A DNA stretch of 64,000 nt, taken from positions 1 through 64,000 of the forward strand of contig DASPRM010000075.1 of the NCBI GenBank assembly GCA_035624455.1. The letters run 5' to 3'. This document shows, in pieces, positions 1 through 64,000 of this stretch. This stretch comes from Terriglobales bacterium. GTDB lineage: Bacteria; Acidobacteriota; Terriglobia; Terriglobales; Acidobacteriaceae. A model generated the notes under the pieces. That model saw only the letters and a list, made by a program, of their open reading frames with translations. It had not been told where the DNA came from and did no database searches. The position numbers and the translations under genes are program-made. The stretch's first letter is position 1. Every line of letters starts with the position of its first letter.

Positions 1-150
1 GAGGCAGGACCACAAGAACGCGACCACAACCGTGCCCACGCAGAATGCCGTTACCGCTGACTTGGGCAGTTTCCGGCCGAAAAAGAGCATTACGGCCGCG
101 CTAACAATCGGCAGCAGCGGAATGACCCAGATGTGTTCGAGAAAGAACAT
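1..150 (-). CDS. nuoL: NADH-quinone oxidoreductase subunit L, N-terminal part
   Basis: The reverse strand from 150 reads MFFLEHIWVIPLLPIVSAAV and stays open to the window edge, so only about 50 residues are present. The hydrophobic start followed by an FGRKLPK stretch fits the first membrane helix of NuoL, the antiporter-like proton-pumping subunit of complex I. It is the next gene downstream of nuoK on the same strand, the normal order. Identification rests on context and a short sequence; the rest lies outside the window. Confidence 0.8.
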   Translation of the reverse strand, partial: MFFLEHIWVIPLLPIVSAAVMLFFGRKLPKSAVTAFCVGTVVVAFLWSCL

Positions 151-304
151 TTAAGACTCAGTAATCAGCAATTAGCATTTAGCCATCAGTATTTAGTAAT
201 CAGCATTCAGCGAATCCAACGTTCGGCCTGCCCCTGTCCCGCGACCCCTAAGCCGCCAAGGGGGCCCGAGACTGACTACTGACTGCTGATTGCTGACTGC
301 TTCC
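151..304. repeat. degenerate TCAGCAATCAGC-type repeats, inverted arms
   Basis: The nuoK-nuoL gap holds a run of short imperfect units on the plus strand (CAGTAATCAGCAATTAGC and similar, about 155-213). The complementary pattern (CTGACTGCTGATTGCTGACTGC and similar) lies at about 268-302. The two halves could fold into an imperfect hairpin in the transcript. A related run occurs at 22566-22592. These look like dispersed non-coding repeats of the genome rather than a gene. Confidence 0.6.
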
Positions 305-610
305 CTACCACTTCAATAGATCGACTTCATCCACATTGATGGTTTCTTTATTGCGGAAAAAGGCGATCAGGATTCCCAGACCGACGGCAGCTTCCGCCGC
401 CGCATCAGTGATCACGAAGATCGAAAACACCTGACCTTGGAGGTTCCACAGTCTGGAAAACGCCACCAGGTTCAGGTTTACGGCATTCAGGATCAGCTCG
501 ATCGACATAAGGATGATCACCACATTGCGCCGCGTGACCACGCCAATAGTGCCTATGACAAACAATGCCGCAGCTACTACCAGATAATCGAGAGTCGTGA
601 TCGGTCCCAT
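305..610 (-). CDS. nuoK: NADH-quinone oxidoreductase subunit K
   Basis: NuoK is a small membrane subunit of complex I (homologue of mitochondrial ND4L) in the proton-translocating arm. The 101-residue product has the family length, three hydrophobic segments and the conserved pattern [15 protein letters not shown] around residues 37-51, which includes the membrane-embedded glutamate. The end [10 protein letters not shown] is also typical. It follows nuoJ on the same strand after a 61-bp gap. Confidence 0.96.
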
Positions 611-671
611 ATACCAGCTCTTGTTCTCTAGTTTCGAACTTCACACTTCCAACTTCAGACCTCGCACTTGC

Positions 672-1181
672 TCAGATCCGCTTCTTCGCCATTACTACCG
701 CACCCACGATGGCCACCAGCAGAAGCAGCGATGCAATTTCAAAAGGCAACAAATACGTCTGGTAGAGCGCCAGCCCAACCTGCTGCGTGTTGCTCTGTTC
801 CGGCAGCGAAATGGCGTTTTGCGGGAAGATGCTGCTCCCCTTCAAATAGACCACGGTGATGATTCCGCCCAGCACCAGGCTGGTCAAAATACCCAGCAGC
901 CATTGCTGATTGAATTGTTCTTCCTTTACGTTGCGGTCAATGTTCACCAACATGATCACAAACAAGAAGAGCACCATGATCCCGCCGGCATAGAGAATCA
1001 CCTGCACGCCGGCAACAAACGGGGCATAGAGCATCAAGTACAGCCCTGCGAGCGAGAGTAATGTGAAGATCAGCGCCAGCGCCGCGTGCACCGGGTTCCT
1101 GCGCGTGATCACCAAGATCGCGCTCACCATGGCGACTCCCGAGAGCAGATAGAAGAAGAACCTTGGAGCAATGGGATTCAT
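672..1181 (-). CDS. nuoJ: NADH-quinone oxidoreductase subunit J
   Basis: NuoJ (ND6 homologue) is a membrane subunit of complex I. The 169-residue product has five hydrophobic segments. It carries the family pattern ALIFTLLSLAGLYLMLYAPF and a GGIMVLFLFVIMLVN helix. Its ATG overlaps the nuoI stop (ATGA), indicating translational coupling. The 61-bp gap to nuoK contains short near-repeats of the form CTTCACACTTCCAACTTC, another low-complexity spacer. Confidence 0.96.
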   Translation of the reverse strand: MNPIAPRFFFYLLSGVAMVSAILVITRRNPVHAALALIFTLLSLAGLYLMLYAPFVAGVQVILYAGGIMVLFLFVIMLVNIDRNVKEEQFNQQWLLGILTSLVLGGIITVVYLKGSSIFPQNAISLPEQSNTQQVGLALYQTYLLPFEIASLLLLVAIVGAVVMAKKRI

Positions 1182-1651
1182 CGCGTATACACCGTCACTT
1201 CCAGACCGCGCTCCAGGCGCGTACGGTCAAGGATCAGGCCATCGCGGCTATACTGCGCCAACTCGAAGTCCTGCGAGAGTTCCAGGGCGTCAGTGGAGCA
1301 GGATTCCTGGCACAGCCCACAGAACATGCATCGGCTGATATCAAAGGTATACCGAGTCAGAACTTTGCGCTTGGTCGTTGCATCGCGTTCGCTCTCGACT
1401 GTGATCAGGTGCTCAGGACAAGCCTTGGCGCACAGATCACAGGCGATGCACAGCGTCTCCCCCGTATCCGGATTCACGTTCAGCCGCGGCAGGCCGCGAT
1501 AGCGCTCTGCAATCTGCGGGCGCTTTAGGGGATACTGCTCCGTATAGATTCGCTGCGGATGCTGATTGCGAAACGTCACCCCTAGACCCTGCAACAGGTC
1601 GAGGAGCAGGGCCTCGCGGACGAAGGTTGACAGCCCCTTTTTTCTGTTCAC
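1178..1651 (-). CDS. nuoI: NADH-quinone oxidoreductase subunit I
   Basis: NuoI carries two 4Fe-4S clusters that pass electrons through the peripheral arm of complex I. The 157-residue product has two ferredoxin motifs, CIACDLCAKACP (Cys68, 71, 74, 78) and CMFCGLCQESC (Cys108, 111, 114, 118). I chose the GTG at 1651, which overlaps the nuoH stop as GTGA. A longer reading frame starting at 1750 would add about 33 residues that only shadow the nuoH 3' end. Confidence 0.95.
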   Translation of the reverse strand: MNRKKGLSTFVREALLLDLLQGLGVTFRNQHPQRIYTEQYPLKRPQIAERYRGLPRLNVNPDTGETLCIACDLCAKACPEHLITVESERDATTKRKVLTRYTFDISRCMFCGLCQESCSTDALELSQDFELAQYSRDGLILDRTRLERGLEVTVYTR

Positions 1652-2958
1652 GAATGGCCTCCCGTGATCCAGGCCACAAGCTCCGGACCAACTCCGACCA
1701 GCGCTGTAACGATCAGTACTCCCAGGCCGACGGGCAAGAGCACTTTCCAACCCACTTTCATCAACTGGTCAAAGCGATAGCGCGGGAAGGTGCCGCGGTA
1801 CCAGATGTACAGGTACATAAAAACAGCCACCTTGAAGACGAACCAAAAGATGTCCTGAATTCGGTCGCGCACCCCAGGAACAAATAGCAGCAAGCCGATG
1901 AGCCCGAGAAGCGCGCCAAACGCCCCCAGTCCCATCGTCTGGATCCGCAACATGGGGTGCTTGGGCATGCGGGCGGCGTTGTAGAAGGCAGCCAGCGCCA
2001 GCAGCAGGAAGAAAAGCCCTGGAACCAGCGAAAACACAAAGTCCCATGTCGGCCCGCTTAGCCAGTAGGTGAAAGGCCGGAGCCAACCCCCAAGCCAGAG
2101 CGTCACCGCGATCGATGAGACCGCAATCATCGCCGCATATTCCGCCAAAAAGAATAATGACCAGCGAAACCCGCTGTACTCGGTGTGAAAACCCGCTACC
2201 AGTTCCGATTCGGCTTCCGGCAAATCAAAGGGAGCGCGATTGGTTTCCGCCACCATAGCGACAGCGAAAACGCCAAATGCGATCAGTCCCAGCGGGAAGA
2301 ACTTGAATACGAACCACGCATGCTGCGCTTTCTGCGCCTCCACGATGCCGATCATGCTCAGAGTTCCGACACCCGAACCGCTTCCCGCTGCATAAGGGCC
2401 TGTTCCTGTGAAGCTGGTCATCAGCACAGCCGAGACCACCGCGAGGCCCATGGCGATTTCATAGGAAACCATCTGCGCGCTCGAGCGCAGCGACCCCAAC
2501 AGCGGGTAATGGGAATTAGAGGCCCATCCCGCCATGATGATCCCCAGCACGCCCAGCGAGGAAGTGCCCAGCATGAACAGAATTCCAATGTTCATGTCGG
2601 TGACGGCATGGGTCGGCCCGAACGGTACCACCAGGTAGACGGTGAACGCCGCAACCACTACCGCCAGTGGAGCCATCCAGAAGACCAGCTTGTCGGCTTC
2701 GCTGGGCATGATGTCTTCTTTGATCAACAGCTTTACCGCGTCGGCAATTGGTTGCAGCAAGCCATGCGGACCTACACGCATGGGCCCGAGCCGTACCTGC
2801 ATATGCGCCAGGGCCTTGCGCTCGCCCCAATTCATCAGAATCACTGCCAGAGACACGCCCGCAAAGATGACCAGAATGTAGATAGTGGCCCAGATCAAAT
2901 TCCCGGCTTGGCCCGGCGTCGTGTTCTGATTGAGATATCCCGTAAGCTGATTCAGCAT
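1648..2958 (-). CDS. nuoH: NADH-quinone oxidoreductase subunit H
   Basis: NuoH (ND1 homologue) is the membrane subunit that forms the quinone site together with NuoB and NuoD. The 436-residue product is long for the family but within range. It has eight or more hydrophobic segments and the signatures WGERKALAHMQVRLGPMRVG near residue 45 and TNRAPFDLPEAESELVAGF in the centre. It begins one base inside the nuoD stop (TAATG) and overlaps nuoI by GTGA. Confidence 0.96.
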   Translation of the reverse strand: MLNQLTGYLNQNTTPGQAGNLIWATIYILVIFAGVSLAVILMNWGERKALAHMQVRLGPMRVGPHGLLQPIADAVKLLIKEDIMPSEADKLVFWMAPLAVVVAAFTVYLVVPFGPTHAVTDMNIGILFMLGTSSLGVLGIIMAGWASNSHYPLLGSLRSSAQMVSYEIAMGLAVVSAVLMTSFTGTGPYAAGSGSGVGTLSMIGIVEAQKAQHAWFVFKFFPLGLIAFGVFAVAMVAETNRAPFDLPEAESELVAGFHTEYSGFRWSLFFLAEYAAMIAVSSIAVTLWLGGWLRPFTYWLSGPTWDFVFSLVPGLFFLLLALAAFYNAARMPKHPMLRIQTMGLGAFGALLGLIGLLLFVPGVRDRIQDIFWFVFKVAVFMYLYIWYRGTFPRYRFDQLMKVGWKVLLPVGLGVLIVTALVGVGPELVAWITGGHS

Positions 2959-4109
2959 TAGCGGTCCACCTCACCCAGGACGATATCTATGGTGCCGATG
3001 ATGGCAACCACGTCTGCCACCAGCCGTCCCCGAACCATGGTGTCCAACGCCTGCAGGTTGACGAACGACGGTGGCCGCACGCGCACGCGATAGGGCTGTG
3101 TGGAACCGTCGCTGACGATGAAGTACCCCAGCTCGCCCTTGGGAGCTTCGATCGAGTGATAGATCTCACCTACCGGCGGCTTCAGCACTTTGGGGATTTT
3201 CGCCATAATGGGGCCTTCGGGAATCGCCCCGACCGCCTGGCGAATAATGCGCAACGATTGCCGCATTTCAGCGATGCGCACCAGGTATCGATCATAGGTA
3301 TCGCCGTTCTGACCAGTGGGGATGTCGAATTCAAAATTCTTGTAAGCCGCATAGGGCTGAGCTTTGCGCAGGTCCCATTTCACTCCGCTTCCGCGAAGTA
3401 CTGGACCGGTTACGCCCAAGGCTTTGCACTCATCGCCGCTGATGACTCCGACCCCCTTGGTCCGCTCTACCCATATGCGGTTATGGGTCAGCAGCTCTTC
3501 GTACTCGTCGATCTTAGGCGCAACAAAATCGCAAAACTTGATGACGTCCTTCTCAAAGCCGTCGTAGGTCTCGTACTGGCAGCCACCAATGCGGAAGGCG
3601 TGCGTTGTGAGCCGAGCGCCGCAATACTTTTCGAAGATCTTCAAGATCTCTTCACGGTCGCGGAAGCAATAGAAGACTGGAGTGATCGCACCGATATCAA
3701 GGGCATGGGTCCCTAGCCAGAGCTGATGACTCGCGACGCGATTCAGCTCGGTCAGAATAACGCGAATGTAGTTGGCACGGGGTGGGGCCTCGACATTAAG
3801 CAACTTCTCCACGGCTTCGCAATAGCCCAGCCCATTGGAGACCGCAGCCACATAATCCATGCGGTCCACGTAAGGATTGAACATCGCATAGGTGCGATTC
3901 TCCGCAATCTTCTCCACCCCCCGGTGCAGGTAGCCGATCACGCACTCGGTTCCTAGAATTTTCTCGCCATCCAGCTTCAGGATGACTCGCAGCACGCCGT
4001 GGGTCGATGGATGCTGCGGCCCCATATTGAGGGTCAGCTCAGTCGCATCCAGGAAAGTCTTGTCCTTCTCTTCCAGTTGCAGGTGCGACGCTGTCGACAA
4101 CTCTTTCAT
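2958..4109 (-). CDS. nuoD: NADH-quinone oxidoreductase subunit D
   Basis: NuoD is the 49-kDa-type subunit, related to [NiFe]-hydrogenase large subunits, and forms the quinone-binding pocket. The 383-residue product begins [18 protein letters not shown] and contains the expected GYLHRGVEK motif. It also has GNGDTYDRY-like and [17 protein letters not shown] stretches, and ends [13 protein letters not shown]. It is a separate gene, not fused to NuoC, and its ATG overlaps the nuoC stop (ATGA). Confidence 0.96.
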
Positions 4110-4786
4110 TGCCCGCTCTCAATCCCCAAGTTGATCTGAACCCATTCCTTGTCTTGCTGGATGATGCCGTAATCCTTGCGCAGCGGATGTCCCTTCCAAT
4201 CTTCGGGGAGCAGGATTCGCTTGCAATCAGGATGCCCTTCGAAGCGGACACCGAACATGTCATACACCTCACGCTCCAGCCAGTTAGCCGTGGGCCATAG
4301 TGGGACAACACTTGGTAATGCCGCTCCGTCGGCAATTTGCGTCTTTACTCGCATACGCTCGTTGCGCTCGAACGAGTAAAGGATGTAAATCACCTCGAAG
4401 GGAAGCTCACGTTGCGGATAGTGAACCGCGGTAACGTCCACGCAATAATCGAACTCTTCTTCGTCGCGCAGCACACTCAGGATTTCATAAACGATAGAAG
4501 CGTTCACCACCAGATAGTTCTGACCCAAATACGTACTGGCTTCGTGGATGCCGGAACCGTATTGTCGCTTGAAGCGGCTCACCAGTTCCGAATTCCAGGG
4601 TACGGGGACGGGGCCAGAGGGTTTGGGAGGAGGTGGAGCAGGCTTGGCGGTTGGAGTTCCTGCGCCCGCCGATGCGCCACCCGCGGGCGCCGCCGCAGGC
4701 TTGGCCGAAGAAGTTGTCTCCGCCGGCGTGGGCTTGGCCGGAGTCGGACTCTCAGGGGTGCTGTTTGGCTTAGTTTCGTCGGCCAT
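4106..4786 (-). CDS. nuoC: NADH-quinone oxidoreductase subunit C with Pro/Ala-rich N-terminus
   Basis: NuoC is the 30-kDa-type peripheral subunit. Residues from about 70 onward match the family, including [34 protein letters not shown] and [15 protein letters not shown]. The first about 65 residues are a low-complexity Pro/Ala/Thr/Gly stretch that is not part of the standard fold; it may be a flexible extension. nuoB would normally lie between nuoA and nuoC, but only 27 bp separate them here. Confidence 0.94.
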
Positions 4787-4813
4787 ATAGAAACGCGTTG
4801 CCCGCTCTTCCGC

Positions 4814-5170
4814 TTAAATCCATTCCAGAGCACCCTTCTTCCAGACCCAAATATAGCCAACGATCAGGATTGCCAGAAACACCAGTATCTCCACCAGGCC
4901 AAACAACCCTAGCGCCTTGAACTGCACCGCCCAGGGGAATAGAAAGATCGTCTCCACGTCGAAAACCACGAACAGGATGGCGACTATATAAAAGCGTACC
5001 GTGTAACGTCCGCGCGCATCACCGATCGGATCGACCCCGCATTCATAGGGCATCAGCTTGGTCTTTTCAGGATTGTCCGGTCTCACCAGCTTGGCTAGCC
5101 ACAGTGTCAAGGGGATCAGAATCGCGATGATGGCAATGAAAAGGAAGATCGGAACATAGTTCCCTGGCAT
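4814..5170 (-). CDS. nuoA: NADH-quinone oxidoreductase subunit A
   Basis: NuoA (ND3 homologue) is a three-helix membrane subunit of complex I. The 118-residue product carries the diagnostic loop YECGVDPIGDARGRYTVRFY followed by FVVFDVETIFLFPWAV. It is the first gene of the minus-strand nuo run. The 330-bp divergent gap to lysS should contain the operon promoter. Confidence 0.95.
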   Translation of the reverse strand: MPGNYVPIFLFIAIIAILIPLTLWLAKLVRPDNPEKTKLMPYECGVDPIGDARGRYTVRFYIVAILFVVFDVETIFLFPWAVQFKALGLFGLVEILVFLAILIVGYIWVWKKGALEWI

Positions 5171-5500
5171 ATTTTGATAGCCTCAAACCAATCCTGGGGC
5201 TCGTTGTGGCCGGCAGCGGCCCGCAGCGAGCAGAGTGCTAGCAAACGGTTTCGATCAGAACCGAGCATACTAACCTTTGTGGCGTGAGGGTTTCAAGGTT
5301 GGTATCACTTCGGTTTGTGACGTACATCACTTGGGGGCTTGCCTACCCAAATGGGGTGCTCGGCTGAATGATAGGGGGCCGACCTATCCGCCGGGCTCAA
5401 GCCCTCGTAGCTTACCGGCCATTCGTTATAATCGATTTTTTGCCTCCGTCCCTCCGCGCTGGCCGGGCAACCCGCCTCGCTTGAGGCAATCCAGAAGAGA
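5171..5500. other. divergent intergenic region nuoA / lysS
   Basis: No ORF with coding character was found. The region must contain the start signals for the nuo operon (minus) and lysS (plus). A plausible ribosome-binding sequence GAAGAGA sits directly before the lysS ATG. I could not pick out convincing -35/-10 boxes. Confidence 0.5.
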
Positions 5501-7063
5501 ATGTCGCTCGAAAACAAGATCTACGAACTGCGCCGCCAGAAACTGTCTCAGATCGAGGCGCTTGGTCAGCCAGCCTATCCTTACAAATACGACATCAGCC
5601 ACACGATCCCACAGATTCAGGCCGATTATCAGGACAAAACTGCCGAGCAACTGGAGTCCCCTCGCATCGACGTAAGCATCTCCGGACGCATCATGGCAGT
5701 GCGCCTGATGGGCAAGGCCGGTTTCCTGCACTTGCAGCAGATGGGACAGCGCCTGCAGATCTACATAAGAAAAGATGATGTCGGAGAAAAAGGTTTCGAG
5801 CTCTTCAAGCTGCTTGATATCGGTGACCATATCGGCGTGAAAGGATACCTCTTTCGAACCAAAACGAATGAGCTTACGGTGCACGTGCAGGAAATCACTT
5901 TCCTGTCAAAGGACCTGCTTCCCTTGCCTGAGAAATGGCATGGTCTGACCGACGTCGAACTCCGATATCGGCAGCGCTATGTCGACCTCTTCATGAACCC
6001 GGAGGTTCGCGAGGTCTTCGTCAAGCGAGCCCAGGTCGTGAAGGCCATTCGCAAGTTTCTTGACGAGCGCGGCTATGTGGAGGTCGAGACTCCGATGATG
6101 CAGCCGATCGCCGGAGGCGCCGCGGCCCGGCCGTTTGTCACTCATCACAATACTCTTGACCTTGATCTCTACTTGCGCATCGCCCCCGAGCTCTACCTCA
6201 AGCGGCTGATTGTCGGCGGAATGGAACGCGTATACGAGATCAACCGCAACTTCCGCAATGAAGGCATCTCCACCCAGCACAATCCCGAATTCACCATGCT
6301 CGAGTTCTACCAGGCCTATGCCGACATGTACGACATGATGGACCTGACCGAAGCCATGCTGGCGTACGTGGCCCGTGAGGTAACCGGCGGGACGAAGGTG
6401 AGATTCGGCAACCAAGAAATTGACTGGTCGCATTGGCAGCGGCTGACTATGCGCGAAGCCATCATCAAGTATTGGCCGGAATCTGCCGCCCCCAAGCCGC
6501 AATTGTCGGACTTCGCTTTTGACGCCAACTCTATCGACCAGCTGGTCAGACGTTTCAATGCGCATCACGCCCACATGCCCTACGATCCTCAGCGGCCGCC
6601 GGGCAAAACCATTGCCGATCTGTTTGAGGCGGCGGCTGAGGAGCACCTCATCCAGCCAACGATTATTTATGAATTCCCTCTGGAGATTTCGCCGCTCTCG
6701 AAGAACAGCCGCAAGCCCGAAGATGCGAATAATTGGGTAGAGCGCTTTGAAGTCTTTGTCGGCGGACTGGAAATCGGCAACGCCTTCAGCGAACTGAACG
6801 ATCCCGAAGAGCAGCGCCGGCGTTTCGAGCAGCAACTATCGCAACGCGCTCGCGGCGATGAAGAAGCCCACCAGATGGATGAAGACTACGTGCGCGCGCT
6901 CTCTTACGGCATGCCGCCAACCGGAGGCGAGGGTATCGGAATCGATCGCCTGACCATGCTCCTGACCAATTCGCCCTCGATCCGTGACGTGATCCTCTTC
7001 CCGCTGTTGCGCCCGGAAAGAGGCACGGCTACCGAGAGCGAAGAAACTGCCGAATCGGCTTGA
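5501..7063 (+). CDS. lysS: lysyl-tRNA synthetase, class II
   Basis: LysS charges tRNA-Lys with lysine. The 520-residue product has an N-terminal OB-fold anticodon-binding region (about residues 50-150, including [19 protein letters not shown]). The class II catalytic core follows: motif 2 around residue 250 ([17 protein letters not shown]) and motif 3 around 476 ([20 protein letters not shown]). The [17 protein letters not shown] stretch is typical of LysRS. Length is normal. It stands alone and converges with the ankyrin gene 15 bp downstream. Confidence 0.97.
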
Positions 7064-7077
7064 GTCGCTGTTCTCCC

Positions 7078-7737
7078 CTAAGCTGCCCCGGACAACATTC
7101 GTATCGCCTCTTCCTTCCCCGCTTCGCGTGCCAGGTCAAGGGCGGTCTTCCCTTCTTCATTCTGCTGTTCGCGGTCGGCGCCATAACGCAGGAATAGGCT
7201 CAGCATGGCAGTGTCGCCGTTGTGCGCTGCCGATTGCAGGGGCGTGAACCCCTTCTGTTGCCGCGCGTTCACGTCAGCTCCGGCCTTCAGCAGAAGCTCA
7301 GCAACCTTGCTGGCCCTTGCTGAAGCAGCACTGTGCAGTGCCTGAACCTGAGTAGCGTTGCGCGCAACAGCTCGTGGATCAGCGCCTGCATCCAGAAGCA
7401 CGCTTGCAGCTTCCTCCTGCGAAAAGTAGGCAGCAAAGTGCAGTGGCGTAAATCCATCCCCGGACCAGGCCCCAGCCAGATCGGGATGCGCCCTGAGCAG
7501 CTCCTCGAGCCGCTCAATCCGCCCCAGCGCTGCGGCTTCAAAAACATCCAGCGTGGGGTGGGCACGAAGCAGCAAATCGGCGAGATCGCGACGCCGCTGG
7601 TAGAGCGAGAGCATGATAGCCGACACTCCATTGCTATCTCGCGTGCCGGCCAACTGGGGAGCCTCGCGGATCAATTCCTGAAGACGTACTGCATCGCCAG
7701 CCTGGATAGCCGAAGTCACATCGGATGAGGTAGTCAT
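7078..7737 (-). CDS. ankyrin-repeat protein
   Basis: The 219-residue protein is built almost entirely of ankyrin repeats. At least five units can be seen, for example DGFTPLHFAAYFSQEEAASVL, ATQVQALHSAASARASKVAEL and KGFTPLQSAAHNGDTAMLSLF, ending GKTALDLAREAGKEEAIRML. No signal peptide or membrane segment is visible, so it is probably cytoplasmic and acts through protein contacts. The partner is unknown. It converges with lysS with only 14 bp between stops. Confidence 0.85.
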   Translation of the reverse strand: MTTSSDVTSAIQAGDAVRLQELIREAPQLAGTRDSNGVSAIMLSLYQRRRDLADLLLRAHPTLDVFEAAALGRIERLEELLRAHPDLAGAWSGDGFTPLHFAAYFSQEEAASVLLDAGADPRAVARNATQVQALHSAASARASKVAELLLKAGADVNARQQKGFTPLQSAAHNGDTAMLSLFLRYGADREQQNEEGKTALDLAREAGKEEAIRMLSGAA

Positions 7738-7859
7738 GGCGCTTCAACTCCATGCCATACACTACTACCCGATAAACGGCCCGGGAAGAAATTAGGTTAC
7801 GGCCCCGGCCTTGGGCCTGATTTGGGTAATGGTGGAAACCAGCTCTGGGCGCGACTCGG

Positions 7860-8828
7860 CTAACTGAAAGTCGGCAACAAGACAATATCAGAGGCGGGAA
7901 CGGGCTCCACCGGGTATCCCGCCTTAGCCCAGGCGCGCAGGCCTCCTACGATCACGCGCGCGTCATAACCGCTCTCGCGCAGAAGATGCGCCACCCGGGC
8001 GCTGGTCGCCTCGCGCGCTCACGTGCAGTAAAGGAAAACAAGTTTTTCTTTAGGCACGTCCGCCGTAGCCGCCGTCAGATTATTCGGTTCAAGACGAATG
8101 GAATGGCGAATGCGTTGCGCCCCGGCATCGTAGTAGCCGTGGCTGCGGACATCGGCCACGATCACCGCGCCGGCATCTGACTGCAGCCTTTCCATTACTT
8201 CCTCGATTTGCACGCGTGGCACCACGCGATAGACGCGATGCTGCCAATACAGATAGAAGCGATACACCATATAGACCAGTATCGCGATTACCAACGCCGA
8301 AGCCAGCGTGTGACCCACCGTGGCAAGTCCACGCGCCAGCAGTTCGAAGAACTGACTGAACAGGTATCCGATGGAGACGTAGGCCGAAACATACAGCGCG
8401 CAGCCAATGAAATCCAGTCGCAGGAACTGGCCTAGGCTCATTTTCATACTGCCGGCCAGCGGGGGAGCCATCGTGTTAACGCCAGGGATGAACTTCGCGA
8501 TCATCAGAGTCACGCGCCCGCGCCGGTAGAAAGACTCGGCGGAGCGAAGAATGCAAGTCTCAGGATTGACCGCCAGCCGGCATAGAACTCCCAGCAGCAG
8601 CCATCCCATTTTGCGCCCAAGGAGAAAAAGGATGAGGTCCCCCAGCATGATGCAAAAGATTCCGACCAGCAGCACCCCCGGGAAGGTCATCCGGTGCAAG
8701 GCCGCGGCCGCGCCAGCGGTCACCAGCGCCAGCGCCGCTGGAATGGGAAGACCCAGGGCCTCCAGAAAGACCAGCAAGGCCAGTACAGCGTAACCGTGAC
8801 GGGTGATCAGTGAAGTCAGTTCATGCAT
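7860..8828 (-). CDS. DedA-family membrane protein fused to rhodanese domain; in-frame TGA, candidate selenocysteine
   Basis: Residues 1-200 are a DedA (SNARE-associated) membrane domain with the motif FIPGVNTMAPPLAG at about 113-126 and several helices. Residues 205 onward form a rhodanese domain (VIVADVRSHGYYDAG). The frame meets TGA at 8019-8021, right after FLYCT, then continues for 52 codons (AREATSARVAHLLRESGYD, VGGLRAWAKAGYP) to TAG at 7860. In DedA-rhodanese relatives the loop reads LYC[ST]C, so TGA replaces the second Cys, giving Cys268-Thr-Sec270. The product is 322 residues if read through and 269 if terminated, which would cut the rhodanese fold in half. A hairpin of SECIS-like geometry follows the TGA. 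Alternatives are a nonsense mutation or a sequencing error. Confidence 0.7.
7976..8017 (-). promoter_or_regulatory. SECIS-like hairpin just after the in-frame TGA
   Basis: On the minus strand, one base after the TGA, CGCGC (8017-8013) can pair with GCGCG (7980-7976). An inner perfect stem GCGCC (8002-7998) / GGCGC (7992-7988) closes a five-base loop CGGGT. The loop begins 22 nt after the TGA and has a G at its second position. Bacterial SECIS elements are known to be stem-loops directly downstream of the UGA, with a G early in the apical loop about 16-37 nt away. The geometry fits; no folding energy was computed, and GC-rich DNA forms hairpins easily. Confidence 0.45.
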
Positions 8829-9011
8829 GTCTAAGACTTAAGATTCGGAACGGGCGAAATAGGTACGAGAAATCTTCAAGCTTGGATCTGCTCGGTTAGA
8901 CCTTTTGCAGTCGAATCTGGTGGCGTATTGAATTGGCGTCGTGTGGCAGGCTAATTGATGTCCATCAGCGGACCGATGATCCCCTTACCTCGGGTACTTC
9001 CGTTGCTGACC

Positions 9012-9049
9012 GTTACCGAGGGTAACGTGGCCGACTTTGGTGACGTTAC
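9012..9049. promoter_or_regulatory. overlapping inverted repeats, possible operator
   Basis: About 50 bp upstream of the receiver-like gene, GTTACC-GAG-GGTAAC (9012-9026) forms a perfect 6-bp inverted repeat. GTAACGT (9022-9028) is also repeated inverted as ACGTTAC (9043-9049). Two interlocking palindromes in a promoter position suggest a binding site for a dimeric regulator, but the regulator is unknown. Confidence 0.35.
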
Positions 9050-9098
9050 GCCACCGCTGCAGCTTGGCTAAGCTTCTGAGTGCACGGGGGTCAACGGT

Positions 9099-9491
9099 AT
9101 GGCCAAGATTGCGGCAAAGGCATCAACACCTACGCAAAACGGAGCACGAATCCTTTACGGTGAATCAGACAGCCTCATTCTGGCCTCCCAGGCTGCGATG
9201 TTTCAGCGCGCAGGCTACCAGGTCCAGCAGGCGGAAGGCCGCAAGGCGATTGAGCAGACATTGAAATCCGGGCACTTCGATCTTGTGGTTTTGGGCCACA
9301 CCCTCACCAGGGACGACCGTCATCACCTCCCCTATATGGCCAAGAAAGCGGATCCCGATCTCCAGGTCCTGGTGCTGCATGCCAGCGGCAAGCATCATGC
9401 AGTGGACCTCGCAATCGACTCGCGCGACGGTGAAGAAGCCGTGCTACAGGCGATCTTATCGCTGCTCGAGCGAGTTGCTGTAACTGCATGA
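9099..9491 (+). CDS. degenerate response-regulator receiver protein
   Basis: The 130-residue product has the layout of a receiver domain: ARILYGESDSLILASQAAMFQRAG, then HFDLVVLGHTLTRDD, then PDLQVLVLHASG. The acidic pair after strand 1 is reduced to ES-D, and the phospho-acceptor Asp expected at the end of strand 3 (VVLD) is Gly (VVLG). It is therefore probably a non-phosphorylated pseudo-receiver. There is no output domain. It sits alone between two minus-strand genes, with paired inverted repeats upstream. Confidence 0.7.
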   Translation: MAKIAAKASTPTQNGARILYGESDSLILASQAAMFQRAGYQVQQAEGRKAIEQTLKSGHFDLVVLGHTLTRDDRHHLPYMAKKADPDLQVLVLHASGKHHAVDLAIDSRDGEEAVLQAILSLLERVAVTA

Positions 9492-9579
9492 TCGAGATTC
9501 GGTCTGGAAAACGCGCTCGGGAGTTGTCGGATCTTCTCTTGGCCAAACCAGTCCGCTAAAGAAAGAACACTCACTCTTA

Positions 9580-10851
9580 TCACGGCAACGGTTGCAGCAC
9601 CGCATTGCTCAGAAAGGGATCGTCGAACTCCGTTCGCTCGCCCGCCTTCTTCCCTGCCACGGGTTGGAGCCGCCCAGATAAAGGCTTCTTCCAACGGACG
9701 GCCAGTGAAGCAACATCGCCCAGAATCCCTGCCAGTTGCTCCTCGGAAACGTCGCCGGGCAAGGGAACCGTATCCAAACCCGTGCCGCACACCGCTGAAT
9801 ATGCCAGCAGGGCATCGATCGTGTACGCGCCCTGACTCCACCGCTCTGCCAGACGTTCGTCTTCCAGCACCGGCACCATCAGTCCGATATATCCGACCTG
9901 CTTCACTGCAACCGCCCGCACGGCTGAGGTGATCATTGCTGCCGCCGTAAGCGTTCCGCTCGATCCAAAGCGTGCACCGGTAAACTTCTCGATCGCCGCG
10001 CCAATCGAGACTTTGCCCAGCGGCGCCGGGGTAGGATCGAGGCCTGTATAGGTCCAACCGGAGGTCTTCTCGATCTGCCGCGCGACACGCTCGCAATCCT
10101 GCGCATGGCGAGTGAGTTCCTCGGTAAGCCGCTGGCGAGCTGTCGCGTAGTCGCCAGGACTTGCGGCTAGCACGGCGTCCACCACATTTGCTGATTCCAA
10201 TCCCACCGAGAACTGGTGCCCCGCGCCAAGATGATAGGAGCCGGGATAGAACGGGCCATAGGGCTCCAGCATCGCTGTCACGGTGAAATTGAAGTTTCCC
10301 TGGCTACGCGGGCTATGTTCTTCCACGTACTTAATTACTCGCGCGGCGGCGTGCACAGCCTTCCAATGCACGCCGTCGGGGCCCGCTGCAATGATGCTCG
10401 CTTCCAGACTCTTGTTCTCGGAAAGAACCCTTGCCAGCAGTTCCGCCGCATGCGGATCGTCGTTGTCCGCCACCATGGCTGGGCCGATATTGGGGTCAAA
10501 CGATTCGCGACGCGAAAATTCGTCATAGTTGCGGAAAAACTCCAGCGCCGCGGCATCGGACATCCCTTTCGTGTACTGCGGGAAGGGCTGGGTAGTGATG
10601 CGGACCGACTCGACCTCGTATCCGGCTCGCTCATATTCCTGCTTGGCCCCGCGCAACATTTTCAGCGTGTCCGCCAGTTGCTGCTGGTATTTTGAGATGT
10701 CCAGCTGAATGAATGCTGTAATCGCTCGCACTTTGGGTTTCGTAGTTAGCGCTGAGGATTTCGCGGTTTGTGCGAACGCGTTATCTGCCAACAGCAGAAT
10801 CAACACACAATAGACAGAGCACGACCATCGCGAGTGACGCGTGATCGCCAT
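9580..10851 (-). CDS. exported DUF711 (UPF0210) family protein
   Basis: The 423-residue product matches the DUF711/UPF0210 pattern in its second half: CGTGLDTVPLPGDVSEEQ, then DVASLAVRWKKPLSGRL, PVAGKKAGERTEFDDPF and a terminal SNAVLQPLP. The biochemical role of the family is not established to my knowledge. Unusually, the N-terminus is a signal peptide (YCVLILLLADNAFAQ), so this copy is probably periplasmic. I chose the ATG at 10851 because GGAGG lies 6 nt upstream; a TTG at 10866 is the alternative. Confidence 0.75.
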   Translation of the reverse strand: MAITRHSRWSCSVYCVLILLLADNAFAQTAKSSALTTKPKVRAITAFIQLDISKYQQQLADTLKMLRGAKQEYERAGYEVESVRITTQPFPQYTKGMSDAAALEFFRNYDEFSRRESFDPNIGPAMVADNDDPHAAELLARVLSENKSLEASIIAAGPDGVHWKAVHAAARVIKYVEEHSPRSQGNFNFTVTAMLEPYGPFYPGSYHLGAGHQFSVGLESANVVDAVLAASPGDYATARQRLTEELTRHAQDCERVARQIEKTSGWTYTGLDPTPAPLGKVSIGAAIEKFTGARFGSSGTLTAAAMITSAVRAVAVKQVGYIGLMVPVLEDERLAERWSQGAYTIDALLAYSAVCGTGLDTVPLPGDVSEEQLAGILGDVASLAVRWKKPLSGRLQPVAGKKAGERTEFDDPFLSNAVLQPLP

Positions 10852-11002
10852 TCTTGGCCTCCGCAAAATGAAATATTTGGACTAGGCGCAGGATTCACCG
10901 TTCCACAAACTCGTGCTTGCTGATTCCTCGATTACAGATCACCCGATCGCGATTGAGTTACAGGTCCTCTCGCTTCGCACCCCTCGTTTTTCCTTGGTGA
11001 TC

Positions 11003-11725
11003 TCATTTCCCGCCGGCCTTACCTCCAGGCGCACCCTTCATTTCCACCAGAATGCCCTCGTACGGCTTGTCACTCGTATTCTTGACCTCGTGCTGCGTGG
11101 CCGTCCTCCATTCCACTTGTCCCGCTTTTCCGCTGGTGGCTGTCGTCTTGCCGTCAGCCGTCGTAACCTGTGCCTTGGTGTCGGTCAGGAACACCTGCAC
11201 ATTATCGGGATGGCCGTGCATCGGCGATTTTTCTCCCGCGTCGAAGTGGTAGCGGATCACCCGCACCTGCTCATTCTCAAACTCAACTTTGTCGTGTTTT
11301 GGATCCGCTGCAACCACATCTTTCGCGCCCGCCGGCAGCGACGACGATGGCTTCTTCGGCTCGACTAAAATTCCTTCTATGCTCTTGTCTCCGGTATTTT
11401 CCACAATGTGTGTTGTGGGGTTTCGCCACGCCGCCGCCCCCGCTTTCCCATGAATTTCCGCGACCTTGCCATCCGGGGTCGTGACCTTACCATTCACATC
11501 CGTCAGATAGATATTCACCATGGCGGGATGACTGTGGTTGGCGGTCTTGTCTCTCGGCGGGATCACGTATCGCACCACGCGAACCTGATCGTTTTCAAAC
11601 TCCACTTTGTGGTGGGAGGCGTCCGCCTTTACGGCATCAAGATCCTGCGCGACAGCCGGCGACGAACCCAGGCAACCCAATACCAGCACAGCTAGCAATC
11701 CGGTAATGCAAGCCAGCAAACGCAT
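11003..11725 (-). CDS. exported tandem cupin-like protein
   Basis: A signal peptide (LLAVLVLGCLGSSPAVAQ) is followed by two homologous cupin-type halves. Each begins HKVEFEN[DE]QVRV[VI]RY, continues NHSHP or MHGHP, and ends with an NT[GS]DK...EGILVE stretch. The His-rich HSHP/HGHP sites could bind a metal, but the usual full cupin metal set is not evident. A GC-type lipobox (LGC) is also possible. The ATG at 11725 is preferred, with AGGGGG just upstream, over the GTG two codons earlier. Function unknown. Confidence 0.7.
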   Translation of the reverse strand: MRLLACITGLLAVLVLGCLGSSPAVAQDLDAVKADASHHKVEFENDQVRVVRYVIPPRDKTANHSHPAMVNIYLTDVNGKVTTPDGKVAEIHGKAGAAAWRNPTTHIVENTGDKSIEGILVEPKKPSSSLPAGAKDVVAADPKHDKVEFENEQVRVIRYHFDAGEKSPMHGHPDNVQVFLTDTKAQVTTADGKTTATSGKAGQVEWRTATQHEVKNTSDKPYEGILVEMKGAPGGKAGGK

Positions 11726-11849
11726 AGACACCCCCTAGGGCGCGCAATTGTACTCTAGGTTGTGCAATTGGCAAGCATCCCGGGCGGGATTCGCTGACCC
11801 AAGGAGCAGACATAAAACTGCATTCGCGGCGCTTCTCAGATTACCGCTG

Positions 11850-13001
11850 CTATCCCAGAAACCTCATGCCTTCTGAGATGTTCATGCGGGAAGCGCGATA
11901 GGAAGGCAGGAATGCGCTGATCAACCCGACCAGAGCAGCCAGCAACAACGCGGCGAGCATGGTAAGCGGCGTAACTCTCATTCCGGTTCCGACACCAATC
12001 GCCATGGGCGACTTGGTCACGGCCTTCACGAGCACGCTGCCAATCATCACTCCGAGCACTCCACCCAGAAGCGAAAGGAACATGGCTTCGCCGACGAACA
12101 GCGAAAGGATCGTCTGGCGCGTGAAACCCAGGGTTCTCAGGATGGCGACTTCGCGCGTGCGCTCTCGGATCGACATCGCCATGGTATTGGCCGAGACCAG
12201 CAGAATGGCAAACACTACCGCTGCACCGATTCCCAGGATGAACGCCTTGACGTTCCCCAGCATGGCGATGAACTCCAGTTGGAAGTGTTTTTCCGTTTCT
12301 GTTTTCGTCGGCTGCGGCGAGTTGCGAAACATCTCATCGATTCCGCGTGATACGTCTGCTACTGCTTCCGGGGAATCTGCGAGGATGAAAAAGAACCCTG
12401 CGCTTCCTTTAAAGTAGGAGACGAGCTCCTCCAAATATTTGTAATGAAAATATAGTGTTTTATTGGGGTTGACCGCCGTGTAGATGGCCCGGATGGTCAG
12501 CTCCAGATTCGCCGGAAACAGCACGCCCTGAATCACAACCCGATCCCCCAACTTCCAGCCGTATCGCGCCGCAAGTTCGCGATCGACCATGCAGCCGGCG
12601 CGGTCACGCTGCCAGGCGGCAAGCTCATCAGCAGGCACGAACTTGTCGGTGGCTACCTGCATGTATTCGTCAGGATCCGTGGCGAACTGGGCAAAGAAGT
12701 TCTCCGGCTTATCGTCTTTGTAGCGTCCGCCAAACCAGGTCATCGGTACGACATGGGCAACTCCTGGCACTGCGCGAATCTTCTCGCGATAGAACGAAGG
12801 CAAGAAAAAGGTCAGCGAGACCTTGTGCCGCGTCATTAGGCGTGCCGCCGACTCTGGCGTGCCCTTATCGATATAGAAGCTGCGCCAGATCGTCATCAGA
12901 AACGTGAGCAGCAATAGTGAAAAACTGATGCTGAGCACAGTGAGAACGCTGCGCCGCCGGCTGCGAAACGCATTCTTGGTGACGAATCGCGTCAGGGTCA
13001 T
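11850..13001 (-). CDS. ABC transporter permease, MacB/FtsX type
   Basis: The 383-residue product has the MacB/FtsX layout. There is an N-terminal helix after MTLTRFVTKNAFRSRRRSV, then a large periplasmic domain (about 50-250). A three-helix C-terminal FtsX domain contains RERTREVAILRTLGFTRQTIL and ends SYRASRMNISEGMRFLG. Such permeases work with an ATP-binding partner and often a membrane-fusion protein, but neither is adjacent here. The ATPase is presumably encoded elsewhere, or the gene is an orphan. Confidence 0.85.
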   Translation of the reverse strand: MTLTRFVTKNAFRSRRRSVLTVLSISFSLLLLTFLMTIWRSFYIDKGTPESAARLMTRHKVSLTFFLPSFYREKIRAVPGVAHVVPMTWFGGRYKDDKPENFFAQFATDPDEYMQVATDKFVPADELAAWQRDRAGCMVDRELAARYGWKLGDRVVIQGVLFPANLELTIRAIYTAVNPNKTLYFHYKYLEELVSYFKGSAGFFFILADSPEAVADVSRGIDEMFRNSPQPTKTETEKHFQLEFIAMLGNVKAFILGIGAAVVFAILLVSANTMAMSIRERTREVAILRTLGFTRQTILSLFVGEAMFLSLLGGVLGVMIGSVLVKAVTKSPMAIGVGTGMRVTPLTMLAALLLAALVGLISAFLPSYRASRMNISEGMRFLG

Positions 13002-13144
13002 AATCGTGCGAGTCTCGACCTGAATCTATCAGCCAGAATATTGATAGGCTACTACTGGGAAGAACGGTTGAATGTGAATTAGGTCACGCCTGAAATGAAA
13101 TTGGGCTGAACAGCTCTTGGCAGGCCAACGCTGATTTTTCACCG

Positions 13145-15154
13145 CTATTGCGGAAGCCCTATCTTGCGGACTAGTCCCTGAAATCGCGGATCGGAACGCA
13201 GGGGGTCGAATTCCGGGTTATCGCGTATCCACAAAATAATAGAATGGGTTTCATAGGCTCGGCTCAACTGCTGGAGGGCTCGTTCCTTATCGCCGAGATC
13301 GGCATAGTCCAGGGCTAGGAAATACTCGGCATCCCGGCAGTGTTCGTGAAACTTGATACTCTCGCGCAGAAAGCCTTCACGCCCGCCTTGTGCGTACGCC
13401 CGCGGTAGCGGCTCGATAAGTAATTCCATGCGCTCACTCGGTTTCCAATAAGGGAGGGCGCCCTGCAGTACCTGGCTCGCCTCGCTGAATTTTCCCTCTC
13501 GCCGCAAAGCCCAGTACAAAGAGTCATATGTGACGTACAAGGCCGGGTTTAAACTCAAAGCCTTTCGGTATTCCGAGATTGCTTTGTCGTACTGACGCGC
13601 TTGCTGGAAGGTCTGTCCCGCTTGGTGGTGCGCAATCGCCGACAAAGGATCGAGCTCCAGCGTCGTCGCCAGTTCCCGAACAGCCTCCTCATGACGTCCC
13701 ATGATCGAGAGATACTCGCCGTACCATTGATGACCGGTGGCATAGTTCGGGTTCAGCTCCAGTGTCTTCTTGAACTCGCGCTCCGCTGCCGCGAAGTCCC
13801 AGTCCTGGTAGAGGAGGATTTCTGCGGCCGCCAGATGCGCCTCTGCCAGCGAATCATCAAGCCTGATCGCCTTTTCGGCGGCCTGCCTCGCTCTTGGATT
13901 CGCCTCCGAATATGGCGTCGTTGTGATCATCGGCAGCACAATGTAGGTGTGCGCCAGGCCCGCATAGCTGCCCGCATCGTTGGGATCTTCCTGAATCGCG
14001 CGGTTGAAATATTCCACTGCCTTGGCGAGGCTCTCTTTCGTGCGCAAAGCCCAGTAATGACGTCCCAGCAGGTAGTCTTGAAAGGCCTGCGGATTCGTGG
14101 GCCGATTGCGAGCGAAGTGCTGCTGTTGCTGCGGCGTCAACCGAAGCTGGATCTGCCGAGCGATATCCTGCGCTAGATCGGCCTTTAGCTCGAAGACATC
14201 GTTTAGGCGCCGATCGTACTCTTCCACCCACAAGTGGCCATCGGTTGATCCCTGGATTAATTGAACGCGAACCCGCACCCTGTCTCCGGAGCGTTCCACC
14301 GATCCTTCCACAACAGCATCTACATTTAGTTCGCGCGCGATCTCCGGGACTTTTTTGTGCGTTCCTTTGTATTGCATGGCGGAAGTCCGCGAGATCACTT
14401 TTGGTCCAGCCAGCTTTGCCAGATCGGTGATGATTTCGTCCGTCATGCCGTCGGCAAAGTATTCCTGCGCGGCATCCCCCGACAGGTTCTCCAGCGGTAG
14501 CACGGCGATGGACCCGATCGGTCCCGGTAGTGTTGGTCGGGCCTCCTGAAAACGCAATTTCAGCCCGACAAATGCGGCGATCACCATTCCGCTCGCTAAG
14601 AGGATGAGCGCACCGCCAGCATGCCAACGCCTGTTGGCCCCCTTTGCCGCTTTCCTGGATATGTCGGGCGCAATGACCACTCCTGTGCCTACATCGCTGC
14701 CTGCTGCCTCCTCAGATTGGGTTATGGGCCCAACCCGCACCCTTTCCTGAATTTCACTCTGGATGAATTCAGATTGGGGAGTGCTTGGACCGGGCCCGGC
14801 CAGCTCTGCGGAAGGCAGGCTCACCGGTGCAATGAATCGGTAGCCGCGCCGCCCTACCGTTTCAATGAATCTGGGATTTGTTGCGGAATCTCCCAGCGCC
14901 TCCCGCAACTTGCGAACTGCCGTGCTGATGCCGCGTTCGAAGTCAACGAAGGTATCGGCCGGCCACAGCTCCTGGCGCAGTTCCTCCCGCGTAAACACCC
15001 GTCCGGGCTCTCGCAACAATAAGGTGAGAACGCGGAAAGGAAGGTTCTGCAGCCGGATCGTGTCCTGGCCCTTCTTCAGTTCAGCAGAATGCAGGTTTGC
15101 TGAATACAGGCCAAAGCGAATCGTCTCCTGACCCCGCAACATCTCCGGAGCCAC
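13145..15154 (-). CDS. winged-helix DNA-binding / TolB-like / TPR membrane regulator
   Basis: The 669-residue protein starts with an OmpR/CadC-type winged helix (about 10-110: REPGRVFTREELRQELWP, GYRFIAPV). A transmembrane segment follows near 180-197 (ALILLASGMVIAAFVGL). Next comes a TolB-like FlgO-type domain (about 210-340: VLPLENLSGDAAQEYFADGM). At least six TPR units run from about 370 to 640. This architecture is very common in acidobacteria and resembles membrane-bound CadC regulators that sense a periplasmic signal. The start may be the GTG at 15154 or an ATG four codons later. Confidence 0.88.
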   Translation of the reverse strand: MAPEMLRGQETIRFGLYSANLHSAELKKGQDTIRLQNLPFRVLTLLLREPGRVFTREELRQELWPADTFVDFERGISTAVRKLREALGDSATNPRFIETVGRRGYRFIAPVSLPSAELAGPGPSTPQSEFIQSEIQERVRVGPITQSEEAAGSDVGTGVVIAPDISRKAAKGANRRWHAGGALILLASGMVIAAFVGLKLRFQEARPTLPGPIGSIAVLPLENLSGDAAQEYFADGMTDEIITDLAKLAGPKVISRTSAMQYKGTHKKVPEIARELNVDAVVEGSVERSGDRVRVRVQLIQGSTDGHLWVEEYDRRLNDVFELKADLAQDIARQIQLRLTPQQQQHFARNRPTNPQAFQDYLLGRHYWALRTKESLAKAVEYFNRAIQEDPNDAGSYAGLAHTYIVLPMITTTPYSEANPRARQAAEKAIRLDDSLAEAHLAAAEILLYQDWDFAAAEREFKKTLELNPNYATGHQWYGEYLSIMGRHEEAVRELATTLELDPLSAIAHHQAGQTFQQARQYDKAISEYRKALSLNPALYVTYDSLYWALRREGKFSEASQVLQGALPYWKPSERMELLIEPLPRAYAQGGREGFLRESIKFHEHCRDAEYFLALDYADLGDKERALQQLSRAYETHSIILWIRDNPEFDPLRSDPRFQGLVRKIGLPQ

Positions 15155-15425
15155 CCCTCAATCTGGCCAGAGTCGATAGCAATTTTGATCGGGAGTCTAT
15201 CAAAGCCCGAGATGGCAACCAATGGGCAGTTGATCCTTCCAGGCAAATCTTCCAAATTCAGGTACTTACCAGTTGATTGAAAGTTAGTCTGTCGTCCATT
15301 GACCAATTCCGTCTTTTCTCCGAAAGTCCCCTCCACTCCCCGGATTTCCACAGCCCAGTTGAACTCAGACGGGCACCGGAATTGCCGGGCCTGCCCCGCG
15401 AAGCTCAACCATCGAGGAGAAGACC

Positions 15426-16982
15426 ATGTCAGGAACAACGATCCGGTTGCGTCACTTTCGTTTCGCTGTGCTTTTGTTCGCGGCGTCGGTGTGCCTTGCT
15501 CAAAAAGATCCCGGCGTTCGCCCGGGACCGGCGGGAGCCGGCAAAGCGCTCGATGGACTCACGCTCATCGAGCAGTCAATGTTCGATGAAGGCGTGCAGA
15601 GAGCAGTACAACTGGAAGCCGTCTGTGACGATTGCAACGATATACAGCTCGGCTCTTTTACCTATCCGGCGAAAGCAAATCTCGTAACCCAAACCAATTC
15701 TGCCGGCCTCGGCGTGCGCTTTAACGGTGATCAATGCACCGTCTGCCACAACCAGCCGGCGCTCGGCGGCTCCGGCGGGTTCATGGTGCCGAATCCACAG
15801 GACCCTCCCAACCTTCAGCGCCCGCCAGAAAATCCCATGTTCGACTTGATCTCGCACCGCAAGGGTGCGACCAACTACGTCCCTTCATTCATCGAGCAGT
15901 ACGGGCCGATCCGTGAGGTTCGCTTTGCCAAGAAGCCGAACGGCACTCCAGACGGCGGCGTTCATCAGCTCTTCACTGTCGTTGGCCGTTCCGACATCTT
16001 TCCCAGCGGGCAGACCAACACCTGTACCGCAGGAGTTTTGCCGTCGATCGATTTTGAAGACCAATTCCGCAGAGGTAACCTGCGCTTTCGCATTCCGTTG
16101 CAGCTGTTCGGTCTCGGCATTCTTGATGGTATTCAGGATCGGGAAATTCTGGGCCGTCATCAGGCAACCGCCTCCCTTCGCCGCGAACTCGGGATCTTCG
16201 GCACTCCCAACCGCAGCGCCAACGACGGCACAATCACGCGCTTCGGCTGGAAGGCGCAAAACAAATCCATCACCATCTTTGCCGCGGAAGCCTACAACGT
16301 GGAAATGGGCGTCACCAATGACCTCTTCCCGCAGGCAACCGACGAAAATCCCGACTGCACAGCGGACAAGAGTGAACCCAACGATATCTTCCGCACCGAC
16401 GACAATGACGACCGCAACCAGGCCTTTGCCAATCCACTGCATGAACTTCCCGACTGGCTGATGTTCGCCGTCTTCATGCGCTTTCTGGATGCACCCAAGC
16501 CAGCGCCGTTCTCAGCCAGCGCCCAGCGTGGCCAGCAGTTGTTCGGCACGGGACCGGAGAATCCCGGCATCGGCTGCTTTGCCTGTCACACTCCCACCAT
16601 GGTGACTCCACCAAGGAGCGAAACTCCAGCCCTGCAAAGTTTGACCGCACATCCCTACACAGACTTGCTGATCCATCACATGGGCAAAGGGCTCGCAGAC
16701 GACATCACCCAAGGGCTGGCTACCGGCGACATGTTCCGCACCACCCCGCTGTGGGGCGTCGGCCAGCGCATCTTCTTCCTGCACGACGGTCGCACCAACG
16801 ACCTGCTGAAGGCGATTGAGGCACACTCTTCACCGGCTAGCGAGTGTGACAACAACTCACAACACGATTCTTCCGACTCGGCCTGCTATAGTCCCTCCGA
16901 AGCAAACGGAGTGATCTCACGCTTCAACCGGCTGTCGCAAGCTGACAGACAGGCCATCTTGGATTTCTTGCGCGCGTTGTGA
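15426..16982 (+). CDS. di-haem c-type cytochrome, thiol oxidoreductase-like (DHOR)
   Basis: A signal peptide (FAVLLFAASVCLAQ) directs this 518-residue protein out of the cytoplasm. There are two CxxCH haem-attachment sites: CTVCH at about 104 and CFACH at about 384. The layout fits the di-haem oxidoreductase (DHOR) family, including GDQCTVCHNQPALGGSGGF and TPLWGVGQRIFFLHDGR. Members are periplasmic redox proteins related to MauG-type peroxidases; the substrate here is unknown. The gene is monocistronic, ending in a hairpin terminator. Confidence 0.87.
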   Translation: MSGTTIRLRHFRFAVLLFAASVCLAQKDPGVRPGPAGAGKALDGLTLIEQSMFDEGVQRAVQLEAVCDDCNDIQLGSFTYPAKANLVTQTNSAGLGVRFNGDQCTVCHNQPALGGSGGFMVPNPQDPPNLQRPPENPMFDLISHRKGATNYVPSFIEQYGPIREVRFAKKPNGTPDGGVHQLFTVVGRSDIFPSGQTNTCTAGVLPSIDFEDQFRRGNLRFRIPLQLFGLGILDGIQDREILGRHQATASLRRELGIFGTPNRSANDGTITRFGWKAQNKSITIFAAEAYNVEMGVTNDLFPQATDENPDCTADKSEPNDIFRTDDNDDRNQAFANPLHELPDWLMFAVFMRFLDAPKPAPFSASAQRGQQLFGTGPENPGIGCFACHTPTMVTPPRSETPALQSLTAHPYTDLLIHHMGKGLADDITQGLATGDMFRTTPLWGVGQRIFFLHDGRTNDLLKAIEAHSSPASECDNNSQHDSSDSACYSPSEANGVISRFNRLSQADRQAILDFLRAL

Positions 16983-17014
16983 AATTCGCTTGAAATTCTG
17001 TGTGCGCAAAGGAG

Positions 17015-17039
17015 AAGGGCTGCCCGCAGCAGCCCTTTT
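17015..17039 (+). terminator. rho-independent terminator after the di-haem cytochrome gene
   Basis: AAGGGCTGC (17015-17023) pairs perfectly with GCAGCCCTT (17029-17037) around a five-base loop, followed by TTTTC. It lies 33 bp after the stop codon. Confidence 0.8.
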
Positions 17040-17117
17040 CCGCTTGCTGTTTGTCTCGTGTGGCTCTTCGAACGCTTCGGTCCGTCTCTGCCCGCTGTGT
17101 TAAATTAACTTTCAGGC

Positions 17118-17193
17118 GGGCCAGTAGCTCAGTCGGTAGAGCATCGCCCTTTTAAGGCGAGGGTCGTAGGTTCGAATCCTACCTGGCTCACCA
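17118..17193 (+). tRNA. tRNA-Lys (anticodon TTT)
   Basis: The 76-nt sequence folds as a complete cloverleaf. The acceptor stem is GGGCCAG/CTGGCTC (one G-U pair), the D-arm is GCTC/GAGC and the anticodon stem is TCGCC/GGCGA. The loop CTTTTAA gives anticodon TTT at 17151-17153. The T-arm GTAGG/CCTAC has the TTCGAAT loop, and the 3' CCA is encoded. It reads AAA/AAG lysine codons. Confidence 0.98.
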
Positions 17194-17282
17194 GATTTTG
17201 CCTGCAGTCTAGTTGCCCTGTTTTTCGATTTCAGCGAATGCACGGTTTGCTGCAGCCCGGTTGGCTCGTTGGTGCGACTAGA

Positions 17283-17735
17283 CTATCGAGCCACCTGAAG
17301 CCCTGGCATCCCTGGTCTTGAGGCGTTCGCCAACATCTCGCGCGTCTGTCTCACTTCCCACCCTAACAATTCTATGACCTTGATCGCCAATGCAGTACTG
17401 GAGCGCATCAGGTCTACGAGCTGTTCGCGCGAGACATAGGCGATGGTAGAGTCTTCGATAATTTCAGCCTTCAGGCTGTGAGGTTGGTTGCTGATAATCG
17501 CAGGCAATCCCAATACAGTGTTTGGTCCAGCGACCCTCGAACCAAGCACTTTGCCTTGAGCGGACACGAAGGAAAGCTGGGCCTGGCCGGTCGAGATCAG
17601 ATAAATTCCATCCGCCCGCTGCCCCTGGTAGAAAAGAACGGATCCCTTGGTTTTGGGGAGCGGAGTCGATCTTTTTTGCAATTCCTGCAGCAGCCCGGAA
17701 TTAGCTTCAAGTGGCGATAACGATTCGTTCAACAT
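17283..17735 (-). CDS. cyclic nucleotide-binding domain protein, no DNA-binding domain
   Basis: The 150-residue protein is a single CRP/FNR-type sensor beta-roll: KGSVLFYQGQRADGIYLISTGQAQL, GPNTVLGLPAIISNQPHSLKAEI, then a dimerisation-type helix (ALAIKVIELLGWEVRQTREML). The helix-turn-helix of CRP regulators is missing because the protein ends shortly after the long helix. It may act by protein contact or as a ligand sink. An AT-rich upstream region (17736-17870) probably carries its promoter. Confidence 0.8.
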   Translation of the reverse strand: MLNESLSPLEANSGLLQELQKRSTPLPKTKGSVLFYQGQRADGIYLISTGQAQLSFVSAQGKVLGSRVAGPNTVLGLPAIISNQPHSLKAEIIEDSTIAYVSREQLVDLMRSSTALAIKVIELLGWEVRQTREMLANASRPGMPGLQVAR

Positions 17736-17983
17736 CTTAGTTCTCTGACAAAAGAAATGTGTTCATCGGCAATAGACTTGACTCTCTTTCCCCTTATAGC
17801 TCAAGAGCCAAGAGCAAAATGGAAAATATTTTTAGAGACAAAAGAAGTATTGTACGAAGCGTAAAAAGTAGCTGGGAGCGATGCAGATCGTTACCGCTTC
17901 GTGCATGCCTATCTGATCCGGGGAATCTGCAAGGAGCCTGAAATTAAGCCTTCTCCTGTGATTTTGGTGAAGGCAACCCACCT

Positions 17984-18373
17984 TCACTCCGCGCTGATCT
18001 GCATGGTTTCGTCGATCGACAACTGGTGTGGCGAGCCAGCCGGGGCTTCTCCCGAGTATGTGGCCACGATTCGGAAACTGTTGTCCGAAACCTCAGAACT
18101 GTATTGATACTGCCCCCGACGAGGCGACTGCATCGAAATGTCGCCGTTGGAAATCAAATCCTCGATCGGAACATACTTGCCATCGGAAGCAAGATGACGG
18201 CGCTCGGCGTTGGCGATGGCAATCAGGTCGTTTTTCACCCCTACTAGGTCAACGCTTGCTCGGGGTGACGATGCCGCTCCCTGCGGCGACAGGCTGGTGG
18301 CTTGGCGCATGTAGAGATACGCGCCGACCACCAGAGCGAAAAGCAATCCGACCATGCCGAAAAGACGAGCCAT
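17984..18373 (-). CDS. small exported or membrane-anchored protein, pilin-like fold possible
   Basis: The 129-residue product starts MARLFGMVGLLFALVVGAY, one N-terminal membrane segment, followed by a soluble domain. The stretch VDLVGVKNDLIAIANAERRHLASDGKYV resembles the region after the hydrophobic helix of type IV pilin-like proteins, but a prepilin cleavage motif is not evident. I chose the ATG at 18373 because GGAGG lies just upstream. Function unknown. Confidence 0.65.
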   Translation of the reverse strand: MARLFGMVGLLFALVVGAYLYMRQATSLSPQGAASSPRASVDLVGVKNDLIAIANAERRHLASDGKYVPIEDLISNGDISMQSPRRGQYQYSSEVSDNSFRIVATYSGEAPAGSPHQLSIDETMQISAE

Positions 18374-18482
18374 AGGACCTCCACCCGTCAGTTTCGGCTC
18401 GAACCTAACCTGGCACAAGTAACCAGCGTGCTGCACCTGTCTGTGTTGGGAGCGTGTCGTTCGAAGAATGAGGAGTTACGAC

Positions 18483-18800
18483 TCAGCTAGCCCGATCGTA
18501 CACCTGCCCAGGCTGCTGGACCGACTTGACGCCGCTGGACGGCTTTGCCGCCGGCCGGTTCCATTCGATTGTGCCGATGCACTGAGTCGCCATATCCACA
18601 CCCCAAATTACCGGCCGCGCTTTCACGCAAAGCGACTCGATGAAGCGACGCTGCCGCGATCCCAGGACATTTTCCGGCAATATGGAAAAATGACGGAATA
18701 TCCACAACAAGCGGACACACTCAAACAAGCTGGGGCGGATGTAATGTACCCCCGTGCGAGTACGCACAACTACGACGCCATGAGCCAGTTTACTCCACAT
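18483..18800 (-). CDS. small hypothetical protein
   Basis: The 105-residue frame contains VHYIRPSLFECVRLLWIFRHF and LPENVLGSRQRRFIESLC, a basic/aromatic pattern that looks like real protein. No family was named with confidence. The opposite strand is also open (18468-18902), so the call is uncertain. Codon positions look somewhat more natural on the minus strand. No signal peptide or cofactor motif was seen. Confidence 0.4.
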   Translation of the reverse strand: MWSKLAHGVVVVRTRTGVHYIRPSLFECVRLLWIFRHFSILPENVLGSRQRRFIESLCVKARPVIWGVDMATQCIGTIEWNRPAAKPSSGVKSVQQPGQVYDRAS

Positions 18801-19039
18801 TCAGATGTCTTCCGGAATACAGGGCTATACGTGGGGGCGAAGTCTGAAATGTACTCCTGCCCAAAAAACGCTGCAAGTGAAATTTGCAAAAAATTGGGCT
18901 AAACCCCACCTTTAACAATCCTATGGTAAGTACGGGTGGAAAACAGCAATTCCAAGTGCGGCGGTGAGAATGGCCGGCTTCGCAGTGGCGCAAGCTCCGG
19001 GTCCCAAGCCGTTCCGAATTCGTCGGGCCACAGCTGAAC

Positions 19040-19411
19040 CTACTTTGCCATGGGAGGAGCGGCCAAGCGTTCCAATTCAGCCATCAGATGGGGCAACCGG
19101 ATCGGCTTGAGCAGAACCAGATCCACCCCCGAGGCCCGCGCTTCCAACTCCGTATGCGAGGTGCTGTAGCCAGTGATCAGGATGATAGGAGCGTGGGGCT
19201 TGCGCTCACGAAAAGCGCGGCTGACTCGCAGCCCGGCGCTGGCCACCAGGCGATCGAGAATCAGGGCAAAGTAGTTTTCCCGTTCCAGAAGCTGCATGGC
19301 TTCAGAGGCACTGGAAGCCTGGTGGACGATCATACCGTTCATTTCCAGGTGACGTGCGATCACCTCACGCACTGCATCGTCGTCCTCAACCAGCAAGACA
19401 TGCCCTGTCAT
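19040..19411 (-). CDS. single-domain response regulator
   Basis: The 123-residue product is a stand-alone receiver domain. It begins HVLLVEDDDAVREVI with the acidic pair, and has the phospho-acceptor Asp in YFALILDRLVAS. The switch Thr is in IILITGYS and the conserved Lys in DLVLLKPIRLP. It has no output domain (CheY-like). The open frame continues upstream to 19738, but the extra residues look non-coding, so the ATG at 19411 was chosen. No cognate kinase is adjacent. Confidence 0.82.
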   Translation of the reverse strand: MTGHVLLVEDDDAVREVIARHLEMNGMIVHQASSASEAMQLLERENYFALILDRLVASAGLRVSRAFRERKPHAPIILITGYSTSHTELEARASGVDLVLLKPIRLPHLMAELERLAAPPMAK

Positions 19412-19789
19412 TAGGGCTATTTTGCCCCTATTTCCGCCGGATTCGCTGGTTACAAGAGTGAGTCGTCCCGCGAGCAAGACCCCCGTAAGTGCTGGCCCCT
19501 TCGGGTGATAGCTGGCGGGCGAATCAAGGTTATGCTTCTTCCAAAATTTCCCCAGGGATGCAAGCGGATTCGGCCGGGGCGAGAGACTGATGGCCGGAAA
19601 AAGGGTTGCTTCCCAGACTGAAACTTTGGTCACCGGCTTGGGGCGGAAGCACCTAGATTCCTCGCAACGGTCTTCCAGGCGACGGGTTCTCACAGGTGGT
19701 AGCAGAAAGCGCAGGACCCGGCACAGAGTGCCGATCAAAACTGCGGTATGGCGGACAAGGTGAACGGGTCGTCAGGAGGGCTGCAGCAT
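19412..19789. other. divergent intergenic region
   Basis: It lies between the minus-strand receiver gene and the plus-strand FecR gene. It is open in some frames but lacks recognisable protein patterns. An AGGAGG ribosome-binding site for the FecR gene ends about 10 nt before its ATG. No other element was recognised. Confidence 0.4.
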
Positions 19790-22513
19790 ATGAAGACCAT
19801 GCGACTGTTTACGATCAGAATCGCGGTGTTTCTGTCAGTGGTATTGGTTGCGTCGACGTTTGCGGAGGACCCGCCATCGCGAGCGGTCCGTTTGCAATAC
19901 GTCACTGGGCAGGTCTCGGTACAACCCGGCGGTGTGAACGACTGGGTTGCCGCCAGCATCAATCGGCCAATAGCAGCCGCCGACCGCGTTTGGACAGACA
20001 AGGATTCCCGCGCCGAGCTTCACCTGGGCACGGCCGCTATACGCATGAACGCCGAAACCAGTCTCACCTTATCCAACCTTACCGACAATACCGTGCAGGT
20101 GGAACTCGATCAGGGCACGCTGAATCTGCGCATTCGGCGCCTATACAGCGGCGAGATCTATGAGGTCGACACGCCCAACCTTGCGTTCACGATTCGCAAA
20201 ACCGGTGTATATCGCTTTGACGTGGATTCTAATGGCGACACTACGAATGTAACCGTATTCAAAGGTGAGGGCGATGCCACCGGCGATGGCCCGGTCGTGC
20301 GAGTTCGTTCTCATGAGCAAGCGCGGTTTATGAGCGGTAAGTCGATGGCGCACCAGCTTGTCTCTGCGCCAGGCTTCGACGGCTTTGACGATTGGTGCCG
20401 TGTCCGCGATGATCGCGAAGACAAATCTGTCTCCGCACACTACGTCTCGCCCGGTGTTCCGGGAGCCGACGATCTGGATGACTACGGCTATTGGCGAACT
20501 ATTCCCCCCTACGGTCCAGTATGGGTACCAACGGCGGTTGTCGCTGGCTGGGCGCCCTATCGTTACGGACACTGGATTTTTGTTGCGCCCTGGGGCTGGA
20601 CTTGGGTGGATGACGCGCCTTGGGGTTACGCCCCCTTCCACTATGGCCGATGGATCTACAACAGCGGATATTGGGGATGGGTACCTGGGCCGGTTGCGGT
20701 ACGCCCGGTGTACGCTCCTGCGCTGGTCGCGTGGGTAGGCGGCGAGCACTGGGGAGTTGGAGTTTCGGTCGGAGTGGGCGCTGGCGTGGGATGGTTTCCG
20801 CTCGGCTACGGTGAACCCTACATTCCCTACTATCATTGCAGCCGCGATTACTTCCACAACGTAAACGTCGCGAACACGCACATAACCAACATCACTTACG
20901 TCACCAACAACTACTACAACAACACGACGAATATTGCCCACATCAAGTACGTCAACCAGGGCGTGCCTGACGGCGTAACCGTGGTGCATCGTCAGGTTAT
21001 GGAGAACTCGCAACCGGTCGCCAGGTCCATCGTGCACGTGGACGCCAGAGAGTACTCTGGGGCCTCGGTGATGGCGGGACCCGGCGTGGATCCCTCCAGG
21101 CACAGCGTGCTGGGGATGCATGCGGGCGCACCTTCAGCAGCGCCGCCAGCTCACGTGATTTCGCGGCCAGTAGTGTCACGCATTGCTCCTCCGCCGCGGC
21201 CAGCTCCGTTCCGGGAAATTGAAAAGGACCGGGATGGCGACAGAGATCGAGACAAGGACAGAGGTCAAGGCGGGCACTTCGGCAATCCAGATCGCAACGA
21301 ACCCGCCGGGCATGCTCCAGGGCGGCAGTCCGAGCCGGCAAATGCGAACAATGCTCCGCCATTTCGGCGAGATAACGAAAATCCTCACACTGGAGATTCC
21401 GCCGAAAATCCGTCGGGAAAGAACAACGCTAATCCTTCGGCTTCAATGCCACACCCCACAAAAACAAACGAGGGTCGTGAGCAGCAGGCGACCGATCCTG
21501 ATCATGGACGCAGATATCCGCATCCTCCGGACCACGATACCGACCGGCCAGACCAGTCGGCTGGCAACAACAGGCATAACGGAAATAACGGGAACAACGC
21601 GGACCATCCTGCTTCCAGTCCCTCTCGGAACGACGACGCTCGCGGTGATAACAACTCATCGCAACGTCCGGTGAACGCCGGTAATGAACACAACACCCCA
21701 CATCCTCCGGACCACGATACCGACCGGCCAGACCAGTCGGCTGGCAACAACGGGCATAACGGAAATAACGGGAACAACGCGGACCATCCTGCTTCCAGTC
21801 CCTCTCGGAACGACGACGCTCGCGGTGATAACAACTCATCGCAACGTCCGATGAACGCCGGTAATGAACACAACACTCCACATCCTCCGGACCGCGATAC
21901 GGACCGGCAAGGCCAGTCGGCTGGCAATAACGGGCATAACGGAAATAACGGGAACAGTGCTGGGCAGGCTGCTTCCAATCCCTCTCGGAACGACGACTCG
22001 GCCCGCGGCAACAGCCCCCCGCCGCAACCCGCCGCCAATGGCGGTAATGGACACACAATTCCGCGTCCGCCCGAACGAGGCTTCGGCCGTGGTATGGACA
22101 CTCCGGACAATACCGTGAGCCATAACGCGAGCCAGCCCGCGCCCAGCCCGAAAAATGACGACACGCGGCGCAATAAATCTGCGCCTGCTCCGCCGGCGAG
22201 CGCCCAAATTCGCTCGGCGCCTCGGCCTCCGGAGCGGAGCATGGATCGGGCGGATACTCGCGGCAATTCGTCTCAGCCTGCGGCCAATGTTCCAAAGAAC
22301 AACGGCAATAACGGCCCTTCGCGTCCGAACCAGGGAGCAACGCGCACGAACGTCTCCATGGATCGACCAACGCCTCATGTAGACCACAGTGCGCCCGCTC
22401 CGCCAGCGCAGCACAACACAAGCTCGCCAGCGCCGCACAGTGCTCCGGCGGAGCAGCACCACGCTTCTCCTCCGTCGCACGATTCCAAACCAGCTCAACA
22501 TGAGGGAAAATAA
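19790..22513 (+). CDS. exported FecR-domain / DUF6600 protein with Asn/Pro-rich tandem-repeat tail
   Basis: The 907-residue protein has a signal peptide (AVFLSVVLVASTFAED). A FecR-like domain follows (about 40-190: VRLQYVTGQVSVQPGG, EVDTPNLAFTIRKTGVYRFDV). An aromatic GYW/PYGPVW-rich DUF6600-type region spans about 220-350 (YGRWIYNSGYWGWVPGPVA). The second half is disordered, rich in Asn, Pro, Asp and Ser, and holds 60-residue tandem repeats. The ATG at 19790 was chosen because AGGAGG lies about 10 nt upstream. It is probably periplasmic or surface-attached; the function is unknown. Confidence 0.85.
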   Translation: MKTMRLFTIRIAVFLSVVLVASTFAEDPPSRAVRLQYVTGQVSVQPGGVNDWVAASINRPIAAADRVWTDKDSRAELHLGTAAIRMNAETSLTLSNLTDNTVQVELDQGTLNLRIRRLYSGEIYEVDTPNLAFTIRKTGVYRFDVDSNGDTTNVTVFKGEGDATGDGPVVRVRSHEQARFMSGKSMAHQLVSAPGFDGFDDWCRVRDDREDKSVSAHYVSPGVPGADDLDDYGYWRTIPPYGPVWVPTAVVAGWAPYRYGHWIFVAPWGWTWVDDAPWGYAPFHYGRWIYNSGYWGWVPGPVAVRPVYAPALVAWVGGEHWGVGVSVGVGAGVGWFPLGYGEPYIPYYHCSRDYFHNVNVANTHITNITYVTNNYYNNTTNIAHIKYVNQGVPDGVTVVHRQVMENSQPVARSIVHVDAREYSGASVMAGPGVDPSRHSVLGMHAGAPSAAPPAHVISRPVVSRIAPPPRPAPFREIEKDRDGDRDRDKDRGQGGHFGNPDRNEPAGHAPGRQSEPANANNAPPFRRDNENPHTGDSAENPSGKNNANPSASMPHPTKTNEGREQQATDPDHGRRYPHPPDHDTDRPDQSAGNNRHNGNNGNNADHPASSPSRNDDARGDNNSSQRPVNAGNEHNTPHPPDHDTDRPDQSAGNNGHNGNNGNNADHPASSPSRNDDARGDNNSSQRPMNAGNEHNTPHPPDRDTDRQGQSAGNNGHNGNNGNSAGQAASNPSRNDDSARGNSPPPQPAANGGNGHTIPRPPERGFGRGMDTPDNTVSHNASQPAPSPKNDDTRRNKSAPAPPASAQIRSAPRPPERSMDRADTRGNSSQPAANVPKNNGNNGPSRPNQGATRTNVSMDRPTPHVDHSAPAPPAQHNTSSPAPHSAPAEQHHASPPSHDSKPAQHEGK
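21541..22020 (+). repeat. 180-bp tandem repeats inside the FecR/DUF6600 gene
   Basis: Two nearly identical 180-bp units (21541-21720 and 21721-21900) differ at only a few positions. A third diverged partial unit follows (21901 to about 22020). Each encodes a 60-residue block containing NGNNGNNADHPASS and NAGNEHNTPHPPD. The near identity of the first two points to recent duplication, and copy number may vary between strains. Confidence 0.9.
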
Positions 22514-22533
22514 ATCCTGATCCGGTTCCGAAT

Positions 22534-22555
22534 GCCGGGCCGACAGTGGCCCGGC
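22534..22555 (+). terminator. hairpin after the FecR/DUF6600 gene
   Basis: GCCGGGCC pairs perfectly with GGCCCGGC around a six-base loop, 20 bp after the stop codon. There is no T-tract, so termination efficiency is uncertain. Confidence 0.55.
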
Positions 22556-22565
22556 AGTCGGAAGA

Positions 22566-22592
22566 AAGCATTCAGCAATCAGCATTCAGCAG
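22566..22592. repeat. dispersed TCAGCAATCAGC-type repeat
   Basis: The run ATTCAGCAATCAGCATTCAGC closely resembles the units at 151-302, far away in the same window. This supports a dispersed non-coding repeat family. Confidence 0.6.
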
Positions 22593-22704
22593 ATCCGCGA
22601 GTTTCCGCGGCCCCGGAATGAATATTGCTTCCGTAAACCTTGATTCCTCTTCCCGCGCACACCATCTGAGTGTCAAATAGCCAGTTCGCCCGGAGGTTCG
22701 CCGC

Positions 22705-23688
22705 GTGGAATACGTAAATCTGGGCAGTGCTGGTCTGAAAGTATCGCGCCTTGCCCTTGGGATGATGACGTATGGAAGCTCGAAGTGGCGTCCCTGGGTG
22801 CTGAATGAAGCCGACAGCCGGCCCTTCATTCAGCGCGCGCTGGAACTGGGAATCAACTTTTTCGACACAGCAGACATGTACTCGTTGGGTGAAAGCGAGG
22901 CCGTACTCGGACGCGCCTTGAAAGACTCTGGCGTAGGCCGCGAGAAGGTGGTCGTGGCCACCAAGGTCTTCTTCCCCATGGGAGAGGATCCCAATCAGAA
23001 AGGCCTCTCGCGCAAGCACATCGTGCTCTCGATTGAAGCCAGCCTGCGCCGGCTGAACATGGACTATGTTGATCTCTATCAGATTCACCGCTTCGATCCC
23101 GATACCCCCATCGACGAAACTCTGGAAGCGCTCAATGACGTTCTGCGCGCCGGAAAAGCGCTCTACCTGGGAGCATCCTCGATGTACGCCTGGCAGTTTG
23201 CGCGGATAATCTACACTGCCGAGCGGCTCGGAGGTCCACGCTTTGTGAGCATGCAGAACCACTACAACCTGGTCTATCGTGAAGAAGAGCGCGAGATGAT
23301 TCCGTTCTGCCGCGCAGAAGGTATCGCGGTGCTTCCCTGGAGTCCTTTAGCCCGTGGCTTCGTCATGGGCAATCGCAACCGCGAAGACTTCGGTGACACG
23401 CAACGAGCCAAGACGGACGACTACGCTCACAAGTTGTACTACCGGGACAGCGATTTCAAGATCGTCGAGCGAGTAACGGAAATCGCCTCCCGACGTGGAG
23501 TGTCCAACGCGCAGATTGCGCTCGCCTGGTTGTTGCAACAGCCAGGCGTGACCGCGCCAATCATTGGAGCGAGCAAGCTGTCACAGCTGGAAGATCTAGT
23601 CCAGGGGCTGAGTCTCAGGTTGGACGAAGCCGAAGTTAAGGCACTGTCTGAGCTTTATGAGCCGCATCCCGTGTTGGGGCATCATTAA
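22705..23688 (+). CDS. aldo/keto reductase
   Basis: The 327-residue protein is an NADPH-dependent aldo/keto reductase with a TIM-barrel fold. The catalytic set is visible: Asp in INFFDTADMYSLGESE, Tyr in the same MYS stretch, Lys in VVVATKVFF and His in YVDLYQIHRFD. Cofactor-binding GASKLSQLEDLVQ lies near the end. It is closest to the YajO/IolS-like group. The GTG start is supported by CGGAGG 8 nt upstream. The 3' end overlaps the convergent ceramidase-like gene by 53 bp. Confidence 0.92.
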   Translation: MEYVNLGSAGLKVSRLALGMMTYGSSKWRPWVLNEADSRPFIQRALELGINFFDTADMYSLGESEAVLGRALKDSGVGREKVVVATKVFFPMGEDPNQKGLSRKHIVLSIEASLRRLNMDYVDLYQIHRFDPDTPIDETLEALNDVLRAGKALYLGASSMYAWQFARIIYTAERLGGPRFVSMQNHYNLVYREEEREMIPFCRAEGIAVLPWSPLARGFVMGNRNREDFGDTQRAKTDDYAHKLYYRDSDFKIVERVTEIASRRGVSNAQIALAWLLQQPGVTAPIIGASKLSQLEDLVQGLSLRLDEAEVKALSELYEPHPVLGHH

Positions 23689-24466
23689 TGTTGACCAAGA
23701 TCGGCCTTCTCAAGCTGATCATTCTAAGTATCCACCAGCCTCCTGCGGCTGCAGCTAGATGTTTAAGCGTGTGTCCACTCACGATATGACGGACGACAAA
23801 AACCTGCCTGTCAAAGGTCTCTAGTATTTTTGCCAGTAAATAGAACCCCACAGCGAATCCAAAATCGTATCTACGAGTATAGTGCCCTGGTACAACAAGC
23901 ATTAGCAGGACTACAAGCACGGCATAGGCTTGCACGGCGACATAAAAGCGCAGGTCGCCAGCCCCGCGCAACTCACTCTGCCACCACTGAAACACGCTCC
24001 ACCCTCCGATCGCCAGGAGCACAGGTAGGAGCCACAATCCGGCCGCCAAACTGATCCTCTCGGCGATTAATGCCGCGACTAACGCCGCAAAAACGATAGT
24101 CATTGGCAACCGATCCCATACCAGCCGCGTGTTGTCCGGAGCCAGATGGTAGTAAGCCGACCCAAAGGCAGTAAGGAACAACCCGAAGCACATGACGGCG
24201 TATGGCCATTTCTCGCGCGAATCAACGAATACTCTCGGTTCGCCTGGACGAACACTCCCAAAAATGAGCTTCAGACCGAACAACCCTATTATTGCGAAGG
24301 CGATGTTCGAGATCACATTGCCAAAATTGGGGACTCCCAGCCATGATCTTTGATCGGCAAAATCGTGATAGCTTTGCGGCTGCGGGAGCCTAGGCAAGAG
24401 TAAAGCTGCCGCCGTCACAATCGCTGTCAGGATTAGCAACGCCAGGGCTGCTTTTTTCCCCGACAT
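23636..24466 (-). CDS. ceramidase-like (CREST) integral membrane protein
   Basis: The 276-residue protein has about seven hydrophobic segments and the CREST-type alkaline ceramidase pattern. That pattern includes YHDFADQRSWLGVPNFGNVISN, GSAYYHLAPDNTRLVWDRLPMT (metal-binding His and Ser-x3-His-like set) and SGHTLKHLAAAAGGWW. Family members are membrane hydrolases of the ceramidase/adiponectin-receptor superfamily; the bacterial substrate is unknown. Its end overlaps the convergent aldo/keto reductase. Confidence 0.75.
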   Translation of the reverse strand: MSGKKAALALLILTAIVTAAALLLPRLPQPQSYHDFADQRSWLGVPNFGNVISNIAFAIIGLFGLKLIFGSVRPGEPRVFVDSREKWPYAVMCFGLFLTAFGSAYYHLAPDNTRLVWDRLPMTIVFAALVAALIAERISLAAGLWLLPVLLAIGGWSVFQWWQSELRGAGDLRFYVAVQAYAVLVVLLMLVVPGHYTRRYDFGFAVGFYLLAKILETFDRQVFVVRHIVSGHTLKHLAAAAGGWWILRMISLRRPILVNINDAPTRDAAHKAQTVP

Positions 24467-24546
24467 AAATGCAGATGAGTATAGCTGCCCTGCGAGCCTG
24501 TCCCAGCCAGAATCGATCAGTCAGGAAAGCGGCTAGAATATTCACC

Positions 24547-25206
24547 ATGCCGGCTGAAACGGATCAACCTCCTCCACCAACTTCGTCCCGTCCTGTGGGT
24601 GTCCTTGTGGTTACGGGACTACTGTCGGCGGCCCTCGGCGCTCTGCTAGTGCTCGCCGTTCACAATAAACAAGCTACAGCCTGGGAGCACTTGTGGTCCG
24701 CGGCTATCGCAAGAACCAGCCAGATCGACCTGAGTCAGCCAGCCGTTGTTAATCGCATTCAGCAATTGAAACGGTTGGAAACAGTCAGCTACAACATGGA
24801 AAAGATCGTATCCGGCCAGCGGGAGGGCAAATTGCTGCCCGATTTTATGGTAGGCGATCGCCTGCTGCTGGTGGCGCATGGTGAAGTTATCGCCGGAGTG
24901 GATTTCAGCCAATTGCAGGCGGCAGATGTTTCGGTGCATGGAAAGGAGGTGCGGCTACACCTACCTGAATCACGAGTACTTCTGACTCGCCTCGATAATC
25001 AAAGTACGCGCGTTTACTCACGGGAAACCGGCCTGTTCGTGGCCGTGGACCCAAATCTTGAAACGGAAGTTCGTCAGAGCGCGGAGCGTCGACTTCTGGA
25101 GTCTGCGCTAGACGACGGCATTCTTAATATTGCTCGCCAGAATGCTCAGACTGCATTGACCGGAGTTCTCACGGGGTTGGGATTCACGAAGGTTGACTTC
25201 GACTAA
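24547..25206 (+). CDS. membrane-anchored DUF4230 protein
   Basis: The 219-residue product has an N-terminal membrane anchor (GVLVVTGLLSAALGALLVL) followed by a soluble domain. That domain matches the DUF4230 pattern: LKRLETVSYNMEKIVSG, LLLVAHGEVIAGVDFSQL, TRVYSRETGLF and the ending LTGLGFTKVDFD. The function of the family is unknown. The ATG at 24547 gives a normal N-terminus; the frame is open from 24469. Confidence 0.78.
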   Translation: MPAETDQPPPPTSSRPVGVLVVTGLLSAALGALLVLAVHNKQATAWEHLWSAAIARTSQIDLSQPAVVNRIQQLKRLETVSYNMEKIVSGQREGKLLPDFMVGDRLLLVAHGEVIAGVDFSQLQAADVSVHGKEVRLHLPESRVLLTRLDNQSTRVYSRETGLFVAVDPNLETEVRQSAERRLLESALDDGILNIARQNAQTALTGVLTGLGFTKVDFD

Positions 25207-25600
25207 CCGGGGCACTTCTGCCTCACGGTCAAACGCCTGTTCGACCTTTCGCAATTGTTGTCGATCTTCGTCTAATCCTGATTGCTCATTGCCATCCATG
25301 GCGTGGCTCGGCCTGACATCGTTCGCCTTCAGCCGAGCCCAAGGCAGGGAAACGATAAAAACCTGCGCCGCCACTGGGGTTCTAAGATGTCCAATTTACG
25401 CCTTGCTATCGCCCATTCGTGGCCACAATCCTACAGCTGCCTTCCTTTTTCTATAGATGGTTTACCTGATCGACGCGTCCGCTGAGCGACTTTAGTCTGA
25501 CGGCGGTGCGATTCTCCAGGTGCCAGCGATCGTGAGATAGCCGCGATCATGGCGAGCGCCTCCCTGGCAGGCCGCAAGTCCACGCGAAAGGAGTTCGGCG
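25207..25600. other. intergenic region
   Basis: About 390 bp with no convincing gene on either strand. It ends with GAAAGGAG, the ribosome-binding site of the small membrane peptide that follows. Confidence 0.4.
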
Positions 25601-25753
25601 ATGCTTTGGACAATCTTTGTGATTCTATTGATTCTGTGGCTGTTAGGGCTAGTGAGCTCATATACCTTTGGAGGCTTTATTCACATCCTGCTGCTGATCG
25701 CGGTGGTGGTGCTGATCCTCCAACTGGTTCAAGGACGCAGGCCTGTGGTTTAG
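25601..25753 (+). CDS. small membrane protein, lmo0937 family
   Basis: The 50-residue peptide starts MLWTIFVILLILWLLGLVSS and contains a second hydrophobic run (HILLLIAVVVLILQLV). It ends with a basic tail, which fits the short lmo0937-type membrane proteins common in acidobacteria. GAAAGGAG lies 8 nt before the ATG, and a strong terminator follows. Function unknown; such peptides are often linked to envelope stress. Confidence 0.8.
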   Translation: MLWTIFVILLILWLLGLVSSYTFGGFIHILLLIAVVVLILQLVQGRRPVV

Positions 25754-25805
25754 CCGGTATTTGAGAGGAAGCGCGGCCACAACATAGGTTTCTATGGCGC
25801 CAGAA

Positions 25806-25841
25806 AAAGGAGACGACCATTGCGAGATGGTGGTCTCCTTT
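25806..25841 (+). terminator. strong hairpin terminator
   Basis: AAAGGAGACGACCAT (25806-25820) pairs with ATGGTGGTCTCCTTT (25827-25841) with one mismatch around a six-base loop. The stem's A-rich and T-rich flanks allow it to work on both strands, serving the small membrane peptide and, from the other side, the rlpA gene. Confidence 0.8.
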
Positions 25842-25880
25842 GGTTTCTAAAACTGAATAAATTTCTATAAGGCACGCCGT

Positions 25881-26360
25881 TCATGGCAGCCGAGTAACCC
25901 GCGCAGCCCTTGCCATAGTTACTGGGCCAATCACGTCCAACCTCACGCGTTGAATGCCCTTAGTTTCCAGGTCTAGAGCCCGGGCTGCCGCGTAGGAAAG
26001 ATCGATGATTCTGCCATCGACGACTGGCCCGCGGTCATTGACGCGGACGACTACCGACCTATGATTAGCCAGATTGGTAACTCGGACATGGGTGCCTAGC
26101 GGCAGTGACGGATGCGCCGCCGTGTATTCGTACATGTTGAACACTTCTCCGCTGGCCGTGAGTCTGCCTTGAAATTGCCGACCGTACCAGGACGCAATCC
26201 CAACCTGGAAGAGCCTCCAACGACCCATGGGTGCCTGATTGGCAGCTGCCCAAAGGCTCCCGGTGAGATAAGTTGGGAGACCGCATGTCAGGATGGCAGT
26301 GACTGCGATTAGGGCGGCTTTTACACAGCAACGAAGAACTCTGGCATGCACCGTTTCCAT
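25881..26360 (-). CDS. rlpA: RlpA-like septal ring lytic transglycosylase
   Basis: The 159-residue protein has an N-terminal signal segment. The double-psi beta-barrel of RlpA follows: GIASWYGRQFQGRLTASGE, AAHPSLPLGTHVRVTNL, VVVRVNDRGPVVDGRIIDLS and AARALDLETKGIQRVRLDVI. The conserved catalytic Asp of lytic RlpA proteins lies in the VNDRGP motif. No SPOR domain is present, so this is a short form. It is presumed periplasmic and active on peptidoglycan. Confidence 0.88.
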   Translation of the reverse strand: METVHARVLRCCVKAALIAVTAILTCGLPTYLTGSLWAAANQAPMGRWRLFQVGIASWYGRQFQGRLTASGEVFNMYEYTAAHPSLPLGTHVRVTNLANHRSVVVRVNDRGPVVDGRIIDLSYAAARALDLETKGIQRVRLDVIGPVTMARAARVTRLP

Positions 26361-26535
26361 GCTCTTAACGCTAGCGGTTCTAAGTGGCGGGCTACATCGG
26401 GGACTTGGCGTAGCGAGCTTGGAAACAATCCATATGTAATTAGTGGATTAAGAAGGTAATAGATGCACACTCCCGCAAGCCGGGCCTATGTGCTCAATGG
26501 GTTAGGGGAGGACAAGGATTGCCGCCATTGCCTCG

Positions 26536-27237
26536 CTAACCAGCGCGCCTAAGGCTTTTCCCCGATCCCAGTCCTTCGACTGCTTTGATCAGTTCTGCAA
26601 CGTTCTTGAGATCTCCGATGAAGAGTCGCAGTTCGCGGTCCCGCGCAGCAGAGTCAGGCGCGCGCAGGATCGAGGAAGGATGGACTGTTGCAACCACCTT
26701 CGGAGCCAAGTCGGAGGGCACCGCCTGGCCTCGCATTCGCAAGACACTGAAGCTGCGCCCCAACAGGGTCTGAGCTGCTGTAGCTCCTAAGACCACCAGC
26801 ACGTGAGGCCTCACCACAGCAAGCTCCGCATTTAGCCACGGACGGCAAGCGGTTACGTGGAAGGAACGCGGCTTTTTATGAATTCTGCGTTTCCCACGCG
26901 CATCCAACTGCCAATGAAAATGTTTCACCACGTTGGTAACGTAGACGTCCTTACGATCAATTCCGGCTGAGCTCAGTGCTTGATCCAGCAGCCGCCCCGC
27001 TGGCCCGACAAACGGCTTGCCCGCGAGATCCTCGCGGTCTCCAGGCTGCTCTCCCACAAACATTACCTTCGCATGTGGGCTTCCCTCGCCAAAGACGGTC
27101 TGCGTCGCCATTTTCCAGAGCTCGCAGGCTTTGCAGGTAGCGGCAGCTCGGCGGAGGTTTGCCAGGGTCGGGTGCTCGGGGATCAGCTCTGCGGCTGTGC
27201 CCGGGTGAAGTACGGCAACTTCGCTTAATTTGGACAT
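26536..27237 (-). CDS. udgX: UdgX-type uracil-DNA glycosylase
   Basis: The 233-residue protein belongs to the family 4-like uracil-DNA glycosylases. [24 protein letters not shown] is motif 1, and [10 protein letters not shown] is motif 2. The insert GKRRIHKKP (KRRIH at 116-120) is the hallmark of UdgX, whose His forms a covalent bond with DNA at the uracil site. Iron-sulphur ligands include Cys35, Cys38 and Cys131. UdgX is known from actinobacteria and others. No operon partner is visible. Confidence 0.9.
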
Positions 27238-27665
27238 AAATGTGACCGTCAGGCGCCTCCAGTTCTCTAACGCTTATAGATGCCGCTGGCCGGCTTCCAA
27301 TGCGTCTCAACTATGAGCATGAATCTTTACGCGGGAGATACAGTACCCAGGGTATTGGTGGCGGCGTTCGGATAGGTTTAATTTTGATCGCTCGGTAGTG
27401 TGGAGCACATTGCGGTAGGTGCAGCTAAGAGGTGGCCTGTAGTTTGACGCCTGACTTTCCGTAACGGGTACGCGTAAAAATTACACCAACTCACATTCTG
27501 CGCTGCTCTTAAACCTACCCAGTATCAGGGACTTCGCTTTTGGCAACCTCGATGCAGCCGTCATTTAAAAGCATCGTATGTGATGAAGCACATTGATCGA
27601 CGCAGGTCAGTGCTTATGCATGAATTAAGCGTGCACAACCCTGCTGAGTTCCTGGAGGAACGTGG
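27238..27665. other. divergent intergenic region udgX / response regulator
   Basis: About 430 bp without a supported gene. A good ribosome-binding site GGAGGA lies 8 nt before the response-regulator ATG. Promoters for both flanking genes are expected here; none could be named. Confidence 0.4.
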
Positions 27666-28382
27666 ATGGCGTTTCGAATCTTGATTGCCGATGATCATGA
27701 AGTAGTACGACGTGGTCTTGCTTCGCTTCTTCAAGGGCAACCGGATTGGGAAGTGTGTGGCGAAGCTTCCGATGGACTTGAAGCTGTCGAGAAGACCGCA
27801 TCTCTTAAACCGGATGTGGTCATCCTCGATATTGGAATGCCGAACCTCAACGGTTTGGAAGCGACCCGGCAAGTCTTGAAGAACGATCCCAAAACCAAGG
27901 TCCTGATCCTCACCCTGCACGATTCGGACCAGGTCGTGCGAGAAGTCCTCGATGCTGGGGCCCGCGGTTTTCTGCTCAAGTCTGATGCCGCTCGCGATCT
28001 CGTTGTCGCTGTGGAGGCCTTGCGTCGTGACAAGACCTACTTCACTTCCAGAGTTGCAGGCATGGTGCTCGAAGCTTACCTGAAAGGTGGCTCTCCTGAG
28101 GAGGTCCCTCCTCCCAGCCGCAACACCTTGACACCACGAGAACGGCAGATTGTGCAATTACTGGCGGAGGGGAAGAGTTCCAAGGAGGTTGCGGTCACGC
28201 TCGACCTCAGCGTAAAGACCGCTGAAACTCACCGTTCCAACATCATGCGGAAATTGCAGCTGCACTCGGTCAGCGAGCTGGTGCTTTACGCCATCCGGAA
28301 CAATATCGTTCACGTGTCCCCGCCCCTGGATCTGAGCGGAGACGGCAGCCAAGGAAAAAGCGCTGCGGTCAGCAAGGAGTAA
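27666..28382 (+). CDS. NarL/LuxR-type response regulator
   Basis: The 238-residue product has an N-terminal receiver (residues 1-120) with ILIADDHEVVRRGL, phospho-Asp in DVVILDIGMPNLNG, Thr in LILTLHD and Lys in GFLLKSDA. The C-terminal LuxR helix-turn-helix (about 155-215) contains LTPRERQIVQLLAEGKSSKEVA and VKTAETHRSNIMRKL. It is expected to bind DNA as a phosphorylated dimer. No sensor kinase is adjacent. A GC hairpin follows the gene. Confidence 0.93.
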   Translation: MAFRILIADDHEVVRRGLASLLQGQPDWEVCGEASDGLEAVEKTASLKPDVVILDIGMPNLNGLEATRQVLKNDPKTKVLILTLHDSDQVVREVLDAGARGFLLKSDAARDLVVAVEALRRDKTYFTSRVAGMVLEAYLKGGSPEEVPPPSRNTLTPRERQIVQLLAEGKSSKEVAVTLDLSVKTAETHRSNIMRKLQLHSVSELVLYAIRNNIVHVSPPLDLSGDGSQGKSAAVSKE

Positions 28383-28415
28383 GAAGGAATAAAGCTGTAG
28401 GTTGGGTTGAGGCAA

Positions 28416-28436
28416 GGGGCCGCATTCAGCGGCCCC
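28416..28436 (+). terminator. hairpin after the response regulator
   Basis: GGGGCCGC and GCGGCCCC form a perfect 8-bp stem with an ATTCA loop, 33 bp after the stop. There is no T-tract. Confidence 0.5.
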
Positions 28437-28472
28437 GGACCGAATGCAAGTAGTGTCAATTACGCTGCCGGT

Positions 28473-28600
28473 TCAGAGGGCCAGCTTTAACAACCCCACT
28501 TTGTTCTTGATGATCTTCTGATCGGTGCTCATGACATCTCCTCTCTTGCGCCGCTCGGCGCAGTCTATCGGAAATGTCAGATCAAGTCGTGGTTAGGACA
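28473..28600 (-). mobile_element. IS481-like insertion sequence remnant
   Basis: The ATG at 28532 starts a 19-codon frame MSTDQKIIKNKVGLLKLAL, preceded by AGAGGAGA. The first 18 residues match the well-known N-terminus of IS481-family transposases; a stop then ends the frame, so the catalytic DDE domain is lost. The upstream stretch begins TGTCC at 28600, a plausible left end, exactly where the neighbouring ferritin-like gene loses its reading frame. I infer that an IS inserted there and later decayed; the other end was not found. Confidence 0.55.
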
Positions 28601-29025
28601 CCTCATTCAGGGTTTGTTCGAGCAGGCTCGCGGCCTCCGATTCTCCCATCAAGCTGGCGAATGTACGCACACAACCATAACCCGCGATCTCATAGTGTTC
28701 GACGCGTTGAGCGGAAGCGATGATGGCTGCATCGCGAACATTGGGCGAAGAGTAGCGCTTCATCTCCTTGCTGCCCTCCTCAATCAGGCCTTCCATTCCG
28801 TCGCATTTCTTTCGATTTGGACTTCTCGCCCATTTTTTCGAAGATCTGCTCCAGGCGTTCCACTTGCTGCTTGGTAATCTGTAAGTGTTCTTCCAATGCA
28901 CTGCGCAGTTCATCGGAAGAGGCTGCATCGGCAAGTTTAGGCAGGGCTTTGACCAGCTGTTTTTCCGCGTCATAAAGATCGCGCAGTTGGTCGACGTAAA
29001 GTTCACGTAAAGAACCTGATTTCAC
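28593..29025 (-). pseudogene. YciE/YciF-family ferritin-like protein, frameshifted and 3'-truncated
   Basis: The first part (from 29025) reads LRELYVDQLRDLYDAEKQLVKAL and HLQITKQQVERLEQIFEKMG, typical of the DUF892/YciE-YciF family. The second part lies in another frame: DGMEGLIEEGSKEMKRYSS, then AQRVEHYEIAGYGCVRTFA and LLEQTLNEVS. Removing one A from the AAA at 28806-28808 restores KECDGMEGLIEEG, so a single-base insertion explains the break. The usual last about 15 residues are missing at the edge of the IS remnant. It is probably inactive. Confidence 0.8.
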
Positions 29026-29764
29026 CGTAGTTCTCCTATGCTTTTGTGGTCTTATCTGAAGCTCGAAATCTGCTTAGCAGCATTCATCCAATGTGTTTGC
29101 TCGAGGTTTGTGGAAAGGGCGGGAGGCAGGAGCCGGCTCCTCAAGAGAGCCAGCACCTGCCCGGGTGGTGGGTATCTGAAGGCAACTTGTGGTTGCGCAA
29201 GGATAGGAGTCGTACGAAGAGCCGCACAATCCCGCTAAGCCTGTACCTAATCTGGATAATCTCTGTAGCGCATGTTGCTTACAGCCGCCGCGCAAGTCCG
29301 CCAAATTCTTGCCGCCAGATTTGTTGTTTGTACGCCCCATGATCAATCTTGCCGTCGCCAGATGAATATCGCTCGTACTCGGAAAACGATCTCCATACAC
29401 TTTTTTCACCATAGTCATCCCTCGCATGCGAGCCAATCCAGATAGGCGTGTAGCGTGAAGACGGAATTACTGTAGGCTCACTCTCTGTGTTTGGCGTGGT
29501 TACCATTGCACCTAGGGCTTACCCGCTGCGAAACGGGTGATGTCAAATTAGGCGCGAAGAGCCGGACACATTTTTTGCACATCTTTTTTCGTTCGTGCGA
29601 GTTAGAAGCCTGACCTCCCCTACTCCGGTACAGCAACTCCTGAAATGAACTACGGGCTGCACCTTATGGACGATGCTCGCCTCCTTACTTACGCTCATCG
29701 GTGCCAAACGTACCGCAGCTTCAATTGGTGCGCGAATCGCAAGGCGCGTTGAAAGGAGATGCCA
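29026..29764. other. gene-poor intergenic region
   Basis: About 740 bp with only short unsupported frames on both strands. It separates the decayed ferritin-like gene from the ECF sigma factor and should contain the sigma gene's promoter. GAAAGGAG before 29765 is a good ribosome-binding site. Nothing else was recognised. Confidence 0.4.
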
Positions 29765-30568
29765 GTGAGCACGTTAGAAGTCAATGCGACCCCGATGACC
29801 GACGACGGAAGTGCCGCCACTCAATTCGAATCGGATATCCAGCTTGTGCAAAGAGCTCAAAAGGGAGATGCGGACGCTTTTGCTACGCTCTTTCACCTTC
29901 ACAAATCCCGGGTCTATTCGTTGTGCTTGCGCATGACGCACAACACCGCGGAGGCCGAGGATCTTGCCCAGGATGCTTTCATGCAGGTTTTCCGGAAGCT
30001 ATCCACATTCCGCGGTGATTCCGCACTTTCTACGTGGCTTTATCGCGTGGCGGTCAATACCGTGCTCATGCACTTCCGGAAAAAAGGATTGCGGCAGGTT
30101 TCGCTTGACGAATCTTCCAATCAGGAGGCGCCACAGGTCGCGCGTGAGTACGGAACTCAGGACAAACGGCTGAGTTCGTGCGTGGATCGTTTAGCCCTGG
30201 CACGCGCTATCCAGAAACTGCCGGCCGGTTACCGCACCATATTTCTCTTACACGAGATTCACGGATACGAGCACCAGGAAATCGCTCGCATCCTCAAGTG
30301 CTCGGTTGGAAACTCTAAGTCTCAATTGCACAAGGCAAAGCTTCGCATGCGCGAACTGCTCGGAGGGTCCAGGGAAACCGAAAGCAGCAGGAAGCCCCGG
30401 ATCGGTAGAAGAATTCGGCCTATCACCGAGCGGGCTCTGGCGGCGTCTCTCGCGCGCCTGCGGTCCGCCGGCAAGTGGCCCTTCAAAGAGAAAGAGAAGG
30501 ATGCCAATGACTCGCCTCTGTTCGCGCTCGACGCCGCCACATCGCGATTAGCAGAGAGCCGATTGTAG
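29765..30568 (+). CDS. ECF-family RNA polymerase sigma factor
   Basis: Region 2 is clear (YSLCLRMTHNTAEAEDLAQD, then FRGDSALSTWLYRVAVN), as is region 4 (LPAGYRTIFLLHEIHGYEHQEIA, NSKSQLHKAKLRMREL). After region 4 there is an unusual Arg-rich tail of about 60 residues. The start is probably the GTG at 29765, 6 nt after AAAGGAG; the ATG at 29759 abuts the same site too closely. No anti-sigma factor is adjacent, although a STAS protein lies two genes on. It may control the polysaccharide genes downstream. Confidence 0.88.
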   Translation: MSTLEVNATPMTDDGSAATQFESDIQLVQRAQKGDADAFATLFHLHKSRVYSLCLRMTHNTAEAEDLAQDAFMQVFRKLSTFRGDSALSTWLYRVAVNTVLMHFRKKGLRQVSLDESSNQEAPQVAREYGTQDKRLSSCVDRLALARAIQKLPAGYRTIFLLHEIHGYEHQEIARILKCSVGNSKSQLHKAKLRMRELLGGSRETESSRKPRIGRRIRPITERALAASLARLRSAGKWPFKEKEKDANDSPLFALDAATSRLAESRL

Positions 30569-30609
30569 GCTCTGTATGTGTAGATCTGGACTACGACCTG
30601 GGGCTTGAT

Positions 30610-31614
30610 GTGGATCTAGCTGCCATCCTTATCAGCGGCGCGCCATTGGTGTCAGGAGCCGATACCACAGGATACGCACGCGACGCTTTGGCATCAGGCG
30701 CTGTTTGCTATGCGCAATGTGATGTGCTGGGCCGGAGCGTTCTCATGAGGACAGAGGAACGGCTGCGGCAGTCCCGAGTTAATTCCATTTCCCTTGTCGC
30801 GGCCACTGGAGAAGACTTCCCCGTACATGCGCGGACCATCCGGGAAGTGTTCGAAAGTCCCACTACGGAAGCATGGAAGCCACAGCTATTGGAGTATGTT
30901 CGGGGCGGCATCGAGTTTGTAGTTCTATTCCTCGTGAATGCGTATGTCGAATTTGACTTACAGGAATGGCTCGAGTTCCGCCGCGAACGGCAGAGCGCCG
31001 TAACCGGAGTCTGCGATCAACATGGCGGACTGCCAATGGTCCTGCTGGACGCACGGCAGACTAGAGAAAAAGCGATTTCTTCCAAATTTTCCAATTCGCC
31101 TGAACTCTTCCCGGTCACCGGCTACGTCAAACGTTTGGCGAATGCCTGCGCCCTCCGGGAATTGGCACGTGATGCTCTGCAAGGACGCTGCGAACTTCAG
31201 CCTCAAGGAGACGAGGTTAGGGAAGGAATCTGGATCGCGCGGGGAGCCCGTATCGACCCTCGGGCTCGGCTCCTGTCCCCCGCGTACGTGGGCTCCAACA
31301 CAAAATTGCGAGCCGACGTCTTGCTCACGCGCTCGGCTGCTGTGGAACGAAATTGCGAAATCGATTTCGGTACTTCGATCGAAGATGCCAGTGTGCTTCC
31401 TGGGACCTATCTCGGCGTAGGGTTAAGCGTGGCCCATGCCGTGGTGGCAGGAAGGCTCTTTATGCAAGTTGATCGTCAATTGGAAATGCAAATCGATGAC
31501 CCGGCGTTGCTGGATATTGCCCGGCAGCCGCTTTCCACCCGGATGATGAATACAGCAAGGTCTTTCTGGCGGCGTTCCCCGCAGATTTCATCGGCTCGGT
31601 CAACCAGAAGTTGA
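30610..31614 (+). CDS. nucleotidyltransferase-like protein with left-handed beta-helix tail
   Basis: The 334-residue product resembles NDP-sugar pyrophosphorylases in outline. Its N-terminal half starts AAILISGAPLVSG, where the usual GG-x-G-T-R nucleotide loop is not kept. The C-terminal part (about 210-285) has hexapeptide-like turns, ARGARIDPRARLLSPAYVGS and TSIEDASVLPGTYLGVGL, as in left-handed beta-helix domains. It may be a degenerate or regulatory relative of mannose-1-phosphate guanylyltransferases. The GTG at 30610 follows the sigma gene by 41 bp. Confidence 0.55.
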   Translation: MDLAAILISGAPLVSGADTTGYARDALASGAVCYAQCDVLGRSVLMRTEERLRQSRVNSISLVAATGEDFPVHARTIREVFESPTTEAWKPQLLEYVRGGIEFVVLFLVNAYVEFDLQEWLEFRRERQSAVTGVCDQHGGLPMVLLDARQTREKAISSKFSNSPELFPVTGYVKRLANACALRELARDALQGRCELQPQGDEVREGIWIARGARIDPRARLLSPAYVGSNTKLRADVLLTRSAAVERNCEIDFGTSIEDASVLPGTYLGVGLSVAHAVVAGRLFMQVDRQLEMQIDDPALLDIARQPLSTRMMNTARSFWRRSPQISSARSTRS

Positions 31615-31684
31615 AGAATCGCATCTTTAGAATGCGCTCGAGCGTCATCGCGGGTAGCTGTCACGAATCGAACCTGGGGGGAAT

Positions 31685-32125
31685 ATGAGGGCTCGCACTG
31701 CAGTTGTGGTTACGCCCATGCCGGAAGTACTCAATCTGAAGCAAGCTCAGATCCTCATGCGGGAGATTCTTCCCTTCTTAAAGGCTGATCGGCCTCGGCT
31801 GATATTTGATTTCACGCACGTCCGCCAGATTGATACCGCTGGGTTGGATATGCTCCTGCGGTGTTTGAAAACAGTCATGAAGCGGGATGGGGACCTGAAA
31901 CTGGCATCTCTGTCGCCGCAAGCGGAAGTGGTGCTTGAGCTGACTCGTGTCGATCGACTCTTTGAGACCTTTCCTACTACCACCGACGCAGTACGGAGCT
32001 TCGGCTGCTCTGAGCCAGAATACGAGACCACATCGGGATTAGCAGAAGGAACCTTGTGCGGGGAGTCAATGCAGGCTGAAAAGTTACCAGCCGAAAACCT
32101 GGTTCCGCAGTTGAGGGTTTCATGA
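31685..32125 (+). CDS. STAS-domain protein (anti-sigma antagonist type)
   Basis: The 146-residue protein has a STAS fold: LIFDFTHVRQIDTAGLDMLL carries the usual phospho-site region, here DTAG rather than DSSG, and a C-terminal strand-helix pair (AEVVLELTRVDRLFETFP). STAS proteins often release anti-sigma factors. No kinase partner is adjacent, but the ECF sigma gene lies upstream. Its end overlaps the next gene by ATGA, suggesting co-translation. Confidence 0.8.
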   Translation: MRARTAVVVTPMPEVLNLKQAQILMREILPFLKADRPRLIFDFTHVRQIDTAGLDMLLRCLKTVMKRDGDLKLASLSPQAEVVLELTRVDRLFETFPTTTDAVRSFGCSEPEYETTSGLAEGTLCGESMQAEKLPAENLVPQLRVS

Positions 32126-32610
32126 ATATCCAGCATTCAGTCATGCGCTCACTGGCATTCGGTTTGATACTGATTTTGGCCGCCCCGTCTATAGCTGCAG
32201 CCGACCAGCAAATGGCCACCGACAACCAGAGCCAAGCCGCCGCGGGTCAGTCATCTACTGCTCAGCCACAGGGGGAAGGAACCTACTCCTCAAGTCAAAG
32301 TCAAAAGCCAGCGTCGGAGAACCTGCCTGATAGCCCCAGCGCTGCCAGTCCGGCAAGCAACAGTCAAAACCAGCCGGCTACGCAGTCAGAGAGGGAACAA
32401 ACACCTATGGGCACAGCCGCCGCCGAAGGCCTGGGCATGAAGGGTAACGCGGGATCGCGACCGGCGGGAAACGCTATCGCCCCGGCCAAACAGCGTCAAA
32501 CCCGTTCCTTTTGGATTAAGGTTGGAGCTGTTGCAGCGGGCGGAGTTGCGCTAGGTACGGTCATGGCCCTTTCCAAAGGAACGTCCAGCAAACCCCCGGG
32601 TGCTCGTTAA
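32122..32610 (+). CDS. exported Ser/Gln/Ala-rich protein with C-terminal membrane segment
   Basis: The 162-residue product has a signal peptide (AFGLILILAAPSIAAADQQ). A long Gln/Ser/Pro/Ala-rich low-complexity stretch follows, then a C-terminal hydrophobic segment (KVGAVAAGGVALGTVMALS). No family was recognised. It overlaps the STAS gene by four bases and is likely co-transcribed. A role in the envelope is inferred only. Confidence 0.6.
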   Translation: MNIQHSVMRSLAFGLILILAAPSIAAADQQMATDNQSQAAAGQSSTAQPQGEGTYSSSQSQKPASENLPDSPSAASPASNSQNQPATQSEREQTPMGTAAAEGLGMKGNAGSRPAGNAIAPAKQRQTRSFWIKVGAVAAGGVALGTVMALSKGTSSKPPGAR

Positions 32611-32691
32611 CCGGGGGTTAAACAGACGCGAATGTGCAGCCTAGGCGCATCGTGGCATCCTCTCAGCTCTCTTTACAGACGAGGAGTTCCA

Positions 32692-33414
32692 GTGAAGAAG
32701 GCTCCGCACTCTGCGAATCAACACGACGGCTGGCGAAGGCTGATGCTCCTCAGCTTCTCTGGGATTGACGGCGCGGGGAAGACTACGCAGATTCAGCAAC
32801 TTCATTCCCGCTTGTCGCAGGCAGGATTTCGGATTTGCAAACTGAGCTTCTGGGATGATGTGGCAGTGCTGTCACGCTTCCGCGAGGGCATCACTCATCG
32901 ACTCTTTGGCAGCGAAAAAGGAGTGGGCGCTCCTGGGCTGCCTGTCGAGCGCAGAGACAAGAACCTCAGGGCATGGTATTTGACGCTCAGCCGCCACTGG
33001 CTGTACCTCCTCGATGCTCTACACCTGTGCTGGATCGTTCGTCGCTTGCAGGCAGCGGACATTGACGTCCTGATATTTGATCGCTACATCTACGATGAAC
33101 TCGCCAATCTCCCCCTTCGCAGCCACGTGGCACGGCTGTACCTGCAATTCGTGAACCGCATTGTGCCCGCTCCCGATGTAGCTTACCTTTTGGACGTTGA
33201 ACCTTCCCTTGCGCAGCAGCGGAAACCAGAATATCCGGTGAAGTTCTTGTGCGAAAACCGGCAATGCTTTCTCGAAATGGCTCTATCGCTGGAGAATATG
33301 AAGGTAATTCGCGCATCGGGAGTCGATGAAGCGCAAGACCAGATCATGCAGATGCTTACCGATTCCGATTTAAGACGTCAGGAGCTGTGTTCCCAGTCAA
33401 CCTTGCGCCCGTAA
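32692..33414 (+). CDS. thymidylate-kinase-like P-loop protein
   Basis: The 240-residue product has a Walker A motif FSGIDGAGKTTQ near residue 22. The DRY-type segment LIFDRYIYDELANLPL and a YLLDVEPSLAQQRKPEYP stretch also match the thymidylate kinase fold. In polysaccharide loci such proteins can act on other substrates than dTMP, so the true substrate is open. The GTG at 32692, after GAGGAG, is preferred; the frame is open from 32632. Confidence 0.72.
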   Translation: MKKAPHSANQHDGWRRLMLLSFSGIDGAGKTTQIQQLHSRLSQAGFRICKLSFWDDVAVLSRFREGITHRLFGSEKGVGAPGLPVERRDKNLRAWYLTLSRHWLYLLDALHLCWIVRRLQAADIDVLIFDRYIYDELANLPLRSHVARLYLQFVNRIVPAPDVAYLLDVEPSLAQQRKPEYPVKFLCENRQCFLEMALSLENMKVIRASGVDEAQDQIMQMLTDSDLRRQELCSQSTLRP

Positions 33415-33511
33415 ACAGGAGTCCGCCACTGCTCGTTTCCCTTATCTCATTGTGTTGAGCCAACATCCAGAGCATCTTTCCCATCGAAGATTCGGACACC
33501 AGGGTTACAGG

Positions 33512-34951
33512 ATGAGAATCTGCCTAGTCAGCACATTTCCGCCGAGCCGCGGCGGGCTGAACGAGTACGGTTTCCACATCGCTCACGAACTACAACAGAA
33601 TCCACTGCTCAGCGTCACGATTCTCGCTGACCAATTACCTGCGCCTCAACCGGAACTGGATGGATTCTCCGTGATCCGCTGCTGGTCTTTCGACGACCCG
33701 CTCAGCCCTGTAAAATTGCTACGCAGCATCCGCGAGGTCAATCCGGACGTCGTCTGGTTCAATCTTCTGTTTACAACTTTTGGTCACAACCCTCTGGCGG
33801 CATTCCTCGGGTTGATCACACCCGCGCTTGCGCGCATGGCCGGTTATTGGACCCATATCACTCTCCACCACCTTATGGACACCATCGATCTGGCTGACGC
33901 CGGCGTGCGCTTTCCTCGGATTTATCGATTGGGGGGCGCAGTTGTGACCCAAATGTTGCTGGCGGCAAATTCCGTTTCCGTCTTGATGCCTGCCTATCGT
34001 CGGCTGCTGCGGACAAGATACGGAGGCTCGCATACTAAACTTCGCGCTCACGGAATCTTATGCCCCATTCCGGAGTTCCCGGACTATTCTCAACGGGGCA
34101 ATCCAATTCATCGTGTCCTGGCATTCGGAAAATGGGGTACCTACAAGCGTGTCGAACATCTCATCGAGGCGTTCCGATTATTGAAAACAATGGTGCCCAA
34201 CGTGAAGCTGATCATCGCGGGCGGCGATCATCCGCGAACCCCCGGATACATAGCTTCCGTGGCGCAGCAATTTCAAGATGATCCCACGGTGGAGTTCACT
34301 GGGTACGTTTCCGAGGAAGATATCCCCAGTCTGTACAAACAATCGACGGTGCTGGTGCTTCCCTACTCCTCATCAGCCGGAGCGAGCGGCGTGGCTCACC
34401 TGGCGAGCGCTTACGGAGTTCCCATCATTTCTGCCGATCTGAGGGACTTCCGCGAGATGTCGGAGGAAGAGGGAATGGCTATCGAATTCTATGAGCTGGG
34501 AAATTCACACGATCTGGCAAATCGGTTGGCCACGTTGATCCAGTCTCCAGAAATGCAACGCCGAATGGCAATGCAGAACTTCCGCGTGGCGCTGCACATG
34601 ACCATGCCACAAGTGATTTTCAGCTACCTGCATTCCTTCCAGGTCGAACAAGAAATGAAGAATCAAGAATCGCTGGTGAGGCTCAGGCGTCTCCCGCGAT
34701 GGTTTCCAGCCCGGGCTTGGATTGGCAGGACCATCGCCAAACGCGGTCTAATTGCTCGTGCCAGCTCGCCACAACTGCTACGAGCCGGCAGAAGCCTCGC
34801 CTTAATGGATGGTGAGCATGGTGGTAGTCGACCCTTGGATCTGGCCGGAGTTCCCGCTAATGGTAACGGTGTAATTGGCCGTATCACTTTGAATGATGGT
34901 GCTCTGCTGAGCACTCTGGCCCCCGCAGGAGCCGAGCAGGAACCCCAATAA
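33512..34951 (+). CDS. glycosyltransferase family 4 protein
   Basis: The 479-residue protein is a GT-B-fold transferase. It starts MRICLVSTFPPSRGGLNEY and has the donor-binding half with GKWGTYKRVEHLIEAFRLL and GGDHPRTPGYI. The terminal signature is VLVLPYSSSAGASGVAHLA. About 50 residues at the C-terminus (beyond 34802) lie antisense to the end of the next, convergent gene and look non-native, so an ancestral stop may have been lost. ATG chosen at 33512 to match family starts. Confidence 0.87.
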   Translation: MRICLVSTFPPSRGGLNEYGFHIAHELQQNPLLSVTILADQLPAPQPELDGFSVIRCWSFDDPLSPVKLLRSIREVNPDVVWFNLLFTTFGHNPLAAFLGLITPALARMAGYWTHITLHHLMDTIDLADAGVRFPRIYRLGGAVVTQMLLAANSVSVLMPAYRRLLRTRYGGSHTKLRAHGILCPIPEFPDYSQRGNPIHRVLAFGKWGTYKRVEHLIEAFRLLKTMVPNVKLIIAGGDHPRTPGYIASVAQQFQDDPTVEFTGYVSEEDIPSLYKQSTVLVLPYSSSAGASGVAHLASAYGVPIISADLRDFREMSEEEGMAIEFYELGNSHDLANRLATLIQSPEMQRRMAMQNFRVALHMTMPQVIFSYLHSFQVEQEMKNQESLVRLRRLPRWFPARAWIGRTIAKRGLIARASSPQLLRAGRSLALMDGEHGGSRPLDLAGVPANGNGVIGRITLNDGALLSTLAPAGAEQEPQ

Positions 34952-36766
34952 CAGAACCAATCCCGAGGCAGCCACCTTAGGCGCACAGTTTCTTTTACCA
35001 TCCCCTGCTAGTACCAGTCCGGACGCGCTCAGGAGAAAACTCGTGTACAGGGGCAGCGAACGCTGTCGGTTCGAGTTCGGCCCGCCGGTTCGCGAGTTCC
35101 AGGCTGTCATGCTCGCAGTGGAAATCGTCAGTGTGGCAGCGCCCTTGTCGTTGCCTGGAGTGACCGCCTGGGGAGAAAACGCGCACGATGCTCCTTGTGG
35201 CAAACCGGAGCATGACAGCGATACTGGATCATTAAACGGTAGCACCTTTGGACTTACGGTAATGGTGACGCTTGCCGATTGTCCGCGCGCAACAGAGATG
35301 GCTCCGGCCGACACAGTCATATCCAAACCCTGCGCGACCGGAGCTGCCACTGAAGTCGTTCCACTACCTGTTCCGGTCGTCCCTCCACTTGGCGCTGGCC
35401 CGCTGGTTGTTGTTCCCCCATCACCAGTAGGAGCTGGATTGCCGCCGCCACCAGTCGCTCCCCCGCCAGCCGAAGTCTCGCCACATTCTGCAGCGTATGG
35501 CAAGGCACGTGAGATCTGATTTCTGATGCTGGGCTTGCCTACGGCCTGAACATAAAGCGTGTAGTTGCCCGTGGAAGGAGAATACTTACACAGGTCCAGA
35601 GAGTGCTGCTGCACCGGCACCCCATCGAGCTGCATCAGATTCTGCCCGTCATTGCTGATGTAGACCTTATAGAAAAACACGGTGCTCTCATCGCCAGAAA
35701 CGTTCCAGGAGAGGGTATTTCCCTGCAGATCAGCTGCAACCGTCAGGCAGTTGTCGATTCCAGTTTCGATTTCCGTGGCCTCTTCGTAGTCATTCCAGGT
35801 CACCAGCTGCAAAGCAGGAAGCTGACGATTAGTACTGTAAAGACTGTTGACCTCGTCAAAAGTTTGTAACCATGTCTTGCCACACTGCTGCTGCATGACG
35901 CGATTCGAGCCCCAGGCGGCCAGAGTGTCGTTAAACCCCTTGTACGTTCCTCCCACGGTTTCGCTATTCGCCGCCGAATTTCCCGCTAGATAAAAATTGT
36001 TGAGGTATCCCAAGCCATAGTCACTAGTGGTCGGAATAACCCATGCATACGCTCCGCCACTAAGCTCGTGGCTAAAGCCGCCAGCATTTTGGAAGATGAA
36101 CATGGGCTTGACGTCGAGACTCGCATTGACCGAATCCCAGTTGATGCTGTAGGAGTCAGCAATCCCGAAGTCTGCAACCACCGGCTTGCCACTCACTCGC
36201 AGGTAAGCTGGGGATGGAAAATAGTTTTGCTCCACATAGCGAAGGTCACTGATGAAAGACTGCTCAGGATTGCAACCCGCACAAGGAAACCAGCGGATCG
36301 CTCCCTGGTCCACCATAATGGCGAACGTGAAGCCAGGATGGGCCTCGGCTTCCACCATTACCGCGCGCGTGGCTTGGTCAATTGAATTCCCTGGGCCATA
36401 CCAGTCAATGATCACACCATCAATTCCGCGTCCTATCATGTCCTGGATTTGGCGTTTCACCTGCGCAGGATCGGCTGAGTCGTAGCCTACGTTCATGTGA
36501 TTCGATCCTCCGAACCACAGCAGCAAGTGGGCGTAGACTTTGGTGCTAGCTCCCGCATAGAGCAGGGAGTGGACATCCGCTTTGCTGACATTTGCGCCTC
36601 CCAAATTTCCGTTCGATTGGCTGGTGAAACCGGGAGCGGCACTGGTGTTGCTGTTGGTTTCCCAATAAAGGGTAGTAGTGGGCGTGATTACCAGGTTTCC
36701 GGCGAAGCTGAAAATCGGCAGTAAGGGAATACACACAAAGAGGATGAGAATTTTGTACCGACGCAC
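34802..36766 (-). CDS. exported GH99/GH71-like glycoside hydrolase
   Basis: The 654-residue protein has a signal peptide. A catalytic-type domain (about 25-345) follows, with YAHLLLWFGGSNHMNVGYDS and IQDMIGRGIDGVIIDWYG. The pattern TWNDYEEATEIE near 330 resembles the conserved acid region of GH99/GH71 alpha-glycan hydrolases. A Gly/Thr/Pro-rich linker (about 440-490) and Ig-like repeats complete the protein, with a late hydrophobic LLLGFLLGSC segment. A paralogue is at 50757-51812. It probably trims a cell-envelope polysaccharide. Substrate is unproven. Confidence 0.75.
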   Translation of the reverse strand: MRRYKILILFVCIPLLPIFSFAGNLVITPTTTLYWETNSNTSAAPGFTSQSNGNLGGANVSKADVHSLLYAGASTKVYAHLLLWFGGSNHMNVGYDSADPAQVKRQIQDMIGRGIDGVIIDWYGPGNSIDQATRAVMVEAEAHPGFTFAIMVDQGAIRWFPCAGCNPEQSFISDLRYVEQNYFPSPAYLRVSGKPVVADFGIADSYSINWDSVNASLDVKPMFIFQNAGGFSHELSGGAYAWVIPTTSDYGLGYLNNFYLAGNSAANSETVGGTYKGFNDTLAAWGSNRVMQQQCGKTWLQTFDEVNSLYSTNRQLPALQLVTWNDYEEATEIETGIDNCLTVAADLQGNTLSWNVSGDESTVFFYKVYISNDGQNLMQLDGVPVQQHSLDLCKYSPSTGNYTLYVQAVGKPSIRNQISRALPYAAECGETSAGGGATGGGGNPAPTGDGGTTTSGPAPSGGTTGTGSGTTSVAAPVAQGLDMTVSAGAISVARGQSASVTITVSPKVLPFNDPVSLSCSGLPQGASCAFSPQAVTPGNDKGAATLTISTASMTAWNSRTGGPNSNRQRSLPLYTSFLLSASGLVLAGDGKRNCAPKVAASGLVLLLGFLLGSCGGQSAQQSTIIQSDTANYTVTISGNSGQIQGSTTTMLTIH

Positions 36767-37412
36767 GTTGGTCCTCGCGGAGGCGGGAGGGCGCCTTCTT
36801 GAGGTCCGCCTAGCTTGCAGCCATCATCGCCAGGTGAAAACGAGCACACCTGTAGCTGGACGTGGCTTTCATTGGCTCACGGCAGAAGAGCTACTTCTTG
36901 CGGCCGATCAAGCGGTGAGTTCCAGGGCTTCGGGACAAGCCTCGCAGCAGGTTTAACGTGCGCAATTCCCTGCCGCGATGAGAAGGGAGAACCGTGGCCT
37001 CTACACACCGGCACTCAGCCCAAGCTGCCAAATGCAAGCTATCTGAGGATCCACATACCGACGCGAAGCGAGCTTCGGATGGGGATCTCGCTTCAAGCCC
37101 AAGTCTGAGTCAGCCTACGTGCCGCCTATGGCGACCACCGCCCTCAAGCAGCTCTCCTAGCCGGCACAGCCAGAAAGCTTCCTCTCGTACGCATGGACTT
37201 GAAAAATTGGCGCGAGTATATCCTCTCAATCCCGTTATCAGCAACGGAGAAAATGGGGCGAACTGTGAAAACCGTGTGGATAAGCAATTGTCCAGACGAT
37301 CGGTTCGGCTTGAACTTCAGTGACTTGCACATAATGTGCAAGATTTTGCAGCGAACGCTTGCCCGCCCGCCTTCACCTCAGGCACCCCAGGTTAAGCAAG
37401 AGGAGAGTGGAA
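36767..37412. other. intergenic region upstream of the GH99-like gene
   Basis: About 650 bp with no supported gene. It should contain the promoter of the minus-strand GH99-like gene. A GAGGAGAG ribosome-binding sequence near 37401 precedes the decayed phosphoesterase start. No riboswitch pattern was recognised. Confidence 0.4.
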
Positions 37413-37602
37413 ATGAGAACAGTTTCCGGGCCGGAGAAGTGGGCTCTGCCGATGTTGGGATTGCTTTTTGTCTCTTCGGATGTCAGGGACTGACGACTCC
37501 TGGTAGCCAGGAAGCCGGCACCGGTACCCAAATCCTGCAGGCCTCTGTGAATTACATCGTGTTCATGGTTCAGGAAAATCTCTCTTCAGTAGCCTACCGT
37601 TC
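37413..37602 (+). pseudogene. phosphoesterase (phospholipase C-like) gene remnant
   Basis: The ATG at 37413 opens MRTVSGPEKWALPMLGLLFV and then meets a stop. A shift of frame continues as LFGCQGLTTPGSQEAGTGTQ and QASVNYIVFMVQENLSS. In acidobacterial phosphoesterases a lipoprotein signal is followed by a SVNHIVFMVQENRSFD motif, so this matches the N-terminus with one frameshift and loss of everything after about residue 60. The remainder is gone. The next gene (37594) is on the opposite strand and its end overlaps this remnant. Confidence 0.5.
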
Positions 37603-38562
37603 AGGCCCGGGCTCGATTTTTTCAGAAGAAGCTTTTTCCATGGAAATGCTGCGAGCCGCGTAGTGTATTCCGTCAAATTCGGCCGAGACGTTAACCATGT
37701 CACCTTCGTGGAGGCGCTTCGCTAACGTTATTTGCGAAGGCTCAATGTTGATCTCGTAATTCTTGTCGTCGCTCGAATTGGTGACTGCCATCAGGTTCGT
37801 GCGCAGATTCAAATACGTCACACGCCCATAAAAGGTGTATAGCCCGCCACGATCAGCGAGAATCGAGATCTCCTCCACTCGAGCGTAACCCGCCGGGTCC
37901 GGGTGGAACTTGTACGAAACGAGCGCACCTGGTTGCAGGTCGCGTGCAGATCCAATTTTGTCCCCTCGGCGAATCACGGTTGCAGGACTGACGCGTAGTT
38001 TAATCGGCTCGAGGGCCAGAGAATCGCGCACGGTAAACTCGCCGCTGCTGGGATCGTATCCAGCCAACTGCCCGCTGCCCTGTCCCCCTCCAGAGTGTGC
38101 CTGCACGTGAATTGCTTTCGCATAGATTCTGGACTCCACCAGCATCGTATCGGCATAGATACGATCTCCGCGGTGGAGAATCACTCGGTTCGACCTGGTG
38201 CCATCCTGAAAGATTGCTGTGCGCGGGTCAAAGAACAGCTTCAGGCTCTTATTCTGTCCAAACGGACGCAACATGAGTTGGTCGCGGATCTGATCCACCT
38301 GGATAACAGTACCGCCAATCAGAGTTGCCTTCTTCGGGGGCAAAGGACTCAATTCTGGCAACAGCGCGACGATATCGGATTCCGTGGCGTTGCTGCGATC
38401 CGGCAAGTCGGAGACATCAGCAGCTGATCTCGGATTCTCAGCGGGTTTCGTAGTGCTTGAAGTTGCGGCTGTGGGTGGCATCTGCGGCGACCTCGACGGC
38501 AGGGGCGAAACCTGGGCCATCACCGCCGCACTCAGTAGACACACTAAAAGAAGGCTCCTCAT
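37594..38562 (-). CDS. exported protein of unknown function, OB/beta-barrel-like repeats
   Basis: The 322-residue product has a signal peptide (RSLLLVCLLSAAVMAQ) and a Pro/Ser/Thr-rich linker (about 20-70). A beta-rich domain contains KATLIGGTVIQVDQIRDQL, FYGRVTYLNLRTNLMAVT and RLHEGDMVNVSAEFDG. The pattern of short strands suggests OB-like modules, but no family could be named. The ATG at 38562 was chosen; the open frame extends 40 codons further without signal features. It is presumed periplasmic. Confidence 0.65.
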   Translation of the reverse strand: MRSLLLVCLLSAAVMAQVSPLPSRSPQMPPTAATSSTTKPAENPRSAADVSDLPDRSNATESDIVALLPELSPLPPKKATLIGGTVIQVDQIRDQLMLRPFGQNKSLKLFFDPRTAIFQDGTRSNRVILHRGDRIYADTMLVESRIYAKAIHVQAHSGGGQGSGQLAGYDPSSGEFTVRDSLALEPIKLRVSPATVIRRGDKIGSARDLQPGALVSYKFHPDPAGYARVEEISILADRGGLYTFYGRVTYLNLRTNLMAVTNSSDDKNYEINIEPSQITLAKRLHEGDMVNVSAEFDGIHYAARSISMEKASSEKIEPGPER

Positions 38563-38715
38563 GGCGGTTCTTCGATGCGGTTTGCAGTTCCCGAGTGGCC
38601 TTGGGAAGAGCGGCACGGCGGTCCTGACTGGGCAACCTGATCCAGGTATTCGCATCAAAACACTGGTTTTGGCAAAGCTCACGGCTAAGCAGAAGGAAAG
38701 CAGAGGAGGTCATAG

Positions 38716-39855
38716 GTGTCGGTCAAAGGGAACTATTTCCGCGGCGCTGTGAACGTAATCTTCGCGGCACTACTCCTATGCGGCCATGGATTTGGTGGCG
38801 ACCTGAGAATCACTCTGCCCAAGCGCAGCAAACCAACCCCGGTCCAGCAGCTTAATCGCGAGGGAGTGGCCGCAATTGAGAAGCACCACTTCGACAAAGC
38901 CAGAACGCTTTTCTACAAAGCTTATCTCATCGATCCTGACGATCCATTCACACTCAACAACCTGGGATACATTTCCGAGCTCGAAGGCAAGGTCGAAGCT
39001 GCGACGAAGTATTACAACCTGGCATCAGCACTCGCCACCCAAGCCGTGATCGATCGCGCTACCTCGGACCGACTGAAAGGAAAGTCGATCGACGAAGCCA
39101 TTAATAAAGTAGCTGATCCCATGATGCAGGCCAATCGCGGGAACCTGCAGGCAATTCTTTTGCTCTCGCGCGGACGCGCGGTGGAAGCCGATCGTTTATT
39201 GCAGACGATGCTGGCTGCCCATCCGCACAGTCCCTTCGCGCTGAATAACATGGGTGTGGCCAAGGAGATGCAGGGCAATCTGGAGCAGGCTGTGCGGTAT
39301 TACGACGCTGCCGCTCGTGAACGCTCGGACGACTCTGCGATCGTCACTCTTGATCGTGGCTCAAGGGGGAAGCCTATCAGCGAGATGGCTGCCAACAGCG
39401 CCAAACGGGTTCGCGACGAATTGAAGAAAGAAGACGCAGAATCGAAAGCAGCGCGACTGAGCTTGCAGGGAGTTATCGCTGCGAACCACAACGATCTCGA
39501 AAGCGCCCAGCGTTATTTCCAACGCGCATATGCTTTGAATCCTAACGACGCCTTCACCTTGAACAATATGGGATATGTCTCAGAATTGGCAGGAGACAAA
39601 GAAACCGCCGAAGACTTCTATGAAAGGGCCAAAACCGCCGATCGTGCAGGGCGGCGCGTTGGCATCGCCACTCGCGCATCAGTTGAAGGTCAAAAGCTGG
39701 AGCGCGTAGCTTCCGGAAATGACCAGCAAATGGAAGCCGGCCTTGAGGAAGAACGCGAGGCCAGACGTCAGGAGAAAACGCCCCTGCAGCTGCTACGCCG
39801 CAACAACGAGCCAGCCACTTCACCCCAAGCCGCGGAGCCAAAGCCGCAGAATTAG
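38716..39855 (+). CDS. TPR-repeat exported protein
   Basis: The 379-residue protein has a hydrophobic N-terminus (VNVIFAALLLCGHGFGG) and four or five TPR units such as FDKARTLFYKAYLIDPDDPFT, GNLEQAVRYYDAAARERSD and DLESAQRYFQRAYALNPNDAF. The LNNMG[VY] motif recurs in three of them. The GTG start at 38716 follows GAGGAGG by six bases. TPR partners of exopolysaccharide machines often bind synthases or outer-membrane channels, which fits its neighbours. The true partner is unknown. Confidence 0.82.
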   Translation: MSVKGNYFRGAVNVIFAALLLCGHGFGGDLRITLPKRSKPTPVQQLNREGVAAIEKHHFDKARTLFYKAYLIDPDDPFTLNNLGYISELEGKVEAATKYYNLASALATQAVIDRATSDRLKGKSIDEAINKVADPMMQANRGNLQAILLLSRGRAVEADRLLQTMLAAHPHSPFALNNMGVAKEMQGNLEQAVRYYDAAARERSDDSAIVTLDRGSRGKPISEMAANSAKRVRDELKKEDAESKAARLSLQGVIAANHNDLESAQRYFQRAYALNPNDAFTLNNMGYVSELAGDKETAEDFYERAKTADRAGRRVGIATRASVEGQKLERVASGNDQQMEAGLEEEREARRQEKTPLQLLRRNNEPATSPQAAEPKPQN

Positions 39856-39911
39856 CTAAGCCTGCTTGTTTAGCTATCCAAGAGTTAGGTGTCAGGGCTC
39901 CTTCCAGCTGT

Positions 39912-41936
39912 TCATTCGGCTGGACAGGCCCGGCTCTGCAGCATGCGGTTGATGTCCGATTCTGGATCATAGGGGATGTGCTTCACCTTGTTTTTGGCAT
40001 AGCGCCACAGGGTGGTCATGTTGGTTTCGTACCAGCAGCATTCGCGCATTCGTGAAGAGAAGCCACATATGAAGCGGAAGCTCTGCAGAGCTATCGGGGA
40101 AACCAGCATGGCTGCTGCCATCCGGTGGTTGCCATCAAGAATGGTGATAGGACTCTGCTCACTGTCGCCGATGAACAGGATGGCGGAATATCCCGAGGGT
40201 TCCTGCAACCGTCGCCCCAGACGTCGCAATTCCGCCAGGAACTCCTGATAGGAACGCTTCAGCCCTCCCCCATGAATGCGTTCTACAATGTCCAGCAAGT
40301 AAAAACTGCCGTGCGCAATCCGCCGCCAATGAGCCCTGGGAAACACTCGCACTCTCTCCAACTCGGGACCAGCCAGGTCCACCTCATACCACTCTGTATC
40401 GGGCGGTAACTCACGCCACATTGCCCCGCGTCGCAGGAACAGTAACGCCCGCCGCAGTTCATTCTCTTCCTGGCTTGAAAGATCCGGATTGCTGACAATC
40501 GATCCCAATCGCTGCCGATAAGGGTCGAATTCAGGATGATGAAATTCATTTCTCAGAAATTCCGCAATCACTTCGGGCTCACACAAACGCCCGCGCTTGC
40601 GAATTCGATTGACCACGCCGACAGGCATCGCCTCGACGGCAATGGTAAGACTCGACCTGACAAATGGCAGCAACACCATTATCAATAGCAGCAGCATCAA
40701 CACCAACTGCACCGCGATCACCTGCGCCAGGGAGTTATGGAACAGATAGATTCCCACGACCAGAACGCCGCTCACCGCCAATTGCAGCCAACCTGTGTTG
40801 GCAATCTTGAGCGACATTTCGTATGCGATCATGACCGCACTAAGGGAGTAGATTCCGGTGGTAACCGCATACAGCACCAACAGCGACGAGATTGCCTTGG
40901 CGCCCACCACTTCGAAGTGAGCACCGAAGATCATCCTCCAAAGGAAACTCGGCATAAGCCAGATTCCGATGATCAGAACGGTGAGAGTTGCAATCACTAT
41001 CACCAGCGAAGTTATCAGCACCGGCCGGCCCTCGTGTTCTTTCGTAGGCGAACCCGCAGAAACTGGGAACATGGTGCTTACCACGGACCAGGAACACATC
41101 TGCACCACGCGACCCACAAGGGCTACGGCTGCGTACAATCCCGCCAGCGCGGGTGCAAAAAAATGCTTTACCAGAACAATATCGAAGTTGTTGATCACCA
41201 CCTGACCAACAAAAAACACGATGGCCTGGAGGGCCTCACGAAAAGAGGTGACGACAGCGATTTGGGGACGGCGTATTCCGCGCGGCGGACTGAAAATGTA
41301 AGCCATCATAACCGCCAGCACGCTAGCCAGGACCGCGCCACTCACTCCCATGCCCGCCTTGATAAGCAAGAGCGCCCCACCTAACCGGACTACACCTTCC
41401 AGGAGAAAATTGATTCCCAGCTGGCCAAAGGCGTAGGTCCCCTGGTAGAAGCCGCGGCGGGCGCCCAGCGGAATGTAAAAAGCAGTTCCCAGGGCCAGGA
41501 GAACCACCAGAGTTGCCGATGGCAGGCGCAGGTAGGAAGACACCACCTCGCGGAATAACACGAGCAGAAAGGCGAGGAACGCCCCCAATCGCCAGGCCCG
41601 GCCGTGCAGGCCGAAGTAGACCGCCGCTTTTTCTTCGGAGGATGCATGGTTCGCAGTCAGCTTGGCGCACAAGATCTGAAATGACAGGGTGAGGGCAGAG
41701 ACCAGCATCAACAGCGTGTAGACGGCCGTGGCATGCCCGAATCCCACCGGACCGAGAAGCCGCGCAACCCCAATGTTGTAAGCCAGGTTCATCAGGCTCA
41801 CGAGCCCAGAACTGGCAAGCAGAATCAGGCTCCCGGTCACCACTCGCGAGCGCAAAGCTTTCAGCTGCGGTGACACCAAGACGCTAAGATCGTGCTCAGG
41901 CAATCGTTGAGGGCCAGGTTTAGTCGTGTTCAACAT
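39912..41936 (-). CDS. Wzx-type polysaccharide flippase with C-terminal DGNHR domain
   Basis: The 674-residue protein combines a 12-14 helix MATE/PST-type transporter (about 30-430: NLAYNIGVARLLGPVGFGHAT, GARRGFYQGTYAFGQLGIN) with a soluble tail of about 220 residues. The tail contains SAILFIGDSEQSPITILDGN and the motif DGNHRMAAA at about 601, which resembles the DGNHR patterns of ParB/sulfiredoxin-like folds. Flippases normally lack such a tail. It presumably moves lipid-linked sugars across the inner membrane. An ATG at 41936 was chosen over a TTG at 41972. Confidence 0.78.
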   Translation of the reverse strand: MLNTTKPGPQRLPEHDLSVLVSPQLKALRSRVVTGSLILLASSGLVSLMNLAYNIGVARLLGPVGFGHATAVYTLLMLVSALTLSFQILCAKLTANHASSEEKAAVYFGLHGRAWRLGAFLAFLLVLFREVVSSYLRLPSATLVVLLALGTAFYIPLGARRGFYQGTYAFGQLGINFLLEGVVRLGGALLLIKAGMGVSGAVLASVLAVMMAYIFSPPRGIRRPQIAVVTSFREALQAIVFFVGQVVINNFDIVLVKHFFAPALAGLYAAVALVGRVVQMCSWSVVSTMFPVSAGSPTKEHEGRPVLITSLVIVIATLTVLIIGIWLMPSFLWRMIFGAHFEVVGAKAISSLLVLYAVTTGIYSLSAVMIAYEMSLKIANTGWLQLAVSGVLVVGIYLFHNSLAQVIAVQLVLMLLLLIMVLLPFVRSSLTIAVEAMPVGVVNRIRKRGRLCEPEVIAEFLRNEFHHPEFDPYRQRLGSIVSNPDLSSQEENELRRALLFLRRGAMWRELPPDTEWYEVDLAGPELERVRVFPRAHWRRIAHGSFYLLDIVERIHGGGLKRSYQEFLAELRRLGRRLQEPSGYSAILFIGDSEQSPITILDGNHRMAAAMLVSPIALQSFRFICGFSSRMRECCWYETNMTTLWRYAKNKVKHIPYDPESDINRMLQSRACPAE

Positions 41937-42044
41937 CGGCGTTTGACTGGGGTTCGATTTCTCGTGCCTCAAAGCACGCCTGCTGAATGACCCGCTTCCG
42001 GCAATCCGCGGTAAGCCATTCGTGTGGGGAAGACAGCAGTAGCA

Positions 42045-45000
42045 TCAGAACAATGTCAGATGAAACACGGGTAAGACCTCCGTCTTGCCGCCTTGGCCAG
42101 AAAAGTTATAGAAGGTCTGCTGCTCTACACCGAAAGACAGTTTCAGCGGATAACCAATTCGACTCCCTCCCTTACCGTCATCCCCCGCCCGGTGAATAGG
42201 CTTCATGTACGAGACCAGGAGTTGCCCGTCAGCATTGTCATAATCGTGAAAGCCCTGTCCTCGCGAGAGCGCAAAAGAACCCTCTACGCTCCAGCGATGA
42301 TTGGGGAAATATTCGACTCGCACCGCCGGGCGCACTGCCTGTGCCAGCGCGTAGAGTGAGTTCTCCACCCGCCACGATCGCAGATACTCTGCCAGACCCG
42401 TTACTTTCAGGCGCTCGTTGAAGCGGTGCTGCCATCCGACGTAAGTGGAGGTTGTGAAATATTCCCTTACCAGAGGATTGAAAAGCAGGTCGCGCGCCGC
42501 ATAACCGGTGATCAGCGCGTTATTCCCCCACGGACGGCCAACTCTGAACTCCAGCGTACCGGTAATGTCACGGGAATGCAGATCCTGCAAGCTGAAGGGG
42601 CCTGTCTCGTGCGTGAGGCTGCCATGCACCGAAAGCCAATTGCCAAACGAGCTGGTCTCCATATAGACGAACTGACGCAGTAAGTTCTGGTTCATATCCA
42701 CTGGATCAAGCCGGTCTCGGCGATTGGTGAATTGCAATCCAGTATGGAAGACCATGGTGTTGCTTCCCAGGCGAACCACGGGCGCAATACCCACATTGAA
42801 AATAGTGTCGAAGGTACTGCGATCGCGAATGAGATCGGTACTGGGGAAGGAGATGCGCCCTCCCGCGATGCGTTCTCCGACGAAACCCTCAATCGTCGGT
42901 ATGTTCTCCGGGTGAATGCGGAAGTGCTCGGCCGCCAGCGACTCGTAAGAAGATCGAGGCGGCGGCAGCGTTGCGGCATTGCCACCGCCATGAAGCCTGG
43001 CATCGAGAGTGTAAATATTGATGTCCTCGAAAGTGGGTGCGAAATAGGCTTGTGTTGCCAGACTGAGCTCATCGCTGATTGGCTTGCCTTCCTCACTCTC
43101 CAACTCGAACTGGCTGATCGCCGCCTGGTTGTCAGGATCGCCTCCGACGACCGCACTGGCTCGGCCAAACTCCATCAGAGCGCGTTCGGTGTCCTGTTTT
43201 TGGCGGTAAACATTGGCCAAGGTCATCAGGTAGTCATAGTCCTGGTCGGAGTCGGCGGATTTCTCCAGGATTTTCAGCTGCATCTCCGCATCGTGTGGAT
43301 TGCCCTGAGCCAGGTAGCTGTTAGCTAACCCTAGTGCAACTACGCGTTCATCTGCTCCCGCCGTACGGGCTTTGTCGAAATAGGTGCGCGCTAAATCGAA
43401 GTCGTGAAGCGTAAGCAGAATATCGCCCGCTTCGACCAAATCTGACGGCGTAACCGGTCCTGCTTCACCGATGCGCGCTTCGGCAAATCCAAGACTGATT
43501 TGCTGACGAGCATCCTCGAAGTTCCCTTCCCGGGCAAACACGCGCGCAATCGCTAATCGGGTGGCCACGCGATCTGACTCTCCCGACTCCAGGGCCCGTC
43601 CAAAGCGATCCATAGCCGCCTGGCGCTTGCCCAGGGTAAGCAGAGCATCGCCCGTGGTCATCAGGATGGCTGGCTTCCCTGCTCTCTGCTGCTCGGCCAG
43701 CTGGATGTATCGCATCGCCTCGTCTTCGCGCCCCAGATGCGCATAGCAGCGGGACATTTGCGCCTGCAGCAAAGGATCGCCGGGAGCGAGCGCCATCGCG
43801 TCATTCAGGGCTTGGATGGCGTCGTTATAGCGATGCATTTGGTACAGGGTATCGGCCAATGCCATGCGGGTTGTCAGGTCATTAGGTGTGTCGGCCAGGG
43901 CCGCGCGATATTCGCCCTCTGCTTTTCCCAGGCGTTGCTGCTGGCGAAAAGCCTCAGCCCGCGCTAAGTGCCAAGCTCGAGGTTTGCCCAGCAGTCTTTC
44001 GGCGGAATCCAATTCGCTCAATGCTGCCTGAGAACGACGGAGTTGCAAGTCTGCATAGGCCAGCCCAAGATGAGCCTCACCGTAATCTGGCCTCAGCTTG
44101 ATCGCGGCCTGAAAATCCCGTGTCGCTGCTCGGGCGCGCTTCAAGTCATTCAGCACGTATCCTCGGTTCACGTATCCGGTAGCCATCTTGGGATCCCGTT
44201 CCAAGGCGCGAGTGAAATCGTTGAGCGCGTCATCCAATAGCCCATTGTGATAGTGGACGTAGCCTGCAATGAGAGCCAGATCCTTATCGCGGGGCAGAAC
44301 CTTCTCGTATTCGTTTACAAGCTGAAGCGCTTCATCATAGCGGCCAAGGTAGTACAAATCGTAGGCGTAGTAGACCGGCGCCTGTGGATCCCGTGGCAGC
44401 TTTTGAATGACCTTTGCCCCTAAGCTCGCCGAATCCTTATAGGCGCCACGGAAGAACAGATAGCGCTCGCGCTCACGCATCACCTGTGGATGCTGGTCCA
44501 TCTCGCCGGTGCTTCGAGCGAGCCATTTCTGAGCTAGCTCCAGATCATGCGCTTCCAACGCCGCGTTGGTCCCTCCGGCGATAACCATCGGATTGGTCGG
44601 CATCAGCTTGTAAGCCGTTTCATAGCTCAACTCAGCGGCAGGCAGCTTGCGCAAGGCTGTATCGAGATCGCCTAATGCCAGATGGGGAGCATAGTCGCCG
44701 GGATGAAGTTCCATGGCGCGAGCAAAGTAGCCCTCCGCAGCTTTTGGATCACCCATCTCCCGCGCCAGATATCCCAGCGAAGTCAGCGCAAATCGATTTT
44801 GTGGATCCAGAGTGAGCACACGCTGGAACATCTTCTGCGCTTCCTCCTTGCGATCGAGCTTCCAGAGCAGAAATCCATAATTCAGGACCAGATTAGGATT
44901 CGAAGGCGCCAGTGCCAGAGCCTCTTTCATGTCACGATCAGCGGCGGTCATGTTTCCGGAGGCGGATTCAATCACGCCTCGCAGGCGCAGGAACTCGGGC

Positions 45001-46229
45001 CGCGAAGAATCTGAAATCTGAATTTTCTGAATTGCGCTGCCGGCCAGCTCGAGCTGTTGGTTCGCTTCCCCTGGATTGTCAGCGCGGCGATAGAGATCGT
45101 AAAGCGCCAGGCGCAGCTGAATTGGATATAAACTGCCCTCGGCAGGAACTTCCGGTGAGTGACTCAACGCCAGTTGATATTCCTGAATGGCATCTGCTGG
45201 CCGGTTTTGCAGATCCGCGATCTGAGCAAGGATGGCGTGCAAACGATAATTCTTCTGATCCCGGTTACGGGCACGGTCTAGAAAGGGTTTGGCGGCATCC
45301 GGTTTGCCGGCATTGATGAGCGACTGCGCTGCACTTAACTGCAGTCCGATGTTCGCGGTGGCTGCTTTAGCCGCAAGTACATAAACGTCTGCCGCTTCTT
45401 CCTGCTTTCCTGCCACCCCATAGGTATAGGCCAGTTCCGCCTGAACTTCGGGATTCCTCGATCTAATCTCTTTCAATGATGCAATCGCCTCGTCATACTG
45501 ACCGTTTTCGCGGTAGTACCCGGCAATGGCTCGCAGCACATCAGGGTCCTCCGGTGCCCGGCTTTTCGCTCGCAGCAACATTCGCTTCGCCTGCTCCGGC
45601 TGATCAAGGCGCCGATAGACTTGAGCCATCAACACCTCTATGTGGGACGATGGCTTCTGACTGTCTGCCTGTTCCAGGAACCCGAGAGCACGTTGTGGAT
45701 CCGAGCCCAGGAAGAGCTCTCCCGCAAATGCCAGGATCTCGGGATTCTTCGGACTCACTGTAAGCGTCTTCAGCAGCAGCTGGCGTGCCTCTTCCTGGCG
45801 CCCCATTTTTGCGTACGTTTGAGCTAATCCCGACAGTGCAGCTCCGGAACTGGGTTGAATCACCTGTGCGTGCTGATAAGCATCCTCCGAGAGTTGGTAA
45901 CGGCCGGCGAGGCGCGCTGCGTAACCCAGAAGCAGCCATAGGCTGGCATCCGAAGGTGCTGCTCTTGTAGCTCGTTCGGCATAATCTACGGCAGCTGCGT
46001 AGTTACCGGTGCGCAAGGCATCCTGCGCCGCATGGGCCTGACGGGCTACTTCCACGCCCGACCCCCACCCGATTCCCGACTGCGCTGCGTCGCTGTTCCC
46101 CGACTGCTTGGAAGTTGACGCAGGCTTTCCGTTCGGGTTGGCAATTTCAAAATTCTGCGCCCAGGCGTTGCCGGTTACCGCGATCAACCAGAGCGCGGCG
46201 CAGCACAGGACCTTTCCCATGCTCGTCAT
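42045..46229 (-). CDS. large TPR protein with C-terminal outer-membrane beta-barrel (BcsC/PelB-like)
   Basis: The 1394-residue protein has a signal peptide (VLCCAALWLIAVTGNAWAQ) and TPR units spanning about 60-960 (at least 20 units, such as GYVNRGYVLNDLKRARAATR). A C-terminal domain of about 300 residues rich in beta strands ends in Phe (VFHLTLF), the outer-membrane barrel signature. This layout is that of BcsC (cellulose) and PelB (Pel), which guide polysaccharide across the periplasm and outer membrane. It lies beside the flippase gene. The ATG at 46229 follows GGAG. Confidence 0.82.
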   Translation of the reverse strand: MTSMGKVLCCAALWLIAVTGNAWAQNFEIANPNGKPASTSKQSGNSDAAQSGIGWGSGVEVARQAHAAQDALRTGNYAAAVDYAERATRAAPSDASLWLLLGYAARLAGRYQLSEDAYQHAQVIQPSSGAALSGLAQTYAKMGRQEEARQLLLKTLTVSPKNPEILAFAGELFLGSDPQRALGFLEQADSQKPSSHIEVLMAQVYRRLDQPEQAKRMLLRAKSRAPEDPDVLRAIAGYYRENGQYDEAIASLKEIRSRNPEVQAELAYTYGVAGKQEEAADVYVLAAKAATANIGLQLSAAQSLINAGKPDAAKPFLDRARNRDQKNYRLHAILAQIADLQNRPADAIQEYQLALSHSPEVPAEGSLYPIQLRLALYDLYRRADNPGEANQQLELAGSAIQKIQISDSSRPEFLRLRGVIESASGNMTAADRDMKEALALAPSNPNLVLNYGFLLWKLDRKEEAQKMFQRVLTLDPQNRFALTSLGYLAREMGDPKAAEGYFARAMELHPGDYAPHLALGDLDTALRKLPAAELSYETAYKLMPTNPMVIAGGTNAALEAHDLELAQKWLARSTGEMDQHPQVMRERERYLFFRGAYKDSASLGAKVIQKLPRDPQAPVYYAYDLYYLGRYDEALQLVNEYEKVLPRDKDLALIAGYVHYHNGLLDDALNDFTRALERDPKMATGYVNRGYVLNDLKRARAATRDFQAAIKLRPDYGEAHLGLAYADLQLRRSQAALSELDSAERLLGKPRAWHLARAEAFRQQQRLGKAEGEYRAALADTPNDLTTRMALADTLYQMHRYNDAIQALNDAMALAPGDPLLQAQMSRCYAHLGREDEAMRYIQLAEQQRAGKPAILMTTGDALLTLGKRQAAMDRFGRALESGESDRVATRLAIARVFAREGNFEDARQQISLGFAEARIGEAGPVTPSDLVEAGDILLTLHDFDLARTYFDKARTAGADERVVALGLANSYLAQGNPHDAEMQLKILEKSADSDQDYDYLMTLANVYRQKQDTERALMEFGRASAVVGGDPDNQAAISQFELESEEGKPISDELSLATQAYFAPTFEDINIYTLDARLHGGGNAATLPPPRSSYESLAAEHFRIHPENIPTIEGFVGERIAGGRISFPSTDLIRDRSTFDTIFNVGIAPVVRLGSNTMVFHTGLQFTNRRDRLDPVDMNQNLLRQFVYMETSSFGNWLSVHGSLTHETGPFSLQDLHSRDITGTLEFRVGRPWGNNALITGYAARDLLFNPLVREYFTTSTYVGWQHRFNERLKVTGLAEYLRSWRVENSLYALAQAVRPAVRVEYFPNHRWSVEGSFALSRGQGFHDYDNADGQLLVSYMKPIHRAGDDGKGGSRIGYPLKLSFGVEQQTFYNFSGQGGKTEVLPVFHLTLF

Positions 46230-46432
46230 ACACGTAGGCTCCGAGTTCAGTCTCAGCAAGCTCACCTGCTTAGCGCGACTTCAGATGCACCGCTTTCCAA
46301 TCAGGCTGCTTCATCCCTCATAAGGCGCGGATCTACCAGCGTTCAAATAAGTTATGGTCATTCTCGGCAACCAGAAAACTCTGAGAGGACTTTCCGAATC
46401 CAACGCTTTCGCCCGGGGAAAAGGAGGAGTTC

Positions 46433-48199
46433 TTGGCGAGCTTAGGACAAACCTATGTCGATCGGCCGTTGCTTGCTCATCGTGGCCGCCCAATATCGCT
46501 TCTGATCATCGTTCTGCTCGCCATAGCCATACACGGCCCGCTCCTCTTTATGCAGCTGCCTGCATCTTCTTACGACACCAACTTCCACATCTTTCTGGCG
46601 TCGCATTATTCTCAGCATTGGTTCAATCCCTGGAATGAAAAGTGGTTCGCCGGCTTCTCGCAGACTACTTATCCGCCGCTTACACATCAATGGATCGCCT
46701 TGTTTTCTAAGGTTATTGGTCTGGACATGGCCTACATGCTGGTCCAGCTCATCTTCATCGTGCTGCTGGTCGTGGGAGTAATGCGATATGCGCGGATCTG
46801 GGTTGATGAATCCGCGGCCAGCTATGCAGCTATAGGAAGCATTTTTCTCGGAGCCTTGGCATTCCTGGTGTACGGCGCAGGACAGCTGGCCACGGTCGCA
46901 GGGGCTGGCTTGTTTCTTAATGCGCTACCTTATTTCTATGAATGGTCCGCAAATGCAAGCGTGCGTGCTTTACTTAAGGGACTCGTGCTGGCCATAGCAG
47001 CAGCATCAGCTCATCATGTCACGTTAATTTTCGGCGCAATTCTGTTTGCTGGACCGGTAGTCTGGGTGGCTTACCAAGACGTGAAATATCATGCCGTGGA
47101 GGGCAGCCCTGCCGGCGCATTGTCGCGCGCATTCGCTTTTCTCGCACTATGCGGAATTGGAGTCGGAATCGTGCTCCTGCCCTTCTGGATTTCGCTCATC
47201 CAGCATCCCATCAAGCAGATTCCGATCCCCCACCCCAGCCGCGAGAATTTCCTGCTCAACTCATTGGTAGGCATGAATTATTTCGTGGTCCCTTACGGAC
47301 TACTGCTGCTGGCCCTTCCATTCGTAGTGATACGAGGGTCTTCCGTCCGACGCCTGCGGCCACTGCTGTTCGGTTTTTGGCTGACCTTCCTTCTGGGATT
47401 GGGTGGAACCACTCCCGTCCCCCGCTGGCTACTGGGACGCGCCTTTGAGATTCTCACCTTCGAGCGCTTTACCTTCTGGGCAGCTTTGATGACATTGCCG
47501 ATCGTCGGATTGCTGGCTGTTGAGCTGATTGATCGTTTCGACAGTTTCGCGCAAGTTGGCTTGTCGTTTGCGGCGATAGCCTGTTTGGCGCTTGCGCTGG
47601 GATGGACCACCGCAAGCCCTTATCGTTCCGCGCCAGTCTCGAATGTAGATCAGGTAGTGTCATTCTTAAATCGTGATGGTCACGATCAATATCGTTATTT
47701 GACTCTCGGATTCGGAAGTTCCCTGGCTAAGGTTTCCACCTACACCGATGCCAGTAGTGTGGATGGCGATTACAACTCGGCTCGCCTTCTTCCTGAGATG
47801 ACGCAATACGGCGGCGCCCAACTCACCAACGCGAAATTCTACGGCTCGGCAGGTATGGAATCGCTGCGCGCTATGCTCAAGCATGCGAATCGCTACGGAC
47901 TGAAATATATCTTCGTGCGCGATCGTTACTACGAACCGCTGTTGGCATTTGCCGGCTGGCGCAAGATCGAAACCTACAACGGAGGCGAGATCACAGCCTG
48001 GTCTAAAGAGGATGTGCCTCCCGCACACAAGATCGAGTCTGACGCAATACCAGCACCTTGGGAAGGATTGCTGTGGGGAATTCTGCCCATCGGCAGCAGC
48101 CTGCTGGCGATTCTGCTTGCGCTGATGCTGCCCGCTCGGCGCCGAGTTCGCGAGGAAGTCGGGGCCTTAGCTCCTCTCAATGAGCACTCGGCCGCGTGA
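46433..48199 (+). CDS. GT-C-like integral membrane protein
   Basis: The 588-residue protein has about 11 hydrophobic segments. The first periplasmic loop reads SSYDTNFHIFLASHYSQHWF, reminiscent of the acidic loop of GT-C glycosyltransferases (PMT/ArnT/Wzy-like). A long C-terminal soluble part follows. It may be a membrane glycosyltransferase or polymerase acting on lipid-linked sugars. The TTG start at 46433 is supported by AGGAGGAG just upstream. It heads a tightly packed plus-strand operon (46433-52977). Confidence 0.65.
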   Translation: MASLGQTYVDRPLLAHRGRPISLLIIVLLAIAIHGPLLFMQLPASSYDTNFHIFLASHYSQHWFNPWNEKWFAGFSQTTYPPLTHQWIALFSKVIGLDMAYMLVQLIFIVLLVVGVMRYARIWVDESAASYAAIGSIFLGALAFLVYGAGQLATVAGAGLFLNALPYFYEWSANASVRALLKGLVLAIAAASAHHVTLIFGAILFAGPVVWVAYQDVKYHAVEGSPAGALSRAFAFLALCGIGVGIVLLPFWISLIQHPIKQIPIPHPSRENFLLNSLVGMNYFVVPYGLLLLALPFVVIRGSSVRRLRPLLFGFWLTFLLGLGGTTPVPRWLLGRAFEILTFERFTFWAALMTLPIVGLLAVELIDRFDSFAQVGLSFAAIACLALALGWTTASPYRSAPVSNVDQVVSFLNRDGHDQYRYLTLGFGSSLAKVSTYTDASSVDGDYNSARLLPEMTQYGGAQLTNAKFYGSAGMESLRAMLKHANRYGLKYIFVRDRYYEPLLAFAGWRKIETYNGGEITAWSKEDVPPAHKIESDAIPAPWEGLLWGILPIGSSLLAILLALMLPARRRVREEVGALAPLNEHSAA

Positions 48200-48210
48200 A
48201 GGAACTATCT

Positions 48211-49341
48211 ATGAACCGTGGATTGCCTGTACTGATATTGATCGTAACCATCGGGTTGGTAGCAGTTGCAACGCTCTGGCCCGGATCGATCGGCGCCACC
48301 ACTGGCATTGCCGCCGGTTCCGCGCTGGCAAAACGCGCAACCACAACCCCAGAATTGGCGCTCTCCTCTTTTCTACACGCTGTGCAAAGACGTGACTGGG
48401 CCTCGGCTTTTAACCAGTTAGCCAATCCTAACGAATCGCAACGGCCTGAGTTTGTACAGGAGCTGGCCGGCAGCGATGGAAGCTTGCGTACCTACTCCAC
48501 GCTAGAGGGCTGGGACTTTCATCCGCTGCACCAAACCGATGACTCAGCAAAATTCCGGGCGTCGTTGCGATGGTCCACCGCCGTCGGCCCGGTCTTTGAT
48601 GAGAGAGATTTCGATCTTCAGCGACAAGGCGATGCATGGAGAGTAGTCTGGTCGCCTCCCAACCAGCCAAAGACTCCGGCCCAGGTTTTACCTGTGAACT
48701 TTCTTCGTTGGGACGTGATTGCTGGTTCCGGCCAGGACTGGGGATCGCAGAACCTGGACGCTCCTCGCGTCACGATTCTCTCCATGAATGCGGTCCAATA
48801 CCTTGACAAGACGGTAGTGATGGGAGAAGTGGTGAATCAGGATACGATCCCCGCATTCGTAAATGTCAATGCCACTCTGGTCGATGGGAACGGTAACTCT
48901 ATAGACGAAGAGAGCAGCTTCGACAAGATCGTTCACATTCTTCTTCCCAAACAGGTGGCTCCGTATCGCATCGACTTTCCCAACATCGTTCTGCAGCGGG
49001 TAAAGAACGTTCGCATGGATGTGAAGGCCACGGTGGTTCCGGCCGCGGCTGATCCCGTGATCAGCGTAATGGATCAAAAGCTGACCAAGTCACCCCAAGG
49101 TGGAGCGGTGCTGGAGGGTCAATTACTGAATCAGAGCGGCCAGACAGTCAACATCCCGCACATCATTGCCAGCTTTTATGACAAGGACAGCAAGGTGATT
49201 TGGGTCTCGGATGGTTACGTGGATCAGGCGTTGCTCCCACAGGTCCCGGAGAAGTTCGCGGTCGAGGTGCCCGAGTCGATTGTCGCGAAGGTGCAGAACT
49301 ACCATGCGGTGGTCAACCAGTACAGTTTTGACCGGCCTTAA
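48211..49341 (+). CDS. membrane-anchored protein with two FxLYD-like domains
   Basis: The product has an N-terminal membrane segment (LPVLILIVTIGLVAVATLW). A middle domain (about 45-150) follows, then two similar C-terminal modules. The modules share the pattern G[EQ][VL][VL]NQ...V[NP]...D and LLP, as in VVMGEVVNQDTIPAFVNVNA and AVLEGQLLNQSGQTVNIPHI. This is typical of FxLYD-type extracellular beta domains. The ATG at 48211 follows AAGGA by seven bases; an overlapping GTG at 48196 is possible. Function unknown. Confidence 0.65.
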   Translation: MNRGLPVLILIVTIGLVAVATLWPGSIGATTGIAAGSALAKRATTTPELALSSFLHAVQRRDWASAFNQLANPNESQRPEFVQELAGSDGSLRTYSTLEGWDFHPLHQTDDSAKFRASLRWSTAVGPVFDERDFDLQRQGDAWRVVWSPPNQPKTPAQVLPVNFLRWDVIAGSGQDWGSQNLDAPRVTILSMNAVQYLDKTVVMGEVVNQDTIPAFVNVNATLVDGNGNSIDEESSFDKIVHILLPKQVAPYRIDFPNIVLQRVKNVRMDVKATVVPAAADPVISVMDQKLTKSPQGGAVLEGQLLNQSGQTVNIPHIIASFYDKDSKVIWVSDGYVDQALLPQVPEKFAVEVPESIVAKVQNYHAVVNQYSFDRP

Positions 49342-49342
49342 T

Positions 49343-50197
49343 ATGCGCTTCACTATTTGCTGGCTGCTGCTTGCGGTTACCGGTCCAAGTTGCCTGGCTC
49401 AAGTAGAGAGCCTCGGCCCGCCAAACGGCGCCGTGGCTGGACGTGGCTTTTCGTTCTCCGCCCGAGGCAAAGGCGAAGCAACTCTCTATCTGGCCGGCCC
49501 TGCCAGTTCTGTCAAACGCTCGGTAAGACTTGAAGGTGAGATACCCATCGCCCCAGAGGAGGCTCGCGCAGCTGGAAGATACACTGCTGTTTTATGTTCG
49601 GGGACATGCATTAGCACTGAGTTGTATGTTGGTCCTGCAGATGTGGATAGCCTGGCTTTGCTGGCTCATCCCTCGCGCGTACCAGTTTCGCAGGGTGACG
49701 CGATTAGCGGCGTGGCCTTGCTGTTCGATCGATTTCACAACTTGGTTGTGATACCGCAAGCAGTTCAATTCACTCTAGCGATGCCCGGCTTCCGGGCCCA
49801 GTCTCAGACAGTTTCCACGCGGGACGGGATAGCGTGGGTCCGCGTAGCTTCCGGCAAGGAGTCCGGACGAACGGAGCTCACTGCTTCTGTAGCCGGCATT
49901 TCTACGCGCAGAGTGGTACAGCAGGTTGCCTCCGAGCCCTGTCACCTCAGGATCACCACGCAGCCTACGACCCAAGGCATTCTCGTGCAGACGGATCCCG
50001 TGCGCGATTGCGCTGGGAATCCAGTGCCCGACGGAACTACTGTCAGCTTCACGCGCGTAAGTGAAAACGGAAGATCAACTGTGGATGCACCCGTGAAGCA
50101 AGGGATTGCGCGAGCCTATCTCGGGCCTGACGGCCCGGGGGTAATCTCTGTGGCTTCCGGTGTGACTATGGGAAACGAGATACATCTGGGCAGGTGA
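49343..50197 (+). CDS. exported Ig-like domain protein
   Basis: The 284-residue product has a signal peptide (FTICWLLLAVTGPSCLAQ). At least two Ig-like/invasin-type domains follow; VSQGDAISGVALLFDRFHNLV and PVRDCAGNPVPDGTTVSF show the repeated G-x-x-VP-DGT pattern. It starts one base after the preceding stop codon and overlaps the next gene by GTGA. It is probably a periplasmic or surface scaffold for the polysaccharide machinery. Confidence 0.65.
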   Translation: MRFTICWLLLAVTGPSCLAQVESLGPPNGAVAGRGFSFSARGKGEATLYLAGPASSVKRSVRLEGEIPIAPEEARAAGRYTAVLCSGTCISTELYVGPADVDSLALLAHPSRVPVSQGDAISGVALLFDRFHNLVVIPQAVQFTLAMPGFRAQSQTVSTRDGIAWVRVASGKESGRTELTASVAGISTRRVVQQVASEPCHLRITTQPTTQGILVQTDPVRDCAGNPVPDGTTVSFTRVSENGRSTVDAPVKQGIARAYLGPDGPGVISVASGVTMGNEIHLGR

Positions 50198-50760
50198 ACG
50201 TGAGACCCGAATCAAATCCATTTTTCCGGCAAATCAATCCTACGACACTCGTATGCCTGGTCTGGTTTTTCTTGGCTACCGGAGCTGCGATTGCTGGTGA
50301 ACCGCCGAAGATCGAACTCATCGGCAGCCGGATTGGGCCGCGCACCTTGGAACCAATCACGGCGAAAAACATTGTCCGTGACTATGGCCGTGCGTGGGAG
50401 GTTTTATCCACAGCCTACGATCAAAATTCCGCGCTGCCGCTAGCCTCCTATTTTGCGGGCGCCGCCCAGCAAAACCTCACCGACGCCATTAATAGCGGTA
50501 ACAAAAGCGGCCTTCATAGGCGTTATCGAGACATTAGCCACCGCTTGCAGCCTCTGTTCTATTCGCCGGAAGGGGACCTTCTGGAATTCCGCGACACCGC
50601 CCAGTTGCACTTGCAGATTCTGGATGGAGACAAAGTAATCCATGAGGAGGAGACTCAACTTCAGTATGTGGTGTTGATGACACCTGCTGCGGACAAATGG
50701 GTCGTGCGCCTCCTGGAGACTGTTCCTCAATCCCGATCGATAGCTGATCAAAATAAATGA
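50194..50760 (+). CDS. exported NTF2/IMS-like protein
   Basis: The 188-residue product has a signal peptide (LVCLVWFFLATGAAIAG). The soluble domain AKNIVRDYGRAWEVLSTAYD, HRRYRDISHRLQPLFYSPEG then IHEEETQLQYVVLMTPAADK is consistent with an NTF2-like fold. This is only a shape guess. The GTG start overlaps the previous stop (GTGA), and the next gene overlaps by ATGA, so it is translationally coupled in the operon. Confidence 0.6.
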   Translation: MNVRPESNPFFRQINPTTLVCLVWFFLATGAAIAGEPPKIELIGSRIGPRTLEPITAKNIVRDYGRAWEVLSTAYDQNSALPLASYFAGAAQQNLTDAINSGNKSGLHRRYRDISHRLQPLFYSPEGDLLEFRDTAQLHLQILDGDKVIHEEETQLQYVVLMTPAADKWVVRLLETVPQSRSIADQNK

Positions 50761-51812
50761 CGGATTATCGATCCCCCATCATGGCCCTGTCTTCCGCCGT
50801 CCTCGGTGACCGCGCGTGCCGGCAGATCTGGCTGCGACTGGCCACGGGTCTCGTGACGGCGGTTGTCCTTCTTTGTGCTGGTTGTCAGAAGAGAGATCCA
50901 AGAGCAGTAATTCGGAATGTGCAAGGTCCGCCTCCCGCTCCCGCGGTCCTGGCCGTTTATATGCCTTGGTTCGGGGATCATGGCCATATGAATGTGGGAT
51001 ATTCCAGCCAGGACCCCGTCACGCTTCGGCGGCAAATAGAAAAAGCTGAGAGCATGGGCATCTCCGGCTTCGTCGTGAACTGGTATGGCGATCGGCAACC
51101 CTACCTTGATCGTAGTTATGCTCTCTTGCAGCAGTTGGCAACCGAAACACCGTTCAAGGTCGCTCTTATGTATGACGAGTCGGACGGAGACCAGGCCCAA
51201 GCCACCGATGATGCAATCGCAGCGTTCGACAAAGCCTACAAATCCTATGTCGGTCCCGATGCTGCAGCCCGTACCGCCTATCTGACTTATCAGGGACGAC
51301 CAGTAATCTTTGTTTTCCCAAAGGGCGGCCACACTGATTGGAATCGGATACGCCAACACGCAAATAGCTGGGCCGTGCCCCCGTTATTGCTGTACAAGGA
51401 TGAGCCTCCTGCAAACGAGAGTAGCGCCTTCGATGGCGAATATGCCTGGGTTCATCCCAGTGGTAGCCAGTGGTCCCCCGACGGCAGCGACTGGGGCGCA
51501 GACTACCTCGAGGCGTTTTACAAGCGAATGCTCAACCGTCACCCCGATAAGATCGCGGTCGGCGCAGCTTGGCCGGGCTTTGATGATCGCAGCGCCCCCT
51601 GGAGCCTCAACCGCTACATCGACCCGCGCTGCGGACGCACCTTCGAAGATTCCTTTCGCCTCTTTCGCCGCTATTACGACCGTTCCCATCCTTTGCCATT
51701 CTTACTGATCGCGACCTGGAACGACTATGAGGAGGGTACGGCTATCGAGCGTGGCATTGCGACTTGCACCTCCGGTCCACGTAATTCCTCTGCCTGGAGG
51801 GCTAATCCCTAG
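50757..51812 (+). CDS. GH99/GH71-like lipoprotein hydrolase
   Basis: The 351-residue product has a lipoprotein signal (VVLLCAGCQKRD). The domain shares YMPWFGDHGHMNVGYSSQD, IEKAESMGISGFVVNWYGD and ATWNDYEEGTAIERGI with the larger paralogue at 34802-36766. These fit GH99/GH71-type alpha-glycan hydrolases, with the acidic residue in NDYEEG a likely functional site. It lacks the Ig-like tail. Being a membrane-anchored periplasmic enzyme next to a polysaccharide machine, it may trim or release the chain. Confidence 0.75.
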   Translation: MTDYRSPIMALSSAVLGDRACRQIWLRLATGLVTAVVLLCAGCQKRDPRAVIRNVQGPPPAPAVLAVYMPWFGDHGHMNVGYSSQDPVTLRRQIEKAESMGISGFVVNWYGDRQPYLDRSYALLQQLATETPFKVALMYDESDGDQAQATDDAIAAFDKAYKSYVGPDAAARTAYLTYQGRPVIFVFPKGGHTDWNRIRQHANSWAVPPLLLYKDEPPANESSAFDGEYAWVHPSGSQWSPDGSDWGADYLEAFYKRMLNRHPDKIAVGAAWPGFDDRSAPWSLNRYIDPRCGRTFEDSFRLFRRYYDRSHPLPFLLIATWNDYEEGTAIERGIATCTSGPRNSSAWRANP

Positions 51813-51864
51813 CGCGCCCCACACAACTCCTCGAAATGTCGTGCCATCTCACCCCAATCGCACA

Positions 51865-52977
51865 ATGATGGCTTCCCGCAAACACGAATCCAGTACTCTG
51901 TTCGCCACACTCAGGAGATTATTAGGGAATGAAGCCTCCCGCCTGAATCTTGAGTCTTCGGAATTCGACAGCACCTTGCAATCGATCGCTCGGCTGAACC
52001 CCGACGAATTGAGCGAGTTGCTGGAGCTGGCCGATCAACACCACGTGTGGGTACGTGTAATGGCGCTCCTGCAGCATGCCGCTGGCTTGGCCGGGAATGA
52101 TCCGTTGCTCAGGTGGACCGAGAATGAGTTGTGGCGCGAGCGTGCCAGAGCCGAAAAAGACGTTCAACTTCTGAAAGCGATCTGTGATTTGCTCGAGCAG
52201 GCCGGTTGGCCAGCTACAATCATCAAGTCTCTCGATCACTGGCCGGATCTCGGCAGCGACTTTGATCTCTTTACACGTAGCCACCCGGAAGTAGTAGTGA
52301 GCGTTCTCACAAAACAATTTCATGCTCGCGTGGAGTCCCGAAGTTGGGGTGATCGGCTGGCGAACAAGTGGAACTTTCGGGTGCCTGGCCTTTCTCGCTT
52401 GATCGAAATACACGTCAAGGTGTTGGGGCAAACTGGCGAGCAAGAAGCTCTGGGCTGCCGTTTAGAAAATCGGCGACTGTTCAAGTCGGTGGCTCGCTAC
52501 TGCTTTTCTGTGCCAGCTCCAGAAGAGCAAATAGTCATTGCCACATTGCAACGCATGTACCGTCATTTTTATATTCGACTCTGTGACATCTTAGATGTTG
52601 CACATCTTCTCGAAAACAATGCCATAGATTTTCGCGAGCTGAAAACTACTGCGGATTTGGGCGGTGTTTGGCCAGGCGTCGCAACGTTCCTCGTCATCGT
52701 CGCTGAGTACGCTAATGAATATGGGTTCGGTGCATTCGAGTTACCACATCAGGTCCGCTCTTCAGCCAGGTTTGACAGTAGCATGACCTACATTGCCCGA
52801 CAGTATGTGAGAGTCCCAATTCTGCCGCAGGCGGCCGGACTCTATCTTTCACAACTCCTCTCCTCTGGCTCCAAGGTTAAATTGAGCACCACATTGCGGC
52901 TCAGTTTGCTTCCCCCTCTCGCAGCAGCGGCTTTCCTTGGTACAAAGATCACCGGAAGTGACAAGGGAATTTGGTAG
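51865..52977 (+). CDS. nucleotidyltransferase-like protein (NTP_transf_5 type)
   Basis: The 370-residue protein carries the nucleotidyltransferase pattern TIIKSLDHWPDLGSDFDLF near residue 130, with the G-S-D-x-D metal-binding pair. The rest is alpha-helical, typical of the PF14907 group, which is often found near capsule or lasso-peptide genes. The substrate is unknown. No strong ribosome site is seen, and two ATGs (51865 and 51868) are possible starts. It is the last gene of the operon starting at 46433. Confidence 0.68.
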   Translation: MMASRKHESSTLFATLRRLLGNEASRLNLESSEFDSTLQSIARLNPDELSELLELADQHHVWVRVMALLQHAAGLAGNDPLLRWTENELWRERARAEKDVQLLKAICDLLEQAGWPATIIKSLDHWPDLGSDFDLFTRSHPEVVVSVLTKQFHARVESRSWGDRLANKWNFRVPGLSRLIEIHVKVLGQTGEQEALGCRLENRRLFKSVARYCFSVPAPEEQIVIATLQRMYRHFYIRLCDILDVAHLLENNAIDFRELKTTADLGGVWPGVATFLVIVAEYANEYGFGAFELPHQVRSSARFDSSMTYIARQYVRVPILPQAAGLYLSQLLSSGSKVKLSTTLRLSLLPPLAAAAFLGTKITGSDKGIW

Positions 52978-53204
52978 CTGCACGCAATTAGAGAAGCTGC
53001 TGCAATATAGAAGTCCTTGGTATGGTGGAAGACTGCCTCAAGCGTTTACAGAGTTCACCGTATGGAGCCCTTGGGGTGAAAAATGTAATTAGAAAGAGGA
53101 GAAAAAATGTAAGGAGAGAGGCTCCAGTCAAAATCCGGATGTTACCGGTACGGCAATCGCTTGAGTTTTTGGAGTGATCGTCGCAGTACTGCCCGAATAC
53201 CTAG

Positions 53205-54272
53205 ATGAGAATTGCCCAGGTTGCACCGTTGTACGAGAGCGTACCGCCAAAACTGTATGGAGGAACTGAGCGGGTTGTTTCCTACCTAACAGAGGAATTG
53301 ATCCGGCAAGGTCACGATGTCACGCTGTTTGCCAGCGGAGACTCAGTTACCTCAGCAAAATTAGTTCCTGCGTGCCAGCAATCGCTGCGGCTCGATCGAA
53401 AATCCGTTGACCAACTGGCGCATCACATTCTCATGATGGAGCTCGTGCTGCGTGAAGTAGACAACTTCGACATCATTCATTACCACATCGATTACTTACA
53501 TTTTCCGCTCAGCCGGCGAGAAAAAGTCCCACACGTCACAACGCTTCATGGTCGATTGGATCTGCCAGATCTGGTTCCGCTGTATGAAGATTTTCGCGAG
53601 ATGCCAGTGGTCTCGATTTCCAATGCTCAGCGCGAGCCACTCCCCTGGATCAACTGGCAGGGCACAGTCCAGCACGGTCTGCCAGAGCAGGAGTACACTT
53701 TTCGGCCCCGCTCCGGAAAATACCTTGCATTCCTGGGGCGAATTTGCGGGGAGAAAGGTGCGGCCCGAGCCATTGAGATTTCTGTGCGTACCGGTATGCC
53801 ACTGAAGATAGCCGCTAAGGTGGACCGCGTCGATCAGGAATATTTCGATTGCGTCATACGACCTCTGCTCAATAATCGTGATGTCGAATTTGTCGGCGAA
53901 ATCTGCCAAAGCGAAAAGAATGAATTTCTTGGCAATGCTGCCGCCCTTCTGTTTCCCATCGATTGGCCCGAACCATTTGGGTTAGTTATGATCGAAGCTA
54001 TGGCTTGCGGCACTCCGGTAATCGCATTTCCGCTCGGCTCCGTCCCGGAGATTATTGAGGATGGCGTCAACGGCCTGCTGGTGACGGATATTGCGGGTGC
54101 TGTTCGCGCAATTCAAGAAATCGGCGACGTCGACCGCGGTAAGTGCCGCCAGCAATTCGAGAAAAGGTTTACAGTGCGCCGCATGACACGGGACTACGTG
54201 GCGATCTATGAGCAGCTCGTGCGGAAGGCGCCCGAGACTCTTCTTCTCTCCGACGGAGCGCCTGTTGGCTGA
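53205..54272 (+). CDS. glycosyltransferase family 4 protein
   Basis: The 355-residue GT-B transferase starts MRIAQVAPLYESVPPKLYGG and has the GT4 donor-binding signature PIDWPEPFGLVMIEAMACGT. A GKYLAFLGRICGEKGAARAI segment also fits. The acceptor is unknown. It overlaps the next gene, an amylo-alpha-1,6-glucosidase, by eight bases, suggesting a shared role in alpha-glucan metabolism or trehalose-type sugar synthesis. Confidence 0.88.
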   Translation: MRIAQVAPLYESVPPKLYGGTERVVSYLTEELIRQGHDVTLFASGDSVTSAKLVPACQQSLRLDRKSVDQLAHHILMMELVLREVDNFDIIHYHIDYLHFPLSRREKVPHVTTLHGRLDLPDLVPLYEDFREMPVVSISNAQREPLPWINWQGTVQHGLPEQEYTFRPRSGKYLAFLGRICGEKGAARAIEISVRTGMPLKIAAKVDRVDQEYFDCVIRPLLNNRDVEFVGEICQSEKNEFLGNAAALLFPIDWPEPFGLVMIEAMACGTPVIAFPLGSVPEIIEDGVNGLLVTDIAGAVRAIQEIGDVDRGKCRQQFEKRFTVRRMTRDYVAIYEQLVRKAPETLLLSDGAPVG

Positions 54273-56418
54273 AATCAGCGTCAAGCAGCAATACTACATT
54301 GCGACTAAGTCCTCGCCGGTCGAGGATCGGACTAGGGTCCTCAAGTACGGCACGATGTTTGCGGTTATGGACCGCTATGGAGACATCGAACCGTTTGGAC
54401 TGGGGGAACAGGGCTACTTTTATGAGGGCACGCGCTTTCTGTCCGAACTGATCTTTCTCATTTCCAATAGCCGCCCTCTTCTACTGAGTTCCTTGGTGAC
54501 AGAAGACAACTTTACCTTCAACGCCGACATGACCAACGTCGACATCTCTGAAGGGGATCGGGTAACCGTTCCGCGCGGCACCGTCCACATCGCCCGCAGC
54601 AAGTTCTTGTGGCGGGGTGTATGTTACGAACAGTTCAAGATCTCCAACTATGGCCTGGCAAGCGTTTCATTGCCTGTCCGCCTAGAATTCAACACTGATT
54701 TCGCCGATATTTTCGAGGTGAGAGGTGTACATCGCGGCAAACGGGGTCAGCGGCTGCAGGATCAGGTCGAGAGAAACACTGTTACCCTCTCTTATCAGGG
54801 ACTGGATGGTGTCCTTCGACACATGCGAATTCGTTGCGATCCGCTGCCCACCCGGATCTGGTCTTCGGGATTTCAGTTTGACCTGTCCTTGCCTCCGCGA
54901 CGGGAGATAGAGTTCCACGTTAGCTTTTCCTGTTTAGCCGCAGGGGCTGAGGTTGGCTCCTATGCAGGCGCGGCTACCAGTGCCGCAAGCGAACTGCAAT
55001 CGGGGACGGTCCGCGATACTCAGATCTACTCCTCCCAGGGACAATTCAATGACTGGATTCAGCGGTCGCTCGCCGACGTGCACATGATGACTGTTGGCAA
55101 TCCGGAGGTGAACTATCCCTATGCAGGTGTGCCCTGGTTCAGCACAGTATTCGGACGTGACGGAATCATCACCGCGCTGGAGTGCCTGTGGGCATATCCC
55201 TGGATTGCCAAGGGTGTACTGCAATACCTGGCGTCCACACAAGCCCGGGAAACGGTTCCGGAGAGAGATGCTGAGCCGGGCAAGATTCTGCATGAGAATC
55301 GGCATGGCGAAATGGCCGCCCTCGGAGAAGTTCCCTTCGCCTGCTACTACGGGAGTGTTGATGCAACTCCGCTCTTCGTGATGTTGGCAGCGGCCTATTA
55401 TCAGCGCACTGCTGACCGGGAGTTCTTGCAACAACTATGGCCTCACATCGAGCTGGCCCTGCACTGGATCGACAAGTATGGGGACCAGGACGGTGACGGC
55501 TTTGTGGAATATTCGCGGAAAACCAAGCGAGGGCTGGAACAGCAAGGCTGGAAGGACTCTAATGATTCTGTTTTTCACGCCGACGGCAAGATAGCCGACC
55601 CTCCCATTGCCTTGGTTGAAGTTCAAGGATACGTTTATGCCGCCAAGTCCTGGGCCGCCGAACTCGCTGCCGCCATGGGCTACGAAGATCGAGCGGCTTC
55701 GTTGCTCTTTCAGGCAAACGCTCTTCGCGAAAAGTTTCAGGAAGCTTTCTGGTGTCCGGAAATAGCCACTTACGCACTCGCCTTAGATGGCAATAAGCAG
55801 CCCTGTCGCGTGCGCACATCTAATGCGGGTCATTGCCTTTACGCGGGGATTGCCGATCACGAGAGTGCGCGATTGGTTGCCCGCTCGTTGTTAGGGCCCG
55901 ACTTCTTCACCGGCTGGGGAATTCGCACCGTAGCTTATGGCGAAGCCCGTTACAACCCCATCTCGTATCACAATGGCTCGATATGGCCTCATGACAATGC
56001 GCTGATTGCCGGCGGGCTGGCTCGTTATGGCTTTAAGGATCTCGCAGGACAGATTCTTACGGCCATGCTCGATGCGAGCAATTGGATGGAGGCACATCGA
56101 TTGCCGGAATTGTTTTGCGGTCTGGAGCGCCGGGCTGGCCAGGGCCCGACTCTCTACCCCGTCGCCTGTTCACCCCAGGCCTGGGCAGCCGCATGCGTTT
56201 ACCTTCTCCTTGGAGCATGCCTGGGAGTGACAGTAAGCGGCACGAGCAGGCAGGTATTACTGCACAATCCTTATCTGCCCGAAGCAATATCCTCCCTGCG
56301 AATCAGGAATTTGAACATCGGCTCGGGCTCTGTGGATCTCTTCGTGGAGCGGCGTGACAGCACTGTTCAGGTGCAAGTCTTGAACCGGCAGGGAGATATT
56401 AAGGTAGCTATCCTTTGA
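54265..56418 (+). CDS. amylo-alpha-1,6-glucosidase (glycogen-debranching type)
   Basis: The 717-residue protein has a GDE_N_bis domain (about 10-200: YGTMFAVMDRYGDIEPFG, EGTRFLSELIFLISNSRPLL). An alpha/alpha toroid GDE_C domain follows (about 280-670), with VPWFSTVFGRDGIITALECL, DKYGDQDGDGFVEYSRKT and YHNGSIWPHDNALIAGGL. It hydrolyses alpha-1,6 branch points of glucans. The TTG at 54265 follows GGAG by six bases and overlaps the upstream GT4 stop, so the two proteins are made together. Confidence 0.92.
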   Translation: MAEISVKQQYYIATKSSPVEDRTRVLKYGTMFAVMDRYGDIEPFGLGEQGYFYEGTRFLSELIFLISNSRPLLLSSLVTEDNFTFNADMTNVDISEGDRVTVPRGTVHIARSKFLWRGVCYEQFKISNYGLASVSLPVRLEFNTDFADIFEVRGVHRGKRGQRLQDQVERNTVTLSYQGLDGVLRHMRIRCDPLPTRIWSSGFQFDLSLPPRREIEFHVSFSCLAAGAEVGSYAGAATSAASELQSGTVRDTQIYSSQGQFNDWIQRSLADVHMMTVGNPEVNYPYAGVPWFSTVFGRDGIITALECLWAYPWIAKGVLQYLASTQARETVPERDAEPGKILHENRHGEMAALGEVPFACYYGSVDATPLFVMLAAAYYQRTADREFLQQLWPHIELALHWIDKYGDQDGDGFVEYSRKTKRGLEQQGWKDSNDSVFHADGKIADPPIALVEVQGYVYAAKSWAAELAAAMGYEDRAASLLFQANALREKFQEAFWCPEIATYALALDGNKQPCRVRTSNAGHCLYAGIADHESARLVARSLLGPDFFTGWGIRTVAYGEARYNPISYHNGSIWPHDNALIAGGLARYGFKDLAGQILTAMLDASNWMEAHRLPELFCGLERRAGQGPTLYPVACSPQAWAAACVYLLLGACLGVTVSGTSRQVLLHNPYLPEAISSLRIRNLNIGSGSVDLFVERRDSTVQVQVLNRQGDIKVAIL

Positions 56419-56568
56419 GCCTAGTAGGACAAGCCTTTCTCCCACTCTGAAGACACAAGACGCCTAATTCGGCCGTTACACGATCTATCTCAAAACTTAG
56501 GGGAAATCACGGATGGTGTGCTCGGAAGCTCACTCTTACATTGGCCTTAACGACCTTCGGAGGTTTGT

Positions 56569-57591
56569 ATGCGTAAAGTCGTATTCCTTGCGTGGGCGAT
56601 GTTGCTCGGTGTGGCAATGGCGGTTGGCCAGACCACCCGCACTGGCTCCACCAGCAGCCAAAGCGCATCCCCCTGTAAAAGTACGGGGACAAGCAGTAGC
56701 CAGAATACTCTTCGTGGCTGTCTCACGGGGAGCAACGGCAACTTCACCCTTACCGATCAGAGCGGCGCAACCTTTGCCCTGACCGGCAGCACCGATAAGC
56801 TCCAGAGCCATGTCGGACAGCAGGTAGAAGTCACGGGCCAAAACATGGCTAGCAGCAGCGGCTATGGAAGCCCGAGTTCCGGCCGCAGCGATTCGTCCGG
56901 CTACAGTCCGAGTGGAATGCCACCGTCCGGCAACAGTCCGAGCGGAAACAATCCCAGCAGTTCGCCCTCCAACAGTTCCCAAAGTTCGGCACAAAGCTCG
57001 AGTAGTTCCGGTCAGGGATCTTTCCAAGTAAATGACGTAACCGCGATCTCAGATCACTGCAATTCGGGAGCTGAACCCTCTTCTTCCACTCACAACCCCT
57101 CAGGGCCGGAAATGGCTGGTCTCCAGACTGGGTCAGCTAGCGGCTCCAGCGCAACCGGTTCGACCGGAATGCAATCGGGGAGCGGGAGCATGAATAGCGG
57201 TGCCCAGACACCCGGCAGCCAAACGCCCGGGACAACCAGTCCGAGCACAAGTACCACGAACCCGGGAACGACCTCGACCACTCCTAACAGCAGCACAACG
57301 CCTGAAACCGGTACGACTCCTGGAACTCCACCCTATTCAGGAACCACAAGCACTACGCCCGATACCACTAATCCGAGCACTACGACTCCGGGCGCCAGCA
57401 CTACGCCGGGCAGCAGCACTAGGGCCCCTGGTACGACGCCTGGCACTAGCACTACTTCCCCGAGTGGCACCAACACGACTCCGGGCAGCAGTACAACGAC
57501 GCCAAGTGGCACAACGACTCCACAGGGCAGCACCACCACCGCTCCTCCGAGCTCTAGCACGACTACGGGAGGAACGCCGCCCCGTCAGTAA
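56569..57591 (+). CDS. exported DUF5818-like protein with Ser/Thr/Pro-rich tail
   Basis: The 340-residue protein has a signal peptide (VVFLAWAMLLGVAMAVGQ). A compact beta-domain contains LRGCLTGSNGNFTLTDQSGA and VGQQVEVTGQNM (DUF5818-like, about 45-90). The rest is an extreme low-complexity tail of Ser, Thr, Gly and Pro with TTPG and SPSG repeats. It is probably secreted or surface-exposed and disordered. No enzymatic motif was seen. Confidence 0.75.
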   Translation: MRKVVFLAWAMLLGVAMAVGQTTRTGSTSSQSASPCKSTGTSSSQNTLRGCLTGSNGNFTLTDQSGATFALTGSTDKLQSHVGQQVEVTGQNMASSSGYGSPSSGRSDSSGYSPSGMPPSGNSPSGNNPSSSPSNSSQSSAQSSSSSGQGSFQVNDVTAISDHCNSGAEPSSSTHNPSGPEMAGLQTGSASGSSATGSTGMQSGSGSMNSGAQTPGSQTPGTTSPSTSTTNPGTTSTTPNSSTTPETGTTPGTPPYSGTTSTTPDTTNPSTTTPGASTTPGSSTRAPGTTPGTSTTSPSGTNTTPGSSTTTPSGTTTPQGSTTTAPPSSSTTTGGTPPRQ

Positions 57592-57810
57592 GAAGATCAT
57601 CCTCGGGAAGCACCCCTGCGCGCCTCTTCGTCATTCACACCTCTTCGTCTTTCACACCTTCCAGTTGTTGAGGAATCGCGCCCGCGGACCTTCTTCTTCC
57701 TTGGCACGGCGTAAAGGACCTTTTCAACCGATCTACAGCCTCCAGCTTATGGCTTCACAGCGCCGTCACATCGAAGATCAGCACTACGTTGCTTGAAACG
57801 GGAAGGAAAC

Positions 57811-58554
57811 ATGAAACCAACACGCAAATTGCTTATTCTGGGCTTAGTCATGGCCTTCACTCTGACGATCAGTGCTAAAGCCCAGGATCAAGAACACAGC
57901 AAGGCTAAGGATAAGGCTGAAGACCAATCCGAGGAAGTGAAGCGAGTCCACGCTGCTGCGAACGTCATGGATGAAATCATGTCCGCGCCAGACAAGGGCA
58001 TTCCCGACGATCTACTGAAGTCCGCGAAATGCGTCGCCGTCGTGCCTTCCATGATCAAAGGGGGATTTATTGTCGGCGGTCGTTACGGTAAAGGCGTTGC
58101 CACCTGCCGTACCGCGAACGGCTGGAGCGCTCCTGCACCACTAGAGATCGCCGGTGGTAGCTGGGGACTACAAATCGGCGGCGAAGCTGTTGATTTAGTC
58201 ATGCTGGTCATGAATGACAGGGGCATGCAGCACCTGCTATCCAGCAAATTCAAGTTGGGTGCCGATGCCTCCGCCGCTGCAGGTCCCGTGGGCCGCCATA
58301 CCGAAGCCACAACGGACTGGAAAATGAAAGCTGAAGTCCTGACCTATTCTCGCGCTCGCGGCGTTTTCGCTGGCCTGGAACTAAACGGCGCAGTCATCAA
58401 ACAGGATCAGGATGATACCCGTCTTCTGTTTGGCAAGATGGAGCCCTTCGATGCCATTTTTAAAGGCAATGTTCCCACTCCTCCCGAAGCCCGAACCTTC
58501 GTCGCGACGGTTTCGAAATACGCTGGAGAGGCTCGAACCCAAGCTAGCCGCTAA
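57811..58554 (+). CDS. SYLF-domain lipid-binding protein
   Basis: The 247-residue product has a signal peptide (LILGLVMAFTLTISAKAQ). The SYLF (YSC84) domain follows: IPDDLLKSAKCVAVVPSMIKG, VGGRYGKGVATCRTANGWSA, GSWGLQIGGEAVDLVMLVMN and YSRARGVFAGLELNGAVI. SYLF proteins bind lipids; the bacterial role is not settled. AAGGAA lies just before the ATG at 57811. It stands alone in the same orientation as its neighbours. Confidence 0.88.
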   Translation: MKPTRKLLILGLVMAFTLTISAKAQDQEHSKAKDKAEDQSEEVKRVHAAANVMDEIMSAPDKGIPDDLLKSAKCVAVVPSMIKGGFIVGGRYGKGVATCRTANGWSAPAPLEIAGGSWGLQIGGEAVDLVMLVMNDRGMQHLLSSKFKLGADASAAAGPVGRHTEATTDWKMKAEVLTYSRARGVFAGLELNGAVIKQDQDDTRLLFGKMEPFDAIFKGNVPTPPEARTFVATVSKYAGEARTQASR

Positions 58555-58737
58555 CTCAAACGGTGGGGCATGCCGCACGGATCTTCATTCCGTAAGGCTG
58601 TCCCACTTCTCCCCTTCTCCCAGCCTATACGAGAAGCAGACCCAAGCCGCCCGGGTGCTTTGCAGTCCTAGACTGAGGGGCTCCTCTGTAAGTTACTGGG
58701 ATAACCGTAGTTCTCCCAATCACATCCAAGCCGCGTT

Positions 58738-59577
58738 ATGTCAGAGCCGAAGAGCACGGCGATGATTACGTCTTCTGAGCCACCGCGGTTTCCGGAGATG
58801 CAGGAGGCACTCTTTCGCGAAGTGCTCTGTGTGCTCCATCGACAGCGTGTGCCCTTCGCGATTTCCGGAGCATTCGCGCTGCATCAGTGCACAGGCATTT
58901 GGAGACAGACTAAGGATCTCGATCTGTTTTTGAAGGCTGAAGACGCGGCTCGGGCCCTCTCTGCGCTGCGTGGGGATGGGTTTGAATGCGAAGTCCCCGA
59001 TCCGGTCTGGCTGGCAAAAGCCCATCGTGGCGACTTTTTCGTCGACTTGATTACCGGCATGAGCAATGCCGTGATTACAGTTGACGACTCCTGGATCGAA
59101 CGCGCGATTCCTGCAGCGATCCTGGGTTTGCGAACGCGTGTTTTGGCCCCTGAAGAGTTGCTGGCTTCCAAGCTTTTCGTGACAAGGCGCGATCGTTTCG
59201 ATGGCGCCGATATCGCTCATATTATCTTCCGCACGGGCGGCAACTTGGATTGGGATCGCCTGCTGCAGTTGGTCGGTGAGCACTGGGAGGTTGTACTGTG
59301 GGCTCTGCTGCTGTTCGCCTATGTTTACCCTGCCCACGCCGCTTTCGTTCCCCGCAGGTTGTGGCGCGATCTGCTGACACGCTTCCAGAAAGGGATCGAG
59401 AATCCGGACCCAAATACGCCGTTTCGCGGCAGCCTGATAGACGAAAACATGTTTGCCATCGATGTAACTGAATGGGGCATGGCAGATCTCCTCACACAAT
59501 TACGTGCCCGGCGTGAACCAAAAATCCATGATTGCCAGCCGCAATCCGATGCGTTCGATCGGGAGGCGTCGCCATGA
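58738..59577 (+). CDS. nucleotidyltransferase-fold protein
   Basis: The 279-residue protein has a nucleotidyltransferase-type core: VPFAISGAFALHQCTGIWRQ followed by TKDLDLFLKAEDA, with the metal-binding D-x-D, and then EELLASKLFVTRRDRFDGAD. This arrangement resembles AbiEii-type and related nucleotidyltransferases, some of which are toxins, but others act in sugar or RNA metabolism. It overlaps the next gene, a metallophosphoesterase, by ATGA. Substrate unknown. Confidence 0.72.
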   Translation: MSEPKSTAMITSSEPPRFPEMQEALFREVLCVLHRQRVPFAISGAFALHQCTGIWRQTKDLDLFLKAEDAARALSALRGDGFECEVPDPVWLAKAHRGDFFVDLITGMSNAVITVDDSWIERAIPAAILGLRTRVLAPEELLASKLFVTRRDRFDGADIAHIIFRTGGNLDWDRLLQLVGEHWEVVLWALLLFAYVYPAHAAFVPRRLWRDLLTRFQKGIENPDPNTPFRGSLIDENMFAIDVTEWGMADLLTQLRARREPKIHDCQPQSDAFDREASP

Positions 59578-60281
59578 GAATTGCAGCCACTGCGGATTTG
59601 CATTTCACGCCGGAGCGTGCCATCCCTCTGCGGGAAGAGTTGGGGCGGGTGAGAGATGAAGCCGACATACTGGTCCTGGCTGGTGATCTCACCAACTTCG
59701 GCCAGCCTCAAGAAATGGAAGGCCTGCTCAACGTGCTGGTTCGCGTCAGAATACCAATCGTTGCCGTCCTCGGAAATCATGACTACGAGAGCGGAAAAGA
59801 AGGAGAACTGAGGGCGATGCTCGCCTCAGCCAGCATCAAGGTGCTGGACGGCACTGGCTATGAACGTGATGGCGTCGGCTTCGCCGGCACAAAAGGATTT
59901 GTGGGCGGCTTCGGCCGAGGAGCGTTGACCTCCTTTGGCGAGCCGGAGATCAAGGCCTTCGTTCGCGCCGCCATCGAGGAAGCGGTCAAACTCGAGCGCG
60001 CTCTGTCCCAGCTGCGAACACCAAAGCGGGTGGTAGTCCTTCACTATTCCCCAATTGTCAGTACGGTAGTGGGAGAGGCGCAGGAGATCTTTCCCTACCT
60101 GGGCACTTCTCGCCTGGCGGAAGTAGTGGATCGGCAAGGCGCTGACCTGGTCGTGCATGGCCATGCGCATCATGGCTCGTTGGAGGGAAAGACCACTGCC
60201 GGAATTCCAGTCCATAACGTCGCGATAACGCTGCTGCAGCGCCAGGCGACTCCAAGTCCTTACCGCTTGTTCGATGTCTGA
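59574..60281 (+). CDS. metallophosphoesterase
   Basis: The 235-residue protein has the calcineurin-like phosphoesterase motifs in order: TADLHF (Asp8, His10), LAGDLTNFG (Asp38), VLGNHDYE (Asn68, His69), VLHYSPIV and VHGHAHHGS. These bind two metal ions. It could act on nucleotides, phosphoproteins or nucleic acids. The ATG overlaps the upstream nucleotidyltransferase stop, so the pair is co-translated and probably works together. Confidence 0.88.
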   Translation: MRIAATADLHFTPERAIPLREELGRVRDEADILVLAGDLTNFGQPQEMEGLLNVLVRVRIPIVAVLGNHDYESGKEGELRAMLASASIKVLDGTGYERDGVGFAGTKGFVGGFGRGALTSFGEPEIKAFVRAAIEEAVKLERALSQLRTPKRVVVLHYSPIVSTVVGEAQEIFPYLGTSRLAEVVDRQGADLVVHGHAHHGSLEGKTTAGIPVHNVAITLLQRQATPSPYRLFDV

Positions 60282-60393
60282 CCTGTATCCCCCGTCACTG
60301 TTGACCTGCGAGTCCCTGAATCGGCAGGACTTCGGCTATTTTCCTGGACCTCCCTGAGGCCCCTTTTTTCATCAAAGATCCGAGGAGAAAGCT

Positions 60394-61671
60394 ATGGCAA
60401 ACCTGCGCGAAGCCGGCAGCAGCACCGGTGGCCAGCAAATTCTGATCTTGCTGCTACTGACTCTTCTTAGTTCAGTGTCCTTGATTGCACAGACCGGAAA
60501 TGGCAGCCCGAGCTATCCCGCACCCGCTCAAGCCGCGCCTCAGGCTGTTTCCCAGCAGCCACCTGGAACGACTCCGTCGGTCGCATCTCCAGGCTCCATG
60601 CAATCAGGAACCGCCCAACCTGCGACCTCCCAGCCGGGGACTGGAACGACGACCAACCCAGCACCAGTTCCGGCCCAATCAATCGGCGGCAGCCCTCAAT
60701 CGCCGGCCAATGCTGGACAGCCTTCTCCCGCCCCGTCCCAACCTCAAGACACCCCTGGTATGACTCCAGAGGTTCCGCAAACCCCAGACACGACCGGTGA
60801 AGGAACGCAATATGTCTTTAGGAAACAGGTGGAGGAAGTCGTTCTGCACGCTACCGTGTCCGACGAGCAGCGCAGGCTGATTACCGACCTCGAGCGTGGC
60901 GCTTTCACTGTTTACGAAGACGGAAAGCCTCAGACCATCACGTCATTCCGCCGCGAAGAAGTTCCCATCGCATTGGGAATCGTGATCGACAACTCCGGGT
61001 CAATGCGGGACAAGCGGCCCCGGGTTAATCGTGCAGCCATCGATCTGGTTCGTGCGATCAACCCGAAAGATCAGGTATTTGTTGTCAATTTTGGACGCGA
61101 AGCCTATCTGGATCAGGACTTCACCTCCAATGTTGGGGAACTCCAGAGGGCATTGGATCAGGTCCAGTCGCGTGGCGGTACAGCACTGTACGACGCCATG
61201 CGCTTATCCGCGGATCATGTGAAAGAAGCTCAGATCAATAAACGCGTTCTGTTTGTGGTTACTGACGGAGAAGACAACGTAAGCCGCGAGACTCTGAAGG
61301 ATGTTCTGGCGGAGCTGCAACAGGAGAATGGCCCCACGGTTTATGCCATCGGTCTGTTTGGCGGGCAAACCGACAAACCCACCGATAAGCAATTGCGGGC
61401 GCGGCGCGATCTGCAAGCAGTAGCTGACGCAAGTGGGGGCTTGGCTTTCTTTCCGCAGGATGTGAGCGAAATCGACAATATAGGCCGTATCGTGGCTCAT
61501 GACATCCGCAACCAGTACGTCATCGGCTATCGACCCTCTCGTCCTATGGAACTCGGCGGATACCGATCAATTCGCGTCGAGGCTCGCAATGCCGGGTCGA
61601 AGCGATTGCTCGTGCGCACACGAACCGGGTACTATGCGGGACGCGAGCAGGCAAACGCATCCTCTCAGTGA
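60394..61671 (+). CDS. exported VWFA-domain protein, acidobacterial type
   Basis: The 425-residue protein has a signal segment (ILLLLTLLSSVSLIAQ) and a Pro/Ala/Gln-rich linker (about 45-140). A VWFA domain (about 190-410) carries the metal-ion-dependent adhesion site DNSGSM near 199, and VTDGEDNVSR. This layout is the VWFA-related family abundant in Acidobacteria. Its role is unknown; adhesion or binding of a partner is likely. A hairpin follows at 61716-61749. Confidence 0.87.
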   Translation: MANLREAGSSTGGQQILILLLLTLLSSVSLIAQTGNGSPSYPAPAQAAPQAVSQQPPGTTPSVASPGSMQSGTAQPATSQPGTGTTTNPAPVPAQSIGGSPQSPANAGQPSPAPSQPQDTPGMTPEVPQTPDTTGEGTQYVFRKQVEEVVLHATVSDEQRRLITDLERGAFTVYEDGKPQTITSFRREEVPIALGIVIDNSGSMRDKRPRVNRAAIDLVRAINPKDQVFVVNFGREAYLDQDFTSNVGELQRALDQVQSRGGTALYDAMRLSADHVKEAQINKRVLFVVTDGEDNVSRETLKDVLAELQQENGPTVYAIGLFGGQTDKPTDKQLRARRDLQAVADASGGLAFFPQDVSEIDNIGRIVAHDIRNQYVIGYRPSRPMELGGYRSIRVEARNAGSKRLLVRTRTGYYAGREQANASSQ

Positions 61672-61715
61672 AACCCTACCCTCTGTGCGGCTTGTGTAGG
61701 ATTGATGCAAAGAGA

Positions 61716-61749
61716 AACCGGCTACTCTAGGGTTTGAGAGCAGCCGGTT
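61716..61749 (+). terminator. long hairpin after the VWFA gene
   Basis: AACCGGCT (61716-61723) pairs perfectly with AGCCGGTT (61742-61749), with an inner CTCT/AGAG stem. It is followed by TATTC rather than a T-run, so terminator function is likely but not certain. Confidence 0.55.
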
Positions 61750-61823
61750 ATTCGGAGCGCAGCAAACTTTCTCTCTAGCCCCCGATCAGAAAGAGACTGC
61801 AGACGGCCAGAGCTATATGAGGA

Positions 61824-61997
61824 TTAAACGCTCGTGCCGCGCCGAGACAATCCCATAATCAAGGTGATCAGAAAGACCACCAGGAACAGGTAAAACAGAA
61901 TCTTAGCGATTCCAGCCGCCGCAACTGCTACGCCGCCGAACCCAAACACTGCAGCGATAATCGCGATGACCAAAAACACTAAAGCCCAATACAGCAT
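61824..61997 (-). CDS. small DUF1328-type membrane protein
   Basis: The 57-residue peptide begins [20 protein letters not shown] and is almost wholly hydrophobic, with two membrane segments and a basic end (SRRGTSV). It matches the DUF1328 (YtjA) family of short inner-membrane proteins. AGGAGG sits five to six bases before the ATG. Function unknown; such genes are often linked to stress. Confidence 0.85.
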
Positions 61998-62238
61998 AGT
62001 GCCTCCTGCGGCGCCCCACTTCCGGGGGCATCACATCCAGTCACGTCTACGCTAACCGTGCCTGCCGCAAGTCGCTATCCGGGATAACCTGTAAATCGGC
62101 GAGGAATGCTGGTAGAGCTATCTAATCTGCGGAAGGCATCAAGTCGAATGGAACTAAAGAACTATGGGTTTCTGACAGATTACTGGATTCTGAGAGATTA
62201 CTTTATTCCAGACTACAAATCGGGGCGAGGGACCCGAC

Positions 62239-62589
62239 TTATTTCACAGCCTCCAAGCTGTCGAGCGTCAAATCCACGACCACGTTCTTAGTCGAGCATG
62301 CAAAAAGGGACGAATAGTGAAAAATCCTTTCTCCTACGCTGTAATCGATGCGGTCTTCAGACATGTTCCGAAATATGTCCATGCCGGTGGCTATTCCTGC
62401 CCAAAAGATAATCTCCTCCAGACTCATCGGATTCTCGGAATTACGCGGTAGCTTGCAGAGCCGGTCGGTGATCGCTTTCGCCTCTTCCGCTGTGAGCTCT
62501 TCCAGGTGCTCAGCAAAGGAAATCACATCCACTATGCGTGAGAACGTCTGTACTGTAGGAAAATCCTTCTTTTTTCGGCGGATGTCCAT
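62239..62589 (-). CDS. hypothetical protein
   Basis: The 116-residue frame contains KAITDRLCKLPRNSENPMS and SEDRIDYSVGERIFHYSSLF and has the composition of a soluble protein. No known family was recognised, and no signal peptide or cofactor motif is visible. Flanked by non-coding DNA on both sides, it is a stand-alone gene of low certainty. Confidence 0.5.
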   Translation of the reverse strand: MDIRRKKKDFPTVQTFSRIVDVISFAEHLEELTAEEAKAITDRLCKLPRNSENPMSLEEIIFWAGIATGMDIFRNMSEDRIDYSVGERIFHYSSLFACSTKNVVVDLTLDSLEAVK

Positions 62590-62788
62590 CTCTCACCAAT
62601 CTGATTTCTATGGTTTGGTTTCTAGTTCCAGATGCTCCACAGCCAGACTCTAGGCCGCAGGCGCGGCGCGGTAAATCCTGTGCACTGCGTAATTAGCAAC
62701 AGAATTTGCTGTACACACGCAGGTTACAAAGTGCTCCCGTCCGCTGTAATATTCAGTTCCCAATCTCGCTGATGTCATAGGACAGAAA

Positions 62789-63172
62789 ATGGCACGTGTG
62801 GTCCAACTCAGAATTCAGGTAGAAAACAAACCTGGCATGCTCGCGACGATTTGTTCGGAACTGGCCAAGCGGGCTGTCAACATCACAGCAGTTATGGCCT
62901 CTCAGGAAAGCCAGGGTGGCATTCGTCTGCTGGCCACTCCGCTGGCTGTTGCTCGAAGGGTCCTTGAAGAAATCCGGATTCCTTTCGAGGAAGAGGACGC
63001 GATTGCGGTGCGGGTTACCGACCGTCCGGGAGCTCTCGGACGTATTATGAGAAAGCTTGCCGAAGCGGGAGTGAACGTGGAGTACGCCTACGGCTCGATC
63101 GTGAAGGGTAGCGAGCGTGCGCTCATCGTAGTGGGAGTGCACGACATAGCCAAGGCAGAGAAGCTAATTTGA
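62789..63172 (+). CDS. tandem ACT-domain protein
   Basis: The 127-residue protein has two ACT-type halves: VVQLRIQVENKPGMLATICS followed by the second half starting AIAVRVTDRPGALGRIMRKL. ACT domains bind amino acids or small ligands and usually regulate an enzyme. Here the two halves stand without a catalytic domain. It may be a stand-alone regulator of amino-acid metabolism. Confidence 0.83.
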   Translation: MARVVQLRIQVENKPGMLATICSELAKRAVNITAVMASQESQGGIRLLATPLAVARRVLEEIRIPFEEEDAIAVRVTDRPGALGRIMRKLAEAGVNVEYAYGSIVKGSERALIVVGVHDIAKAEKLI

Positions 63173-63260
63173 AAACAGCGATCAGCTCGCCAGGCTTTGG
63201 TGCCTGACTCGGCCTCGGGAAGTCTTTTCTGAATACCTAGCCGGAGGCTTGTTCTGCCTA

Positions 63261-64000
63261 TCATTCGCGATATGCCTCGTCCAGCAGTTCGATTACGTGT
63301 GCGACCCGCTGCTTCGTTCCTCGTAATTTCACTCCTAATCCCAATTGCAGCATGCAGCCCACGTTCGCGGTCGCGATGATTTCAGCATCAGTCCCGCAGA
63401 TATCATCCATCTTGGCCTCAAGGATCTTCATCGACAATTCATTTTCGACCACGTTGTAGGTTCCTGCGCTGCCACAACAGTAATCGGAATGTGGCATCTC
63501 GACCAGCTCTGCTCCTATCGCCTGCAACAACTGGCGCGGAGCCGAGCGAATCCTCTGTGCGTGCGCGAGATGGCAAGGATCCTGATAGGTTATTTTCTTC
63601 CCGGCGCGCTTCTTTACAGGACGGACCCCCAGCTCTACCAGGAACTCCGAGATATCTTTCACTCTCGCCGCAAATTCAGCCGCTTTCACGACATACTCTG
63701 TATCCTGCTCGAGCAGCTCACGATATTCCTTGAGAGCAGCTCCGCATCCCGCCGCATTGCTCACGATGGCATCGACGGATTCGCCGAGCATCGCGTCGAT
63801 ATTCCTCCGTGCCAATGCGCGAGCTTGCTCGCGGTAGCCGGCGTGCGCGTGAAGCGCACCGCAACATCCCTGGCCCTCGCTCACGACCACGGTAACGCCG
63901 TTTTCCACCAGCACACGCACCGCAGCACGATTCAACTCGGAAAAAGCCACGCTCGCAATGCAGCCCGCCAGCAGAGCAACTTTAGCTTTCTGTTCTCCTC
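63261..64000 (-). CDS. glcF: glycolate oxidase iron-sulphur subunit-like protein, C-terminal part
   Basis: The frame stays open to the window edge (the codons before the GTG at 63950 read GEQKAKVALLAGCIAS), so the 5' end is outside. It carries the CCG-type cysteine-rich motifs VSEGQGCCGALHAHAG and MPHSDYCCGSAGTYN, and a conserved ITYQDPCHLAHAQ stretch. These fit the C-terminal half of GlcF or a related Fe-S subunit (LutA/heterodisulfide reductase type). The true full-length product would also have two 4Fe-4S domains at the N-terminus. Confidence 0.82.
   Translation of the reverse strand, partial: GEQKAKVALLAGCIASVAFSELNRAAVRVLVENGVTVVVSEGQGCCGALHAHAGYREQARALARRNIDAMLGESVDAIVSNAAGCGAALKEYRELLEQDTEYVVKAAEFAARVKDISEFLVELGVRPVKKRAGKKITYQDPCHLAHAQRIRSAPRQLLQAIGAELVEMPHSDYCCGSAGTYNVVENELSMKILEAKMDDICGTDAEIIATANVGCMLQLGLGVKLRGTKQRVAHVIELLDEAYRE

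Follow-up and report, generated by a model that had tools for sequence, protein, structure and literature searches.

Selenoproteins in which a rhodanese domain carries a CxU motif are a listed family (form 3, NF041203; PMC13188914), modelled as the single-domain protein 'rhodanese_LYCAU' (126 aa), which is of the YCxU rhodanese subtype, where Sec occupies the second position. Fusions of a DedA membrane domain with a Cys-containing rhodanese are also already known (PMC10127716, PMC12893004); PA1209 of P. aeruginosa has been described as DedA plus rhodanese (PMC12893004), and the role of the connection between the two domains has been called unclear (PMC10127716). The published selenoprotein list further holds TsoB (NF045694), a rhodanese/DsbD fusion-like protein (PMC13188914), and single-domain DedAs of COG0586, including E. 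coli YghB, are candidate flippases of undecaprenyl phosphate (UndP).

Here we describe a gene in the window, the whole analysed stretch of 64,000 nucleotides from an acidobacterial contig, whose product is in all likelihood a membrane-fused CxU rhodanese selenoprotein that works like other CxU selenoproteins, as judged from sequence comparison. It shares the YCxU rhodanese subtype with NF041203 but has an N-terminal DedA domain in addition. Its domain order is that of the DedA/thiosulfate sulfurtransferase GlpE fusions, and the Cys form from Xanthomonas (WP_043095768.1) has the motif YCACPNE and the same pair of DedA-domain cysteines, Cys83 and Cys92; these Cys fusions of Pseudomonadota differ in having Cys for Sec, no UGA and about 31% identity. 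The VTT domain aligns overall with single-domain DedAs, which in contrast possess neither a rhodanese nor the cysteine pair and whose re-entrant Arg-Arg is not kept in the fusion. TsoB, likewise a rhodanese fusion selenoprotein, has a different partner domain and a UxxxxU motif with two Sec; one of 36 fusion members matches NF045694, at 5.5e-6.

The selenium form of the DedA-rhodanese fusion appears to be undescribed. A literature search for DedA joined with selenocysteine or a selenoprotein, with most subscription papers outside its reach, returned nothing relevant. The earlier note had suspected a new selenoprotein form of this fusion; as far as we found this is so for the membrane-fused Sec form, whereas its rhodanese half is related to the known CxU selenoproteins of NF041203.

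A DedA-rhodanese reading frame with one in-frame TGA

The gene and its main parts are as follows.

7860..8828, minus strand: predicted DedA(VTT)-rhodanese selenoprotein gene; 322 residues with Sec270, TAG end, frame open except for one TGA; orthologues share the architecture and the TGA
8361..8741, minus strand: DedA/VTT membrane domain, residues 30-156; Pfam PF09335 at 8.9e-11, helical in the AlphaFold2 model
8019..8021, minus strand: TGA, codon 270, very probably read as selenocysteine; shared by every clade orthologue, with Cys, Ser or Arg at this position in relatives, and associated with selB
7923..8183, minus strand: rhodanese domain, residues 216-302, spanning the TGA; Pfam PF00581 at 1.7e-7, fold matches to solved rhodaneses

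The frame runs from 8828 to 7860, starts with MHELT and contains FLYCT-TGA-AREATSARVA. Re-reading of the sequence reproduced the coordinates, the motif and the hairpin positions given in the earlier note, as well as its statement that the frame continues the rhodanese for 52 codons beyond the TGA to a normal end: 52 sense codons lie between the TGA and the TAG, and the PF00581 match extends across the TGA. A PF09335 score of 42.8 bits (gathering cut-off 33.9) places the N-terminal part in the DedA/VTT superfamily, and the C-terminal part has the fold of the rhodanese superfamily with the active-site Cys after the central strand. Several lines of comparison make it very probable that codon 270 is decoded as Sec in a CxU placement and that the gene encodes a membrane selenoprotein.

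Conservation of the TGA codon

Among 61 related genomes, the window protein belongs to a clade of 17 members (49-64% identity to it), each of which is interrupted by a single in-frame stop, always TGA and always at this codon. In this clade YCT-TGA leads into (R/N)EATSAR or a close variant of it, so that the flanks are conserved on both sides of the UGA. Of the 16 orthologues with the same TGA, one (G058) belongs to a different family within the class. A diverged second fusion clade (about 30-36% identity) carries YCT-TGA-PNEATSAR or YCTC-PSEAT, and alignment of homologues, a check proposed at the outset, thus places either TGA or Cys in this column. Differences at the three codon positions amount to 0.26/0.19/0.58 after the TGA versus 0.30/0.16/0.55 before it, the excess at third positions being the pattern of coding DNA.

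These data bear on the reading in which the TGA is a genuine stop, arisen by nonsense mutation or sequencing error, and the rest of the rhodanese is a decaying remnant. The portion upstream of the TGA is by itself an ORF of 269 codons, and the evidence in the window itself comes down to one assembled base triplet. However, the presence of the same TGA in many independent genomes excludes a sequencing error or a private nonsense mutation. With 17 orthologues from different genera sharing the codon and having no other in-frame stop, with coding-type substitution continuing after it, and with Sec machinery and a SECIS present, we leave a genuine stop almost no chance.

Those relatives' contigs that bear names are acidobacterial MAGs, including Candidatus Sulfotelmatobacter and Acidobacteriales, and one scan of genome contigs returned full fusions only from Acidobacteriota. 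This apparently undescribed membrane selenoprotein architecture occurs in many families of a major soil phylum. Genes of this kind are prone to annotation as truncated DedA proteins, so that estimates of the selenium requirement of these bacteria come out too low. The genome of the window also holds a TGA-containing paralogue of the second clade (G000:C6:5706-6629, L052) with the same SECIS and 34% identity to the window protein.

A SECIS hairpin downstream of the TGA

The sequence following the TGA can form a small hairpin.

7988..8002, minus strand: SECIS hairpin, 5-bp stem 8002-7998/7992-7988 with apical loop 7997-7993 (CGGGT); assigned from the consensus fold, a synonymous null and the published bSECIS rules

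According to these rules, a bacterial SECIS has a loop of 3-9 nt, a stem of 4-16 bp, a G among the first two loop nucleotides, a distance of 16-37 nt from the UGA and an MFE of <= -7.5 kcal/mol (PMC13188914). The window hairpin agrees with this model in every respect, with a 5-nt loop, 5 bp, G as the second loop nucleotide, a spacing of 21 nt (the loop begins at nt 22 after the TGA) and -9.1 kcal/mol when the hairpin is folded alone. The bacterial SECIS geometry claimed for it earlier therefore stands, and is joined by conservation among Sec genes and decay in Cys homologues. Against it, the longer 34- and 48-nt GC-rich contexts of the window fold better otherwise than as the SECIS hairpin. 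Moreover, when the window gene is recoded at random with synonymous codons, 8% of the recodings form the full 5-bp stem, and for this reason the hairpin in this gene alone is weak evidence.

RNAalifold of 32 Sec sequences gave as consensus exactly the hairpin with stem 8002-7998/7992-7988. Covariation within the stem is small, with one compensatory change (G-C to A-U in L017), and cannot carry the case by itself; we therefore turned to a synonymous-codon null and to the contrast between Sec and Cys genes. The complete stem is present in 41 of 50 Sec genes and the other nine retain three or four of its pairs, whereas 6.6% is expected when the same peptides are recoded with random synonymous codons (over the 50 genes a mean of about 3 full stems, with no more than 10 in any of 1000 trials). 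A G occupies the second loop position in all 50 Sec genes, and the C-G closing pair is found in 50/50 Sec versus 10/42 Cys genes. The hairpin has decayed in most Cys homologues, although this contrast follows in part from Arg-to-Lys changes in the Cys forms.

Selenocysteine machinery and the Sec-to-Cys series

The assembly from which the window derives (97.7% complete) contains selA (C122, 558 bits), selB (C103, 351 bits), selD (C95, 360 bits) and a tRNA-Sec with anticodon tca (UCA) at C60:2961-3055 (66 bits). A search of the genome, suggested in the earlier note, thus recovered the components SelA, SelB, SelD and tRNA-Sec in full. The selD gene itself (G000:C95:34543-35478, L048) has one in-frame TGA and probably encodes a selenoprotein.

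Among genomes at least 90% complete, counted by hand, selB scores above the cut-off in 44/46 of those with a Sec fusion versus 3/42 of those with only non-Sec fusions (Fisher p about 6e-19, uncorrected for relatedness). The two genomes with a Sec-form fusion yet no selB at the cut-off are G028 (96% complete) and G112 (99%), where the gene may either fall in an assembly gap or have been lost recently. Conversely, G019, G100 and G125 have selB and only Cys-form fusions were found in them, which indicates that loss of Sec at the site can precede loss of the machinery.

It might be argued that an altered code or general read-through inserts Trp or some other standard residue at the UGA, since a frame that stays open when TGA encodes a residue does not name that residue. 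This is highly improbable. Cys homologues exist at the Sec column and none of the 73 aligned proteins has Trp there; the genome has tRNA-Sec(tca) and SelB, and the occurrence of the UGA form follows that of selB; synonymous sites of the SECIS are under constraint; and UGA serves as the ordinary terminator of the same gene in close relatives, for example L102 and L106.

In a tree of 73 fusion proteins, loci picked by us and hence no census of the Sec fraction, residue 270 is Sec in 50, Cys in 19, Ser in 3 and Arg in 1, and five changes suffice to explain this distribution (residue-270 column masked, midpoint root, several deep branches weak). Cys clades, including the window-protein orthologues L115-L118 (YCSC), are nested inside Sec groups. 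From this nesting, Sec rather than Cys is probably the older state in Acidobacteriota and was replaced by Cys with loss of the machinery. This provides a naturally occurring series in which Sec gives way to Cys (and Ser/Arg) in step with selB loss, and through which the reason for keeping Sec becomes testable.

The rhodanese centre

Sec270 lies two residues downstream of a cysteine that is kept in every fusion aligned.

8025..8027, minus strand: Cys268 codon, canonical rhodanese active-site Cys and first residue of CxU; invariant in 73/73

Cys268 aligns with the active-site Cys of the solved rhodaneses 6mxv and 3tp9, and the AlphaFold2 model places it after strand 263-267. Relative to either structure the active-site loop has two extra residues, so the assignment of Cys268 rests on alignment and invariance. 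A structural search gave rhodanese matches with VIA Z up to 15.8 (E. coli GlpE, 1gmx, Z 14.2); among the matches listed there were only rhodaneses and none for the DedA part, which does not show that fold to be new. Given the invariance of Cys268 and its match to the active-site Cys of the PDB structures, and given that position 270 varies, Sec270 is predicted to be the CxU partner of Cys268 and not the canonical rhodanese nucleophile. The Cys268-Thr-Sec270 centre originally proposed is thus upheld in its Sec decoding and CxU placement, and refined in the part that Sec plays.

The C268-T-U270 sequence is the CxU motif of NF041203, and the rhodanese domain of the window protein scores 84.3 bits over nearly the whole of that model. 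The curated cut-off is 115, so the domain is homologous to the family but not a member of it. The best of the 36 members of the fusion set A1 reaches an E value of 3.2e-28, weaker than the standalone L060 (108.9 bits, 1.3e-31). L060 is one of four standalone acidobacterial CTU rhodaneses (with L057, L059 and L061) that have the same SECIS-type hairpin and score 85-112 bits, under the NF041203 cut-off; another standalone CTU rhodanese, L108, passes it with 178 bits.

As in other rhodaneses, Cys268 would take up sulfane sulfur as a persulfide, or an oxidised substrate. Sec270 could then attack to form a Cys-Sec selenenylsulfide, acting as the resolving or reducing partner. We regard the chances of this chemistry at Cys268/Sec270 as evenly balanced.

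The fusion paralogues L119, L148, L149 and L150 have YCSS, YCAS or YCNR instead of YCxU or YCxC and come from genomes without selB; three have no Cys92. They are apparently non-redox derivatives.

The DedA domain and its cysteine pair

Three sites in the membrane domain bear on its possible function.

8580..8582, minus strand: Cys83, one of the conserved DedA-domain Cys pair; 72/73 fusions
8553..8555, minus strand: Cys92, second of the pair; 70/73 fusions
8475..8495, minus strand: tip of the second re-entrant helix, KFIPGVN (Lys112...Asn118); E. coli YghB has Arg...Arg there

Each of the 69 fusions that have Sec or Cys at 270 contains both Cys83 and Cys92. The three fusions without Cys92 are three of the four with Ser or Arg at 270, and since those four form a single clade, this coincidence represents at most a few events. 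The pair also occurs in the proteobacterial CxC fusions L176-L178, and it is absent by alignment from two single-domain DedAs of the same genome (L171, L172) and from E. coli YghB. Positive residues around the pair suggest that it lies on the cytoplasmic side.

Co-conservation of Cys83/Cys92 with CxU/CxC raises the possibility, which we put forward tentatively and from sequence patterns, of an intramolecular thiol redox relay between the two domains; in the AlphaFold2 model (pTM 0.60) domain packing is not reliable. Electrons may move to or from Cys83/Cys92 and so couple the thiol/sulfane-sulfur redox state to the membrane domain. The co-conserved pair offers a concrete hypothesis for the function of rhodanese-fused DedAs. 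Extended to the whole protein, it would describe a selenium-dependent, redox-coupled membrane transporter, in which the Cys-Sec pair senses the sulfane-sulfur/thiol state and the Cys83/Cys92 relay controls the DedA domain or drives chemistry at it, as an ancestral trait of Acidobacteriota that outlived the selenium machinery through Sec-to-Cys replacement; this larger picture is speculative, although conceivable.

A selenoprotein without any relay is a possibility of limited weight: Sec270 might serve in metal or metalloid binding or in defence against peroxides or electrophiles, with DedA as an anchor only. A 2026 review names metal binding as a possible role of Sec in several transporter-associated selenoproteins (PMC13188914), relatives have single-domain CxU rhodaneses without DedA, and the ChrE (chromate-linked) rhodanese model matches weakly. 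Retention of the DedA-domain Cys pair together with CxU/CxC across two phyla, and its absence from the single-domain DedAs examined, argue against this reading.

The DedA part might also be an ordinary UndP flippase that the rhodanese gates as a redox sensor. COG0586 DedAs are putative UndP flippases and rhodanese fusions occur in that subfamily (PMC10127716); in addition, UptA models match weakly and 7 relatives have a same-strand polyprenyl synthase gene immediately upstream. A role in phosphate binding is assumed for Arg130 and Arg136 in the second re-entrant helix of YghB (PMC10127716). Instead of these two basic residues, essential in YghB, the window protein has Lys112 and Asn118; position 112 is Lys in 71/73 and Arg in 2/73 fusions, and position 118 is basic in 0/73. 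With one Arg replaced by Lys and the other never basic, UndP is not assured as the substrate. All DedA models, moreover, score far below their own cut-offs, and the polyprenyl synthase does not adjoin the window gene. A gated flippase is on this evidence unlikely.

Gene surroundings

In 7-9 same-family relatives (L157, L161-L166), the genes follow the one-strand order metG-larC-tatD-yajQ-polyprenyl synthase-[DedA-rhodanese]-CYTH, where polyprenyl synthase and CYTH were assigned by Pfam and the others are, from reading the sequences, what we take to be metG, larC, tatD and yajQ. This order puts a DedA gene beside one for prenyl-lipid synthesis. The neighbours of the window gene are ankyrin, lysS and DUF711 genes; the order conserved in the relatives is absent here, which makes the neighbourhood a weak functional clue. 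Near the start of the window (305-5170, minus strand), ORFs resemble an ordinary nuo (complex I) cluster.
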